This document shows, piece after piece, positions 1-48,995 of a DNA stretch of 48,995 nucleotides. The first letter of the stretch is position 1; the number at the start of each line of letters is the position of its first letter. Both the position numbers and the translations under genes were made by a program. Under the pieces are notes generated by a model that saw nothing but the letters and a program-made list of their open reading frames with translations, ran no database searches and had not been told where the DNA came from. Origin of the DNA: Treponema sp. (GTDB lineage: Bacteria > Spirochaetota > Spirochaetia > Treponematales > Breznakiellaceae); the NCBI GenBank assembly GCA_009784775.1, contig WQXQ01000005.1:1-48995 (forward strand), read 5' to 3'.

Positions 1-808
1 GATGTATACGCCCATCCTGGATAAGACGATCAAGCGCCACTTTGGCAATTTCCCGCGTTACCGGATCAAAACATGAAATAACAACTGCCTCAGGAGTATC
101 ATCAATAATGATATCGACACCGGTAAGGGTTTCCAAAGTGCGGATATTCCGCCCTTCCCGCCCGATAATCCGGCCCTTCATCTCGTCATTGGGCAGATTA
201 ACGGTTGCCACGGTAACATCGCTGGTTACCTCGGAGGCAAAACGCTGAATAGTGGCCACGAGTATGTCCCTGGCCTTCTTTTCCCCGGCAAGATTCGCTT
301 CGGTCTCGATTTTATTGATCAAGGACTGGGCGTCGCGCCTGGCTTCGCTTTCCATGTCCTTAATAATCAACGTTTTCGCGTCCTCGGCGCTTAGACCGGA
401 AATACGCTCCAATTCCGCCCGGTAACGCTCCTCTTCCCGTAAAAGGGCATTTTCCCGTTCATGGCAGCCCTTTTCCTTATCAGCGAGCAACTGCTCCGTC
501 CGCTCAATCTGAGCAACTTTCTTATCAAGGGCATCTTCTTTCTGTACTACACGGCGTTCAAGCCGCTGTAACTCCGCTCTACGTTCCCGGGTCTCCTTCT
601 CCTGCTGGTTCCGTTCCTGGATAACTTTTTCTTTCGCCTCAAGGAGAATTTCCTTCCTTTTAGCTTCAGCTTCTTTTATCGCATCCTGTTTTACACGCTC
701 GGCGCGCTGCTCCGATGACGTAAGTTGAAATTTGGCATACAGCCATCTTATAGTCCAGCCTAGGGTCAACCCGGTAAGAGGGAGGATTATCCAAAACATC
801 CAATGCAT
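1..808 (-). CDS. rny: Ribonuclease Y, N-terminal part (cut by window start)
   Basis: RNase Y is the membrane-anchored endoribonuclease that starts mRNA decay in many bacteria. Translating the minus strand from the ATG at 808 gives 269 codons that run off the window. Residues about 3-20 form one hydrophobic N-terminal segment ([16 protein letters not shown]). A long Glu/Lys/Arg/Gln-rich coiled coil follows (about 30-190). A KH domain then begins, with the GxxG loop GREG near residue 216 in the context [13 protein letters not shown]. The catalytic HD domain would lie outside the window. AAGGGG sits 6 nt before the ATG. The order TM, coiled coil, KH is diagnostic. RicT, known in Bacillus to modulate RNase Y, is encoded at 20394-21323. 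Confidence 0.95.
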
Positions 809-833
809 GGTGTTCCCCTTACCGATGTTTTTA

Positions 834-870
834 GCTTCCGCAGAAGCCTCGGCTTCCTCAGAAGCCTTTT
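834..870. promoter_or_regulatory. Overlapping hairpins in the rny upstream region
   Basis: Three arms of the same sequence alternate: GCTTC-CGCA-GAAGCC, then GAAGCC-TC-GGCTTC, then GGCTTC-CTCA-GAAGCC followed by TTTT. The last hairpin (851-870) looks like a small plus-strand terminator. In the minus direction the structure lies 25-60 nt before the rny start, in its likely leader. The arms can pair in mutually exclusive ways. Function is unproven. Confidence 0.4.
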
Positions 871-944
871 ACCTGTCAATATGGTAAGAATACAACAGAA
901 TTGGGCTATTGTCAAGCCAAAAACCGAAAAAAAGGGTGTATATG

Positions 945-973
945 TTGCATAAATAGCCAGAAATTGCTATAAT
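945..973 (+). promoter_or_regulatory. Sigma-70-type promoter of the 1002-2968 operon
   Basis: The -35 box TTGCAT (945-950) and a perfect -10 box TATAAT (968-973) are separated by 17 nt. AAGGAG at 988-993 is the ribosome-binding site for the ATG at 1002. The predicted leader is about 20 nt. Confidence 0.8.
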
Positions 974-1001
974 CTTGTAAGTTTATTAAGGAGAATGGTT
1001 T

Positions 1002-2000
1002 ATGAAAAAACACCTTTTTTTCGCCCTTTTCGTCGTTATCACGATTGCTTTTCCTTGCGTTGCACAGGGGCAAACAATGGACGAGTTGGATATTGCCATA
1101 GCCAGGGCGAACGAAGCCCGTACAAAAGCTGGTGATTTTGAAAGTCCGGCCTATTTTCCCAGCGAATGGGAAGCCGCCGAAGCGCAATTCACCCATGCCG
1201 AAGCCCAAAAGACCCTATCGGCGTACAATACCGCGGCAGACGCCTTCAATGCCCTTTTCGATTTGACTATTCCGCTCTACGCCCAGGCAAGGGAAGACGA
1301 AATCATGGTGTTACGGGATGATTTAGTACACAATGGCGCAAGAAACTCGTTCCCGGATTACTTTTTACCTGCCGATCAGGCTGCCCTGCTGGCTTTTGAC
1401 CAGTATGAAGCGCGCGATTTCTATACCGCAAGGGATTCCGCCGCCAAAGCCCTGTCAATGTATGAGGTTTTGACAAGCGTCTACGAAGCCTGGCTGGTAC
1501 GGCAGGAAATCAGGGAAAGGGATTTTGCATCCTATGATCCGGACAATTTTGACCGCGCCGGGGAAATAATCAGCGAAGCGATGGATGCGTATGAGACGGG
1601 GGATAATGCCGCCGCGCTGGAAAAAGCGGAAGACGCCATCGTAACATACAAGCTGGTACTGGCTAACGGATGGGCCAGATATGCGGAACTGCGCTCTTCA
1701 CTGGCAGAAACCGGGCGGCAAACCGCACTGAATAATAAAGCCAATATCGCAGCCAGAGACCTGTTCAATGAGGCCAACGCAAACTATACCGCCGCCGCCG
1801 CAATCCATGATTCCCGGGACTATGAAGAAGCAGCAAAACAATTTATCCATGCAGAAGCCCTGTTTATTACCGCCAGTAACACCGCAACAGAAAAACGCGC
1901 CTTTGCTGCGGAGGCAATAGAAGAAGCCCACAAAAAAATTGCAGAAAGCGATGAGACCGCCAGACAGGCGGAAATCATCCTGAGAGGAGGATCCAAATGA
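1002..2000 (+). CDS. Exported Ala/Glu-rich helical-repeat protein
   Basis: A 332-residue protein with a signal peptide (Lys-rich start, hydrophobic core, probable cleavage after CVAQG near residue 23). The rest is hydrophilic and almost wholly helical. It repeats Ala-rich units with spaced Tyr/Phe and Glu (such as YFPSEWEAAEAQFTHAEAQ and ARDLFNEANANYTAAAAIH), a TPR-like pattern. No catalytic motif is visible. It is the first gene of a two-gene operon; its stop codon overlaps the next start (ATGA), so the two products are probably translationally coupled and may work together in the periplasm. Similar exported helical proteins are common in treponemes, but I cannot name a function. Confidence 0.75.
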   Translation: MKKHLFFALFVVITIAFPCVAQGQTMDELDIAIARANEARTKAGDFESPAYFPSEWEAAEAQFTHAEAQKTLSAYNTAADAFNALFDLTIPLYAQAREDEIMVLRDDLVHNGARNSFPDYFLPADQAALLAFDQYEARDFYTARDSAAKALSMYEVLTSVYEAWLVRQEIRERDFASYDPDNFDRAGEIISEAMDAYETGDNAAALEKAEDAIVTYKLVLANGWARYAELRSSLAETGRQTALNNKANIAARDLFNEANANYTAAAAIHDSRDYEEAAKQFIHAEALFITASNTATEKRAFAAEAIEEAHKKIAESDETARQAEIILRGGSK

Positions 2001-2968
2001 ACCGCAGATTATATCTTTCATTATGTATAGTCATTGTAGTCGGCATACAGCCGGTATTTGCCCAAAATCAAGTAGCTATTAACGAAGAAATGGTTACCAC
2101 TATCGATTTGGGTTTTGCTTCTGATAATGAGTTTTCCCAGGCGCTGGGCTCAGCCACAGATGTTGAGATCGAGATGGTTACCGGAAGAGGCGAGCCGTTG
2201 CCGGAAGAAGAAACCGTCCCGGAAGGATCTGCCCTTTCCATTGAACCAAACGCCGATACAGAGCCGGTGGACGCTGAGCCTGTCCTCGCAGAGCTGGCAG
2301 ACGCAGAGCCGGCAGACGCAGAGCCGGCGGATGCTGAACTGGCAGATGCAGAGCCGACGGATGCGCAACCGGCAGTCATAGAGCCTGTTCTGGCAGAAGA
2401 AGCTATCGATGCACAGCCGGTCGCCGAAGAAACCATGGAAACAGAGCTGGCAGACCTTCTATTGGCGGATTCCGAAGCCGCCATTGCAGAAGAACAGGAA
2501 ATACCGCAGAACATCCAGAACAATGAATACTTTCTGGAAAGCCAGCGGCTTGCGAAACTTGCCCAGGAAGCATATGACTATGGCGATTACGATGCTTCCG
2601 CAAATTTTGCCCATGAAGCGATTCGCTATGCCTTACTTTCAGACGAATATGTTGCCCAGCAGACGGGAACAGCAACACCCAGTGGAACGGTTATCCGGGA
2701 TGACGGAACGCTTCCATTGCCGGCAACCTACACCGTACGAACATGGAACGCACACAGAGACTGTTTATGGAACATCGCCGGTTACCCCTGGGTGTACGGG
2801 AATCCCCGTCAATGGCGCGTACTGTACAACGCCAATAGATCAAAACTACCGGATCCGAATAACCCCAATTTAATTGAGCCCGGCACCGTTTTGGACATTC
2901 CCAGCATAAAGGACGAAGTCCGGCAAGGATCATGGGACACCAATAAGACCTATCCATCGTTAAATTAG
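1997..2968 (+). CDS. Exported LysM-like protein with Ala-Asp-Glu-Pro repeats
   Basis: A 323-residue protein with a signal peptide (hydrophobic LYLSLCIVIVVGIQPVFAQ). A long acidic linker follows, with five pentapeptide repeats of the type ADAEP at residues 101-125. A short helical region resembling the upstream protein comes next (LAKLAQEAYDYGDYDASANF). The C-terminus (about 245-310) fits a LysM module: YTVRTW start, a DCLWNIAG helix, WRVLYNANRSKL, and an IEPGTVLDIP end. LysM binds peptidoglycan glycan, so this protein probably sits on the cell wall. Translation is coupled to the upstream gene by a 4-nt overlap. The repeat linker is probably variable between strains. Confidence 0.8.
   Translation: MNRRLYLSLCIVIVVGIQPVFAQNQVAINEEMVTTIDLGFASDNEFSQALGSATDVEIEMVTGRGEPLPEEETVPEGSALSIEPNADTEPVDAEPVLAELADAEPADAEPADAELADAEPTDAQPAVIEPVLAEEAIDAQPVAEETMETELADLLLADSEAAIAEEQEIPQNIQNNEYFLESQRLAKLAQEAYDYGDYDASANFAHEAIRYALLSDEYVAQQTGTATPSGTVIRDDGTLPLPATYTVRTWNAHRDCLWNIAGYPWVYGNPRQWRVLYNANRSKLPDPNNPNLIEPGTVLDIPSIKDEVRQGSWDTNKTYPSLN
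2297..2371 (+). repeat. Five tandem 15-bp units encoding ADAEP-type pentapeptides
   Basis: Five consecutive 15-bp units start at 2297, 2312, 2327, 2342 and 2357. Units 1 and 2 are identical (GCAGACGCAGAGCCG). Units 3-5 vary mostly at third codon positions. They encode the acidic linker of the LysM protein. Confidence 0.85.
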
Positions 2969-2976
2969 AAAGGAGA

Positions 2977-3015
2977 AATGAGGAATGAGTGAAGAAATGT
3001 AGCCCATTCCTCGTT
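2977..3015. terminator. Hairpin at the convergent gene junction
   Basis: AATGAGGAATG (2977-2987) pairs with CATTCCTCGTT (3005-3015) with one G-U pair and a 17-nt loop. It lies between the end of the LysM gene (2968) and the end of the convergent NUDIX gene (3014). A bidirectional terminator role is plausible, but a clear U-tract is lacking. Confidence 0.4.
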
Positions 3016-3562
3016 ATTGTTGCAAGTATAATGTCAGGGCGCTGGCCATCAGTGCGTGAATGTACGGCGGCCTGCCCATATTCTTAAAAACCGTTTCGGT
3101 GTCAACCAGCTCCACATCAACAAATTCGTCCATATCAAGGTCCTGTCTGCCGGTATCAATAAGATTTTCCGCAAGAAAAAAATGCACTTTATTTGCCATA
3201 ATTGCCGGATTGGGACTGAACTCCCCTATTTTCCGTATTGACTCCGGCCTGTAGCCGGTTTCTTCCCGCAATTCCCTGGCCGCCGCCGCCTGCGGATCCT
3301 CGCCAGGCTCAAAAACACCGCCGGGAAACTCAAGGCTCAAACTCCGTGAGCCATGCCGCCATTGCCGTACCATAACGAATTTTTTTCCTTGCGGCGTTTC
3401 CAGAACCGGCACTACAATAGCCCAATCCGGAGCATTCAAAACAGTAAACGTGCGTAATGCATCATGGGGGGATCTGCAATAACTTTCATGGATCGAAAAT
3501 ACCCGGCAATTAAAAACTTCTTTTTGGTTTTCTTCTCTCCAGATGAGACTTTCTTTATTCAT
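3014..3562 (-). CDS. NUDIX hydrolase, ADP-ribose pyrophosphatase-like
   Basis: 182 residues. A complete NUDIX box (G-x5-E-x7-REUxEExGU) is present: GVFEPGE then RELREETGY, near residues 83-105. It should bind divalent metal and cleave a nucleoside-diphosphate-X substrate. The N-terminal strand-rich part (VFNCRVFSIHESYCRSP) and the length match ADP-ribose/NDP-sugar pyrophosphatases, but the substrate cannot be fixed from sequence. The gene follows the ribosomal block in the same orientation, 39 nt after the zinc-ribbon gene, and may be its last member. No good Shine-Dalgarno is visible before the ATG. Confidence 0.9.
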   Translation of the reverse strand: MNKESLIWREENQKEVFNCRVFSIHESYCRSPHDALRTFTVLNAPDWAIVVPVLETPQGKKFVMVRQWRHGSRSLSLEFPGGVFEPGEDPQAAAARELREETGYRPESIRKIGEFSPNPAIMANKVHFFLAENLIDTGRQDLDMDEFVDVELVDTETVFKNMGRPPYIHALMASALTLYLQQ

Positions 3563-3601
3563 ACTAAAAATGGCGGCAACAGGCCAGTAATGGGTACTCG
3601 G

Positions 3602-3811
3602 TTATTCCGCGGCAGCGACAGCTTCTTTGACCAGAACGCTCTTTTTTCCGTGCTTGATAGCCGCTTTGCATGGTTTGCAAACCTTTACCTTTTGCTCACC
3701 CGCGTCCTGTTCATACAAAAGCTTTATGCCACTTGCACCACAAACCGGGCATATTCCCCTGCCGCGAGCGAACAATTCCCGAATTCCTTTTCCTCTATGT
3801 GCCTTCGACAT
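3602..3811 (-). CDS. Small zinc-ribbon protein downstream of rplQ
   Basis: A 69-residue basic protein with two Cys pairs, CPVCGASG (about 21-28) and CKPCKAA (about 46-52), which could hold one zinc. The N-terminus is Lys/Arg/Gly-rich (SKAHRGKGIRELFARGRG) and suits RNA or ribosome binding. The gene begins 11 nt after the rplQ stop on the same strand, so it is probably cotranscribed with the alpha-operon genes. I do not recognise a named family. A ribosome-associated or rRNA-binding role is inference from composition and position. Confidence 0.7.
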   Translation of the reverse strand: MSKAHRGKGIRELFARGRGICPVCGASGIKLLYEQDAGEQKVKVCKPCKAAIKHGKKSVLVKEAVAAAE

Positions 3812-3822
3812 ATATATTCCCC

Positions 3823-4284
3823 TTATTCCCCGGTTTTCTCGTCATCTTTATCTTTTGTTTTGGCAGCCTTGGCTTCTTTCTTGGCTTCCTTTTTCTGGGC
3901 TTTTTTATCAGAGCCTTCTACATCCAACTTGTAATCCACCAATTCCAAAATCACCATTTGCGCCGCATCGCCCTGCCGTTCACCCAGCTTCAAAATCCGG
4001 GTATAGCCGCCATTACGTTCCTTCATCCTGGGCGCAATAGCAGTGAACAGTTTCGCTACAATGCCTTCATCGTACAGACGAGCCGCAACAATCCGCCGGT
4101 TATGCACCGAATCATCTTTGGCGCGCGTAATCATTTTTTCCGCGGTACGGCGAATTTCCAGAGCCTTTGCCTTGGTAGTCCTAATTCGCTCATGCCGAAA
4201 CAGGCTGGTTACCATACTGCGATGCAACGCCTTGCGATGCGCCGCCACCCGTGAAAGAGGATTAAATCCATTTCTATGTTTCAT
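3823..4284 (-). CDS. rplQ: 50S ribosomal protein L17
   Basis: 153 residues with the L17 signature at the N-terminus ([32 protein letters not shown]). The conserved domain ends near residue 130. A highly charged Lys/Glu/Asp tail of about 25 residues follows ([18 protein letters not shown]), longer than in E. coli L17. The start lies inside the end of rpoA (11-nt overlap), with AAGGAAG six nt before the ATG, so translation is coupled to rpoA. Confidence 0.97.
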
Positions 4285-5329
4285 CTGCCGCTTCCTTTTG
4301 GGGCATCATCCGAACCGCGTTTTTCAAGACATTCAAATCGGTTATCCCCAGGCCCAAATTCCACTCTTTGAGTTTCTCTTTGATTTCCTGAAGGGATTTC
4401 TTTCCGAAATTCCTGGTCTTGGCAATATCGTCTTCGGTTTTGCGGGTCAGCTCCCCGATGGTTTTTATATCAGCATTTTTGAGGCAGTTTGAAGAACGAA
4501 CTGAAAGCTCCAGCTCTTCAACAGGGGTGTTCAAAATTGCCCTGATTCGTTCATTATCCTCATCATTTTCTTCATCCAGGCCAAAGTTATTTTCATCAAA
4601 ATTGATAAATACGGTAAGGTGATCTTTGGCGATTTTTGCCGCTTCAGCAAGCGCATCATCCGGCTTAACGGTACCATCAGTCCAAATTTCCAGCACCAGC
4701 TTGTCGTAATCGCTGCGCTGCCCCACACGAGTAGGCTCCACCGCAAACTTTACCTTCTTAACCGGTGAAAAAATAGCATCCATAGGGATGGTCCCAATAA
4801 CTTCCACATAGCGCTCATTCACTTCAGAAGGCACATAACCCCTGCCAAGATCAATCTGAACTTCAAAATCAAGTTTGGCATCATCCATCAAAGTCATGAT
4901 GTGCTGACCGGAACTCAGTACCTCAACCTGCCCCATGCGGGCAAAGTCATCGCTCTTTAAGTCTTTTTTGCCGGAAAATTCATACAGCAAAATATCCTGT
5001 TCAATATCATCGGGAAGTTTGAGCCGCATCTGCTTAAGGTTGTTAATCACCTCCAGAGTATCTTCGATGATATTGGGTATAACCTCAAATTCGCTCGAAA
5101 TACTATGGGCAGTACCAGACGCGTCGTAAGAAGTAATTTTTACGGCGGTAATGGCATATCCCTGAATTGAAGAAAGAAGCACTCTTCGCAAGGTATTACC
5201 AATGGTCATTCCAAACCCCGGCTCAAAGGGGCTGGCGGTAAACTTGCCATAATTGGAACGAAGTTCACCATGCTCAAATGTAATACCTTTGGGGCGCTTG
5301 AATCCTTTAATAAGGTTCTTACGGGCCAT
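4274..5329 (-). CDS. rpoA: RNA polymerase alpha subunit
   Basis: 351 residues from the ATG at 5329. The alpha-NTD is recognisable ([19 protein letters not shown], the dimerisation region). The alpha-CTD near residues 270-335 has [21 protein letters not shown] and the [14 protein letters not shown] helix-hairpin-helix. An in-frame GTG at 5338 is unlikely as the start because it overlaps the ribosome-binding site AAGGAG; the ATG lies 8 nt after that site. It assembles RNA polymerase. It sits between rpsD and rplQ in the usual alpha-operon order. Confidence 0.98.
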
Positions 5330-5341
5330 GGGGTCCACTCC

Positions 5342-5977
5342 TTACTTAGAATAATATTCGATGATCATCTGTTCCTTGATATCACCAAGATCGGTAATAT
5401 CACTGCGCCGCGGCACAGCCAGGAACACGCCTTTCATCGCATCAGGATCGAGAGAAAGCCAAGGCATAATGCCGGACTTGCCAAATTCTTTAAGCGCATC
5501 TCTAATCAGTGTCAAACTGCGGCTTTTTTCCACAATACTAATCTCGTCATTGGGCTTTACCAAATAAGAGGGTATATTGATCTTCCGGCCATTTACCAAA
5601 ACATGACCATGTGAAACAAGCTGCCGAGCCTGACTTCGTGATGATGCAAAACGGAGGCGATATACCACATTATCCAGCCGCCGCTCCAACAGTATAAAGA
5701 GGTTTTCACCGGTAATGCCGGGCATACGCAGACCACGCTCAAAGAACAGGTGGAACTGCTTTTCCTGCATACCGTAAATTCGTCTTAGTTTCTGCTTTTC
5801 CCGTAACTGTACACCATAGTCGGAGCGTTTCCCCGGCCTGGCCTTTGGATCCTTACCGGGAGCAGGATGTTTCCGGTTAATGGGGCACTTGTCACTTTTG
5901 CACCGAGCCCCTTTCAGCATCAATTTTTTTTGCTCGGTCCTGCACATCCGGCACACGGGACCGGTATATCTCGCCAT
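5342..5977 (-). CDS. rpsD: 30S ribosomal protein S4
   Basis: 211 residues. It carries the four-Cys zinc form of S4 at the N-terminus (CRMC, then CKSDKC). The S4 RNA-binding domain is visible at about 95-160 (LERRLDNVVYRLRFASSRSQARQLVSHGHVLVNG). S4 nucleates assembly of the 16S 5' domain. In many bacteria it also autoregulates the alpha operon; no such site could be identified here. Confidence 0.98.
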   Translation of the reverse strand: MARYTGPVCRMCRTEQKKLMLKGARCKSDKCPINRKHPAPGKDPKARPGKRSDYGVQLREKQKLRRIYGMQEKQFHLFFERGLRMPGITGENLFILLERRLDNVVYRLRFASSRSQARQLVSHGHVLVNGRKINIPSYLVKPNDEISIVEKSRSLTLIRDALKEFGKSGIMPWLSLDPDAMKGVFLAVPRRSDITDLGDIKEQMIIEYYSK

Positions 5978-5991
5978 GTTTCTCTCCTATC

Positions 5992-6384
5992 CTATATACG
6001 ACGCGTTTTTCTCGGTCTGCAGCCATTATGTGGAATAGGGGTAACATCGCTAATCGACTTAACTTTAATCCCCATAACCCCAAGCTGTCTAATGGCCGAT
6101 TCCCGCCCAATACCAGGGCCCTTCACATACACATGTACTTCCCTTAATCCGGCTTGCATTGCTTTCTGAGCAGCAGTCTCAGTAACGCTCTGCGCCGCAA
6201 AAGGAGTTGATTTTTTTGCGCCCTTGAATTGAAGCTGCCCGGAACTTGCCCAGGAAACGGCATTCCCCATCAGGTCTGTAATGGTAACAATCGTATTATT
6301 GAAAGTTGCCTGAATATAGACATTCCCTTCATATACTGATTTTTTCTCTTTTCGCTTTTTTGTGGTTTTGGTACTCGCAGCCAC
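5992..6384 (-). CDS. rpsK: 30S ribosomal protein S11
   Basis: 130 residues with the S11 core ([19 protein letters not shown]) and C-terminal signature ([20 protein letters not shown]). The N-terminus is Lys-rich. The start is a GTG at 6384 with GGAGG five nt upstream. S11 binds 16S rRNA in the platform near the mRNA exit. The gene lies between rpsM and rpsD. Confidence 0.98.
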
Positions 6385-6411
6385 TCAATCCTCCATTACG
6401 CTATTACGTGC

Positions 6412-6777
6412 CTATTTCTTCTTACCGGCAACAGTTTTCTTTTTGCCCTTACGGGTACGGGCATTAGTCCTTGTACGCTGTCCGCGCAACGGCAGACCTT
6501 TGCGATGCCGCAATCCCCGGTAGCAGCCTATGTCCATAAGCCGCTTGATATTTAACGCCACCTCGGTACGCAGGCGGCCTTCTACCTTATAATCGCTTTC
6601 GATAATCTGCCTGAGCTCGTTCAGCTCTTCCTGGGACAGATCATTGATAAGCCGTCTGGGTTCGATCTTTGCTTTCTCGCAAATCTCATTCGCGCTGGAT
6701 CTGCCTATACCAAAAATATAGGTCAAAGCGATATTAACATGTTTATTCGGGAGGTCAATCCCCACAAGACGCGCCAT
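6412..6777 (-). CDS. rpsM: 30S ribosomal protein S13
   Basis: 121 residues. Characteristic motifs are [20 protein letters not shown] at the start and [19 protein letters not shown] near residues 86-104. The basic C-terminal tail ([14 protein letters not shown]) reaches toward the P-site tRNA in known structures. It follows rpmJ by about 12 nt. Confidence 0.98.
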
Positions 6778-6789
6778 GCTCTAATTCTC

Positions 6790-6903
6790 CTAGCCTTGTT
6801 TCTGTTTATGTTTAGGATTCTCGCAAATAATGCGGATAATCCCATTCCGTTTAATAACTTTGCATTTGTCGCAAATCGGCTTTACGCTTGTTCGCACTTT
6901 CAT
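6790..6903 (-). CDS. rpmJ: 50S ribosomal protein L36
   Basis: 37 codons read on the minus strand from the ATG at 6903 to TAG. The protein is [15 protein letters not shown], then [20 protein letters not shown] and a final QG. It has the C-x2-C-x12-C-x4-H zinc ribbon typical of L36. Its place between secY and rpsM is the normal one when infA is absent from the cluster. Confidence 0.97.
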
Positions 6904-6981
6904 ATTCCTATATTCTCCTAAATCCGTAATTTCTACAATAGCCCCCAGCGCCTACTTGGTAAAAAAGGCGCCGGATACCCC

Positions 6982-8310
6982 TTATAGATTCCTGCCGCGC
7001 AACCGCCCTTTCTTGGTCAAACCCTCGTGATGATGCATCTTTAAGAGCCCCTCAATCTGGCTCATTGTATCCAGGTCAACGCCTACCATGATGAGAAGTG
7101 AAGTACCTCCCAACAGATAGGAAATTGATGTGGGAAACTTAAACGCCCATTGTATGATGGACGGAATAATCGCAATAAAAGCCAAATAAATCGCTCCAGG
7201 CAGCACAATACGGTTCAGAATCCTGGTAAGGTATTCTTCAATACGCTCGGTCCTGATTCCCGGAATGGAACCGCCATTTTCCCGTATCTGCTTTGCAATT
7301 TCTATAGGGTTAAGAGTCACCTGAGTGTAAAAATACGCAAAGAAAATAATCAGTAAAACGTACAGTATATTGTACAATGTACCCATTGGGCTGAGCATTT
7401 GAGCCACTCGCGCCATCCAGGCAACATTGCCGCCCACCGTTGAAGCTATTTGCAGGGGGAAGGTCAGAATGGACGAGGCAAAAATGACGGGAATAACGCC
7501 GGACGGATTAATTTTGAAGGGGATGTAGGTATTTTGAGCGCCATACATTCTTCTTCCCACTACCCGCTTGGCATAATTGACCGGAATCTTGCGTTGACCT
7601 TGCTGTTCGAAGACAACCAAGGCAACCACCGCCACAAACATTACCATAACGACAATAACAAAAACCAGGTTAAGCTGTCCGTCCCGAACCCTTGAGCCCA
7701 GTTCCCAGACTGCCTGAGGTAAGCGCGCCACAATACCGGCAAAAATCAACAGCGATATGCCATTACCAACACCCCGTTTGGTTATCTGTTCGCCTATCCA
7801 CATAAGGAACATGGTTCCCGTTGTAACCGTGAGCATGGCAATAACGGTAAAAGGACCCATACCAATACTGAGCAGGTTATCAACACTGCGAGAAATGCTC
7901 TGGGCATACTGCGTCACCGCAAAGGACTGAATAAGACAGACCACCACCGTTCCGTACCGCTGCCATTTCTGTATTTTTTTGCGCCCCCCATCTTCCTGCG
8001 ATATTTTTTTCAGCGCAGGAAATACGATAAGGAGGAGCTGCATAATAATCGACATTGAGATGTAAGGCATGATCCCCAACATGAAAACAGAGAAATTGGA
8101 GAAAGCGCCGCCGGCAAAGAAGTCCAGGTAATCAACAATGGGATTCCCCGTATTTGCCTGTGAAAGGAAATAAGCGGAAAGTTCCCTGACATTGATTCCC
8201 GGTATGGGAAACACTGCGCCAATTCTGAACACAACCAGCATGGCGGCAGTGAAGAGAATTCTTTCCCGGAGTTCTTTTACCCTAAAAATGCTGATTATGG
8301 GATTAGCCAT
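6982..8310 (-). CDS. secY: Protein translocase subunit SecY
   Basis: 442 residues from the ATG at 8310 (MANPIISIFRVKELRERILF). An upstream in-frame start would lie deep in rplO and is rejected. It has about ten hydrophobic segments. SecY landmarks are the plug region (GAVFPIPGINVRELSAYF), NGISLLIFAGIVARLP, the PVNYAKRVVGRR loop, and NPSGVIPVIFASSIL. It forms the Sec channel in the inner membrane. The start overlaps the rplO stop by 8 nt. The next gene is rpmJ; adk, map and infA are missing from this position. Confidence 0.97.
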   Translation of the reverse strand: MANPIISIFRVKELRERILFTAAMLVVFRIGAVFPIPGINVRELSAYFLSQANTGNPIVDYLDFFAGGAFSNFSVFMLGIMPYISMSIIMQLLLIVFPALKKISQEDGGRKKIQKWQRYGTVVVCLIQSFAVTQYAQSISRSVDNLLSIGMGPFTVIAMLTVTTGTMFLMWIGEQITKRGVGNGISLLIFAGIVARLPQAVWELGSRVRDGQLNLVFVIVVMVMFVAVVALVVFEQQGQRKIPVNYAKRVVGRRMYGAQNTYIPFKINPSGVIPVIFASSILTFPLQIASTVGGNVAWMARVAQMLSPMGTLYNILYVLLIIFFAYFYTQVTLNPIEIAKQIRENGGSIPGIRTERIEEYLTRILNRIVLPGAIYLAFIAIIPSIIQWAFKFPTSISYLLGGTSLLIMVGVDLDTMSQIEGLLKMHHHEGLTKKGRLRGRNL

Positions 8311-8794
8311 TCGTATTCCCTTTTTTGGACCGTGCTTTTTCAGCCGGCGGATCAACGGTCACATTGCCTCCAGCCTTTTCGATCTTCTCTTTTGCCGAAG
8401 CGGAAACCGCAGCAACCTTGAAGCTAAGTTTTTTCGAGAAATCACCGGTGGCAAGTATTTTTACCGGCGTATTATTCTTAATCAGCCCCTTCTTAAAGAG
8501 GGAAATGGGATCTACCGTCTCAGCAGCTTCAAAACGCTGTTCAATCTCGCCAAGGTTGACGATCTGCCATTCCTTTTTGAAGGGATGATTGGAAAAACCC
8601 CGATGCGCCAGCCGCCGGTACAAAGGCATCTGCCCGCCTTCAAAACCAACATAGGTCTTGCCGCCTGAACGGGCCTGTTGTCCCTTGTGACCTTTTCCAG
8701 AGGTGGTTCCCCTGCCGGAGCCCTGCCCGCGGCCTATAATCCGCTTACGTTTGTTTGCGCCAACGGGGGCATGTAAATCAAAATCGTGAGCCAT
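8303..8794 (-). CDS. rplO: 50S ribosomal protein L15
   Basis: 163 residues. The Gly/Arg-rich N-terminus (RKRIIGRGQGSGRGTTSGKG, then GHKGQQARSGG) and GGQMPLYRRLAHRGFSN are typical of L15. The C-terminal domain (VKILATGDFSKKLSFKVAAVSASAKEKI) carries a longer charged tail (VDPPAEKARSKKGNTNG). Its ATG shares a base with the rpmD stop (TAATG), so the two are coupled. Confidence 0.97.
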   Translation of the reverse strand: MAHDFDLHAPVGANKRKRIIGRGQGSGRGTTSGKGHKGQQARSGGKTYVGFEGGQMPLYRRLAHRGFSNHPFKKEWQIVNLGEIEQRFEAAETVDPISLFKKGLIKNNTPVKILATGDFSKKLSFKVAAVSASAKEKIEKAGGNVTVDPPAEKARSKKGNTNG

Positions 8795-8973
8795 TAAATT
8801 TCCTCCACGGAAACAAGGTGCGACACTACTCGTACCATACCAAGCACTGAAGGATTTGCCTCCAATTCATTGCTGGAACCAATTTTTCTCAAGCCCAGAG
8901 AACGAACCGTTGCGCGTTGCTTGGGCAGGCACCTAATGGTACTCCGTACCAGGCGGACTCGAATCTTTGCCAT
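8794..8973 (-). CDS. rpmD: 50S ribosomal protein L30
   Basis: 59 codons from the ATG at 8973 to TAA at 8794-8796. The protein starts MAKIRVRLVRSTIRCLPKQR and continues ATVRSLGLRKIGSS, matching the L30 ferredoxin-like fold. It ends MVRVVSHLVSVEEI. It lies between rpsE (4-nt gap) and rplO (1-nt overlap), as in the spc operon of other bacteria. Confidence 0.97.
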   Translation of the reverse strand: MAKIRVRLVRSTIRCLPKQRATVRSLGLRKIGSSNELEANPSVLGMVRVVSHLVSVEEI

Positions 8974-8977
8974 ACCC

Positions 8978-9712
8978 TTAACCCCACAACTCGTTCAGGG
9001 ACTTGCCCCGGTTTTTTGCTACGGCCTTGGCATCCATCAACTTGTTGATACAGTCGAACGTTGCCTTAACCACGTTATATTGGCTTGACGCGCCGATGGA
9101 CTTGGACAGCACATCAGTAACGCCGCCGGCTTCCATAATTGCCCGCACCGGTCCGCCGGCGATAATGCCGGTTCCCGAACAAGCGGGTTTAAGCAGTACC
9201 TGTGACGCCTTGAAAAGCCCGGTTACCTCATGAGGAATGGTACCGTTTTTCACCGGCAGCTTCACCATATTGCGTTTTGCCTTATCAATGCTCTTGCGTA
9301 TCGCCTCGGAAACATCGTTGGCTTTGCCAAAACCAAAACCGACATTGCCTTTCCGGTCGCCAATAACGGTAAGGGCCGAAAAAGAAAACCGGCGCCCGCC
9401 CTTAACAACCTTGGCGGTGCGATTCAGCTTAACCAGCTTTTCAACAAATTCCTTTTCTGCCGGCTCCCGGTCCCGATCACGGTCGCGCCCGCGATCCCGG
9501 CCCCGGCGGCCTTCGCCTCTTCCTTCTCCATAGGAAGCCCCATAGGAACGACGAGGTCCCGCAGATTCGGCTACTGCTTCAGTGTCAGCTTCGCTTCCAG
9601 CTTCTTCGATATATCCAGATTCTTCACGCCCGCCCGCAACAGCTTCGTTCGCATTGTTGGCGACATCAGAGATGTCAATAGCTGCAAGTTCTTTTTCTTC
9701 TGTGTTATCCAT
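8978..9712 (-). CDS. rpsE: 30S ribosomal protein S5 with long N-terminal extension
   Basis: 244 residues against about 166 in E. coli. From about residue 82 it is a normal S5: [20 protein letters not shown], then [21 protein letters not shown] and the C-terminal [21 protein letters not shown]. The first 80 residues are extra: an acidic Ala/Glu/Asp-rich stretch (1-50) followed by a Gly/Arg/Asp low-complexity tract (about 55-80, [16 protein letters not shown]). The extension is preceded by a G-rich ribosome-binding site before the ATG at 9712. No suitable start with a good site was seen at the core, so it is probably translated. Its function is unknown. Confidence 0.96.
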
Positions 9713-9720
9713 TCCGCCCC

Positions 9721-10083
9721 CTAGAACTGAACCCCGACTTTCCGGGCTCCATCGGCCAAAGCCTTAACTATGCCATGATACAGGTATCCGTTGCGATCAA
9801 AGACCACGGATTTGATGTCTTTTTCCAGAAGCCGTTTGCCCATTATTTCACCAAGCTGGGCGGCGCCGGCAACAGTCGCCTTTATGGTCCGCAATTCCTT
9901 TTCCAAAGTGGAAGCGGAAACCAAAGTATGGCCTTGCGTATCATCAATAACCTGAATCGATATTCTGCGGTTACTTCGCGTAACAGTCATTCGGGGCCGC
10001 TGAGGCGTACCGGATATCCTTTTGCGGATATGCACTTTTCGTTTAAGCCGTTTCCGGTCTTTTTCCAACATCTTTCGCAACAT
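9721..10083 (-). CDS. rplR: 50S ribosomal protein L18
   Basis: 120 residues with the L18 pattern: a basic N-terminus ([20 protein letters not shown]), [20 protein letters not shown], and a C-terminal [21 protein letters not shown]18 binds 5S rRNA. It lies between rplF and rpsE with gaps of about 8 nt. Confidence 0.97.
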
Positions 10084-10091
10084 AGCTATCC

Positions 10092-10631
10092 CTATTTTAC
10101 ACCAGACTTTCCGACTTTCCGCCGGATTTTTTCATTTTCATACCGTATCCCCTTGCCTTTATACGGCTCAGGTGGTCTCAATTTACGAATCTGGGCGGCA
10201 AGCTCTCCGACCCTTTGTTTGTCAATACCGCTTATGGAAACCTTACCGCCGGCATCGGCAGTAACCGTTAAACCATCAGGTATACCAATATATAAATCGT
10301 TCGAATAACCAAGGCTCATAAACAGCAGCTTGCCCTGCACCTCGGCGCGATACCCAACACCGGTAATAACCAGCGTTTTGGTAAAGCCGGCAGAAACTCC
10401 CGTTATCATGTTATTGAGGAGGTTCCGGTACAGCCCATGAAACGATTTGCTCTGTTTTTCTTCGTTTGCCCGGGTAACAATTATTTCCCCGCCTTTCTCT
10501 TCAAAAGAAATTACAGAGTGATACTTTTGGGTCAATTTTCCCTTGGGGCCTTCAACAGTCATCACTTCATTGGCAAAAGTGACCTTTACCCCGCCGGGAA
10601 TCTTAACCGGTGTTTTTCCGATACGCGACAT
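10092..10631 (-). CDS. rplF: 50S ribosomal protein L6
   Basis: 179 residues. It starts [17 protein letters not shown]. The second domain has the L6 signature ([23 protein letters not shown]) near the C-terminus. The repeated beta-sheet domains bind 23S rRNA helix 97 near the GTPase-associated centre. It is spaced 9 nt after rpsH. Confidence 0.98.
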
Positions 10632-10640
10632 ACTACTCCC

Positions 10641-11039
10641 CTACCACACGGTGCAGATAATTTCACCGCCGACTTTTTTCTCGGCGGCTTTTCTGCCGGT
10701 TGTTACTCCCTGGGACGTAGAAACGATCAGGGTTCCATAGCCGTTAAATACTCTCGGCATATTTTTGTAGCCCATATACACACGGCGGCCCGGCTTTGAC
10801 ACCTTCTCAATACCGTGAATAATCGGTGCAGTTGCATCGTCATATTTCAGAAATACCCGGATTATATTGGATCCATCCTGGTTCGATTTCTTGAAGTTCT
10901 TGATATACCCTTCTGTCTTCAAAATTTTAACAATTTCAAGTTTCAATTTGGAGGTGGGAATATCAACTTTTTCATGCTTGGCCATTCCGGCATTCCGGAT
11001 TTTGGTCAACATATCAGCAACGGGATCAGATACGCTCAT
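10641..11039 (-). CDS. rpsH: 30S ribosomal protein S8
   Basis: 132 residues: [20 protein letters not shown] at the start and the conserved C-terminal [20 protein letters not shown], then [10 protein letters not shown]8 binds helix 21 of 16S rRNA. In E. coli it represses the spc operon at the rplX-rplE region; I did not find a clear mimic here. Confidence 0.98.
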
Positions 11040-11048
11040 TCTGCCCTC

Positions 11049-11234
11049 CTACCAGCTTGATTTGGTTACGCCGGGAACAAGCCCTTCGCTCGCAAGTTTG
11101 CGGAAGCAAAGACGGCACATTTCATATTTCCGCAGATAGCCCCTGGCCCGTCCGCAGATCCGGCAACGGTTAACCTTTCTCGTTTTATATTTTGGCGTTC
11201 GCAACGCCTTAATGATCATCGCCTTTCTAGCCAT
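11049..11234 (-). CDS. rpsN: 30S ribosomal protein S14, zinc-type
   Basis: 61 residues, the short zinc-binding S14 form (often called type Z). It has [20 protein letters not shown] with both Cys pairs, then [18 protein letters not shown]. It needs zinc for folding. It lies in the usual rplE-rpsN-rpsH order. Confidence 0.98.
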
Positions 11235-11243
11235 TTACCACCT

Positions 11244-11798
11244 CTATTTCCTGAACGGCATACCGAACTTGCTCAGGAACGCTTTCGCTTCCGCATCGGT
11301 TTTTGCCGTTGTTACAATACAAATATTCAATCCAGCCACCTTTTCGATTTTATCAAAGTCAATTTCAGGAAAAATAATCTGTTCCTCTATCCCCATGGAA
11401 TAATTCCCATGGCCGTCAAACGCATTTTGATTAATACCACGGAAGTCTTTAACGCGGGGAAGAGCCACATTCACCAGCCGGTCAAAAAACTCGTACATCA
11501 TTGCCCCGCGCAGGGTTACTTTGGCGCCGATTTCCTGTCCAGTCCTGATTTTAAAGTTTGCAATACTCTTCTTCGCCTTGGTCTTAACCGCTTTTTGTCC
11601 GGTAATTTGGGTAAGGGTAGTGATTGCTTCATCAAGCAGTTTTTTGTTCTGCAAAGCCTCGCCCACACCCATGCTTACGATAATTTTTTCCAGCTTGGGA
11701 ATCTGCATAACAGACTTATAACTAAACTCCTTGAATAATTCAGGAGCAATCTGTTCCTTATACACTTTTTTAAGCCGGGGTACATATCTGTCAGCCAT
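11244..11798 (-). CDS. rplE: 50S ribosomal protein L5
   Basis: 184 residues from the ATG at 11798, with GGGGAGG seven nt upstream; this start shares its A with the rplX stop (TAATG). An upstream in-frame start inside rplX is rejected. Signature segments: [35 protein letters not shown], and [15 protein letters not shown]5 contacts 5S rRNA and P-site tRNA. Confidence 0.97.
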
Positions 11799-12139
11799 TA
11801 TAACGCCTCCCCGCATTTTCTGCAGACCCTGGTCTTGGTCCCGCCTTCTTTGGAAGGCGATCCTTCAATTTTGTAACCAATGCGCGTCGGTCCGCATTTT
11901 TTGCAGACAATCATCACATTGGAACTATGCAGCGCCGCTTCTATCTCGATGATACCGCCTCTGTCCCGCTGGTTCCTGCGCTTCTTCGCCTTTTTAACGA
12001 TATTGGCGCCTTCCACAATGAACCGATCCTTTTCGCGGAGGATTTTGAGTACTCTGCCCCGCTTGCCTTTGTCTTTGCCGGCGATAATCTCGACGGTATC
12101 TTCTTTTTTCAGTTTAAATTTATGTACCGCTTCAGCCAT
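11798..12139 (-). CDS. rplX: 50S ribosomal protein L24
   Basis: 113 residues with the KOW motif ([20 protein letters not shown]) at about 14-33. The C-terminal part has two Cys pairs ([12 protein letters not shown] and CRKCGEAL), a possible zinc site absent from E. coli L24. L24 starts 50S assembly. Coupled to rplE by a 1-nt overlap. Confidence 0.97.
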
Positions 12140-12148
12140 GTTTTACTC

Positions 12149-12520
12149 CTACAATACCTCCGGGGCAAGGGACACAATTTTCATGTATTCACCCTTTTCC
12201 CGCAACTCACGAGCTACCGGCCCAAAGATACGCTTCCCCTTGGGATTCAATGCAGCGTCAATAATAACGCACGCATTATCATCAAACCGTATATAGGTTC
12301 CATCGGGGCGGCGATACTCCTTATGGGTACGTACCACCACAGCCTTTTCCACCGTGCCTTTTTTAATGGCCGAAGTGGGCAGAGCTTCTTTCACTGCTAC
12401 CACAATAACATCACCAATACTCGCATACCGGCGTTTACTGCCGCCCAGGACCTTGATGCACTGGACACGCTTGGCGCCTGAATTATCTGCCACATTCAGG
12501 AAGGTTTCCACTTGTACCAT
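12149..12520 (-). CDS. rplN: 50S ribosomal protein L14
   Basis: 123 residues; [20 protein letters not shown] at the start and [20 protein letters not shown] near the end are strongly conserved L14 segments. It forms inter-subunit bridge B8. It is the first gene of the spc segment, 14 nt after rpsQ, with no visible promoter between, so read-through from S10 is likely. Confidence 0.98.
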
Positions 12521-12534
12521 TTTCCCTTACTCCC

Positions 12535-12822
12535 TTACTTGGCGCGCTCGAGGATTTCCACAAGCTTCCAGTGTTTTTCCTTACTGAGAGGCCGGCATTC
12601 GATCACACGGACCCGATCGCCGATCTTCGCATCATTTTTTTCGTCATGGGCTTTTACTTTTTTAACCCGCTTGACGTATTTCTTATACAGTGGGTGCAAC
12701 TTTAAGGTCTCAATGGCGACGACAATGGTCTTCGTCATTTTATCGCTCTTAACGATCCCCACAAATTCTTTTTTGCCGCTTTTGGCTTGGCCGTTTACCG
12801 GTCCCAGTTCCTGTTCCGCCAT
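12535..12822 (-). CDS. rpsQ: 30S ribosomal protein S17
   Basis: 95 residues with the OB-fold signature ([20 protein letters not shown], then [20 protein letters not shown]). The end is [20 protein letters not shown]. It binds 16S helices 7 and 11. Its ATG overlaps the rpmC stop by one base. Confidence 0.98.
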
Positions 12823-13028
12823 TATTTAGCCTCGATTTTCTGCGCCATCTCTTGCGCGTGGATAAGAGTGTTAAGCCGGGCAATCTGCCGCCGCATATTG
12901 CGTTTTTGCAACGGATTATCTACATGGCCTATAACCATTTGAAAACGAAGCTCCATAAACTTCTTTTTCAGTTCGTCCCGCTTGGCTTTCAGTTCGGGAA
13001 ATGAAAGGTTCTTGAATGAATTTTTCAT
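12822..13028 (-). CDS. rpmC: 50S ribosomal protein L29
   Basis: 68 residues from the ATG at 13028 ([20 protein letters not shown]). AGGAG lies 7-11 nt upstream. A longer in-frame reading overlapping rplP lacks a site and is rejected. The two-helix hairpin and the [20 protein letters not shown] motif identify L29, which lies at the peptide tunnel exit. Confidence 0.97.
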
Positions 13029-13038
13029 CGCTCCGCTC

Positions 13039-13467
13039 CTAAGCTCCCAATTCCATATCGGAACGGGCAACAAATTTGGTCTTTATGGGCAACTTTGCTC
13101 CAGCAAGCCGCATCGCCTCTTCGGCGAGGTCTCGGGCAATGCCACCACCCAATTCAAACATAACAGTTCCCGGTTTTACCACGGCAACCCAGTATTCCGG
13201 ACCGCCTTTACCTTTCCCCATGCGGGTTTCCGCCGGCTTCTTGGAATAAGGCTTATCGGGGAAAATACGGATCCATACCTTGCCGCTTCTCTTTATGTGG
13301 CGATTTAACGCGACACGAGCCGCTTCTATCTGCCGGTTGGTAATCCACATCCGGTCCATTGCAACCAGGCCAAACTCGCCAAACGCTACGGTATTACCGC
13401 GAGTAGCGTTACCGGGCATATTGCCCCGCTGTACTTTACGACGTTTTACACGTTTCGGGCTTAACAT
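13039..13467 (-). CDS. rplP: 50S ribosomal protein L16
   Basis: 142 residues: [19 protein letters not shown] at the start, [20 protein letters not shown], and [19 protein letters not shown] in the middle. L16 helps place A-site tRNA. It follows rpsC by 4 nt. Confidence 0.98.
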
Positions 13468-13471
13468 TTTT

Positions 13472-14179
13472 TCAACCCCTTCCCACCAGAGGACGCTCTC
13501 GCCGTTTGCGAACCAAGGCGCCGGCGTCTTCTTTTTGCTCTTTGCCGTATTTCATGCCGTTGTATACCCACACTTTAACCCCAATGGAGCCAAAGGTGGT
13601 ATGGGCTTCGGCAAAACCGAAATCAATATCCGCTCGCAGGGTATGCAGGGGAATGCGCCCCTCTTTCGCTTCCTCGGTACGGGACATTTCCGCCCCGCCA
13701 AGCCGTCCTGAAAGCCGAACTTTTACCCCTTGGGCATTACCTTTTTTAATTGCATTGGCAATAGCCTGTTTCATTGTCCGCCGGAAAGAAGACCGGGCCA
13801 AAAGCTGCCGGGCTATATTCTGGGCAATAATCTGGGCACTACCATCTGCGTTTCGTATTTCTTTTATTTTGATCTGAATTTTCTTACTGACTTTTTTCTG
13901 CAGTTCCGTACCGATTTTCTCGATATTGGCGCCTTTGACCCCAATAATAACACCAGGCCGCGCAGTATGGATGGTAATCGTTATCCGCTGGGGATGCCTG
14001 ATAATTTCAAGCTCCGCAATGTCGGCGCCCTTGGTTTCGGGCATATCCATAATGAGCTTTCGAAGACTTAAATCTTCATGCAGGGTATTGGCATATTCTT
14101 TGGGGTCAACATACCAGCGTGAACCCCAGGTTTTATTGATACCGATCCGAAGCCCGATAGGGTTAACTTTTTGTCCCAT
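13472..14179 (-). CDS. rpsC: 30S ribosomal protein S3
   Basis: 235 residues. [20 protein letters not shown] begins the protein. A KH domain is at about 60-110 ([17 protein letters not shown], with loop GVKG). The C-terminal domain has [20 protein letters not shown] and [16 protein letters not shown]3 is part of the mRNA entry helicase site. The ATG shares its A with the rplV stop. Confidence 0.98.
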
Positions 14180-14541
14180 TATTTGCCCGCCTTTACTGTT
14201 TCATCGACGACCACAGTGATGTGGCACATACGCTTGAGCAACATATCGGCCCGCCCTTTACCACGGAACCAAACCCTTTTAAGCCGAGGACCTTCATCAA
14301 TATAAATCTCCCGAATATACAACATATCTTCATCAAGCTGCTTCTTACTGGCCAGCGCATTAGAAGCGGCAGATTTTACCGTCTTGCGAATCAACCTTGC
14401 CCCTTTGTGAGGCATATTTTCCAGCATGGACATAGCCTCAGGATAGGGCTTGCGGCGGACAAGGTCGGCCACAGGCCTGATTTTATAGGGCGAACCCATA
14501 AGGTACTTGCTTATCGCCTTGTAACTGGTTTTTGCTTCCAT
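14179..14541 (-). CDS. rplV: 50S ribosomal protein L22
   Basis: 120 residues: [40 protein letters not shown] and the C-terminal hairpin [20 protein letters not shown], which reaches into the exit tunnel. It lies 9 nt after rpsS and overlaps rpsC by 1 nt. Confidence 0.98.
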
Positions 14542-14550
14542 TATGCCTAC

Positions 14551-14832
14551 CTATTTTCCACCGGCTTTTTTGTCCGATCCCGCATGACCCCGAAAAATTC
14601 GGGTGGGGGCGAACTCGCCAAGTTTATGACCAACAAGGTTTTCCGTAACATACACGGGAACCCAGGTTTTACCGTTATACACAGAAATGGTTCCACCGAC
14701 CATTTCCGGAATGATAGTGGAACACCGGGAATATGTTTTTATCATTTTCCGTTCCCCGGATTTGCTCACTTCCAGCACTTTTTTATACAGGCTCTTTTCA
14801 ATAAAAGGGCCCTTTTTAATAGACCTTGACAT
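14551..14832 (-). CDS. rpsS: 30S ribosomal protein S19
   Basis: 93 residues. [19 protein letters not shown] at the start and [20 protein letters not shown], then [13 protein letters not shown] at the end are diagnostic. S19 forms a head complex with S13. It lies 9 nt after rplB. Confidence 0.98.
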
Positions 14833-14841
14833 ACTCCCTTC

Positions 14842-15741
14842 CTACTTCTTCTTGCCTCGGCTGACGATAAACCGGGAAGAAGGCTTATGCTTTTTCCGGG
14901 TCTTGTACCCCTTGGTGGGCTGGCCCCAGGGAGTAACGGGATGAATACCCTTGTTCCTGCCTTCACCACCACCGTGGGGGTGATCCACAGGGTTCATGGC
15001 CATGCCCCGAACGGTAGGCCGCACACCTTTCCAGCGTTTGCGACCCGCCTTACCCAAGGTTGTGTTCATGTGATCCTCATTGCCAACCGTACCGATTGTC
15101 GCATAGCACTTCTTAAATACCATGCGTGTTTCACCGGAAGGCAGTTTAAGGGTAACATAATCCCCTTCTTTGGCGGCGATAAGCGCACCAACTCCGGCAG
15201 AGCGCGCCATTTGCCCGCCCTTGCCAAGGTTCAGTTCGATATTGTATACCGTAAAACCCAGGGGAATGTTTTCCAGCGGCAACGCATTACCTGTTTCAAT
15301 AGGCGCATTCGGGCCGCTTACTATAGTAGCGCCAACAACCAAACTCTTAGGCGCAATGATATAACGTTTTTCGCCGTCTTTATATTTGATAAGAGCGATG
15401 TTAGCGCTCCGGTTAGGATCATACTCAATACTGGCAACTTTGCCGGGGATATCTTTCTTGTCCCGTTTGAAATCAATGTCCCGATAGCGGCGCTTGTGAC
15501 CGCCGCCCTTATGCCGCACACTAATGCGGCCATTGGCATCCCGCCCGGCCTTTTCGGACCGGCCTGAGGTAAGGGACTTTTCAGGTTTTACCTTGCGGCC
15601 TTTTGAAATCTTATCTGTTTTTTCACCCTGGTCCGAAGCGCGGGATTTTTCTGGTCTTGTTTTTTTGGTCAGGTCTGAAAAATCCAGACTGGTCCACTGC
15701 CGCATCCCCGGTGTAATGGGTTTATATGTTTTAATTCCCAT
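14842..15741 (-). CDS. rplB: 50S ribosomal protein L2 with N-terminal insertion
   Basis: 299 residues against about 275 in most bacteria. Normal L2 landmarks are present: [40 protein letters not shown], and the C-terminal [20 protein letters not shown] with the essential His. The extra 20-25 residues fall at about 28-55, where two similar Lys/Glu/Ser segments follow each other ([16 protein letters not shown] and [17 protein letters not shown]). That looks like a partial tandem duplication. L2 is needed for subunit joining and peptidyl transfer. Confidence 0.97.
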
Positions 15742-15744
15742 ACA

Positions 15745-16038
15745 TTACACTCCCTCAAAAATGGCGATTTTCTCGCCCTTGGGCAAACGGACAATGGCCT
15801 TTTTCCATGTTGCCGTATATCCCTTGCGAGAACGCAGCCGTTTGGGCTTGCCGCCCACTACCATTACCGTGCAGGACATGGGATGCACGTTAAACAAACG
15901 GCGTACTGCTTCTTTTATTTGCAGCTTGTTTGCCGATTGAGCAACCTTAAACACATATTTTCCCTGCTCACGCAGCATATTTGCTTTTTCGGAAAGTACC
16001 GGTTCTATCAATATATCTTCATATTGCAGTTGCTTCAT
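15745..16038 (-). CDS. rplW: 50S ribosomal protein L23
   Basis: 97 residues. Features include EDILIEPVLSEKANMLREQG, KYVFKVAQSANKLQIKEAVR and RLFNVHPMSCTVMVVGGKPK. L23 at the tunnel exit docks trigger factor and SRP. Its ATG overlaps the rplD stop by 4 nt. Confidence 0.97.
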   Translation of the reverse strand: MKQLQYEDILIEPVLSEKANMLREQGKYVFKVAQSANKLQIKEAVRRLFNVHPMSCTVMVVGGKPKRLRSRKGYTATWKKAIVRLPKGEKIAIFEGV

Positions 16039-16679
16039 TCTGCGGCCTCCTCACTCTTAGGGCCGTAAAAATCATTAAGGTTTTTCGCGGCGGTTTCCAG
16101 CATCAGCACCTGACGGCCGTAGAACAGGTCATGGGCTCGCAGGCGATTATAGGAAAGGTAGCTTAACCAGGGGATATTGGCGGCAGCTCGTTTGAGCATG
16201 GGGTCATTATCTTTCAGGATAAGCACCGTTCGTGTACCGGGATTAAAGTTATCCAGAAGCCCAGCCAAGTCTTTGGTTTTTCCGGATTCAATTGAAAAGT
16301 CTTCGATAATTTTCAGCATATCGCTTTGGGCTTTCAAACTTAATATCGTTTTAATCGCCTGGCGTTTTGCTTTTTTGTTTATGGAATAAGAAAAGTCCCG
16401 CGGTTTCGGCCCGAATATCGTACCGCCGCCAACGGTAATGGGTGATTTTTTATCGCCCCGCCGGGCGCGGCCGGTGCCTTTTTGCCGGTAAGGTCTGGCG
16501 TTGGAGCCATGTACCTCAGCTCGGCCTTTAGTGCAGGCATTGCCCTGCCGTTTGTTGGCAAGTTCATTATTAATCGCGTACCATATAAGATCATCGTTTA
16601 CCGGAAGGCCAAAGACCGCATCCGCCAAATCAATGGTTCGCAGTTTTTTTCCATCTTTTGAATACACTGTACAGTTCAT
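16035..16679 (-). CDS. rplD: 50S ribosomal protein L4
   Basis: 214 residues with the L4 loop signature ([16 protein letters not shown], then [15 protein letters not shown]) that reaches the tunnel. In E. coli L4 represses the S10 operon; the leader here belongs to tuf or further upstream, and no L4-target mimic was recognised. It follows rplC by 10 nt. Confidence 0.97.
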
Positions 16680-16689
16680 CGCTTACCGC

Positions 16690-17310
16690 CTACTTTTTTA
16701 CCGCGGCCCGAACAAATACAAGGCCCTTGTCGATGCCGGGAACAGCGCCCCGAACCAGAATAAGCTGCTTTTCAAGATCCATTTTCACTACCCGTAAACT
16801 TAAGACAGTGACATTTTCACGGCCCATACGGCCCGGCAGCTTTACATTTTTGAAAGTCCTGGCAGGATAGGTTGCCTGGCCGGTTGAACCGGGTTCACGG
16901 TGAAATTTGGAACCGTGGGTCTTGCGTCCGCCGCCATAGCCATAGCGTTTCACCACGCCCTGGAAACCTTTACCTTTACTTACACCGGAAACATCCACAT
17001 ACCGAATTCCTTCCAGTACATCAAGCCCCAGAGAATCCCCCACCGTAACTTCTTTCTCAAAGTCCCGCAGTTCCTTGAGCCGTTTTGTGGGAGCAATATT
17101 TTCCGGAAACTGTCCGGCATAAGGTTTTGTTATTCTGCTTTTTTTTACTTCGTCCAGCCCAACAACTACCGCTTTATAACCGTCTGCTTCCACTGTCTTT
17201 TGGGCAACGACAACATTCGGATCAACCCGTATCACCGTTACCGGTGTCAAGTTACCCGCTTCATCGAAAACTTGTGTCATGCCCACTTTCTTGGCAAATA
17301 GCCCTAACAT
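16690..17310 (-). CDS. rplC: 50S ribosomal protein L3
   Basis: 206 residues from the ATG at 17310 (MLGLFAKKVGMTQVFDEAGN), which matches the family's usual N-terminus and has TGGAG seven nt upstream. A second in-frame ATG at 17373 with a weaker AGGA would add 21 residues (MPGFVQSDFVQG...); I prefer the shorter form. The long loop GYGGGRKTHGSKFHREPGST is typical of L3. With the chosen start the rpsJ-rplC gap is 73 nt, unusually long for this cluster. Confidence 0.95.
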   Translation of the reverse strand: MLGLFAKKVGMTQVFDEAGNLTPVTVIRVDPNVVVAQKTVEADGYKAVVVGLDEVKKSRITKPYAGQFPENIAPTKRLKELRDFEKEVTVGDSLGLDVLEGIRYVDVSGVSKGKGFQGVVKRYGYGGGRKTHGSKFHREPGSTGQATYPARTFKNVKLPGRMGRENVTVLSLRVVKMDLEKQLILVRGAVPGIDKGLVFVRAAVKK

Positions 17311-17383
17311 TCCAGTACTCCAATAACGAACCCCAAGGCCTTGTACAAAGTCACTTTGCACAAAGCCGGGCATCGTTGATTTC

Positions 17384-17692
17384 CTATTGTTTAATCTCAA
17401 CGTCTACGCCGGCAGGAAGCTCCAGCTTCATCAAAGAATCCATCACTTCTGCTGATGGATTAATTATATCGATCAACCGCTTATGAGTTCGCATCTCAAA
17501 TTGTTCACGGCTTTTCTTATTCACATGAGGTGAACGAAGCACCGTTACCTTATTGATGCGGGTAGGCAACGGAATAGGCCCGGTCACTTTTGCCCCGGCC
17601 TTTTGCACCGCCTGCACAATAGACTTTGCGCTCTGGTCTATCAATTCCACATCGAAACCGCGTAACTTTACGCGAATTCCATCCTTAGCCAT
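17384..17692 (-). CDS. rpsJ: 30S ribosomal protein S10
   Basis: 102 residues from the second of two adjacent ATGs (17692); the first at 17695 lies almost against the GGAGG site and is less likely. Signature: [40 protein letters not shown], then [14 protein letters not shown]10 is also the Nus-factor partner NusE. It is the first gene of the S10 cluster, 65 nt after tuf. Confidence 0.97.
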
Positions 17693-17713
17693 CATTCCTC
17701 CAGCTATTTAATC

Positions 17714-17746
17714 CCCAACTACATAATCAAAGATTATGTAGTTGGG
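17714..17746 (-). promoter_or_regulatory. Perfect 15-bp hairpin between tuf and rpsJ
   Basis: CCCAACTACATAATC (17714-17728), loop AAA, then GATTATGTAGTTGGG (17732-17746). Every base pairs. It begins 12 nt after the tuf stop and ends about 21 nt before the rpsJ start. In the transcript it is followed by GGAUUAAAUAG, not by a U-run, so it fits an RNA-processing or stabilising element, or a weak attenuator, better than a standard terminator. Confidence 0.75.
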
Positions 17747-17757
17747 CAAGCTTCACT

Positions 17758-18960
17758 CTATGCGATAATCTCAATAACCTGACCGGAAGCGACGGTTTTG
17801 CCGCCTTCGCGGATAGCGAACTTGAGTCCCTTTTCCATAGCGATGGGGTTAATCAACTCGCCGATAATCTCGCTGTTGTCACCAGGCATAACCATTTCCT
17901 TGCCTTCGGGCAGTTGGACTGTGCCGGTGATGTCCGTTGTCCTGAAATAGAACTGCGGCCGGTATCCAGTGAAGAAGGGACTGTGCCGTCCGCCTTCCTC
18001 TTTGGAAAGACAGTAGATCTGGGCTTTGAACTTGCTGTGCGGGGTAATGGAACCGGGCTTTGCAAGCACTTGGCCGCGTTCAACGTCTTTTTTATCAACA
18101 CCGCGGAGCAGCGTACCGACGTTATCGCCAGCCTGAGCTTCGTCCAGCAGTTTGTTAAACATTTCAATACCGGTGATAACGGTCTTCTTGGTCGGCTTAA
18201 TACCGATGATTTCTACTTCTTCGTTCAGCTTGAGGACGCCGCGATCCACTTTACCGGTAACAACAGTACCGCGACCGGAAATGGTAAACACGTCTTCAAT
18301 CGGCATCAGGAAGGGCTTGTCAGCTTCGCGCGCCGGATCGGGGAAGTAGCTGTCCATTGCTTTGAGCAATTCTTCGATACATGCGGTAGCGTCAGAACTC
18401 GTCTCACCTTCTGTCATTGCGGACATGGCTTTGAAAGCAGAGCCTTTGATGATGGGAATCTTGTCGCCGGGGAAACCGTTGTCACTGAGTACTTCCCGCA
18501 CTTCCATTTCGACCAGGTCGAGGAGTTCAGGATCGTCAATCAGGTCGACCTTATTGAGGAAGACCATCATGCTGGGAACGCCGACCTGGCGGGCCAGAAT
18601 TATGTGCTCGCGGGTCTGGGGCATGACCGAGTCAGGGGCTGAAACAACGAGTATTGCGCCGTCCATCTGGGCAGCACCGGTAATCATGTTCTTAATGTAG
18701 TCAGCGTGTCCGGGGCAGTCGATATGGGCATAGTGCCGGTTATCAGACTGATACTCAAGGTGCCTGGTATTAATGGTAATACCGCGGGCTTTTTCCTCCG
18801 GTGCATTATCAATTTGATCATAACTCATTACCTTGTCGCCAAATTTCTTGGCACAATACATGGTAATAGCTGCTGAAAGCGTAGTTTTCCCATGGTCAAC
18901 GTGACCGATGGTCCCGACGTTCATGTGGATCTTTGTCCGATTAAATTTGTCCTTCGCCAT
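17758..18960 (-). CDS. tuf: Elongation factor Tu
   Basis: 400 residues. G1 is GHVDHGKT, G2/switch [19 protein letters not shown]3 DCPGHADY, G4 NKVD, all near their usual places. Domains 2 and 3 follow ([27 protein letters not shown]). It carries aminoacyl-tRNA to the ribosome. It lies between rpsG and rpsJ; fusA, often next to rpsG, is absent from the window. An AGGAGG-type site precedes the ATG. A dedicated promoter and leader of about 230 nt lie upstream. Confidence 0.99.
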
Positions 18961-19198
18961 TTTGTGTCCTCCTTAACTTAGACACAGTAAACTGATTCTC
19001 TTTATTATGCGTATCAGGCCTAAGTCCTGTAACGCTTTAACCTGCATACCGCAGGCTTTATTAAAAAACTATGGATGGATTGGGAAAGAGACGAAAAGAA
19101 AGGGAAAACCTTTTTTATCGAACTCCACCTATCCCATCTAAACTGATGGTCGGTTTGGTTGCCGACATCGTATCAGGCCACTTAAGGCCTATATAGCG
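18961..19198 (-). promoter_or_regulatory. Long structured 5' leader of tuf
   Basis: About 230 nt without a gene between the tuf promoter and its start. The transcript contains hairpins (AGGCC-UUAAGU-GGCCU at 19176-19191; CCUGC-GGUAU-GCAGG near 19041-19055). It also has two copies of the 11-mer GGCCTGATACG (plus strand CGTATCAGGCC at 19010-19020 and 19169-19179). A third, inverted 9-mer copy (CCTGATACG, 19232-19240) lies just upstream of the -35 box. No small ORF or tRNA was seen. Confidence 0.5.
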
Positions 19199-19228
19199 AC
19201 TCTAATAAAAAAGACGCCAGCTTGTCAA
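19199..19228 (-). promoter_or_regulatory. Promoter of tuf and the S10 cluster
   Basis: On the minus strand a perfect -35 TTGACA (19228-19223) and a -10 TAGAGT (19204-19199) are separated by 18 nt. The start point would be near 19192, giving a leader of about 230 nt. Confidence 0.65.
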
Positions 19229-19278
19229 GCACCTGATACGTTTTTTTTCCGAATTATTATGGCAAAACCGCAATAACC

Positions 19279-19350
19279 GGATTTTTTCAAAAAACCCTGG
19301 CAAATCCAAAGATCCGCCTTTTATACAACACTGGATGGGTACCCCCCCAG
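19279..19350 (-). terminator. Hairpins after rpsG, possible attenuator
   Basis: Just after the rpsG stop the transcript can form CUGGGGGGGUACCCAUCCAG (19350-19331). Downstream it has a U/A-rich hairpin, GGGUUUUUUGAAAAAAUCC (around 19297-19279). Together they could end or attenuate str transcription before the tuf promoter. There is no clean U-run, so this is tentative. Confidence 0.4.
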
Positions 19351-19354
19351 GTTT

Positions 19355-19825
19355 CTACCAACGATAGTGCGCAAAAGCCTTATTTGCCTCTGCCATTTTA
19401 TGGGTATCTTCCCTCTTTTTGAAGGCAGTACCGGTATTATTATACGCATCCAGCAGTTCCGCTGCAAGCCGTTCATCCATGCCTTTTCCGGAACGCGCCC
19501 GGGCGGCATTGATAATCCAGCGCATCCCCAACGCTTCTTTCCGCGTATCCCGCACTTCCATGGGGACCTGGTATGTCGCGCCGCCAACCCGCCGGGATTT
19601 AACCTCGACCTGGGGCTTTACGTTGTCTATGGCCTTGAGAAATACCTCAAGCGGTTCCTTTTCGGTCTTGCTTTGGAGGATAGCCAAAGCCCCATGCACG
19701 ATACGCAGGCTTATTGAACGCTTGCCCTGCCACATCATGCGGTTTACAAACTTGGAAACCACTACACTGTTATACTTGGGATCCGGGGCCAGTTTCCGGT
19801 CTATGGTCTTTTTCTTTCTTCCCAT
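19355..19825 (-). CDS. rpsG: 30S ribosomal protein S7
   Basis: 156 residues. [20 protein letters not shown] and [20 protein letters not shown] are S7 signatures; the end is FAHYRW. S7 nucleates the 30S head. It starts 7 nt after rpsL and is followed by a gap of about 395 nt before tuf instead of fusA. Confidence 0.98.
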
Positions 19826-19832
19826 GTTACAC

Positions 19833-20207
19833 CTACGCCTTGGGCCGTTTTGCGCCGTATTTAGAGCGTCCGCGCTTACGATCGGTCACTCCCAATGTAT
19901 CTTTTGCCCCACGGATAATATGGTAGCGTACACCGGGAAGGTCCTTAACCCGTCCGCCGCGAACCAAAACCACTGAATGTTCCTGCAAATTGTGCCCGAT
20001 TCCGGGAATATAGGCCGTTACTTCGGTTCCATGGGAAAGCCGCACACGGGCTACTTTCCGCAGGGCCGAATTCGGCTTTTTGGGTGTAACAGTCATAACA
20101 CGGGTACAAACACCCCGTTTTTGGGGGCAGGAATGCAGGGCAGGAGACTTGGTCTTTGAAGTCACCTGTTGCCGCCCAAAACGAACCAACTGATTAATAG
20201 TAGGCAT
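19833..20207 (-). CDS. rpsL: 30S ribosomal protein S12
   Basis: 124 residues from the ATG at 20207 ([14 protein letters not shown]), with AAGGAG ten nt upstream. A longer in-frame reading to 20273 is rejected. The decoding loop [20 protein letters not shown] is intact, with Lys at the usual streptomycin site. [20 protein letters not shown], then PGVRYH is also diagnostic. Confidence 0.98.
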
Positions 20208-20249
20208 TCGCTCAAAACTCCTTAAAACTTGCACTTGCGCCGTCAGCAT

Positions 20250-20285
20250 ACACCCTATAAAGGGCGTGCACACCAGAGCATAATA
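20250..20285 (-). promoter_or_regulatory. rpsL leader hairpin and possible -10 box
   Basis: A TATTAT box (plus strand ATAATA near 20280-20285) could be the -10 of rpsL, but no good -35 is visible. Downstream the transcript forms ACGCCC-UUUAUA-GGGUGU (20267-20250), about 45 nt before the ATG. A ribosomal-protein control site is possible but unproven. Confidence 0.3.
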
Positions 20286-20358
20286 ATATCACCCTTGGAA
20301 AACAAGAGGATGGGATACATAAGAAATAGCAAAAGTTGCAAAAAGAGTCAAGGGGTTT

Positions 20359-20384
20359 TTGAAAAAAAATGAAGTTTTTTTCAA
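20359..20384 (-). terminator. A/T-rich hairpin after ricT
   Basis: TTGAAAAAAA (20359-20368) and TTTTTTTCAA (20375-20384) pair around a 6-nt loop, 9 nt after the ricT stop. In the transcript the second arm is rich in U, as in an intrinsic terminator. It separates ricT from the rpsL promoter region. Confidence 0.55.
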
Positions 20385-20393
20385 TGAACGGCC

Positions 20394-21323
20394 CTACCCT
20401 TTAACCCGCCAGCGATTGTCCGCAAGCTCAAAACGGTCGGCATTGAGGGTGGTTATACGGTCTTCGTTGCTCATTTTGACCTGGCCGGTAACCATGTTTG
20501 CTTCGGTAACTACCCATGTTTCCTTGTTGTAGCTGACCCGCGCGCCGGGCTGGGGCACACGGCGTATCTGCTCGCTGTAAAAGGCATGCTCATACGAAAG
20601 GCAGCAGAGCAGCCGCCCGCAGGGGCCGGAAATTTTCATTGAATTAAACGAAAGGTTTTGCTCTTTTGCCATTTTAATTGATACCGGTTTGAGCTTGTCA
20701 GAAACGGCATGGCAGCAATAGCCGCGCCCGCAGATGCCCAGGCCGCTGACCACTCTGGCTTCGTCACGGACTCCGATTTGACGCAGTTCAATGCGGGTTT
20801 TGAAAATACTGACCAGGTCTTTGACCAATTCCCTGAAATCGACGCGGTTATCGGCGGTAAAGAAAAACAGTATTTTGGATTCTTCAAGCAGATAATGCAC
20901 CTGTACCAGCTTCATTTCCAGTTGATGGTATTCGATTTTTTCTTTGCATATCTTAAAGGCATCTTTTTCCAGCTCCTGGTTGTGCTGCGCCTTTTCGATA
21001 TCTTCTTTGGTCGCGGAACGTTCAATCCAGGCGATATCAGAAGCGTCATGCCTGCACCGTACCGGCCCTATGACCTGAGCAAGGTCTTTGCCGTATCGGG
21101 TGGGAACTATTACCATGGAACCGGGGCTGAGCGCATCGTCGCGGTAGATGGCAAGAAAAGTCTCGTGAGAATAAGAGAGCCGCAGGCGATAGACAGGCGT
21201 ATCGGGGGCCAGGGATTCGATTCCCTGACCGATAACCGAAGCAGTGCATCGTTCTTCCGGCCGGTCTTCAAGAAGGGAAATATCTTCATCTTCAAGGTTT
21301 TCGTATTCGTCCATAGTGTTCAT
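20394..21323 (-). CDS. ricT: RicT/YaaT-like PSP1-domain protein
   Basis: 309 residues. The PSP1 C-terminal domain is recognised by YRLRLSYSHETFLAIYRDDA near the start and the Cys-rich core GLGICGRGYCCHAV and SGPCGRLLCCLSYEHAFY (about 200-250). In Bacillus, YaaT (RicT) forms a [4Fe-4S] complex with RicA and RicF that steers RNase Y; the seven clustered Cys here would allow cluster binding. RicA and RicF homologues are not in the window, but RNase Y is (1-808). An acidic N-terminal tail of about 25 residues is extra. The neighbour upstream is YaaR, as in Bacillus. The symbol is by family similarity. Confidence 0.88.
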   Translation of the reverse strand: MNTMDEYENLEDEDISLLEDRPEERCTASVIGQGIESLAPDTPVYRLRLSYSHETFLAIYRDDALSPGSMVIVPTRYGKDLAQVIGPVRCRHDASDIAWIERSATKEDIEKAQHNQELEKDAFKICKEKIEYHQLEMKLVQVHYLLEESKILFFFTADNRVDFRELVKDLVSIFKTRIELRQIGVRDEARVVSGLGICGRGYCCHAVSDKLKPVSIKMAKEQNLSFNSMKISGPCGRLLCCLSYEHAFYSEQIRRVPQPGARVSYNKETWVVTEANMVTGQVKMSNEDRITTLNADRFELADNRWRVKG

Positions 21324-21332
21324 TCCTTTCCT

Positions 21333-21884
21333 TTATTGTAACAAGTCTACCAAAAGTCCCCGTATTTCCTCAAGACGGGCGGCAAGCTCCAATTGCGGCA
21401 TTTGGCTGGAAAGGAGCATTGCTGCCAACTCTTCCAGTTTTTTATCGACAACGGCAATTTTGGTGTAGGTGATCTGTTTCATTGATTCAGGAGTGCCTCT
21501 TGGGCCTTTATAACCTGGTTTCAAAAATTTGGGGATGCCGGTTTCGTGACTTAAACTATAACTGTGCTCCACCACATAATGCATAAAATTGCGTACGGCC
21601 TGCTTGTAGCGAATAATTTCATCGGGGAAAGGCCGGCCGCGCAGGGTATCCCCCGTACTGCGAACCTCGTCCATCAACAAATTAAGGGTTTCCTCGGATA
21701 CGGGCAGGTCTGCCAAAGGGCCAAGTTCTCCGGCGGTTTTGCCCCGGATTTCATCAAAAATGCGGGAAAATTCGGTTTTGCCGCTGTGTTTTATGGTACT
21801 GGTTTTTTTTTCTTCTTTTTTTACCTGAGAATACGCATGGGGATTCATAAAAAACGATGGGACATCGCCATCAACTTTGGCCAT
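21333..21884 (-). CDS. YaaR-like protein (DUF327)
   Basis: 183 residues, cytoplasmic, mostly helical. The part from about residue 40 (FSRIFDEIRGKTAGELG, PFPDEIIRYKQAVRNFMHYV, then ITYTKIAVVDKKLEELAAML) matches the DUF327/YaaR family from memory. In Bacillus yaaR lies close to yaaT, and here it precedes ricT by 9 nt. Its molecular role is not established. It starts 3 nt after the bactofilin gene, so it belongs to the same operon. Confidence 0.75.
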   Translation of the reverse strand: MAKVDGDVPSFFMNPHAYSQVKKEEKKTSTIKHSGKTEFSRIFDEIRGKTAGELGPLADLPVSEETLNLLMDEVRSTGDTLRGRPFPDEIIRYKQAVRNFMHYVVEHSYSLSHETGIPKFLKPGYKGPRGTPESMKQITYTKIAVVDKKLEELAAMLLSSQMPQLELAARLEEIRGLLVDLLQ

Positions 21885-21887
21885 ACC

Positions 21888-22322
21888 TCAAGCCTCTGTG
21901 TTTTTGGAGAATACCGGCAGAACCGATCGTATTCCCTGAGCGTCACGGTATTCACTAACGGCACGGGACCAGTGTTCTTTGTCGGGGCATACCAGTACTT
22001 TGCCGTGAATAAGGCAGCCGTCGTCCGCCTGAATTCTGCGGGTGATAATATCGCCCAACACCAGCGCCGTTGAAAGGATCACCAGCGACTCTCCGGCTAT
22101 CACGTTCCCGTACACTACTCCGCCAATGGTAATCGCGGTGCCGGACACGTTGCTTTTCATCCGCGCCCGTTCCCCAATGACTACTCTGCCCCGGGCATTT
22201 ACATTTCCCACGATACTGCCATCTATGCGGGTAAAGCCGCCGGCTTCAATATCCCCTTGCAGGTTTGTGTTGGGACCAATAATAGTATTGATGGAAAAAT
22301 CTGCGTGTCTATCGGAGGGCAT
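21888..22322 (-). CDS. Bactofilin
   Basis: 144 residues. Bactofilins polymerise through a right-handed beta-helix. The repeating hydrophobic/Gly pattern is clear from residue 12 to 115: NTIIGPNTNLQGDIEAGGFT, RIDGSIVGNVNARGRVVIGE, TAITIGGVVYGNVIAGESL. The short polar N-terminus and the tail after the helix are normal. The gene follows an M23 peptidase by 11 nt. This pairing is known in other bacteria, where bactofilins localise such peptidases for cell-shape control. Confidence 0.92.
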   Translation of the reverse strand: MPSDRHADFSINTIIGPNTNLQGDIEAGGFTRIDGSIVGNVNARGRVVIGERARMKSNVSGTAITIGGVVYGNVIAGESLVILSTALVLGDIITRRIQADDGCLIHGKVLVCPDKEHWSRAVSEYRDAQGIRSVLPVFSKNTEA

Positions 22323-22333
22323 ACACCACCCTA

Positions 22334-23359
22334 TTAACGTCCTTGCCGGTTAGCGCCGGAACGGATATTCATATATTTGTAGGGATCGACAACATCTGAT
22401 CCTATGCGTATTTCATAATGCAGGTGGGGGCCGGTAGAAAGACCGGTGTTACCGATATACCCGATGACATCACCCTGCTGGACCCGCTGCCCCAGTCTGA
22501 CCCGGGAAGAAAGCAAGTGCGCATACCGGGTATAATAGCCGTGTTTGTGCCTGATGAGTATATAATTGCCAAAATCGTCGGCATAGTCGATGGTAACGAT
22601 TTGCCCATCGGCCGTGGATACAACGGGATCGCCGGAACGGTAGGTGGAAATGTCAATGCCTTTGTGAATGTATGGCTGCCCGCTAAAGGGATTTATATTC
22701 TGGCCAAAATACATTGAAATATGCCCCAGGCCGCCCCGGACAGGCCATATACTGGGAATTTCGGTTAAGAGGATGCTTTGGGAATTAAGTATGGCGCCAA
22801 GCTCTTTAACCGGCCCTACTGCCGAGGAAAGATATGCGGAAAGCCGCCGGACATCATCAACTTCCTGTAAGAGGCCTTCGGGTGTTTCACGGATGTTAAA
22901 GAAAGCAGCAAGATCGCCGCCAGTTGCCCGCTGGTTTCTTAAATCAGAGCCAAGCGCCGAAAGGACGCCGGAAAGCGCCGATTCAAAGCCCCGCGCTTCC
23001 CGCAACAGCAAGGCGGTTTCATCGCGCAGCTGATCCAGGCTTGCCTGAGCATCTTTTAACCGGTTGTCTTTGTTCGCAAGGACATTCTGGGTTGCGTTAT
23101 ATGAGGTGCCATACCACAAAAACGCGCCTACAATGCCTCCGGTTACCAGGAGGAACAGAAACATTGAAAAGACGGTTATTTGGAGGTTAAAAACCCTTTT
23201 TTCTGAGTGAGGAACAAATACAACGGTATACCGGCGGGCAAGGAAGCGCCCTGTTGCCTGCAATGCCTTTACGATCCCACGACCCGCTATGATAACGGCA
23301 TGAATGAGTTTTCGGACTATGCTGTTTTCAAAACGCTTATACTCGTGGACCGAGGCCAT
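22334..23359 (-). CDS. Membrane-anchored M23 metallopeptidase
   Basis: 341 residues. One transmembrane segment at about 52-78 (FNLQITVFSMFLFLLVTGG, then IVGAFLWYG) follows a cytoplasmic Arg/Lys-rich N-terminus. A periplasmic coiled coil comes next (about 85-125). The LytM/M23 domain at the C-terminus has zinc ligands in HKGIDIS, and HLHYEIR in the usual order. It should cut peptidoglycan cross-bridges or stem peptides. The N-terminal tail faces the cytoplasm, where bactofilin, encoded next, can bind it. Confidence 0.93.
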   Translation of the reverse strand: MASVHEYKRFENSIVRKLIHAVIIAGRGIVKALQATGRFLARRYTVVFVPHSEKRVFNLQITVFSMFLFLLVTGGIVGAFLWYGTSYNATQNVLANKDNRLKDAQASLDQLRDETALLLREARGFESALSGVLSALGSDLRNQRATGGDLAAFFNIRETPEGLLQEVDDVRRLSAYLSSAVGPVKELGAILNSQSILLTEIPSIWPVRGGLGHISMYFGQNINPFSGQPYIHKGIDISTYRSGDPVVSTADGQIVTIDYADDFGNYILIRHKHGYYTRYAHLLSSRVRLGQRVQQGDVIGYIGNTGLSTGPHLHYEIRIGSDVVDPYKYMNIRSGANRQGR

Positions 23360-23393
23360 GTTCTGTTCCTTTTTCCATAGTGTCTATTGGTAA

Positions 23394-23422
23394 ATTTTAG
23401 TGTATTTATCACCAATTGTCAA
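23394..23422 (-). promoter_or_regulatory. Promoter of the M23-bactofilin-yaaR-ricT operon
   Basis: Minus-strand TTGACA (23422-23417), 17-nt spacer, TAAAAT (23399-23394). The start point would be near 23387, with AAGGAAC before the ATG at 23359. The four genes downstream are separated by only 3-11 nt. Confidence 0.8.
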
Positions 23423-23431
23423 TATAAATAC

Positions 23432-23453
23432 GGAAAAAATCAATATTTTTCGG
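23432..23453 (-). terminator. A/T-rich hairpin after the helicase gene
   Basis: The transcript downstream of the helicase stop (23457) can pair CGAAAAAU with AUUUUUUCCG around AUUG, ending in a U-rich arm. It lies directly upstream of the next promoter. Weak support. Confidence 0.35.
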
Positions 23454-23456
23454 AAA

Positions 23457-25424
23457 TCACGTATTTTTACCCGCATGCGCGACGCGGATGATTGGTTTTT
23501 CGGGGGCTTTGCGCGAAAAGGTGCAGGCTCTGAGGGCGGCATCGGCGGGGAGGGTGGCAAAGGAACAGTAGTTTTTGACTTCAATTTCGTCGACTAAACG
23601 CCCGGGAATACCGCCGGCCTGCATCAAAAGGGCGGCGATGTCTCTGGCGCTTGCGCCATGCTGCCGTCCGTGGCCTATGTATAAGCGGGTAAATTCCTCC
23701 ATACTTGAGCGGCCGCGCCGCGGTTCGTCACGGTTTCGGTCACCGATCCTGCCGGCACCGAAGGCGGCGCCTCGGGTAGTGCCCCGGACAGCGCCTCTTG
23801 CGAAACCTCTGCCGCCGCCTCTGATGGCGCTTTTGGCGGGTTCTTTAAAGTCTTCCTCGGAGAATTCGGTGATATGGCTGTACCGGGAAGAATCAAATAA
23901 ATTGCCATAATTCAATAAAACCAACGCCTCAACTGCCCTTTCTGCGCCAAGCCGCTCAATCAGGTTGTGGCAAACTTTGGCAATAAAAGGCGAACCGGCG
24001 GCGGGCGTTTCCTCGGCAGATGGAGCGACCGCTGTTTCCGGTGATTCCGCCGCCAAATCAAGTTCCTGTTCGGGCAGGGTGGCAATGGCCGCAGCAGCGA
24101 TACGGCGGCGCAGGGATTTCATAACCGACTTTACCGATGGCACCTTGAGCCACAGGATGCCGCTGCCCAAATTCCGCTCCATCATTCGTGAGAATTGGTG
24201 TACACGGTGGCGATCGGCAAGGGTTGCCAGGCTTATTGCGATACTGCGCCGCCCTGCCCTGCCCGTTCTGCCGATGCGGTGCAGATAGGTTTCGCGGTCG
24301 TTGGGAAGGTCCCAGTTAATCACATGACTGAGGCTTGCGATGTCCAGCCCCCGCGCCGCGACATCGGTGGCAACCAGGATTGCCGGTTCGGCTGTTGCGG
24401 CGGCAGCACTCCCATCAGCGGCGCGGTGACGCAAGCCGCTTTGGCGCAGACGGAAACGCCGCAGGGTGCGTTCACGAATTTCCTGGGAAAGATCGCCGTG
24501 AATGGCCTCGGCCGGATAACCGGCCTCAACCAGACGGCGGGCAAGCTCATCGGTTTCCACTTTGGTGGCGCAAAAAATAAGCCCGTAAAATTCGGCGGCG
24601 CTGTCAATAATGCGCCTGAGGGCTTCCAGTTTATCTTCACGTTTAACGATAATGCAAAATTGGTCTACCAGAGGTTTTTCATCATCCGGTGCGGCATCTA
24701 CGATAATTTCAGCGTCACCGATATGTTTTCGTACCACTTTAATAATTGGTTCGGGCATGGTGGCGGAAAAAAGGGCTATATGCAAGGCAGTGGTGCCCGC
24801 ACCAGAAGTGCCCGCGCGTTCGCGCTCATCGGTTTTAACGGCAGCGAGTATTTTTTCCACATCCTCAAAAAAGCCCATATCCAGCATTTCGTCGGCTTCA
24901 TCAAGAATGAACCAATCCACCGTGCCAAGGTCCAGGGCCTTTCGTTCCATCAGGTCCATAACGCGGCCCGGAGTGCCTACCACTATTTCTGTTCCCCGCC
25001 GCAGGTCGAGTATCTGGTTTCTGATTGAAGCGCCGCCATACACGGCCGTTATCCGGGGATAGTTGCCGGAAACCAGCGAGGCAATCTCTCTGGACACCTG
25101 CAGCGCAAGTTCACGGGTGGGGGCAAGAATCAACGCGCGGGGGGTATGGCTGGCCTGGGTAAGCCGTTCGATAAGCGGAATACCAAAGGCAGCGGTTTTT
25201 CCCGTTCCCGTACGGGCCTTTACGATACAATGCCCCTCATCGGCCAGCAGCCGGGGCAGGGCTATGGATTGAATGTTTGTGGGTCCCGTCCACCCCTTGC
25301 GGCTAATAGCCCGTAATAAAGCATCAGACAGCCCAAATGAGGCAAAGGGATGGGGGGAGGAGGGTTGCAACGACTGAGTTTCTGAAGATTGAGTTTCTAA
25401 AGGATGGTTTTGGTCAGTTGTCAT
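23457..25424 (-). CDS. DEAD-box RNA helicase with DbpA-like RNA-binding domain
   Basis: 655 residues. Helicase motifs in order: Q motif (GPTNIQ), I (ARTGTGKT), Ia (PTRELALQ), Ib (TPGR), II (DEAD), III (SAT), IV-V (ATDVAARGLD), VI (HRIGRTGRAGR). A Gly/Arg/Ala linker follows (RGGGRGFARGAVRGTTRGAA). The C-terminal about 75 residues (FTRLYIGHGRQHGASARDIA, then GRLVDEIEVKNYCSFATLP) fit the DbpA RNA-binding domain, which in E. coli DbpA recognises 23S hairpin 92. A role in 50S assembly is therefore likely. The N-terminus is Ser/Gln/Thr-rich low complexity. No Shine-Dalgarno is visible: the repeat element at 25434-25544 ends 9 nt before the ATG. Confidence 0.93.
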   Translation of the reverse strand: MTTDQNHPLETQSSETQSLQPSSPHPFASFGLSDALLRAISRKGWTGPTNIQSIALPRLLADEGHCIVKARTGTGKTAAFGIPLIERLTQASHTPRALILAPTRELALQVSREIASLVSGNYPRITAVYGGASIRNQILDLRRGTEIVVGTPGRVMDLMERKALDLGTVDWFILDEADEMLDMGFFEDVEKILAAVKTDERERAGTSGAGTTALHIALFSATMPEPIIKVVRKHIGDAEIIVDAAPDDEKPLVDQFCIIVKREDKLEALRRIIDSAAEFYGLIFCATKVETDELARRLVEAGYPAEAIHGDLSQEIRERTLRRFRLRQSGLRHRAADGSAAAATAEPAILVATDVAARGLDIASLSHVINWDLPNDRETYLHRIGRTGRAGRRSIAISLATLADRHRVHQFSRMMERNLGSGILWLKVPSVKSVMKSLRRRIAAAAIATLPEQELDLAAESPETAVAPSAEETPAAGSPFIAKVCHNLIERLGAERAVEALVLLNYGNLFDSSRYSHITEFSEEDFKEPAKSAIRGGGRGFARGAVRGTTRGAAFGAGRIGDRNRDEPRRGRSSMEEFTRLYIGHGRQHGASARDIAALLMQAGGIPGRLVDEIEVKNYCSFATLPADAALRACTFSRKAPEKPIIRVAHAGKNT

Positions 25425-25433
25425 GTTTTGTTA

Positions 25434-25544
25434 GGGACTAGGGACTGGGGACTAGGGACTGGGGATTGTTGTTCGTTATCTAAGCGTATTAGCAACCCGC
25501 TATGCTTTGTAACAACACTCCCCAGTCCCTAGTCCCTGATCCCT
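25434..25544. repeat. Palindromic heptamer-arm repeat element, copy 1
   Basis: The left arm is four heptamers plus GGGA: GGGACTA, GGGACTG, GGGACTA, GGGACTG (25434-25465). The right arm is its inverse, CCCCAGT CCCTAGT CCCT (about 25520-25537) plus GATCCCT. The 53-nt core (25466-25518) shares TTGTTCG, TCTrAGCG, GCAACCCGC and ATGCTT, in the same order and spacing, with the copy at 35004-35122. The element fills almost the whole gap between the ABC ATPase stop (25550) and the helicase start (25424). Confidence 0.85.
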
Positions 25545-25549
25545 ATTTC

Positions 25550-26656
25550 CTACTTCCCCGGTCCCGGCAGTATGGCTTTTTCGGTTTCTTTGTCGAAATA
25601 GCGGGCTTTTTCCATTCGGGGAACAAATGTGGCCGTATCGCCAACCGTAAACGTATAGTGAGGCTCGGTACGGGCGACCAAAGGCTGACTTCCGGTACTC
25701 AGCCACAGGTGAATATCCGCGCCCAACGGCTCAACGACGGTTATTTTAACGGCAAAGCTGTTGGGGGCATTGTTTTCGATATAGTTCATATCTTCCGGGC
25801 GAATGCCAAAGAATACTTCCTTGCCAATATGATCTTTGAGATATTCAAGATGGGCTGGATCCGGCTTAATTTTGAAGGAACCTTCGTCCAGAAGGATTGA
25901 ATCGCCCTCTTCCAGTACTTTGACGGTAAGGAAGTTCATGGGCGGGGAACCAATAAAGCCGGCAACAAACTTGTTATCGGGGTGGTTATACAGGTACAAG
26001 GGAGACCCAATTTGCTGAATAAACCCGTCTTTCATAACCACGATTTTATTTGCCATGGTCATGGCTTCTACCTGATCATGGGTAACATACATCATGGTGG
26101 CATTCAACTGCAGGTGCAGGTTGGAAAGTTCCGCCCGCATCTGTACGCGCAGTTTGGCATCCAGGTTGGAAAGCGGTTCGTCAAAAAGGAATACTTTGGG
26201 GTTACGGACAATAGCCCGTCCTACTGCAACACGCTGCCGCTGACCGCCGGAGAGCGCCTTGGGCTTGCGATCCAGTAATTTTTCGATATCCAGGATTTTC
26301 GCCGCTTTTTTAACCCGCTGGTCAATTTCGTCCTTGGGGACTTTCTTAATCCGCAGACCAAACGCCATATTTTCATAGACGCTCATGTGGGGATAAAGGG
26401 CGTAGTTCTGGAATACCATGGCGATATTCCGGTCCTTGGGGGGAACATCGTTCATCAACTCACCGTCGATGTACAGTTCGCCTTCGGTAATTTCCTCAAG
26501 CCCTGCTACCATGCGGAGGGTGGTGGATTTACCGCACCACGATGGTCCTACTAAAACGACAAATTCCTTGTCCTCGACCACAATGTTGGCGTTTTCCACG
26601 GCACGAACGCCGCCTTCATACACCTTACCAATGCTTTTCAATTCTACTTTTGCCAT
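25550..26656 (-). CDS. ABC transporter ATPase, MsmK/UgpC type
   Basis: 368 residues. Walker A is GPSWCGKST, Q-loop FQNYALYPHM, signature LSGGQRQRV, Walker B VFLFDEPLSNLD, H-loop YVTHDQ. The C-terminal half (about 240-368) is the MalK-type OB/TOBE region (FFGIRPEDM; FAVKITVVEPLGADIHLWLS). Such ATPases energise carbohydrate or glycerol-phosphate importers and are often shared by several. No permease or binding-protein gene is adjacent, so it is probably such an orphan. The Trp in Walker A replaces a Gly that is nearly invariant in this family (GPSGCGKST); GGG to TGG is one base. The general GxxxxGKS pattern is kept. Confidence 0.93.
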   Translation of the reverse strand: MAKVELKSIGKVYEGGVRAVENANIVVEDKEFVVLVGPSWCGKSTTLRMVAGLEEITEGELYIDGELMNDVPPKDRNIAMVFQNYALYPHMSVYENMAFGLRIKKVPKDEIDQRVKKAAKILDIEKLLDRKPKALSGGQRQRVAVGRAIVRNPKVFLFDEPLSNLDAKLRVQMRAELSNLHLQLNATMMYVTHDQVEAMTMANKIVVMKDGFIQQIGSPLYLYNHPDNKFVAGFIGSPPMNFLTVKVLEEGDSILLDEGSFKIKPDPAHLEYLKDHIGKEVFFGIRPEDMNYIENNAPNSFAVKITVVEPLGADIHLWLSTGSQPLVARTEPHYTFTVGDTATFVPRMEKARYFDKETEKAILPGPGK

Positions 26657-26691
26657 ACGCTGGCCTCCCTATAGGGTTATTTTATGGTCAT

Positions 26692-26721
26692 AGAATACCA
26701 TTTTTGGGGGATGGGAGTCAA
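26692..26721 (-). promoter_or_regulatory. Promoter of the orphan ABC ATPase
   Basis: Minus-strand TTGACT (26721-26716), 18-nt spacer, TATTCT (26697-26692). GGGAGG lies just before the ATG at 26656. Leader about 35 nt. Confidence 0.65.
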
Positions 26722-26756
26722 GGATTTTCTCGCATTTTTCCGCACGGAGGGGGAAA

Positions 26757-29186
26757 TTAGTATATGCTGCCGGAGGTATTTTCGATGGTGATTCTCCTCT
26801 TATCAGTGGAAAGAAGACTTTCTATTGTAGATGAGCCGATATGCTGTAGTTGAACTCCGGTACTATCAATCGTAAAGGAAAATGCATGAGAATAATAATC
26901 GTATGTTCCGGGTGAAGTCAGAGCGGGAATTAACCAATTAAAATGACCTGTTATAGATGCTATCCCTTCATTATCCATATAATGCAATATACTGGCAGGA
27001 ACAGGAGCCCAGTTCATAAAAACGGGGTTCGTTATTGGGTTAAAAGTGAATGGATATGAATAAATACTTTTCTCGGCAATTTCCCAAGTATGGTTGGGAA
27101 GCAGATAGAATTTCCCAATACGCCCCGGTGTGGTAGAGCCATAAGTACTTGAGGAAGAACCAATACTTATATCTATTGAGCCAATATTTGGAATTTGCGA
27201 CACCGTTTGACCGGAAGTGTATGCAACTTTGATCATCCTTTTTTCGCTGGGTAGAAAAACCTCTTCCGCTGTTGTATTCCCTGTATAATTACAATAATAA
27301 ACCCCGGTGCTGGTCATGGTAAAATAGAACTCATGTTTATAATAGATGGCATCTGGTGTGCCTGTAACAGGAACCCACAAATAAAAATAATCGGATATAT
27401 CATCAATATTGTTTTGAATCATATACGTTGTTATTTCGGAGGGGACAGGATACAAATATACATTCTCTGGGTTATTGGCAAACGAAGATATTGGGGATGA
27501 AAAAATACGTTTTTCGGCAATTTCCCATGTCATGTCAGGCCGCAAATGAAATTTTCCAATATGCCCCACTCCGGCAAAAACAATATCCATTGATCCAATG
27601 TTCAGAGTTTGTTTTACTGCATTTTCTGCATTGAGTTTCCCACCAGTTCTACAATAATTATTATCCTTTAAATCTGGAACCTCAACGACACTGGCTAAAA
27701 GGATATCTTTTAATTCCAGACCTGTCAAACCTGGGTGCATGGATTTCACCAACGCCGCAACACCTGCGACAAAAGGAGCCGCTGAGGAAGTACCTCCAAA
27801 AGGCCCATAACTGCCATTATTATGTGTAGACCAAAAAGCGGTGGGGGCGAAAAGATCAACAGTTGTGGCACCATAATTGGATTCAAAGTCATTTTCCCAA
27901 CCTGGATCTTGATAAACTGATCTTCTTTCTACGTAAGGTGTTGTTGTTTTATCAATTGTATACGCGCCTACTGAAATAAGATTGGAAATTCTAGGAAGAT
28001 AGGCCACATATTGAGCATTGGGAAAATAGGGAATTCCGGAAAAATTGCGAAAATGGAAATCAGTCGTCCAATTGGCAGGGAAAACAGGGGTATTGACATT
28101 ATCATTATCATATCCATTATTACCGGCAGCGCAAACAAAAAGCCCTGTATATTGGTTTATTGCTGTATAGAGGGAAAAATTAAAGAAAGAAAAACCACTA
28201 AAGTTGAGAATATCGATAAATTCATCATAATTATTATCATTTATATTATTGACATAATCTACAGCAGCTAATACAATAGAAGTCCATGGAAGGTAACCCA
28301 ACTTTAATGAAACCAGCATTATGTCCTGATAAACACCAGTAACACCGATAAGGCCAGTTCCATTGGCACTTATAATACCCGCTACAGATGTTCCATGATT
28401 TACCTGATCATCAAAGGGATCACCTACCACTCCAATAGGATACTCAGTCCAAAAATCATGACTCAGATCAGAATCTACCCGGTTATACAAATCAGAATGA
28501 ACTGCAATACCTGTATCGAGCACGCCAATTTTAACTGGATTCATTGTAATGATATTGTTACTAACATTGGTATTAATATAGTCCCAGGCTGCAGGCAAGG
28601 AAATACTGTTATACATATCCTCTTGATAATACTCATAATGGATGGGAGGCGGATTGGGAATCCCACAGAATTCTATCATCGTATCGGGTCCGGCATACAT
28701 AATGTCATTTCTTTGTTCGAGCAGCTTTATCGCCTGAAGCACATTTTCTTTGCTTTGTATTGGTAATTCAAGACACAATATCCGCTTGAATTTGTTTACA
28801 TCCACCAACATACCCTGCTCAATCCGCTTTGTAAGTCTGCTCCAATCCCCTGTTTTTTGCGCTTTCAATTGTTCCTGAACCACTGCCATGGTTCGCTTAC
28901 TGAGGTCTCTCACTTGAACACCGTTGAGTTCGGGAAAATCTTCCGGCGTATATGTTCGAAAATCCATGCTGGCCGATTTCTTGAGCACGATTAAGACCCG
29001 GTCTTCTGCAAATGAATCTTGCAAAGTAGCATTAGAGTAGATTTTTCCTTCGTCAAATCCAGTTTCAACACTACGATTTGTTTGTTTTTTGATACCAGAT
29101 ACCGGGGCATCAAACCGGCATTGTACTGTTAAAACCACCAGCGGCAGAAGCAGTGTCAGAAAAACAGTAAAAAATCTTTTCTTCAT
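26757..29186 (-). CDS. Subtilisin-like (S8) lipoprotein protease
   Basis: 809 residues from the ATG at 29186; a TTG at 29201 is also in frame. Signal peptide with lipobox (LTVQC, Cys 23), so it is probably a membrane-anchored lipoprotein. A pro-region (about 50-190) has an inhibitor-like start (DRVLIVLKKSA). The catalytic triad is in S8 order: Asp 224 (KIGVLDTG), His 264 (NHGTSVAGI), Ser 467 (GGTSSAAPFVAG). The C-terminal third holds two repeats of about 125 residues, each with GxIGKFxLxPxxTWEIAEKxIxS, then a YPVPxxI/APVPxxI segment and an S(E/T)(K)R end. They may bind a substrate or surface partner. It is the second gene of a module with the lipoprotein at 29203-30072. Confidence 0.92.
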   Translation of the reverse strand: MKKRFFTVFLTLLLPLVVLTVQCRFDAPVSGIKKQTNRSVETGFDEGKIYSNATLQDSFAEDRVLIVLKKSASMDFRTYTPEDFPELNGVQVRDLSKRTMAVVQEQLKAQKTGDWSRLTKRIEQGMLVDVNKFKRILCLELPIQSKENVLQAIKLLEQRNDIMYAGPDTMIEFCGIPNPPPIHYEYYQEDMYNSISLPAAWDYINTNVSNNIITMNPVKIGVLDTGIAVHSDLYNRVDSDLSHDFWTEYPIGVVGDPFDDQVNHGTSVAGIISANGTGLIGVTGVYQDIMLVSLKLGYLPWTSIVLAAVDYVNNINDNNYDEFIDILNFSGFSFFNFSLYTAINQYTGLFVCAAGNNGYDNDNVNTPVFPANWTTDFHFRNFSGIPYFPNAQYVAYLPRISNLISVGAYTIDKTTTPYVERRSVYQDPGWENDFESNYGATTVDLFAPTAFWSTHNNGSYGPFGGTSSAAPFVAGVAALVKSMHPGLTGLELKDILLASVVEVPDLKDNNYCRTGGKLNAENAVKQTLNIGSMDIVFAGVGHIGKFHLRPDMTWEIAEKRIFSSPISSFANNPENVYLYPVPSEITTYMIQNNIDDISDYFYLWVPVTGTPDAIYYKHEFYFTMTSTGVYYCNYTGNTTAEEVFLPSEKRMIKVAYTSGQTVSQIPNIGSIDISIGSSSSTYGSTTPGRIGKFYLLPNHTWEIAEKSIYSYPFTFNPITNPVFMNWAPVPASILHYMDNEGIASITGHFNWLIPALTSPGTYDYYSHAFSFTIDSTGVQLQHIGSSTIESLLSTDKRRITIENTSGSIY

Positions 29187-29202
29187 TTTTATCCATCCCA
29201 AG

Positions 29203-30072
29203 TTATAATTTGATTATATATGTATAATTCCGCTTGAACATAGTTCTTAAATCGTTTTCTGTAAGGAAGTCTTTATAATCTATCTCAGCCACAGGTGCAT
29301 ACCACACACCCGTTATTTTATAAAAGGAGCCTCTTTCGGTATCTTCACCCGGTTTCCAGGCAAACATACAAACGGTATTACCAAACCATATACCATCGAC
29401 ATAAAGGGGCGCTGGACCCATATGGAACGGCACAATTGTTATTATTACATAGCCATTGTATGTGCCTAAATACCGGTGCGCCCTGTTCCACTCATCATAG
29501 CTTTGAGAAGGTATAAAATAATACAAAAAGTCGAGTTCTATCTGCCCACTCGTTGCCGCATCCAAGCCTTCGAAATCGTTTCTGTAATGCAATACATACA
29601 TACTGTTTATGTCGGCAATTGTCAATAAATCCGAGGCATACGCGTCCTGTATGTCATAAAAACTGCCGTTTCCGTCCCAGGCAAACATTTGAGCCAAACG
29701 GGGAAATATAAACACTTTACCAGCAACCCTAACATAGTCGGCAACGCCCATGCCTCCCAGAATGCCTATAACTTCATAGCCATTGTAATTGCCAAAATAA
29801 TAGTCAATCTGAAAATCATCAATGGTAAGGGGTGGCTGTACATATGCATCAGAATAGTTTTGCAAATAGTCATATTTAATCTGCCATTCAGTTTTTGCGC
29901 TTAAACCATCGAAAGTTCCTGGTTCGTTGTCCGCAAAGGGGTTAACCTGATGATCCAGGGTATTGCTACTGCGATTTTCGTTCATAGCGCCCTCTGTACA
30001 ACCGCATACCAACAGACACAGCACTGCTGCTAAAAACACGCACAATGTGGTATTTATTCTGAATTTTGCCAT
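29203..30072 (-). CDS. Lipoprotein of the protease module, copy 1
   Basis: 289 residues with a lipoprotein signal (LCLLVCGC, Cys 25). There is no recognised domain. Two internal repeats are visible: YFGNYNGYEVIGIL...FAWDGNGSFYDIQDAY and YLGTYNGYVIITIV...FAWKPGEDTERGSFYKI, each ending with an acidic helix containing DI(N/R)SM or DLRTMF. Tyr/Phe/Asn content is high. It is closely related to the gene at 30295-31167 (near-identical first 85 residues). AAGGAGG precedes the ATG. The protease start lies 16 nt after its stop; the pair probably acts at the cell surface, role unknown. Confidence 0.8.
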   Translation of the reverse strand: MAKFRINTTLCVFLAAVLCLLVCGCTEGAMNENRSSNTLDHQVNPFADNEPGTFDGLSAKTEWQIKYDYLQNYSDAYVQPPLTIDDFQIDYYFGNYNGYEVIGILGGMGVADYVRVAGKVFIFPRLAQMFAWDGNGSFYDIQDAYASDLLTIADINSMYVLHYRNDFEGLDAATSGQIELDFLYYFIPSQSYDEWNRAHRYLGTYNGYVIITIVPFHMGPAPLYVDGIWFGNTVCMFAWKPGEDTERGSFYKITGVWYAPVAEIDYKDFLTENDLRTMFKRNYTYIIKL

Positions 30073-30116
30073 TATTGGCCTCCTTTTTGGGGGGTGTGGA
30101 CACCTACCTACTATAG

Positions 30117-30145
30117 ATTATACCACATGGGGTAGATTTGGGCAA
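30117..30145 (-). promoter_or_regulatory. Promoter of lipoprotein/protease module 1
   Basis: Minus-strand TTGCCC (30145-30140), 17 nt, perfect TATAAT (30122-30117). The block of about 85 bp around it is almost the same upstream of the second lipoprotein gene (31212-31240). Confidence 0.8.
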
Positions 30146-30163
30146 GAAATTTACTCGTATTTG

Positions 30164-30292
30164 TCAACGACCAACACTACGATTCGTTTGTTTTCTGACA
30201 CCTGATTCCAGAGCATCAAACCGGCATTGTACTGTTATAATTACCAACGGCAAGAGCAACACTAACAAAACTAATGGGGTTCTCTTTTTCAT
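30164..30292 (-). pseudogene. 5' remnant of a second S8 lipoprotein protease gene
   Basis: Read from the ATG at 30292 this gives 42 codons and a stop. The first part is MKKRTPLVLLVLLLPLVIIT, then VQCRFDALESGVRKQTNRSV. It aligns with the start of the protease at 29186 (MKKRFFTVFLTLLLPLVVLT; VQCRFDAPVSGIKKQTNRSV) including the lipobox Cys. The similarity stops after NRSV, and the next sequence is the upstream block of lipoprotein copy 1. The ATG is 2 nt after the stop of lipoprotein copy 2, the same arrangement as in the intact module. It is a deletion remnant; it could still make a short lipopeptide. Confidence 0.85.
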
Positions 30293-30294
30293 AC

Positions 30295-31167
30295 CTAATT
30301 CCTCATATTAACAACATGCCGTTCAAAAATACTTCTTATATCGTCCTCCACCAAAAAGTCATTATAATCAAGATACGGACAAAATCCTAAATCCCTTGAT
30401 ATCATATATAATTGACTACTGCCGGATTCTTCATCTTGTTTCCATGCAAATATCTCAGCCATATTGGGGAGATGGAATAAAAAACCACCAATATAGACAC
30501 GATGAGATGCCGCCCACGGTGTTTCTTGCATTATTATTACATACCCATTGTAAGTACCTAAATAATAATCAAAGTCTATATCAGCCCTAACCAGTCTTTC
30601 TGTTTCCGCATCTAAACCTTCAAAGGTTTTTCCGTAATACAGATTGAGCATACTTTGTATATCGCTCCATGCCAGCAGCCCTGTATCATACGCATCCTGT
30701 ATTGCATAAAAATTGCCCATTCCAGAATTCGCATCCTGTTTCCAGGCACGCATGATAGGATAACGAGGAAATTGAAATGCCTTCAATGAAGGAGGAACTT
30801 TCCTATCATTGATTCTGACAAGGTACTCTTGCAATAATACTGGCTTATCTGTCAGGAACACGACTATTTCATACCCATTGTAATTGCCAAAATAATCGTA
30901 AATCTGGAAATCATCAATGGTGAGGGGTGGCTGTACATATGTATCAAGATAGTTTTGTAAATAGTCATATTTAATCTGCCATTCGGTTTTTGCGTTTAAA
31001 CCATCGAAAGTTCCTGGCTCGTTGTCCGAAAAGGGGTTAACTAGATGATCCAAGGTACCACTACTGCGATTTTCGTTCATAGCGCCCTCCGTACAACCGC
31101 ATATCAACAGACACAGCACTGCTGCCAAAAACACGCACAATGTGGTATTTATTCTGAATTTTGCCAT
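30295..31167 (-). CDS. Lipoprotein of the protease module, copy 2
   Basis: 290 residues from the ATG at 31167 (MAKFRINTTLCVFLAAVL), with lipobox LLICGC; an upstream in-frame start lies in the leader and is rejected. The first about 85 residues are nearly identical to copy 1. Then the copies diverge (30-40% by eye) but keep the two YNGY...FAW repeats. The C-terminus is YNDFLVEDDIRSIFERHV. Strong N-terminal identity with a diverged remainder suggests gene conversion or selection on the exposed part. Confidence 0.8.
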   Translation of the reverse strand: MAKFRINTTLCVFLAAVLCLLICGCTEGAMNENRSSGTLDHLVNPFSDNEPGTFDGLNAKTEWQIKYDYLQNYLDTYVQPPLTIDDFQIYDYFGNYNGYEIVVFLTDKPVLLQEYLVRINDRKVPPSLKAFQFPRYPIMRAWKQDANSGMGNFYAIQDAYDTGLLAWSDIQSMLNLYYGKTFEGLDAETERLVRADIDFDYYLGTYNGYVIIMQETPWAASHRVYIGGFLFHLPNMAEIFAWKQDEESGSSQLYMISRDLGFCPYLDYNDFLVEDDIRSIFERHVVNMRN

Positions 31168-31211
31168 TGTCGGTCTCCTTAGGGGGGTGTATAGACACCT
31201 ACCCATTATAG

Positions 31212-31240
31212 ATTATACCACATGGGGTAGATTCGGGCAA
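31212..31240 (-). promoter_or_regulatory. Promoter of lipoprotein copy 2
   Basis: TTGCCC (31240-31235), 17 nt, TATAAT (31217-31212) on the minus strand, identical in both boxes to the promoter at 30117-30145. Confidence 0.8.
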
Positions 31241-31277
31241 GAAATTACTCGCATTTACTCGTATTTGCACACCACCT

Positions 31278-31322
31278 CCCCTCTTCCCCTTTGCGCCTTC
31301 GTGTCTTTGCGCCTCCGTGTGA
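31278..31322. repeat. 10-bp-period dispersed repeat, downstream of dapB
   Basis: On the minus strand it reads TCACACGGAGGCGCAAAGAC, then ACGAAGGCGCAAAGGGGAAG, a run of about 10-bp units with GGCGCAAAG at its core. It lies 19 nt beyond the dapB stop. A shorter relative lies on the other side of dapB in inverted orientation (32164-32201). Confidence 0.75.
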
Positions 31323-31340
31323 GAAAAAGGGAGCAAACCC

Positions 31341-32120
31341 CTACAATATATCCGCCAGCATGTCGTCGATGGTGAAGAAACCGGTGCGGGGGGCGCCGGG
31401 CCTAAGCAGCCACTCGGCGGCGCGGACGGAGCCGGAGGCAAAGCCTTCGCGGCTGCGGGCGGTGTGGGTTATTTCGATGGTGTCTGCCGGGGAGTCGAAA
31501 AAGAGGCTGTGGGTGCCGGGTACGGAACCAATGCGCAGGCTGGGGAAGTGCAGTTCGTTTGGCTCGGGGCGGCGATCGAGGTGTTCCCATACGGCCTTGT
31601 TTTTGCGCTTCATTTGGGCAAGTGCTCCTTCAACCAGGGTTTTGGCGGTTCCCGATGGGCTGTCCAGCTTTTTGTTGTGATGCGATTCAAAGCCGCCGAC
31701 ATCGTATTCGGGGAATAAGTCGAACAGCTGAGCGGCATGCCAGGCGATACGGTAAAATACATTAACGCCCAGGGAAAAATTGGAAGCCCAGATAAGGGAT
31801 GCGCCTGCCTGCGTTACTGCCTGCCGCGCCTCGTCAAGCTGGTTAAGCCAGCCCGTGGTGCCAATGACCGCGGGAATATTTTTCTCCGCCAGGGCTTTGA
31901 TATTGGCAAGCGCCGTGGCTGGCTGGGTAAATTCAATGGCCGCATCGGCCCCGCCCAGATTTCCCGCTTCGGCAATTCCCCGGAATATCAACGCGCCTGA
32001 TGGCGTACTGGAATCCTGCGACAGGGGGTCGACAATGGCGCTGACGGTATGCCCCTGCGCAAGGGCTGCCTGTTCAACCATTTTTCCCATTTTCCCGTAA
32101 CCGATGATAGCAATGTTCAT
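31341..32120 (-). CDS. dapB: 4-hydroxy-tetrahydrodipicolinate reductase
   Basis: 259 residues. The N-terminal NAD(P) fold starts MNIAIIGYGKMGKMVEQAAL (GYGKMGK loop). The family signature near residue 150 reads ESHHNKKLDSPSGTAKTL, with the catalytic His pair and Lys. It reduces the DapA product in the lysine and meso-DAP or ornithine/lysine precursor pathway. AAGGAG lies 8 nt before the ATG. lysC lies upstream (91-nt gap), so the two first-committed parts of the aspartate pathway are linked. dapA is not in the window. Confidence 0.95.
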   Translation of the reverse strand: MNIAIIGYGKMGKMVEQAALAQGHTVSAIVDPLSQDSSTPSGALIFRGIAEAGNLGGADAAIEFTQPATALANIKALAEKNIPAVIGTTGWLNQLDEARQAVTQAGASLIWASNFSLGVNVFYRIAWHAAQLFDLFPEYDVGGFESHHNKKLDSPSGTAKTLVEGALAQMKRKNKAVWEHLDRRPEPNELHFPSLRIGSVPGTHSLFFDSPADTIEITHTARSREGFASGSVRAAEWLLRPGAPRTGFFTIDDMLADIL

Positions 32121-32163
32121 TTTATCGTCTCCTTAAATTAAGAAGGAATTTGTTCCCATTTTA

Positions 32164-32201
32164 TCACACAAAGGCACAAAGACGCAAAGGTGAAGAGAAG
32201 G
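32164..32201. repeat. 10-bp-period dispersed repeat, upstream of dapB
   Basis: TCACACAAAGGCACAAAGAC then GCAAAGGTGAAGAGAAGG on the plus strand. It matches the repeat at 31278-31322 (minus strand) with about one 10-bp unit fewer. It occupies the lysC-dapB gap. Confidence 0.7.
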
Positions 32202-32211
32202 CAATTCGAGT

Positions 32212-33549
32212 TTATAGTTTCCCAAAAAAATCGAGGTGCAGGGCTTTGACTACTTCCACGGCCTCGGCGTCGTTGACGATAAAGCTAATATTGACCTTGC
32301 TGGCGCCCTGGGAAATCATCTGTACCGGCACGCCGATAAGCTGGCAGGTTTTGAAGGCCTTGGCAAGAATTTCCGAAGATCGCCTGACATTGCCAACAAT
32401 GGTGACAATGGCCTTACCGGTCTTTATGTCAATGCTGGCAATGCGGGCAAGCTCTTTTTTCACGGCGGAAAGGTCCTGGGCTGCGTCAAGGGTCAGCGAT
32501 ACCGACACTTCGCTGGTGGCTACCATGTCTATGGAAATATGGTGACGGGCAAAAGTCGAAAACACTTCGGCCAGAAAACCGTACTGCCCCAGCATACGGG
32601 TGGACACAATATCCACCAACGTGACATTTTTGCGGAAGGTGATAGCCCGTACCGGCACGCTCTTTTTGTCCAATACGGCGACGATCCGGGTGCCGGGGGC
32701 GGCAATATTATACGAATTTTTAACCAGTACCGGGGTTCCGGTCTTGATACAGGGCTGCATTGCCCGCGGATGCAATACCTGTGCGCCAAAATAGGCAAGC
32801 TCCGCCGCCTCTTCGTAGGAAACGGTCTCCACCGGCCGCGCCTTTGCCACAATGCGGGGATCGGCGGTCAGTATGCCGTCAACATCCTTCCAGACCTGGG
32901 CTTCCTGGGCTTTGCAGGCGGCGGCAATCATGGTCGCGGTAAGGTCCGAGCCGCCCCGCCCCAGGGTGGTAATGTTGCCGTTCAGGTCTTTTGCGATAAA
33001 GCCGGTCACTATGGGCAATACGCCTGCCTTAAGCAAGGGGGCTATTTTTTGGGGGATAAGCTCCCAGCTTTCTTTTATCAGCTCGGCGGAGGTAAAGTTT
33101 GAATCAGAAACAAAGCCCACATCCCAGGCATCGCAGGCCTGAGCCGGAATTCCAATCGAATTGCAATACGCAGCGACAATCCGTATGGAAAGCCGCTCGC
33201 CAAACGAGACCAGAAAATCCTTTGTCCGGGGGGTCATTTCCCTAAGCAGGGAGATGCCGGAAAGCAGCCGTTTGAGCTCCTCCAGCAGCGCGGAAACCTC
33301 CTTTCGGACCTGATTCGGCAGTTTCAGTTTTTTTATCGTGTCAAAGTGATGATTTTCAATTTGCTCTATTAAAACGGCGCCTTTTTGGAATGCGGCGCTG
33401 CCCGCTTCCAATAGATGATCGGTGGTATCTCCCATCGCGGAAAGCACCAAAACCGGCTTCTGGTCAAGCTGTGTCTTCACAATCCCGACCACATGGCGGA
33501 TTCTTTGGGCATCCGCAACAGAGCTCCCGCCAAACTTCATCACTATCAT
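32212..33549 (-). CDS. lysC: Aspartate kinase
   Basis: 445 residues. The N-terminal MIVMKFGGSSVADAQRIRHV has the KFGGSS ATP/Asp-binding motif. TTLGRGGSDLTATMIAAA is the second conserved kinase segment (near residue 200). The C-terminal part (about 300-445) holds two ACT domains (VTLVDIVSTRMLGQYGFLAE; IVTIVGNVRRSSEILAKAF) for feedback control, probably by lysine or threonine. It makes aspartyl phosphate. A single monofunctional enzyme, not fused to homoserine dehydrogenase. Confidence 0.96.
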   Translation of the reverse strand: MIVMKFGGSSVADAQRIRHVVGIVKTQLDQKPVLVLSAMGDTTDHLLEAGSAAFQKGAVLIEQIENHHFDTIKKLKLPNQVRKEVSALLEELKRLLSGISLLREMTPRTKDFLVSFGERLSIRIVAAYCNSIGIPAQACDAWDVGFVSDSNFTSAELIKESWELIPQKIAPLLKAGVLPIVTGFIAKDLNGNITTLGRGGSDLTATMIAAACKAQEAQVWKDVDGILTADPRIVAKARPVETVSYEEAAELAYFGAQVLHPRAMQPCIKTGTPVLVKNSYNIAAPGTRIVAVLDKKSVPVRAITFRKNVTLVDIVSTRMLGQYGFLAEVFSTFARHHISIDMVATSEVSVSLTLDAAQDLSAVKKELARIASIDIKTGKAIVTIVGNVRRSSEILAKAFKTCQLIGVPVQMISQGASKVNISFIVNDAEAVEVVKALHLDFFGKL

Positions 33550-33563
33550 AATTGAACCTCATA

Positions 33564-33639
33564 GGTACGGTATCAAAAAATGGCGACAAACGCAACGGCA
33601 CCCGCCTTGCAAAAAAAACAGCCTATGTACCGTACGGTA
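33564..33639. promoter_or_regulatory. Repeated TACGGTAT word between lysC and the GGDEF gene
   Basis: GGTACGGTAT (33564-33573) lies 15 nt before the lysC start. The palindrome TACCGTACGGTA (33628-33639) lies 2 nt before the -35 box of the divergent GGDEF gene. CATAGG and CCTATG also occur beside the two words in inverse order. The placement would suit a shared repressor or activator site. Confidence 0.4.
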
Positions 33640-33641
33640 TA

Positions 33642-33670
33642 TTGCTTTTTTTTGATTAATAGTGTATAAT
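33642..33670 (+). promoter_or_regulatory. Promoter of the GGDEF-RNase operon
   Basis: TTGCTT (33642-33647), 17 nt, perfect TATAAT (33665-33670). The ATG follows at 33680, so the transcript would have a leader of 0-3 nt. Confidence 0.8.
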
Positions 33671-33679
33671 ACATCGGTA

Positions 33680-34855
33680 ATGAGAATTGATATACGAAAA
33701 AAGCTCGATTTCTGGCGTTTTTACTCATTTGAACAGGAACAGTACCAGAAGTGTATGGATAAACTATTCATCAATAATCTGTATAACCTGCATAAAATAA
33801 ATATAGCGTTCGCCATTTGTGTGGGTTGTTCCACACTCTACCCCATATTGGTCGATAAAGACCTTATAAAAGCGGGCATTTACCTTACAGTGGCTATTGT
33901 CGCGCTTCTGCTTGCCGTTTTTGCGAACTATAAAATGCAAACAGCGCTGGTAAATAACCGGCTTATCTATATATTAACAACGTTATTTTATATAAATGTG
34001 ATGTCATTTGGCATATATATGTGCGTATGGGCAACCCCGGATAAATTAGCAACGACTTTTTTATGTTTTTTGATATGCGCTCTGCTGATGTTTGTCAATT
34101 CACCCCGGTTTAACCTGAGTCTTACATTAGGCGCAATCATCGTTTTTACGATATCCACCGTTATGATTAAATCCCCCGAAAATTATTTTGTTGATATTAT
34201 AAACACCTGTATTGCCGGGCTTATCAGTCTGTCTTTTAACTGGCAAATCACCAGACTGCGGATAGGACTGGAATTAAGCACCAGTATGCTGGAAGATGAT
34301 CGTGACAAATACCTTGATCAAAGCACCACAGACGAACTAACCCAGTTGAGCAACCGCAGGGACTTTATGCAAACATTTCAGCGGTATCTGTCCAATTACA
34401 GAACTTCGGATGACTGGTTGTGCGTTGCTATTTCCGACATCGATTTTTTCAAGAACTACAACGATCATTACGGACACCCGCAGGGTGATGAATGCCTGCG
34501 TTCGATTGGCAGGGCATTTAACCAATTGAAAGAAAACCTGGGTGTGTATGCCGCTCGAGTCGGCGGAGAAGAATTTGCCATACTGTGGTTCGAGAAAGAT
34601 ATTTCCCACGTGGACACGGTCGTTTCCGATATGACCAACCTGATAAAGGAACTTAAAATTCCTCATGCAAAATCAAAAGTATCGGAATATGTAACCATGA
34701 GCATGGGAATATATGTGGAACGATGCGGCTCAACCACTGATGAGCAAACCCTGTACGATTTAGCCGATAAAGCGCTGTACGCCGCAAAAGGGAGCGGACG
34801 TAACTGCACGATTGTCTGCGGCAGAGAAATTGCACAATACAAGATACCGGTTTAA
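33680..34855 (+). CDS. Membrane diguanylate cyclase (GGDEF)
   Basis: 391 residues from the ATG at 33680 (MRIDIRKKLDFWRFY); the in-frame GTG at 33662 overlaps the -10 box and is rejected. Six hydrophobic segments lie at about 38-195. The GGDEF domain runs from about 215: DELTQLSNRRDFM, DIDFFKNYNDHYGHPQGDEC, and the active-site loop GGEEF, so it should make cyclic di-GMP from GTP. No RxxD inhibitory site is present before GGEEF (the place reads ENLGVYAARV), so product inhibition is not expected. There is no Shine-Dalgarno. The stop overlaps the start of the RNase gene (TAATG). Confidence 0.92.
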   Translation: MRIDIRKKLDFWRFYSFEQEQYQKCMDKLFINNLYNLHKINIAFAICVGCSTLYPILVDKDLIKAGIYLTVAIVALLLAVFANYKMQTALVNNRLIYILTTLFYINVMSFGIYMCVWATPDKLATTFLCFLICALLMFVNSPRFNLSLTLGAIIVFTISTVMIKSPENYFVDIINTCIAGLISLSFNWQITRLRIGLELSTSMLEDDRDKYLDQSTTDELTQLSNRRDFMQTFQRYLSNYRTSDDWLCVAISDIDFFKNYNDHYGHPQGDECLRSIGRAFNQLKENLGVYAARVGGEEFAILWFEKDISHVDTVVSDMTNLIKELKIPHAKSKVSEYVTMSMGIYVERCGSTTDEQTLYDLADKALYAAKGSGRNCTIVCGREIAQYKIPV

Positions 34856-36828
34856 TGGTAAAAGAACACGCTCTGGCGGTATATAAAAACAAACCCGCGC
34901 TCATCAAAGAAATAAATCAGGACAAAATCGTAATTACTCTTTCCGATGGCACTGCAATAAAAGTGCGGGAAAAGGATATTGAGATTATTCATCCGGGACC
35001 GGTGGGGAGTGGGGACTGGGGACTAGGGACTAGGGATCTTTGTTCGCAGTCTGAGCGCGTTGGCAACCCGCCATGCTTGCAAACTAATATCCCCAGTCCC
35101 CAGTCCCCAGTCCCTAGTCCCCTCCATGATGCGTGGGAATTGCTTGTTGCTGATGGGGCTTCGGTTCCTTTGCAAGAGCTGGCGGAACTTGTTTTTGGGG
35201 AATTTAGTCCTGCTGCGGCCTGGAATGCATACTGCCTGTTGATGGATGGATTGTATTTCACCGGAAACATAGACGCCATACAGGCGCGGCAACGGGAACT
35301 GGTTGAAGCGGATGAAAAAAAACGTGAAGAAAAACAAAAGGCAAGCAATGAACGGGAAGAATTTTTACAACGACTGCGCGATCGCCAACCATATATAATA
35401 AAAGAACAAAGAACAGAGAACAAAGAACAGGAAGCAGAGAATGTTGCTGATGACAGGCGATTCATACAGGATGTTGAGGCGCTGGCTTTTGGAAAAACGG
35501 CTAAAAGCCGCACCATGAAGGACATTGGTCTGGGGGAAACGCCGGAAGAGGCCCATGCGTTGCTTTTGGAAAGCGGATTCTGGACAACGCAGATAAATCC
35601 GCACCCAAGCCGTTTTGGTATTGCACTACTGCCGGCCAGACACAACCCCGGCCCGCCGCCGGAAGAAAATCGCCGCGATCTGACCCATTTGACAGCCTTT
35701 GCCATTGACAGCCCCTGGAGCCATGATCCCGATGATGCCATTTCTGTTGAACTGAATGACGACAAACACATTTTGTATGTCCATGTGGCCGACCCTGCCG
35801 CTGCAATCGGCATGGACAGCCCGGTTGAACGCGAAGCCCGCGATCGCGGGGCAACGCTCTATATTCCCGAAGGCAGCTTCCGCATGATCGCCGATGAAGC
35901 CCTGCCTGTGTTCGCCCTTGGCCTTACGGAAATATCCCCGGCATTGACTTTCAGGATGACGCTTAACAGCAGCGGCGAAATTGACGACACGGCAATTTTT
36001 CCGTCAATGGTAAAAGTATCGCGCTTAACCTATGAAGAGGCTGATACAATGTTGGACAATGCGGGAACAAGCGTGTTACACAATCTGTACGCGCTGGCTG
36101 AACGTAATAGCAACCGCCGTTCCGCCGCAGGGGCAATATTCATTGATATGCCGGAAATCCACATCAGTATGGAACAGGGACAGGTGGCAATCGAACCGAT
36201 TGTCCGGCACCGTTCGGCGGACATGGTACGGGAATGTATGCTTCTTGCCAGCGAAGGGGCCAGCAACTGGGCCATGCAGCGCAAGGTACCCATCCCCTAC
36301 ATTGAACAGGAAACAGGAGACTTACCCGATGAAATACTTCCCGGCATGGCTGGATCGTATCAACTTCGCCGTTGCATGCGGCCCCGCATTCTTTCGGCAA
36401 AACCGGGGCGGCATTGGGGTCTTGGTCTGGACAGTTACAGCCAGGTAACCAGCCCCCTGCGCCGCTACACAGACCTTCTGGCCCACATCCAAATCCGCGC
36501 CTTTTTGGGCGGCGGGAAACCCCTGCCCGCCGATGAGCTTGCGGCGCGAATTGCCGCCGGAGAAGCGGCAGGGTCGGCGGTGACTCAGGCCGAACGGGCA
36601 TCGCGCAATCACTGGATTATGGTCTACCTTTCAGATAAAAAAAACTCGGTATGGGACGCTATCGCTCTGGAAAAAAAAGGGACCCGCTGGGCAATGGTTA
36701 TTCCCGCCCTTGCTCTGGAAACGCAGGTTCCCATCAGAAAAGACATAACACCTAACGATCCGCTGAAATTGATTCTAAAATCGGTTAATATTCCCTGCAG
36801 AGAAGCAATGTTTGCGGTTGAAGAGTAG
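34855..36828 (+). CDS. RNase II/R-family exoribonuclease with repeat insertion
   Basis: 657 residues. The RNB domain starts near 280: FAIDSPWSHDPDDAIS has the metal-binding Asp cluster. LYVHVADPAAAI, SRLTYEEAD and YSQVTSPLRRYTDLLAHIQI are further RNB motifs. It should degrade RNA 3' to 5'. The N-terminal 1-50 is a small domain (ITLSDGTAIKVREKDIEIIH); 90-140 looks like a winged-helix part. Residues 51-90 are encoded by the repeat element at 35004-35122, and residues 183-196 by a heptamer tract (KEQRTENKEQ). Both are in frame and lie outside the catalytic domain. No clear C-terminal S1 domain is seen. Translation is coupled to the GGDEF gene. Confidence 0.88.
   Translation: MVKEHALAVYKNKPALIKEINQDKIVITLSDGTAIKVREKDIEIIHPGPVGSGDWGLGTRDLCSQSERVGNPPCLQTNIPSPQSPVPSPLHDAWELLVADGASVPLQELAELVFGEFSPAAAWNAYCLLMDGLYFTGNIDAIQARQRELVEADEKKREEKQKASNEREEFLQRLRDRQPYIIKEQRTENKEQEAENVADDRRFIQDVEALAFGKTAKSRTMKDIGLGETPEEAHALLLESGFWTTQINPHPSRFGIALLPARHNPGPPPEENRRDLTHLTAFAIDSPWSHDPDDAISVELNDDKHILYVHVADPAAAIGMDSPVEREARDRGATLYIPEGSFRMIADEALPVFALGLTEISPALTFRMTLNSSGEIDDTAIFPSMVKVSRLTYEEADTMLDNAGTSVLHNLYALAERNSNRRSAAGAIFIDMPEIHISMEQGQVAIEPIVRHRSADMVRECMLLASEGASNWAMQRKVPIPYIEQETGDLPDEILPGMAGSYQLRRCMRPRILSAKPGRHWGLGLDSYSQVTSPLRRYTDLLAHIQIRAFLGGGKPLPADELAARIAAGEAAGSAVTQAERASRNHWIMVYLSDKKNSVWDAIALEKKGTRWAMVIPALALETQVPIRKDITPNDPLKLILKSVNIPCREAMFAVEE
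35004..35122. repeat. Palindromic heptamer-arm repeat element, copy 2 (in frame)
   Basis: Left arm GGGGAGT GGGGACT GGGGACT AGGGACT AGGGA (35004-35036). Right arm is the inverse, with CCCAGT/CCCTAGT units (35090-35122). The 53-nt core (35037-35089) aligns to copy 1 without gaps over TTTGTTCG...ATGCTT. Most differences are transitions. The element encodes about 40 residues (GSGDWGLGTRDL... then NIPSPQSPVPSPL) without a stop. Confidence 0.9.
35401..35442 (+). repeat. Tandem heptamer tract (AAAGAAC) in the RNase gene
   Basis: Six consecutive 7-mers: AAAGAAC, AAAGAAC, AGAGAAC, AAAGAAC, AGGAAGC, AGAGAAT. Because 7 is not a multiple of 3, the units are read in all three frames, giving KEQRTENKEQEAEN. 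No inverted partner arm is present nearby. Confidence 0.75.
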
Positions 36829-36861
36829 TATTCCTGGATATGTGCTATAATTATTGAAGGA

Positions 36862-36881
36862 GTCGTTGGCATACCAACGAC
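36862..36881. promoter_or_regulatory. Hairpin after the RNase gene
   Basis: GTCGTTGG-CATA-CCAACGAC is a perfect 8-bp stem 34 nt after the RNase stop. No U-run follows. It could protect the 3' end. A TATAAT and AAGGAG lie just before it, but no ORF follows them, so the region may hold a decayed gene start. Confidence 0.45.
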
Positions 36882-36947
36882 ACTACGAAAATGCGGTAGC
36901 TGCAACCAGCGCGCTTCCTTTATCTTCACAAATTTTTATTAAATTAC

Positions 36948-38210
36948 CTATTTATATAAAAAATTTAAATTAAATTCTGAACCAGCCGCTGGTGTAGGAC
37001 CGTTATAATAAATAAAATAATCGTTACCATCTATACTTATTGTACCTGAAGTAAATGCTCCAAACATTGTTAACCCACCAACAGTAATGTCGTTTAATTC
37101 ATTTTGAGTAATAAAAAATAAATAACCCGTACCACCTAAAGTTAGTGATGTTTGTATATCATCTATTTTTTGATTATTAGAACTAACAAAACCATTTGCA
37201 TATTCCAATATAAATGGAGGTTGACCAGTAGGCTGTATTCCTTGTCCATTTTCTCCTGTATTCAGTAAATGATTAAACATAATTTCAAAAATACCCAAAT
37301 TAAAAGTACCCATAGGATTCCATACGCTAGTATTTGTATTTTGTCTTGCGCCTGTTCCAAAATATGCGCCCCAATAAAACATTGGATTTACCTGTTGCCA
37401 TTTTGCGTATAATGTTATATTTCCATTCAAAACACCGAATATATACGGAATTGTTAAAGCTGCATCAGTAAACCAACCAATAAAGTTTGCATTATTTTTT
37501 GTTGGGTTTGTTGGTTGTGTAAGTGTATCACCTTTTTCAATATGCGGTGGATGTGAAGCTCCAAAACCTGCTGTACCACCATTGAAATGCCAAGTAATTG
37601 TCCAATATTCAACTACTGCACAGTTAGGGCAATCACATTCACAAGTCTCACAAACACAAGTTGTACAGTTACATTCTGCGGTATTTTCTAATACAAGTGG
37701 ATTTCTCTCTGGATCGGGCGTTGTACATACAGAACATGTCCAAGTTTCAGTTGCATTATCTGTACAGTCAGCTTCAGTAGATGAAGATTTTATCCAAGTA
37801 TGTGGTGCTAATTCACCTGCCTCTCTTGTAGTTGTTCCAAGTTGTAAACAGCGTGAACATTTTTCTGTTTCTTCCGCTTTTACTGTACAAGTTGCTGTTC
37901 TTGTTATTTGCCATAATGTAAATTCGTGTTCACATTCATCGACTTCGCAGTTTTCGCATTCACATTCGCAAGTTTCACAACTGCAATCCGTACAATTACA
38001 TTCTGCGTCAATGGTTTTAGTTTCTAAAACGTGTCCGCATTTAGTGCAACGCAATTCTTTTGAACCGTCTATCGTGCAAGACGGCTCTAATGTTGTATGC
38101 CACGTTCCGCTGTCGTGAGCGCAAGCGGAATTATCATCACAAGCGGAAATTAAAAACGCAAACACTGCCACAAAAACGAGAACGCCGTAAAAAATAATTT
38201 TCCTATTCAT
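36948..38210 (-). CDS. Cys-rich lipoprotein with an InlB-type repeat
   Basis: 420 residues from the ATG at 38210 (MNRKIIFYGVLVFVAVF), AGGAG seven nt upstream. Lipobox FLISAC (Cys near 23). Residues 25-210 contain many CxxC pairs (CTKCGH, CSRC, CSVC) and two copies of a very dense Cys/Glu segment (ECNCTDCSCETCECECENC and ECNCTTCVCETCECDCPNC). An InlB B-repeat (Listeria-Bacteroides repeat) follows at about 215-285: ITWHFNGGTAGF, FIGWFTDAALTIPY, ITLYAKW. The last 130 residues are unrecognised. The gene is visibly more A/T-rich than its neighbours. A surface adhesin or metal-binding role is possible; neither is shown. Confidence 0.82.
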   Translation of the reverse strand: MNRKIIFYGVLVFVAVFAFLISACDDNSACAHDSGTWHTTLEPSCTIDGSKELRCTKCGHVLETKTIDAECNCTDCSCETCECECENCEVDECEHEFTLWQITRTATCTVKAEETEKCSRCLQLGTTTREAGELAPHTWIKSSSTEADCTDNATETWTCSVCTTPDPERNPLVLENTAECNCTTCVCETCECDCPNCAVVEYWTITWHFNGGTAGFGASHPPHIEKGDTLTQPTNPTKNNANFIGWFTDAALTIPYIFGVLNGNITLYAKWQQVNPMFYWGAYFGTGARQNTNTSVWNPMGTFNLGIFEIMFNHLLNTGENGQGIQPTGQPPFILEYANGFVSSNNQKIDDIQTSLTLGGTGYLFFITQNELNDITVGGLTMFGAFTSGTISIDGNDYFIYYNGPTPAAGSEFNLNFLYK

Positions 38211-38273
38211 ATAAATACTCCTGTAATTAGGGATTCTTGCCTTTTTAGCGGTTTTTTCTACCATTATTTTGAC

Positions 38274-38302
38274 ATTATATCAATTTTAATGTTTTTTCAA
38301 GA
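38274..38302 (-). promoter_or_regulatory. Promoter of the Cys-rich lipoprotein
   Basis: A perfect TATAAT (38279-38274, minus strand) lies 63 nt before the ATG. The -35 is either TTGAAA with a 15-nt spacer or TCTTGA with 17 nt. Confidence 0.55.
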
Positions 38303-38335
38303 CAAAAAAGGGTGTTTCTTCGTAAAAATATTCCC

Positions 38336-38364
38336 TTGCAGATTATATATTTTTGAATTATACT
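38336..38364 (+). promoter_or_regulatory. Promoter of the small toxin-antitoxin-like pair
   Basis: TTGCAG (38336-38341), 17 nt, TATACT (38359-38364). The ATG at 38370 is only 5 nt after the -10 box, at the expected transcription start. Confidence 0.7.
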
Positions 38365-38369
38365 AAATT

Positions 38370-38618
38370 ATGCTTCCAGATATAGTATGCAGACCGTCTG
38401 CTTTTAAACATGGTGTCACAGAAGCAGACATCATGTGGGCTTTTACAACCGCAAAGTACGATCTTCCAGATGAAGACGATGAGGAAAAACGCCTCCTCAT
38501 TGGTTTCAATACCAAAGGAAATCCGCTGGAAATAATGTATAATGAATTAGATGACGGTAAAGTGCATGTTTTTCATGCAATGCCATTAAGGGATATTTAT
38601 ATTCCATTATTATATTGA
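38370..38618 (+). CDS. Small BrnT/HigB-like protein, possible toxin
   Basis: 82 residues. The order of segments (HGVTEADIMWAFTTAKYDLP; LLIGFNTKGNPLEIMYNELD; VHVFHAMPLRDIY) recalls small ribonuclease-like toxins in which a helix, a beta-sheet and a final HAM/R motif are found (BrnT-like). This is memory-based and not certain. The gene is followed after 12 nt by a second small gene with AAGGAG. No Shine-Dalgarno precedes its own ATG. Confidence 0.55.
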   Translation: MLPDIVCRPSAFKHGVTEADIMWAFTTAKYDLPDEDDEEKRLLIGFNTKGNPLEIMYNELDDGKVHVFHAMPLRDIYIPLLY

Positions 38619-38630
38619 TAAGGAGAAACT

Positions 38631-38861
38631 ATGAAAACAATGACTGATGAAGAAGCCGATGCTTTAGACGAATATTACACAAAAAACCCACCCCGAGTTG
38701 ATCCTAGCAAAAATGGCGGTTTTGCAAAAAAATCATTTAAATTAGTAGCCATAGACAATTTTTGTGCTGATTATTTAATGACAAAAGCAATATCCGATCA
38801 TAAATCCCCCGATCAAATTATCAATGAAATGGTACGGGAACGAATAGCCGCCGCAATGTAA
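38631..38861 (+). CDS. Small partner protein, possible antitoxin
   Basis: 76 residues with a strong AAGGAG seven nt before the ATG. The acidic N-terminus (MTDEEADALDEYYTKNPP) and C-terminal helix pair (FCADYLMTKAISDHKSPDQI, then NEMVRERIAAAM) resemble ribbon-helix-helix-type antitoxins by order, but no domain is certain. It immediately follows the possible toxin gene. Antitoxins are often better translated than the toxin, which fits the difference in ribosome-binding sites. Confidence 0.55.
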   Translation: MKTMTDEEADALDEYYTKNPPRVDPSKNGGFAKKSFKLVAIDNFCADYLMTKAISDHKSPDQIINEMVRERIAAAM

Positions 38862-38950
38862 TTTTATATTCCCTTCATTATTCTTTTTGCTAATTCTGGG
38901 ATTAATTTCATAAAGTAAAATCAAACCCTACGGCTGTGTGCCGGGCATTA

Positions 38951-39727
38951 TCACGAATAGCGTTCAAGGAAACGTTTCAGGCGTTCACTGGAAGGGTTAT
39001 CGAGTAAATCCGGCGGGCCATGTTCAATGACAATGCCTTCGTCAATGAACAGGATTGTGTCGGCAACCTGGCGCGCGAACTGCATTTCGTGTGTGACAAT
39101 AATCATGGTGGTGTTTTTTTCTGCAAGACCGCGGATTACTTTTAATACTTCGCCGGTTAATTCAGGATCAAGCGCGGAGGTTGGTTCATCAAAACATAAA
39201 ATATCCGGTTTAAGCGCCAGAGCTCTGGCAATGGCTACACGCTGCTGCTGCCCGCCGGACAACTGGTGCGGATAAAAATCCCGTTTTGCGGCTAACCCGA
39301 TTTGCTCCAATAGCTGCATCCCTTCGCGGTGTATTGCTTCGATTATGCTTTTTCTGTTTTTCTGGTAACCCGGCAGTTTTTTTGCCGCCAGTTCACGGGC
39401 AAGCACTACATTCTGAAACGCAGTGTATTGAGGAAACAAATTGAACGACTGAAATACCAGTCCAAAATGCAGCCGTTTTTGACGAATAACAGACGCTTCG
39501 TACCGATTATGGTCTCCTGAATCATATAATGTTTCGCCGCGCACAATGATACGCCCTGCATCCAGCCGTTCCAGAAAATTCAAACACCGTAAAAGCGTGG
39601 TTTTTCCGCTGCCGCTCGCGCCGATAATGGCAAGCACTTCACCTTCATATAATGAAAAACTAATGTTATTCAGGACTTCGGCCGTACCAAACCGTTTTGC
39701 AATATTATGTACTTCAAGAATAGCCAT
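38951..39727 (-). CDS. Polar amino-acid ABC transporter, ATPase
   Basis: 258 residues of the GlnQ/HisP group. Walker A GASGSGKTT, Q-loop FQSFNLFPQYTA, signature LSGGQQQRVAIARAL, Walker B ILCFDEPTSALDPE, H-loop IVTHEM. An insertion near 100-125 (LPGYQKNRKSIIEAIHREGM) is longer than in GlnQ. It powers the importer formed with the next two genes; order on the strand is binding protein, permease, ATPase. Confidence 0.95.
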   Translation of the reverse strand: MAILEVHNIAKRFGTAEVLNNISFSLYEGEVLAIIGASGSGKTTLLRCLNFLERLDAGRIIVRGETLYDSGDHNRYEASVIRQKRLHFGLVFQSFNLFPQYTAFQNVVLARELAAKKLPGYQKNRKSIIEAIHREGMQLLEQIGLAAKRDFYPHQLSGGQQQRVAIARALALKPDILCFDEPTSALDPELTGEVLKVIRGLAEKNTTMIIVTHEMQFARQVADTILFIDEGIVIEHGPPDLLDNPSSERLKRFLERYS

Positions 39728-39731
39728 AACG

Positions 39732-40376
39732 TCACGCTCTAAAATAGTTTAAGCGTTTTTCGATGTATCCAAATGATAATGTAAGGATACCCACAAACAG
39801 CAAATAAAAAGCCCCGGTATAAAACAGAGGCCAAATAAAACCCCTGGCTGCCATAAATTCCGCCTCTCTGATAATCTCCACTACCATAACCACACGGGCC
39901 AGCGCGGTGTCTTTGACCAATGTGATAATTTCGTTGGACATGGGAGCGGTAATTCGTTTTATAACCTGCAGCAATACAACCCGAAAGAAAATCTGGAATT
40001 TGGTCATTCCCAAAACCTGTCCTGCTTCGTATTGGCTATGGGAAATACTTTCGATTCCGCCGCGGTATATTTCGCTGAAATAACAGGCGTAATTAATGGA
40101 AAATGCAATGATGGCCGCATTGAATCTGGTCGATAGAGGCGTACCAAAGAGCAAACCCGGCACATAAAAAATGATAAGGACTTGCAGCATCAAGGGTGTG
40201 CCGCGGACGATCCATACAATAACTTTAACCAGCAGGCGCAAGGGAGTGAACTTCGCCATGGACCCAAACGAAATCACCAGTCCCAGCGGAAGCGAAAACA
40301 CCAATGTCAGCGCAAACAGCAAAAGGGTGGTTTGAAAACCACCCCATAGCGTAAGCGTGACATTCCAAAAATGCAC
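39732..40376 (-). CDS. Polar amino-acid ABC transporter, permease
   Basis: 214 residues, GTG start at 40376. About five membrane segments. The EAA-type loop near residue 115 reads EAGQVLGMTKFQIFFRVVLL, and INYACYFSEIYRGGIESI is the usual HisM/GlnM motif. A single permease gene suggests a homodimer. It begins 3 nt after the binding-protein stop. Confidence 0.94.
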   Translation of the reverse strand: MHFWNVTLTLWGGFQTTLLLFALTLVFSLPLGLVISFGSMAKFTPLRLLVKVIVWIVRGTPLMLQVLIIFYVPGLLFGTPLSTRFNAAIIAFSINYACYFSEIYRGGIESISHSQYEAGQVLGMTKFQIFFRVVLLQVIKRITAPMSNEIITLVKDTALARVVMVVEIIREAEFMAARGFIWPLFYTGAFYLLFVGILTLSFGYIEKRLNYFRA

Positions 40377-40379
40377 AGA

Positions 40380-41180
40380 TTATTTGTTCCCGAAATTCGT
40401 ATCAACCACAAGCCGTTCCGCAAGCCCGTACTTAAGGGCTATCTCATGCAGCGCGCCTATTTCATACAGTTCCAGCATAGCCTGATTGACTTTGTCTCGC
40501 AGAGGGTCTCCCTTTCTGAATCCAATGGCAAACACCTCGCTGCCCAGATCAATGTCTGCAATAACTAAATCGGCATAATCACCGGAACCGGCTATTTGCT
40601 GCGCCAGAATAAGATCGATAATAGCGCCATCCGATGCGCCGGCTTTAACTTCCATAAACGTATTGATCTGAGCCGGCGCGCCAATGACATTGCCGTTATC
40701 TCCCACAAGACGTCTCGCCTTGGTTTCGCCCGCGGATCCGGCTTCGACTGCCAGTATTTTACCTGTCAAACTTTCCTGAGAGGTGAATTCGCCGGCTCTA
40801 TCGGCTTTGACCACCACACTCTGCGTATTGAGCATATAACTGTAGCTCATATCGCACAAATTGATTCGCGGCGTACCGTCAGGTTCATTGGCGGTGGCGG
40901 TAAATCCGTTCCATATTGCGTCAATTGCCCTGGAATCCAGTTCGATAAACTTGTTGCCCCACTCAATCAGCTGAAACTCCACTTGCAAACCCAGCTTCTC
41001 GCCTACAAGCAAGGCAAACTCGGTGTCAAACCCGGTCCAATTGCCGCCCTCTCTGTAGTTCATGGGTTCATATTCGGTAACGCCGCAAATGAGTTTCCCT
41101 TCACTTTTTTTACCGCATGAGGTAAAAAACACGCCGGTCAGCAGCATGGCTGCCAATGCCAAACACACCATTCTTTTCAT
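40380..41180 (-). CDS. Polar amino-acid ABC transporter, binding lipoprotein
   Basis: 266 residues. Signal peptide with lipobox VFFTSC (Cys 22). The SBP_bac_3 fold is indicated by LICGVTEYEPMNYREGG, WTGFDTEFALLVGEKLGLQV, and MSYSYMLNTQSVVVK. The segment DAIWNGFTATANE is typical of the ligand site. The substrate (polar or basic amino acid) cannot be set. AAGGAG lies 11 nt before the ATG. It is the first gene of the importer operon. Confidence 0.94.
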   Translation of the reverse strand: MKRMVCLALAAMLLTGVFFTSCGKKSEGKLICGVTEYEPMNYREGGNWTGFDTEFALLVGEKLGLQVEFQLIEWGNKFIELDSRAIDAIWNGFTATANEPDGTPRINLCDMSYSYMLNTQSVVVKADRAGEFTSQESLTGKILAVEAGSAGETKARRLVGDNGNVIGAPAQINTFMEVKAGASDGAIIDLILAQQIAGSGDYADLVIADIDLGSEVFAIGFRKGDPLRDKVNQAMLELYEIGALHEIALKYGLAERLVVDTNFGNK

Positions 41181-41207
41181 AATACTTTTTTCTCCTTCAT
41201 TAAGTTA

Positions 41208-43070
41208 TTAGCGTGTAAATATCCGCACGCCAAGCGTAACAATAAAACCAGTCGATTTTGGGTAATCGGGAGTATCGATTATCGAATATGGGTGCGGTTC
41301 CCCGGTAACTTTAGCCGGCTCCTTTATATTGGTAAAATATGAAATAACCGTTCCCGTCTCGCCGAAAAACGTAACAGGCACCTTGGCCAGATTCCATTCA
41401 GCGCCCAGTTTGAAAATGTGCATCCACTGATATGCCCCATCTCTCAGAAAATACCGTCTTAAAATATCCTTGGTTGATCTGCCGCCGGGATCAAGCTCTG
41501 AAACCAGAGAACTACCGTGCACTTCATTGGGGCCATAACTTGCGCCATGCCGGATCATCTGATATTGGAAATTCGTAAAAATATTTTTTACCGGCGCCGT
41601 TCTGAAGTTGATTAAAAACTCATCCGAATTGGGCGGAAGATAATAGCCTAAACACACTCCGTTGCTGGCGTAGTTTTTTTCCATAGGCATATCGCCATAC
41701 CAGGGTAAAATATTACGATGATGCGTATACGTATAGGGGTTAATCTTGGTATAAGTGAACTTTACGGAAGAAAAAGCCAAAAAAGGCAAAGGCATATTAA
41801 GGCCTGCCTGTATCGCTATCATGGTGCGATCAAGCTCAAACATTTTAGAGTTTATATTCATTTCATCGACAAAAACCGAACCCCAAATACTCCCCAGACC
41901 GGGATACTGGGCTTTAAGAGTCATGGTTATTGCCATATTGTCAAATTTGCCAACATTGTTTTGATAAAAAAAGTTATTGATTATCGGGGCCATATATCCG
42001 ATCTCAAAACGTTTGGGCCATATTGCCGCATCAATAAAATCAAGAAAGAGATATTCTTTGTATTTGAACTGCAGCATTGTTATCGAAAAAAAGTTTTGAA
42101 AAGACTTGGGGGAATCGTATATGCCATTCACATTATAATATTCAAGCGCTCCGAACAGCGAAGAAATACCAAACCATGAAACGGGATTAAATTCCGCTTC
42201 TATGCTGGCAAAAGGCCGCGCCATCTTGTTGAAGGCAAGACTGCTGCCCAGCGGCGCCGTACCCCATTCATGCGATATGCGCCCCAATCGCATTATAAAT
42301 CGGTCATCCAGAAAAGAACCGGTTAATTCTACCGGCAGGTTATAAGCGCCGCCAACCGTTTCCGGCCAGTATCGATACATTGACAGATCATCAAAAAAAT
42401 AAACTGAACCATCCCATCGTTTTTTATAGGAATAGGGAAAATGTGACATGGGGCTGCTATACACCGTTGTAGTCTGATTGACAAATTCCCCGTCGGCAGA
42501 ATCTTCAAAACCAACATAATATGTATTTCCCTCGCCCAGCAATTTTCGCGGCGCCTGTATCAGACCGCCTTCAAAAATAAACCCATAGGAAATATACCGG
42601 CCAATATCGCCGTTCAAATACGCATGCGCCCATATCTCCGTGCCAAGATAGTGTTCATTAAAAGCGGGATATATGCCTGCCGATCCTTCAATATCCGCGC
42701 TTACCCCTGCATTGACGGAAAACAGAATATCGCTCTCCCCGATGGGATTTTCATCGTACCAGCCGCCTCTTCGCCAATCAAGTCCGGCTTTTGGCTTTGC
42801 AAATCTGGCAAGGTATTGTTCCAGGATTTCACGTTCAGCCGCCCGTAATGTTCCGGCATTATCTGCATTGAGGATTTCATTAATCGCCTTGGTAATGACA
42901 TTCCGGGTATACGGCCTGCTCCCTGAAAGCGGAGAACACAGGCCTCGTACTTCAGCCTGTTCCAGAATATAGTATATTTGATTATCCAGATGCACCGATA
43001 CATGATTCTGCGAAAAAAGAGAGGCGCCCAGAAAAATACCCAAAAAAACAGCCAAGAATGGTAACTTCAT
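41208..43070 (-). CDS. Wzi-like outer-membrane beta-barrel protein 1
   Basis: 620 residues with a signal peptide (LPFLAVFLGIFLGASLFSQ). A periplasmic helical start follows (ILEQAEVRGLCSPLSGSRPY). The rest is rich in alternating aromatic/polar strands. Landmarks shared with the next gene are RLGRISHEWGTAPLGSSLAF, GYYLPPNSDEFLINFRTAPV and a final short strand ending in an aromatic-Thr-Arg. The fold resembles capsule-assembly Wzi-family barrels (family by memory, moderate confidence). The gene has a near-consensus promoter only 8 nt before its ATG. Confidence 0.75.
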   Translation of the reverse strand: MKLPFLAVFLGIFLGASLFSQNHVSVHLDNQIYYILEQAEVRGLCSPLSGSRPYTRNVITKAINEILNADNAGTLRAAEREILEQYLARFAKPKAGLDWRRGGWYDENPIGESDILFSVNAGVSADIEGSAGIYPAFNEHYLGTEIWAHAYLNGDIGRYISYGFIFEGGLIQAPRKLLGEGNTYYVGFEDSADGEFVNQTTTVYSSPMSHFPYSYKKRWDGSVYFFDDLSMYRYWPETVGGAYNLPVELTGSFLDDRFIMRLGRISHEWGTAPLGSSLAFNKMARPFASIEAEFNPVSWFGISSLFGALEYYNVNGIYDSPKSFQNFFSITMLQFKYKEYLFLDFIDAAIWPKRFEIGYMAPIINNFFYQNNVGKFDNMAITMTLKAQYPGLGSIWGSVFVDEMNINSKMFELDRTMIAIQAGLNMPLPFLAFSSVKFTYTKINPYTYTHHRNILPWYGDMPMEKNYASNGVCLGYYLPPNSDEFLINFRTAPVKNIFTNFQYQMIRHGASYGPNEVHGSSLVSELDPGGRSTKDILRRYFLRDGAYQWMHIFKLGAEWNLAKVPVTFFGETGTVISYFTNIKEPAKVTGEPHPYSIIDTPDYPKSTGFIVTLGVRIFTR

Positions 43071-43078
43071 AGGCCTAT

Positions 43079-43108
43079 ATTATAGAAAATATTACGGAAT
43101 GATGTCAA
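43079..43108 (-). promoter_or_regulatory. Consensus promoter of the beta-barrel gene
   Basis: Minus-strand TTGACA (43108-43103), 18 nt, TATAAT (43084-43079): both boxes perfect. Only ATAGGCCT separates the -10 from the ATG at 43070. Confidence 0.85.
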
Positions 43109-43115
43109 GGCAGCG

Positions 43116-44654
43116 CTAATAAAACAATTTGAGCCCTATTGCGAAAATAAAACGATTGATGGCTCGATATACCGAATTATCCAGCGATTCATAATCCGCT
43201 TCATTGCCGGGTCCGGCATTGCCGTTAATGGTAAAGCGGGTCATCACTACCCCTGTTTCCGCAGTAACAAAAACAGAGGCGGCTCCGGATCTCCTGAATT
43301 GATATGAGCCGCCTGCCTTGATCACATTGTCCCAGCGGTAGACGCCATCCATCAAAAAATATTTGACCGAATACGGATCATCCAATGGTTCGCGCAGCGA
43401 AGATCCGGCAACAGCCCCATCGCCATAATCAACGCCGCGGCGGATCCTCTGCAGTTGCGCATGGGCGGTCACGGCAGGGAACAGCATCGAATCAAAACGC
43501 AGCAATAATTCATCGCTGTTGGGCGGCAGGTAATACCCCAGCGATTCTCCTCTGTTGACGAATGCGGAAGCCGGGTATCTCCACTCGCCGCCATAGCAAT
43601 ACGGTTCAATTTTTGTATAGCGCATGGTAAACGCGGCAAAGGGAAGCCAGTGAATATTCGCCCTAATCCCCGCCTGATACGCATAGCTGTTGGTGTGCAT
43701 TATCGAAAAATTTTCAAGGGATCCATTCAGATTATCCACAAAAAGGCTTCCCCACAATGCAAACAACCCAGGCAGCCGCAGTTCAAGATTGGCAAAAAAC
43801 GCCGCATTAGGTTCGTTGCGCAAAAGGGCGGTGCCGCCCATGCCCAAATGGATATACCGGAACGGGTTAAGCTCGATCTGAGCCGCCGAAAGCACATTGG
43901 GAAACGGATCGTCTGGCCGCCGAATGTCTTCCCTGAATTGTTCAAGGACGCCGCCCAAAATGGAAATGTGCAGCCATGAAAACGGCGAAACGGTGCCTTC
44001 AAGCGCGGTAAAAGGACAGGTATGGGCGTTTATAAACAGCGAAGTTCCGCTCGGCCCTGAACCCCAGTCGCGGCGGATGCGTCCAAGACGAAGCTGCAAC
44101 CGTTCGTCAAAAAAAGCGCTGTTCAGTTCGCCTTCCAGACCGTAGTCAAAGGCAATATCGTCATGCCCGGCAGGATATACAAGCGTCCAGAACGCAGTAA
44201 GGTTCCATGACAAAAAATCCGTCATATCGCTGCCGGCGTACAGTTTTAGTGTATTAACGCCTTTCTCTGCTATATCGGGCATCTCAAGCGAAAAATCGCT
44301 CTCCCAGCCAATGCCAACCATGTTTTGCCGTTCAAAGGAATGCAGGGCAAATGCCACCGTATCCGCTTCTTTGGCAGACAGCGCCTGTCCGGGACTATCA
44401 AGCATTTCCTGAAGCAGTTTTTTGACGGTACGTTCAGACCAGGGTTTTGCGGAAGGCGGCGGGAGTATTATTCCCCGCATAACCCCCATTGCAATAATGG
44501 TATAGGCGGTATGGTCAAGGGGTACGCCCCTCAAGGAGGGACCCATCAAAGAGGGGGCATATAATTCCTGCGCGCCAGAGGGCAGCGCGCCAGAAAGCGC
44601 AGCCAAAACCAGCAGCAGCGGGAGTATCCAATGACGGAATGGTATTTGTCTCAC
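43116..44654 (-). CDS. Wzi-like outer-membrane beta-barrel protein 2
   Basis: 512 residues from a GTG at 44654 (MRQIPFRHWILPLLLVLAAL); a TTG at 44678 would add 8 residues. Neither has a clear ribosome-binding site. The signal peptide ends near SGAQ. The protein shares with the neighbour the LRLGRIRRDWGSGPSGTSLF motif, GYYLPPNSDELLLRF and RRGVDYGDGAVAGSSL. It is shorter by about 100 residues. The two are adjacent paralogues, probably from an old duplication. Confidence 0.72.
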   Translation of the reverse strand: MRQIPFRHWILPLLLVLAALSGALPSGAQELYAPSLMGPSLRGVPLDHTAYTIIAMGVMRGIILPPPSAKPWSERTVKKLLQEMLDSPGQALSAKEADTVAFALHSFERQNMVGIGWESDFSLEMPDIAEKGVNTLKLYAGSDMTDFLSWNLTAFWTLVYPAGHDDIAFDYGLEGELNSAFFDERLQLRLGRIRRDWGSGPSGTSLFINAHTCPFTALEGTVSPFSWLHISILGGVLEQFREDIRRPDDPFPNVLSAAQIELNPFRYIHLGMGGTALLRNEPNAAFFANLELRLPGLFALWGSLFVDNLNGSLENFSIMHTNSYAYQAGIRANIHWLPFAAFTMRYTKIEPYCYGGEWRYPASAFVNRGESLGYYLPPNSDELLLRFDSMLFPAVTAHAQLQRIRRGVDYGDGAVAGSSLREPLDDPYSVKYFLMDGVYRWDNVIKAGGSYQFRRSGAASVFVTAETGVVMTRFTINGNAGPGNEADYESLDNSVYRAINRFIFAIGLKLFY

Positions 44655-44683
44655 TATGGTTATAGTAAACGAAATCAATGGTA

Positions 44684-44692
44684 TGGTATACT
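44684..44692 (+). promoter_or_regulatory. Extended -10 promoter of the aldo/keto reductase gene
   Basis: TGG TATACT (extended -10 at 44684-44692; -10 TATACT 44687-44692). No good -35 is seen, as is common with extended -10 boxes. The ATG follows after GGGCTT at 44699. Confidence 0.55.
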
Positions 44693-44698
44693 GGGCTT

Positions 44699-45904
44699 AT
44701 GCAATACAGAACAGACAAAAGATCAGGAAACAAATTATCGGTTTTGGGATATGGCTGTATGCGGTTTCCCAGAAATATTACGGGCATTGATATGCGCAAA
44801 ACAGAAGAATTGATAATGCATTCCATCAATGCAGGAGTGAATTATTTTGACACGGCATGGATATATCCGGGGAGCGAGGAAGCGCTGGGAACGATTTTTG
44901 AGAAAAATCAGGTGCGGGAAAAAGTGTTTATTGCAACCAAACTGCCGATTGTGTATGTAAAAAGCGCTGCCGATTTTGAAAAATATCTGAGTCAGAGCCT
45001 GACTCGGCTTAAAACTGATTATATTGATTATTATCTGATGCACATGATCACCGACTTTGATCAATGGACGACCCTGAAAAGCTGGGGAATTGAGTCCTGG
45101 CTTGCCGAAAAAAAGAAAACTGGACAGATTCGGCAGATTGGGTTTTCGTTCCACGGCAGCTGCGCCGAATTCCTGAAAGTGCTTGACGATTATGACTGGG
45201 ATCATTGCCTGATTCAATACAATTATTTTGATGAAAATTTTCAGGCTGGGGTCACTGGTCTGAAAGAAGCCGCGCAAACCATGCCGGTAATGATAATGGA
45301 ACCGTTATTGGGGGGCAAACTTGCCACTGGTCTTCCGAAAACGGCAGTGGACATTTTCAAAAAAGCGAATTCCAGGCTTTCACCCGCAGGGTGGGCGCTT
45401 AACTGGATATGGAACCAGGAAGAGCCAGCACTGCTGCTTTCCGGCATGAGCGATATGGCTCAGCTTGAAGAAAATATTCGCTTTGCCGGAAATGCCCAGG
45501 CAGGGATGCTGAAGGAACCAGAACTGGACGTTTACCGTCTTGCGCTTGCGGCCATACACCGCAGTTATAAAATCCAGTGTACCGGCTGCAATTACTGTAT
45601 GCCTTGTCCCAAAGGAGTCAATATCCCCGGTTGTTTTACCGCCTACAATACCATGTATGCGCTGAGTTATGTTGCGGGAATGCAGCAATTCGTTACCAGT
45701 ACCGGCCTGACATCAGAACGATCAGGCAGCCCCAGTCAGTGCAGCAATTGCGGCAAGTGTGAAAAACACTGCCCCCAGCACCTGCCCATCATGAAATATT
45801 TGGCGCAGGTAGAACGGCGCATGGAACCATTCTGGCTTAAATTCATCGGCGTCTGCGCCCGAGCCTTTTTGGGAAAGAAGAGGAAGAAGAAAAAAGAACA
45901 ATGA
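44699..45904 (+). CDS. Aldo/keto reductase with C-terminal ferredoxin-type clusters
   Basis: 401 residues from the ATG at 44699 (MQYRTDKRSGNKLSVLGYGC). The AKR barrel has the catalytic tetrad in FDTAWIY (Asp, Tyr), ATKLP (Lys) and YYLMHMI (His). The C-terminal 130 residues carry two Cys-rich sets, CTGCNYCMPCPKGVNIPGC and CSNCGKCEKHCPQHLP, which fit two [4Fe-4S] clusters. Such fused oxidoreductases occur widely in anaerobes; the substrate is unknown. An in-frame upstream GTG/ATG reading from 44678 is rejected because it covers the promoter. The stop overlaps the next ATG (ATGA). Confidence 0.92.
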   Translation: MQYRTDKRSGNKLSVLGYGCMRFPRNITGIDMRKTEELIMHSINAGVNYFDTAWIYPGSEEALGTIFEKNQVREKVFIATKLPIVYVKSAADFEKYLSQSLTRLKTDYIDYYLMHMITDFDQWTTLKSWGIESWLAEKKKTGQIRQIGFSFHGSCAEFLKVLDDYDWDHCLIQYNYFDENFQAGVTGLKEAAQTMPVMIMEPLLGGKLATGLPKTAVDIFKKANSRLSPAGWALNWIWNQEEPALLLSGMSDMAQLEENIRFAGNAQAGMLKEPELDVYRLALAAIHRSYKIQCTGCNYCMPCPKGVNIPGCFTAYNTMYALSYVAGMQQFVTSTGLTSERSGSPSQCSNCGKCEKHCPQHLPIMKYLAQVERRMEPFWLKFIGVCARAFLGKKRKKKKEQ

Positions 45905-46842
45905 GTAAAAACACCTTAAGAATTTTTACCACGAACCAACACGAACCAACACGAACAAAAGGAAAATGTGGGAGTATGGGTTCGTGGTTAATTATTGTAT
46001 TCTTTCTTTTAACAATGCCATCCTGTGCGCGGCAGGTGCAGCAAGAGGGGACTTTGATTGCGGTGAGTATTGTGCCGCAGGAATGGTTTGTGTCCCGCAT
46101 CGGCGGAGATGAGATACAAACACTGGTGCTGGCAGGGCCGGGACAGAATCCCCATAACTATGAACCTACGCCCAAACAGATACGCAGCCTCTCGCAGGCC
46201 GGCGCATGGATTCTTTCCGGCGCTGAATTTGAAATAAGCCTTCGCTCCAAAATCGAACGGATCTTTCCTGCCCTGCCCATTATTGACGGCACTGCCGGCG
46301 TAACGTTTAGAACGCTGGACGAACATATATGCGATGATGATACACACGAACATCATGGGTTAGCAATTGATCGTCACACCTGGCTGGGATCAGAACCGGC
46401 AAAAATACTTGCCGCGCATATTCGGGATACGCTTTCCGCGATTAATCCTGACGGAGCGGAACAGTACGAGGAACGGTTTCAACTGCTGACGCAGGATATT
46501 GATGATGCATTTGCCGCCCTGCGCATTGAACTTGCCCCGCTCAGAGGCAGCAATGTGTTTGTGTACCACCCCAGCTTTGGCTATTTTCTGGATGAATTTG
46601 GCATTAGCCAGCAAGCTGTGGAAACCGGCGGCAAATCACCCGGTCCCCGCGACCTGAACCGCCTGATAACCCTGGCCCTGCAGGAACAGCCTGCGGCAAT
46701 TTTTGTACAGGCCCAGTTCCCCGCCAGCGCCGCCCAAGCCGTTGCCGATGCCGTTGGCGCGCAGCTTATCAGCCTGGATCCTCTGGCCCCGGACTGGCTT
46801 GCCAACATCCGGCGCATGGGAACAGCGTTAATACAGTTTTGA
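45901..46842 (+). CDS. ZnuA-like metal-binding lipoprotein
   Basis: 313 residues. The solute-binding A-1 family (zinc/manganese) is indicated by PHNYEPTPKQIRSLSQAGAW (His ligand), a short His/Asp-rich loop (DDDTHEHHG), HTWLGSEPAKILAA (His), and VYHPSFGYFLDEFG (His). The signal is MGSWLIIVFFLLTMPSC, with lipobox Cys 42 from the annotated ATG. Residues 10-30 before the signal are encoded by a palindromic repeat (45928-45988). A start at 45976 would remove most of it but lacks a spaced ribosome-binding site. No permease or ATPase gene is adjacent. Confidence 0.9.
   Translation: MSKNTLRIFTTNQHEPTRTKGKCGSMGSWLIIVFFLLTMPSCARQVQQEGTLIAVSIVPQEWFVSRIGGDEIQTLVLAGPGQNPHNYEPTPKQIRSLSQAGAWILSGAEFEISLRSKIERIFPALPIIDGTAGVTFRTLDEHICDDDTHEHHGLAIDRHTWLGSEPAKILAAHIRDTLSAINPDGAEQYEERFQLLTQDIDDAFAALRIELAPLRGSNVFVYHPSFGYFLDEFGISQQAVETGGKSPGPRDLNRLITLALQEQPAAIFVQAQFPASAAQAVADAVGAQLISLDPLAPDWLANIRRMGTALIQF
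45928..45988. repeat. Palindrome with 10-bp tandem units in the ZnuA-like gene leader
   Basis: ACCACGAACC (45928-45937) and GGTTCGTGGT (45979-45988) are exact inverse copies. Between them the unit CACGAACCAA is repeated (45930-45956). The repeat is read as TTNQHEPTRTKGKCGSMGSW without a stop. Confidence 0.8.
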
Positions 46843-46844
46843 AC

Positions 46845-48995
46845 CTATATGCCGCGTAAAACTTCCCGTGGTTTTGATCCCTGGGCGGGACCCACCACGC
46901 CTTTCTGTTCCATTTCTTCGACAAGGCGGGCGGCGCGGTTGTAGCCGATTTTCAGGCGACGCTGAATATAGCTGGCGCTGGCTTTTCCCTGCTGTAACAC
47001 TATCTCCAGAGCTTTATCGTATAACGGATCATCGCCGTCGGAAAAAAGCGAAGGGCCAAGGTCTTCTTCCTCATCATCGTAAAAAATCTCATCGTCAATA
47101 TAATCAGGTTCGCCGAGTGTTTTGACGTGTTCAACTACCGCCTCAACATCTTCTTCTGAGACAAAGGCCCCCTGCATACGGATGGGAAAAGGTTCTACTT
47201 TGCCAAGGTAGAGCATATCCCCCTTACCAAGCAGTTTTTCCGCGCCGGGAGAGTCTATGATTATTTGACTGTTCATCCTGCCGGCAACCATAAAGGCAAT
47301 GCGGCTGGGTATATTGGCTTTGATAAGGCCGGTGATAACATCAATCGAAGGACGCTGGGTTGCCAGTACCAGATGAATACCAACGGCGCGGCTCATGGCG
47401 GCAAGGCGGGCAACAGTGGACTCCAGTTCCTTGCCGGTTGTCGCCATAAGGTCGGCAAATTCATCAATGATGATAACAATGTAGGGCATATTTTCCTGGG
47501 CAATGTTGCGTTCTTTAATGCGTTTGTTGTAATTGTGAATATCCCGCACACCCATTTTGTCAAGACAGGCATAACGCCGCTCCATTTCGCAGATACAGTA
47601 CTGCAAAGCCTGAAACGCCCGCTTGGGCTCGGTAATAACCGGCGTTAACAAATGGGGAATATCATTGTACAGTTTCAGTTCCACAATTTTGGGATCGATG
47701 AGGATCAAACGGCATTCCGCAGGAGACAACCGATACAACATCGAAAGAATCATCGCATTCACACAAACCGATTTTCCCGATCCGGTAGCACCGGCAATTA
47801 ACAGATGCGGTGTTTGAGTCAAGTCGAGGGTTTGCGCTTCGCCTGAAATATTTTTCCCCAAAACCACCGGAATCTCCAGACGTTTACCTTCACGCTGCAA
47901 TTCGCTTTCAATAATTTCTCTGAAAGAAACAATGTTCCGTTTGGCGTTGGGAACTTCTATGCCCACGGCGTGTTTCCCCGGAATGGGAGCCACTATACGC
48001 ACCGACGAGGCGGCAAGGCGCAGCGCAATATTGTCCTGCAGATTCGTTATTTTGGATAACTTGACACCCGGTGCAGGCAGAATCTCAAACATGGTTATAA
48101 CCGGGCCCTTGCGGATTCCGGTAACCTCAGCCTGAATTTTAAATTCTTCAAGCGTTCTCTTGAGGGTTATTGCCGCATCGCGGGTTGCCTGATCAATAAC
48201 CCAATATTCGCCATCGGGATATTCATTCAAAATGGCAACCGGAACATGATATTTTTTCTTGCTGGAACGCGTCGAATGCGCACCAGAAGTCTTTTTGCGG
48301 ACCTGTTCACTATGCAGGGCTGCTATGACTTCCGCTTCTTCCAGAGCGCGTTCAACGCTATCACGTTCTTTTTCTTTTTCGTGCGGGCGTTCCGCATTTG
48401 CCCCCAAATACTCAAGGGCAAGGGGACTATTGAGGGGCCTCATTGCCGGCAAATGAATGACAAACGGCTCAGCCGCCGGTTCGACCGCCGGTTCCGTCAC
48501 TGGCTCTGCCGCCGCTGCCGGGAAGCTGTCGGCATTGCGGTCAGGGGCATCTGGTTCCAGAGCGCCATACTGTGGCGGCGGCAGCAACGGCTGTGAAGTG
48601 CTCCGCCGGTTTCCGCGGTTCCCGCGGATTCCGTCTTTTTGCTCGCTTTCATTCACTTTCGGGAACAGGGCATTTTTTATTGCCTGTATCGCTGCCACTT
48701 CAAGAAGAGCCAACACAACTGCTATCAAACCAAAACCGGTTTTTCCGGTAAATTCCAGAAGAGGGAAACCTTCGGAAAGAACATCAAAATCACGAATACA
48801 GATAAAGCCCACTGCAAGGGTTAAAAACGGAAACGGCGTTGCGCACAGCAGAAAGAACCGTTCAGGCCGCCAGCGGGGATCGGCAAGAATAAAAGCGGCA
48901 TAGCCAAGATATATAGGGATACCAAACGCAAGAATACCATAGGCATGGGAAAAAAACGAACCAAAAAGCGGATTAAAAGCCTTAATTCCAAAAAC
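46845..48995 (-). CDS. ftsK: DNA translocase FtsK/SpoIIIE (N-terminus beyond window)
   Basis: 717 codons are open from the stop to the window end, so the start is missing. The visible N-terminus has membrane segments (AYGILAFGIPIYLGYAAFIL; FFLLCATPFPFLTLAVGFIC; GLIAVVLALLEVAAI). A Pro/Ala/Glu linker with repeats (EPVTEPAVEPAAEP) follows. The motor domain has Walker A GATGSGKSV, Walker B IIIDEFADL and VLATQRPSIDVITGLIKAN. The winged-helix gamma domain ends the protein (GKASASYIQRRLKIGYNRAA). FtsK moves and resolves chromosomes at the septum. It ends 2 nt from the convergent ZnuA-like gene. Confidence 0.95.
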   Translation of the reverse strand, partial: VFGIKAFNPLFGSFFSHAYGILAFGIPIYLGYAAFILADPRWRPERFFLLCATPFPFLTLAVGFICIRDFDVLSEGFPLLEFTGKTGFGLIAVVLALLEVAAIQAIKNALFPKVNESEQKDGIRGNRGNRRSTSQPLLPPPQYGALEPDAPDRNADSFPAAAAEPVTEPAVEPAAEPFVIHLPAMRPLNSPLALEYLGANAERPHEKEKERDSVERALEEAEVIAALHSEQVRKKTSGAHSTRSSKKKYHVPVAILNEYPDGEYWVIDQATRDAAITLKRTLEEFKIQAEVTGIRKGPVITMFEILPAPGVKLSKITNLQDNIALRLAASSVRIVAPIPGKHAVGIEVPNAKRNIVSFREIIESELQREGKRLEIPVVLGKNISGEAQTLDLTQTPHLLIAGATGSGKSVCVNAMILSMLYRLSPAECRLILIDPKIVELKLYNDIPHLLTPVITEPKRAFQALQYCICEMERRYACLDKMGVRDIHNYNKRIKERNIAQENMPYIVIIIDEFADLMATTGKELESTVARLAAMSRAVGIHLVLATQRPSIDVITGLIKANIPSRIAFMVAGRMNSQIIIDSPGAEKLLGKGDMLYLGKVEPFPIRMQGAFVSEEDVEAVVEHVKTLGEPDYIDDEIFYDDEEEDLGPSLFSDGDDPLYDKALEIVLQQGKASASYIQRRLKIGYNRAARLVEEMEQKGVVGPAQGSKPREVLRGI

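Follow-up and report, generated by a model that had tools for sequence, protein, structure and literature searches.

The heptamer repeats of cyanobacteria are known as STRRs, and the individual types carry their own names and units. In Nostoc, GGGGA(C/T)T forms G-rich arrays in which four units are preferred and which are over-represented outside genes (PMC4692102). These share with the element described here the heptamer (GGGACTG, taken on the opposite strand and rotated, becomes CCCCAGT), but they are presented in that account as tandem repeats with no conserved core, whereas the present element has one. The GGGAATC heptamers of Xanthomonas form tandem arrays in inverted pairs, as here; 70 and 75 convergent pairs are reported for two species, 89-93% of them intergenic, and the same account describes no core family (PMC4692102). 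The P6b stem-loop of the Nostoc tRNA-Leu(UAA) intron is a stem of 7-nt repeats of two classes, TDNGATT and NNTGAGT, one of which is reported to have repeatedly replaced the other (PMC4476775). The logic of heptamer-stem swapping is the same as in our element, but P6b is a single locus in a group I intron. Finally, the TAACTGA heptamer arrays of Beggiatoaceae have a patchy cross-phylum distribution and a stop content that limits their placement in ORFs; unlike the inverted element they are described as direct repeats, with 169 sets and one indirect repeat (PMC4679880).

Protein-coding palindromes in numbers like those found here have been described for Rickettsia and its kin. Rickettsia palindromic elements (RPEs) comprise ten families of 100-150 bp, with many copies lying in frame in conserved and essential genes, and related species may hold different palindromes in one gene (PMC3767692, PMC2229807, PMC10969869). 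Like RPEs and the protein-coding palindromes of Wolbachia, the present element is dispersed, lies in frame and has homologues of its host genes without the insert; unlike them, it belongs to a different phylum, has a stem of tandem heptamers and carries an arm unit that is exchangeable on a conserved core. Its host does not appear to be Rickettsia or Wolbachia, the hosts by which RPEs are defined, and we make no claim of membership: the element appears to work like an RPE, and its heptamer stems look like the cyanobacterial and Xanthomonas repeats. In-frame coding palindromes, inverted heptamer pairs and class-switching heptamer stems are each known; their combination is new. The initial annotation had called a heptamer-armed coding element in a spirochaete unusual; our search of the literature, whose coverage leaves out most subscription journals, turned up no such element in spirochaetes. 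The element would be a second case in a distant group, in about 19 genes including those for two tRNA synthetases, Lon and PriA, and how selfish repeats become parts of proteins would become testable.

The element was noticed in a 48,995-nucleotide stretch of DNA (hereafter, the window), where 35004-35122 had been read as arms of tandem GGGACTR 7-mers in inverse orientation around a core. This is what is there: a heptamer-armed inverted repeat of 117 nt, in which GGGACTR and YAGTCCC arms flank a core of 49 nt. The features of this copy and of a second one in the window are as follows.

34855..36828, + strand: RNase II/R-family gene, 657 aa (RNB, HTH_RNase_II, wH_RNase_II), hosting the element in frame at residues 51-89
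35005..35038, + strand: left arm, tandem GGGACTR-type heptamers
35039..35087, - strand: core, an imperfect palindrome of 49 nt (62.4 bits, E 1.1e-13 with model R1, for which it was itself one of the 21 training sequences)
35088..35121, + strand: right arm, tandem YAGTCCC heptamers, the left-arm unit reverse-complemented
35402..35441, + strand: second heptamer tract in the RNase gene, about six tandem AAGAACA-type units without an inverted partner
23460..25424, - strand: DEAD-box helicase carrying a DbpA domain; 9 nt separate it from the second copy
25434..25467, + strand: left heptamer arm of the second copy
25468..25516, - strand: core of the second copy (64.6 bits, E 2.9e-14; also in the training set of model R1)
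25517..25543, + strand: right heptamer arm of the second copy
25553..26656, - strand: MalK-type ABC ATPase; 9 nt separate it from the second copy

As RNA, the + strand of 35004-35122 folds at -78.5 kcal/mol (z -9.2; none of 200 shuffles was as good) and the element at 25434 at -66.4 kcal/mol (z -8.4). The two cores align without gaps, as had been proposed, with 35 of 49 positions identical; the 53-nt stretches of the initial annotation, which set the second copy at 25466-25518, match at 36 of 53.

The insert in the RNase is 39 codons long, leaves the reading frame unbroken as annotated, and lies directly against the winged-helix domain (Pfam wH_RNase_II, with its best stretch at 87-145). Matches to this protein were found in 56 of the 59 genomes searched, its own included; when the locus was aligned with 29 of the others, the insert was absent from all 29, and the reading of residues 51-90 as an insertion thereby survived the comparison with homologues proposed for it. 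Is it a plain addition? The linker from the IHPG-like motif to the WEL(L/M) motif measures 45 aa in this gene, whereas 25 anchored relatives have 19-28 aa (the other four lack an anchor and were left out). About 16 residues of the ancestral linker have thus been lost, the element stands in their place, and the protein is longer by about 22 residues net; the annotated gain of about 40 residues holds for the element (39 codons) but not for the protein. At the tract at 35402-35441 too, aligned relatives are shorter. Its AAGAACA unit, searched as a three-unit pattern, has 7+5 matches in the genome (control, 0) and occurs in three of 28 other genomes searched.

The genome that holds the window (G000) comprises 2,403,091 bases in 153 contigs and is 92.7% complete. 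The pattern GGGACTRGGGACTR, with at most one mismatch, matches it 174+190 times, against 1+1 for the reversed control pattern, so that the repeat is not a matter of chance. In the fetched stretches a script identified 61 arm groups and at least 47 complete arm-core-arm pairs of GGGACTR type, 96-171 bp long; this is a lower bound, as the core model later added two GGGACTR sites (C37:9848, C81:8517). With these further copies, and with no homologue carrying residues 51-90, the overall interpretation in the initial annotation is supported. It did not extend to the roughly 20 in-frame copies, the loss of ancestral linker, the exchangeable arms or the inverted GGGACTR pairs in other phyla. FlaA is a marker of spirochaetes, and a FlaA (PF04620) gene adjoins one copy; from this the host looks like a spirochaete.

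We think that the element is probably a non-autonomous mobile palindrome of one spirochaete-like genus, with a conserved core, exchangeable arms and in-gene copies that are translated as linker. Its conserved unit would be the hairpin core of about 49 nt, and its stem would be made by complementary tandem-heptamer arms whose unit depends on the species and on the copy. New copies would land between genes or, in frame, in the linkers and loops of proteins; those that break genes would be removed by selection and others left to be translated as linker, with GGGACTG/CAGTCCC arms compatible with coding at any phase. Spread may depend on a trans-acting recombinase or on replication-coupled copying of the hairpin, and arms may change by slippage together with hairpin-templated copying.

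That a single core sits at dozens of sites and is missing from the tested homologues implies copying to new places; we infer movement from this distribution rather than from a filled and an empty site in near-identical strains. The element has terminal inverted repeats, as MITEs do. No target-site duplication was found in 47 copies (the longest direct repeat in the flanks averaged 3.04 nt, against 3.15 when flanks were re-paired), and the outer flanks lean to purine toward the element (0.62-0.65). At E 1e-5 nothing in phage and plasmid collections matched the element, with the BLAST low-complexity filter on, which may hide the arms. Neither a mobilizing enzyme nor an autonomous copy was found at the Y1 loci examined or in a search for RVT_1. 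The latter reverse transcriptase domain (PF00078) is absent from the genome itself and present in 10 of the genus's 35 other genomes; as these include both carriers of elements and genomes lacking them, no link was seen.

REPINs are also dispersed hairpins (PMC3116915), and the present one, at about 117 nt and in many copies, could be REPIN-like and be mobilized by a Y1 (RAYT) transposase, the more so as there are two Y1_Tnp matches in this genome and three in a related one (G009). We nevertheless consider this unlikely. For 20 of the 33 Y1 matches the flanks were fetched, and they contain no core; further stretches at the two Y1 genes of this genome and the three of G009 are coreless except for one weak hit (E 0.38). 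The sole R1 hit of the flank search is a known copy (L052), about 3.4 kb from the Y1 gene on contig C65. Another relative, G005, has 18 core places but no Y1 match (its genome is 77% complete). No RAYT link was thus found for the element, nor is it extragenic, as REPINs are described to be (PMC3116915): 20 of its 47 complete copies lie in ORFs.

A mobile palindrome with exchangeable arms remains our preferred reading, and for this the relation of core to arms is central. The two are separable, and what is invariant in the arms is the 7-nt period. The covariance model R1, built from 21 cores, was used to score up to 150 candidates per genome. In the genome of the window it found 45 distinct places (51 matches on both strands; 21 of the places are the training set), and in related species 18 places in G005 (21 matches), 17 in G009 (19 matches) and three in G015. 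Ten other genomes of the genus gave one to seven weak matches each, several only about 30 nt long, and 13 searched genomes of other genera gave none. Several types of heptamer unit coexist in each genome. At 40 fetched core sites the arm units, which were read by eye and are ambiguous in some G005 copies, were AAGAACA, ATGAGRA, GTGAACA/GTTAACA, GGGAGTR, GGGAACA and GGGACTR, with some unclear. The units vary with the species: G015 has GGGATCR, GGGACCR and GGGAACA, and G026 has a mixture. Self-similarity of the flanks at lag 7 was 0.73 for 26 GGGACTR sites of the genome, 0.66 for its 10 sites with other arms, 0.58 for 14 sites of G005 and 0.60 for 11 of G009, against 0.23-0.24 some 300 nt away; lag 14 was the sole other lag above 0.40. 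The two arms of a copy match each other at 0.71, against 0.58 between copies (64 copies, one random re-pairing). When the arms were sought by a loose GGGANNR pattern, G000, G009, G026 and G030 stood clearest of the control; control against count was 43/37 against 87/78 in G015, 29/55 against 11/26 in G027 and 27/33 against 0/0 in G036.

Some copies combine units. At G000:C130:4465-4515 the core has an AAGAACA-type left arm and an ATGAGRA-type right arm, two arm kinds in one copy, and at C78:7981-8180 and C4:34655-34863 the arms are composite, with inner GGGACTG/GGGAGTR and an AAGAACA-type array just outside.

Could all this be simple heptamers of the STRR type that expand by slippage, with palindrome and in-frame position as by-products and nothing mobile? 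A core with a partner arm accompanies most of the GGGACTR arms found, but unpaired arrays do occur (C54:12801, C79:2499 and the RNase tract), and inverted GGGAATC pairs are described for Xanthomonas, as are GGGGA(C/T)T arrays for Nostoc (PMC4692102). One 49-nt core nonetheless lies between unrelated arm units in several species, and since slippage in arms is unable to disperse a core, we find this explanation quite unlikely. Separable parts, with a core that marks ancestry and arms that turn over, would give a handle on the origin of bacterial heptamers. For GGGANTC-like units a beginning in the T-arm of tRNAs was also weighed and set aside.

Two genes allow orthologous sites to be compared under the preferred reading. 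In threonine synthase (ThrC) the element follows the residues ATPR both in G000 (C115) and in G009 (C13), with different arms in the two species: GGGACTR in G000, GGGAGTR/GGGAACA in G009. Among the 22 genomes compared at this site, the 18 others with an anchor have 16-33 aa of unrelated sequence, or 5 aa in G015 (two genomes lack an anchor). This linker holds another strong hairpin in G006 (z -6.7) and weaker ones in G017, G018 and G021 (z -2.5 to -2.7). The linker in Lon carries heptamer-armed inserts in G000 (z -8.6) and G027 (z -2.7), and in G015 a GGGATCA array with little inverted partner (z -0.9); it is 9 aa long in G009 and 4 aa in three genomes of other families, 15 relatives have 11-59 unrelated aa, and three of the 25 genomes lack an anchor. 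Both linkers are tolerant, and that of ThrC has been used by different palindromes, much as is described for RPE-4, -6 and -7, which sit in the same genes of different Rickettsia (PMC3767692). Since the two linkers vary freely across the genus, some in-gene sites may be old hot spots.

The 27 intergenic copies lie between genes that are co-directional in 17 cases, convergent in six and divergent in three, with one unclassified. Most occupy short gaps: in 24 of the 26 classified cases neither gap exceeds 60 nt, or a predicted ORF extends into the element. No split gene was found around a copy among the co-directional pairs tested. A Pfam scan of 28 neighbors gave hits on both sides of 10 of the 17 pairs, and the families differed in all 10 (four pairs had a one-sided hit, one was scanned on one side and two were unscanned). 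Flanking pairs include PGK/GAPDH, L9/DnaB, DnaK/DnaJ, MetRS/FemAB, SecD-SecF/LytB and helicase/MalK.

Very stable folds between co-directional genes (17 of the 26 classified copies), often filling the gap, are what one would expect if the hairpins were selected RNA elements such as mRNA stabilizers or attenuators, whose presence in genes is secondary. The hairpin register of the core pairs 63.5% of cells, against 26-39% when it is slid. Covariation in the alignment of 21 cores was, however, not clearly above that of shuffles (0.141 against 0.126; 68 of 500 at or above the observed value), and RNAalifold predicted no structure for the same alignment; a core that changes without clear covariation is not shown to be a selected RNA. 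Rfam returned only microRNA families, far below the gathering score, and essential coding sites gain nothing obvious from such a function, which makes this account very unlikely.

On the mobile-palindrome reading, copies within genes should in turn become part of the protein. Genes were called here by a codon-score script and not from an annotation. By these calls, 20 of the 47 complete copies lie inside ORFs with positive coding scores, 19 ORFs in all, with two copies in one MrfA-like helicase ORF. Pfam identifies the hosts as RNase II/R, ValRS, LeuRS, Lon, PriA, IspG/GcpE, HydF, ThrC, PrmC, FliP, Lnt, a YjeF-type NAD(P)H-hydrate enzyme, a phosphoglucomutase-type protein and a radical SAM protein with DUF2344, among others, and gives no hit for one ORF of 220 aa. 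Three cases are doubtful: the 220-aa ORF, the FliP ORF, which has only 16 residues before the element, and an OppC-OppD ORF. In the last (G000:C51:8817-8987) an OppC-like permease and an OppD-like ATPase share one ORF of 743 aa with the element between them; this may be a gene fusion made by the repeat or two genes joined at the element. A copy at G000:C65:8300-8464 (L052), in frame in apolipoprotein N-acyltransferase, has GGGACTR arms and a GC-rich core unlike the others.

Alignment with PDB chains placed 36 residues between aligned blocks in ValRS against 0 in the chain, 45 against 1 in Lon, 52 against 18 in HydF and 54 against 7 in ThrC; for PriA and IspG the alignments are compatible with an insert, but its borders are not fixed. 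The predicted peptide of an in-gene element is of the form GTGDWGLGTRD...PSPQSPVPSP. Judging from these reading frames, in-gene copies should be carried in the protein as a linker, and we infer that this protein is unspliced.

Why should GGGACTG arms be tolerated in genes? Because 7 is not a multiple of 3 (7 mod 3 = 1), the frame shifts by one at each unit, the stop content is equal in all three frames, and the arms encode one repeating peptide whatever the frame; a stop-free heptamer is therefore open in every frame, which may explain the tolerance. Neither strand has a stop in GGGACTG/CAGTCCC, AAGAACA/TGTTCTT, GGGAACA/TGTTCCC or GGGATCG/CGATCCC. GGGACTA, ATGAGGA, GTTAACA, GTGAACA and GGGAGTA have a stop on at least one strand, and units of the ATGAGRA and GTTAACA types have one in every frame. 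The argument predicts which units are gene-compatible, and can be checked in any heptamer-bearing genome.

In the in-gene copies the frame of the gene is open in 20 of 20, as a consequence of how the copies were picked, and the other frames are closed in 38 of 40 cases on the sense strand and 46 of 60 on the antisense strand; in the 27 intergenic copies 147 of 162 frames are closed. Among 10 in-gene copies with a type-A core, eight read the core in one frame and two in another. A simpler ORF test was applied to 38 core sites beyond the 47 pairs (10 copies of the genome with other arms and 28 from related species), and placed only two in ORFs, both in G009 and both with GGGA-type arms; the high in-gene rate is thus limited to the GGGACTR copies of the one genome. 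That in-gene copies are instead removed from the message or skipped by ribosomes, for which introns and mitochondrial byps are precedents, would suit their presence in essential enzymes and, in some cases, within Pfam domains, but is extremely improbable given that the gene's frame is open and the others mostly closed, and that a removed element need not keep frame.

How far does the architecture extend beyond this mobile palindrome and its genus? The GGGACTR element matches eight of 59 genomes: its own, six more of the genus and one of another family. In an evenly drawn sample of 296 genomes of the phylum, the inverted GGGANNR pattern hits five, the genome of the window included, and has more than one match only in that genome (79, overlapping) and in G021, the sole other member of the genus in the sample (seven, at one locus). 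At that locus (G021:C1:172504-172607) an inverted array has about eight GGGAGTG units in one arm and GGGAATA units in the other. Outside the phylum, with one genome each from 84,980 species, inverted GGGACTR pairs were found in at least 101 contig stretches, a count that stands without a reversed control; by their record titles these span Cyanobacteria, Proteobacteria, Acidobacteria, Gemmatimonadetes, Planctomycetes, Bacteroidetes and others. The core is absent from the 80 loci given out of these stretches. At most 13 of 81 elements in other phyla lie in ORFs, an upper bound because several of the ORFs are open on both strands. The heptamer-palindrome architecture thus seems widespread, and the core seems confined, as far as searched, to one genus.

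It is conceivable, though we would call it speculative, that mobile hairpins of many phyla form one class, characterized by the 7-nt period and not by a sequence, whose stems are rewritten from unit to unit in place by a process that counts seven bases. Members would carry a lineage-specific core or, elsewhere, no shared core, on tandem-heptamer stems written by templated repeat addition or by hairpin copying with slippage, and a stop-free unit would make such an element a source of in-frame protein linkers. The period of 7 in all arm groups tested, the arm difference in ThrC, the spread of the inverted pairs across phyla and the class switching described for heptamer stems in the Nostoc tRNA-Leu intron (PMC4476775) speak for it; the lack of PF00078 in the genome and of the core at the 80 other-phylum loci speak against it.

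Other repeats were seen in passing. In an uncultured bacterium (CAIMKX01 bin-0381; loci L138, L144, L156 and L163) several GGGACTAGGGACTAG elements are flanked by GACTAGTTTTTA-like sequence. In the window itself, 2288-2375 holds a 15-nt tandem repeat of about six units (GCAGAGCCGGCAGAT), which would be in frame if coding, and 45930-45956 holds a perfect 10-nt tandem repeat, CACGAACCAA, of 2.7 units.
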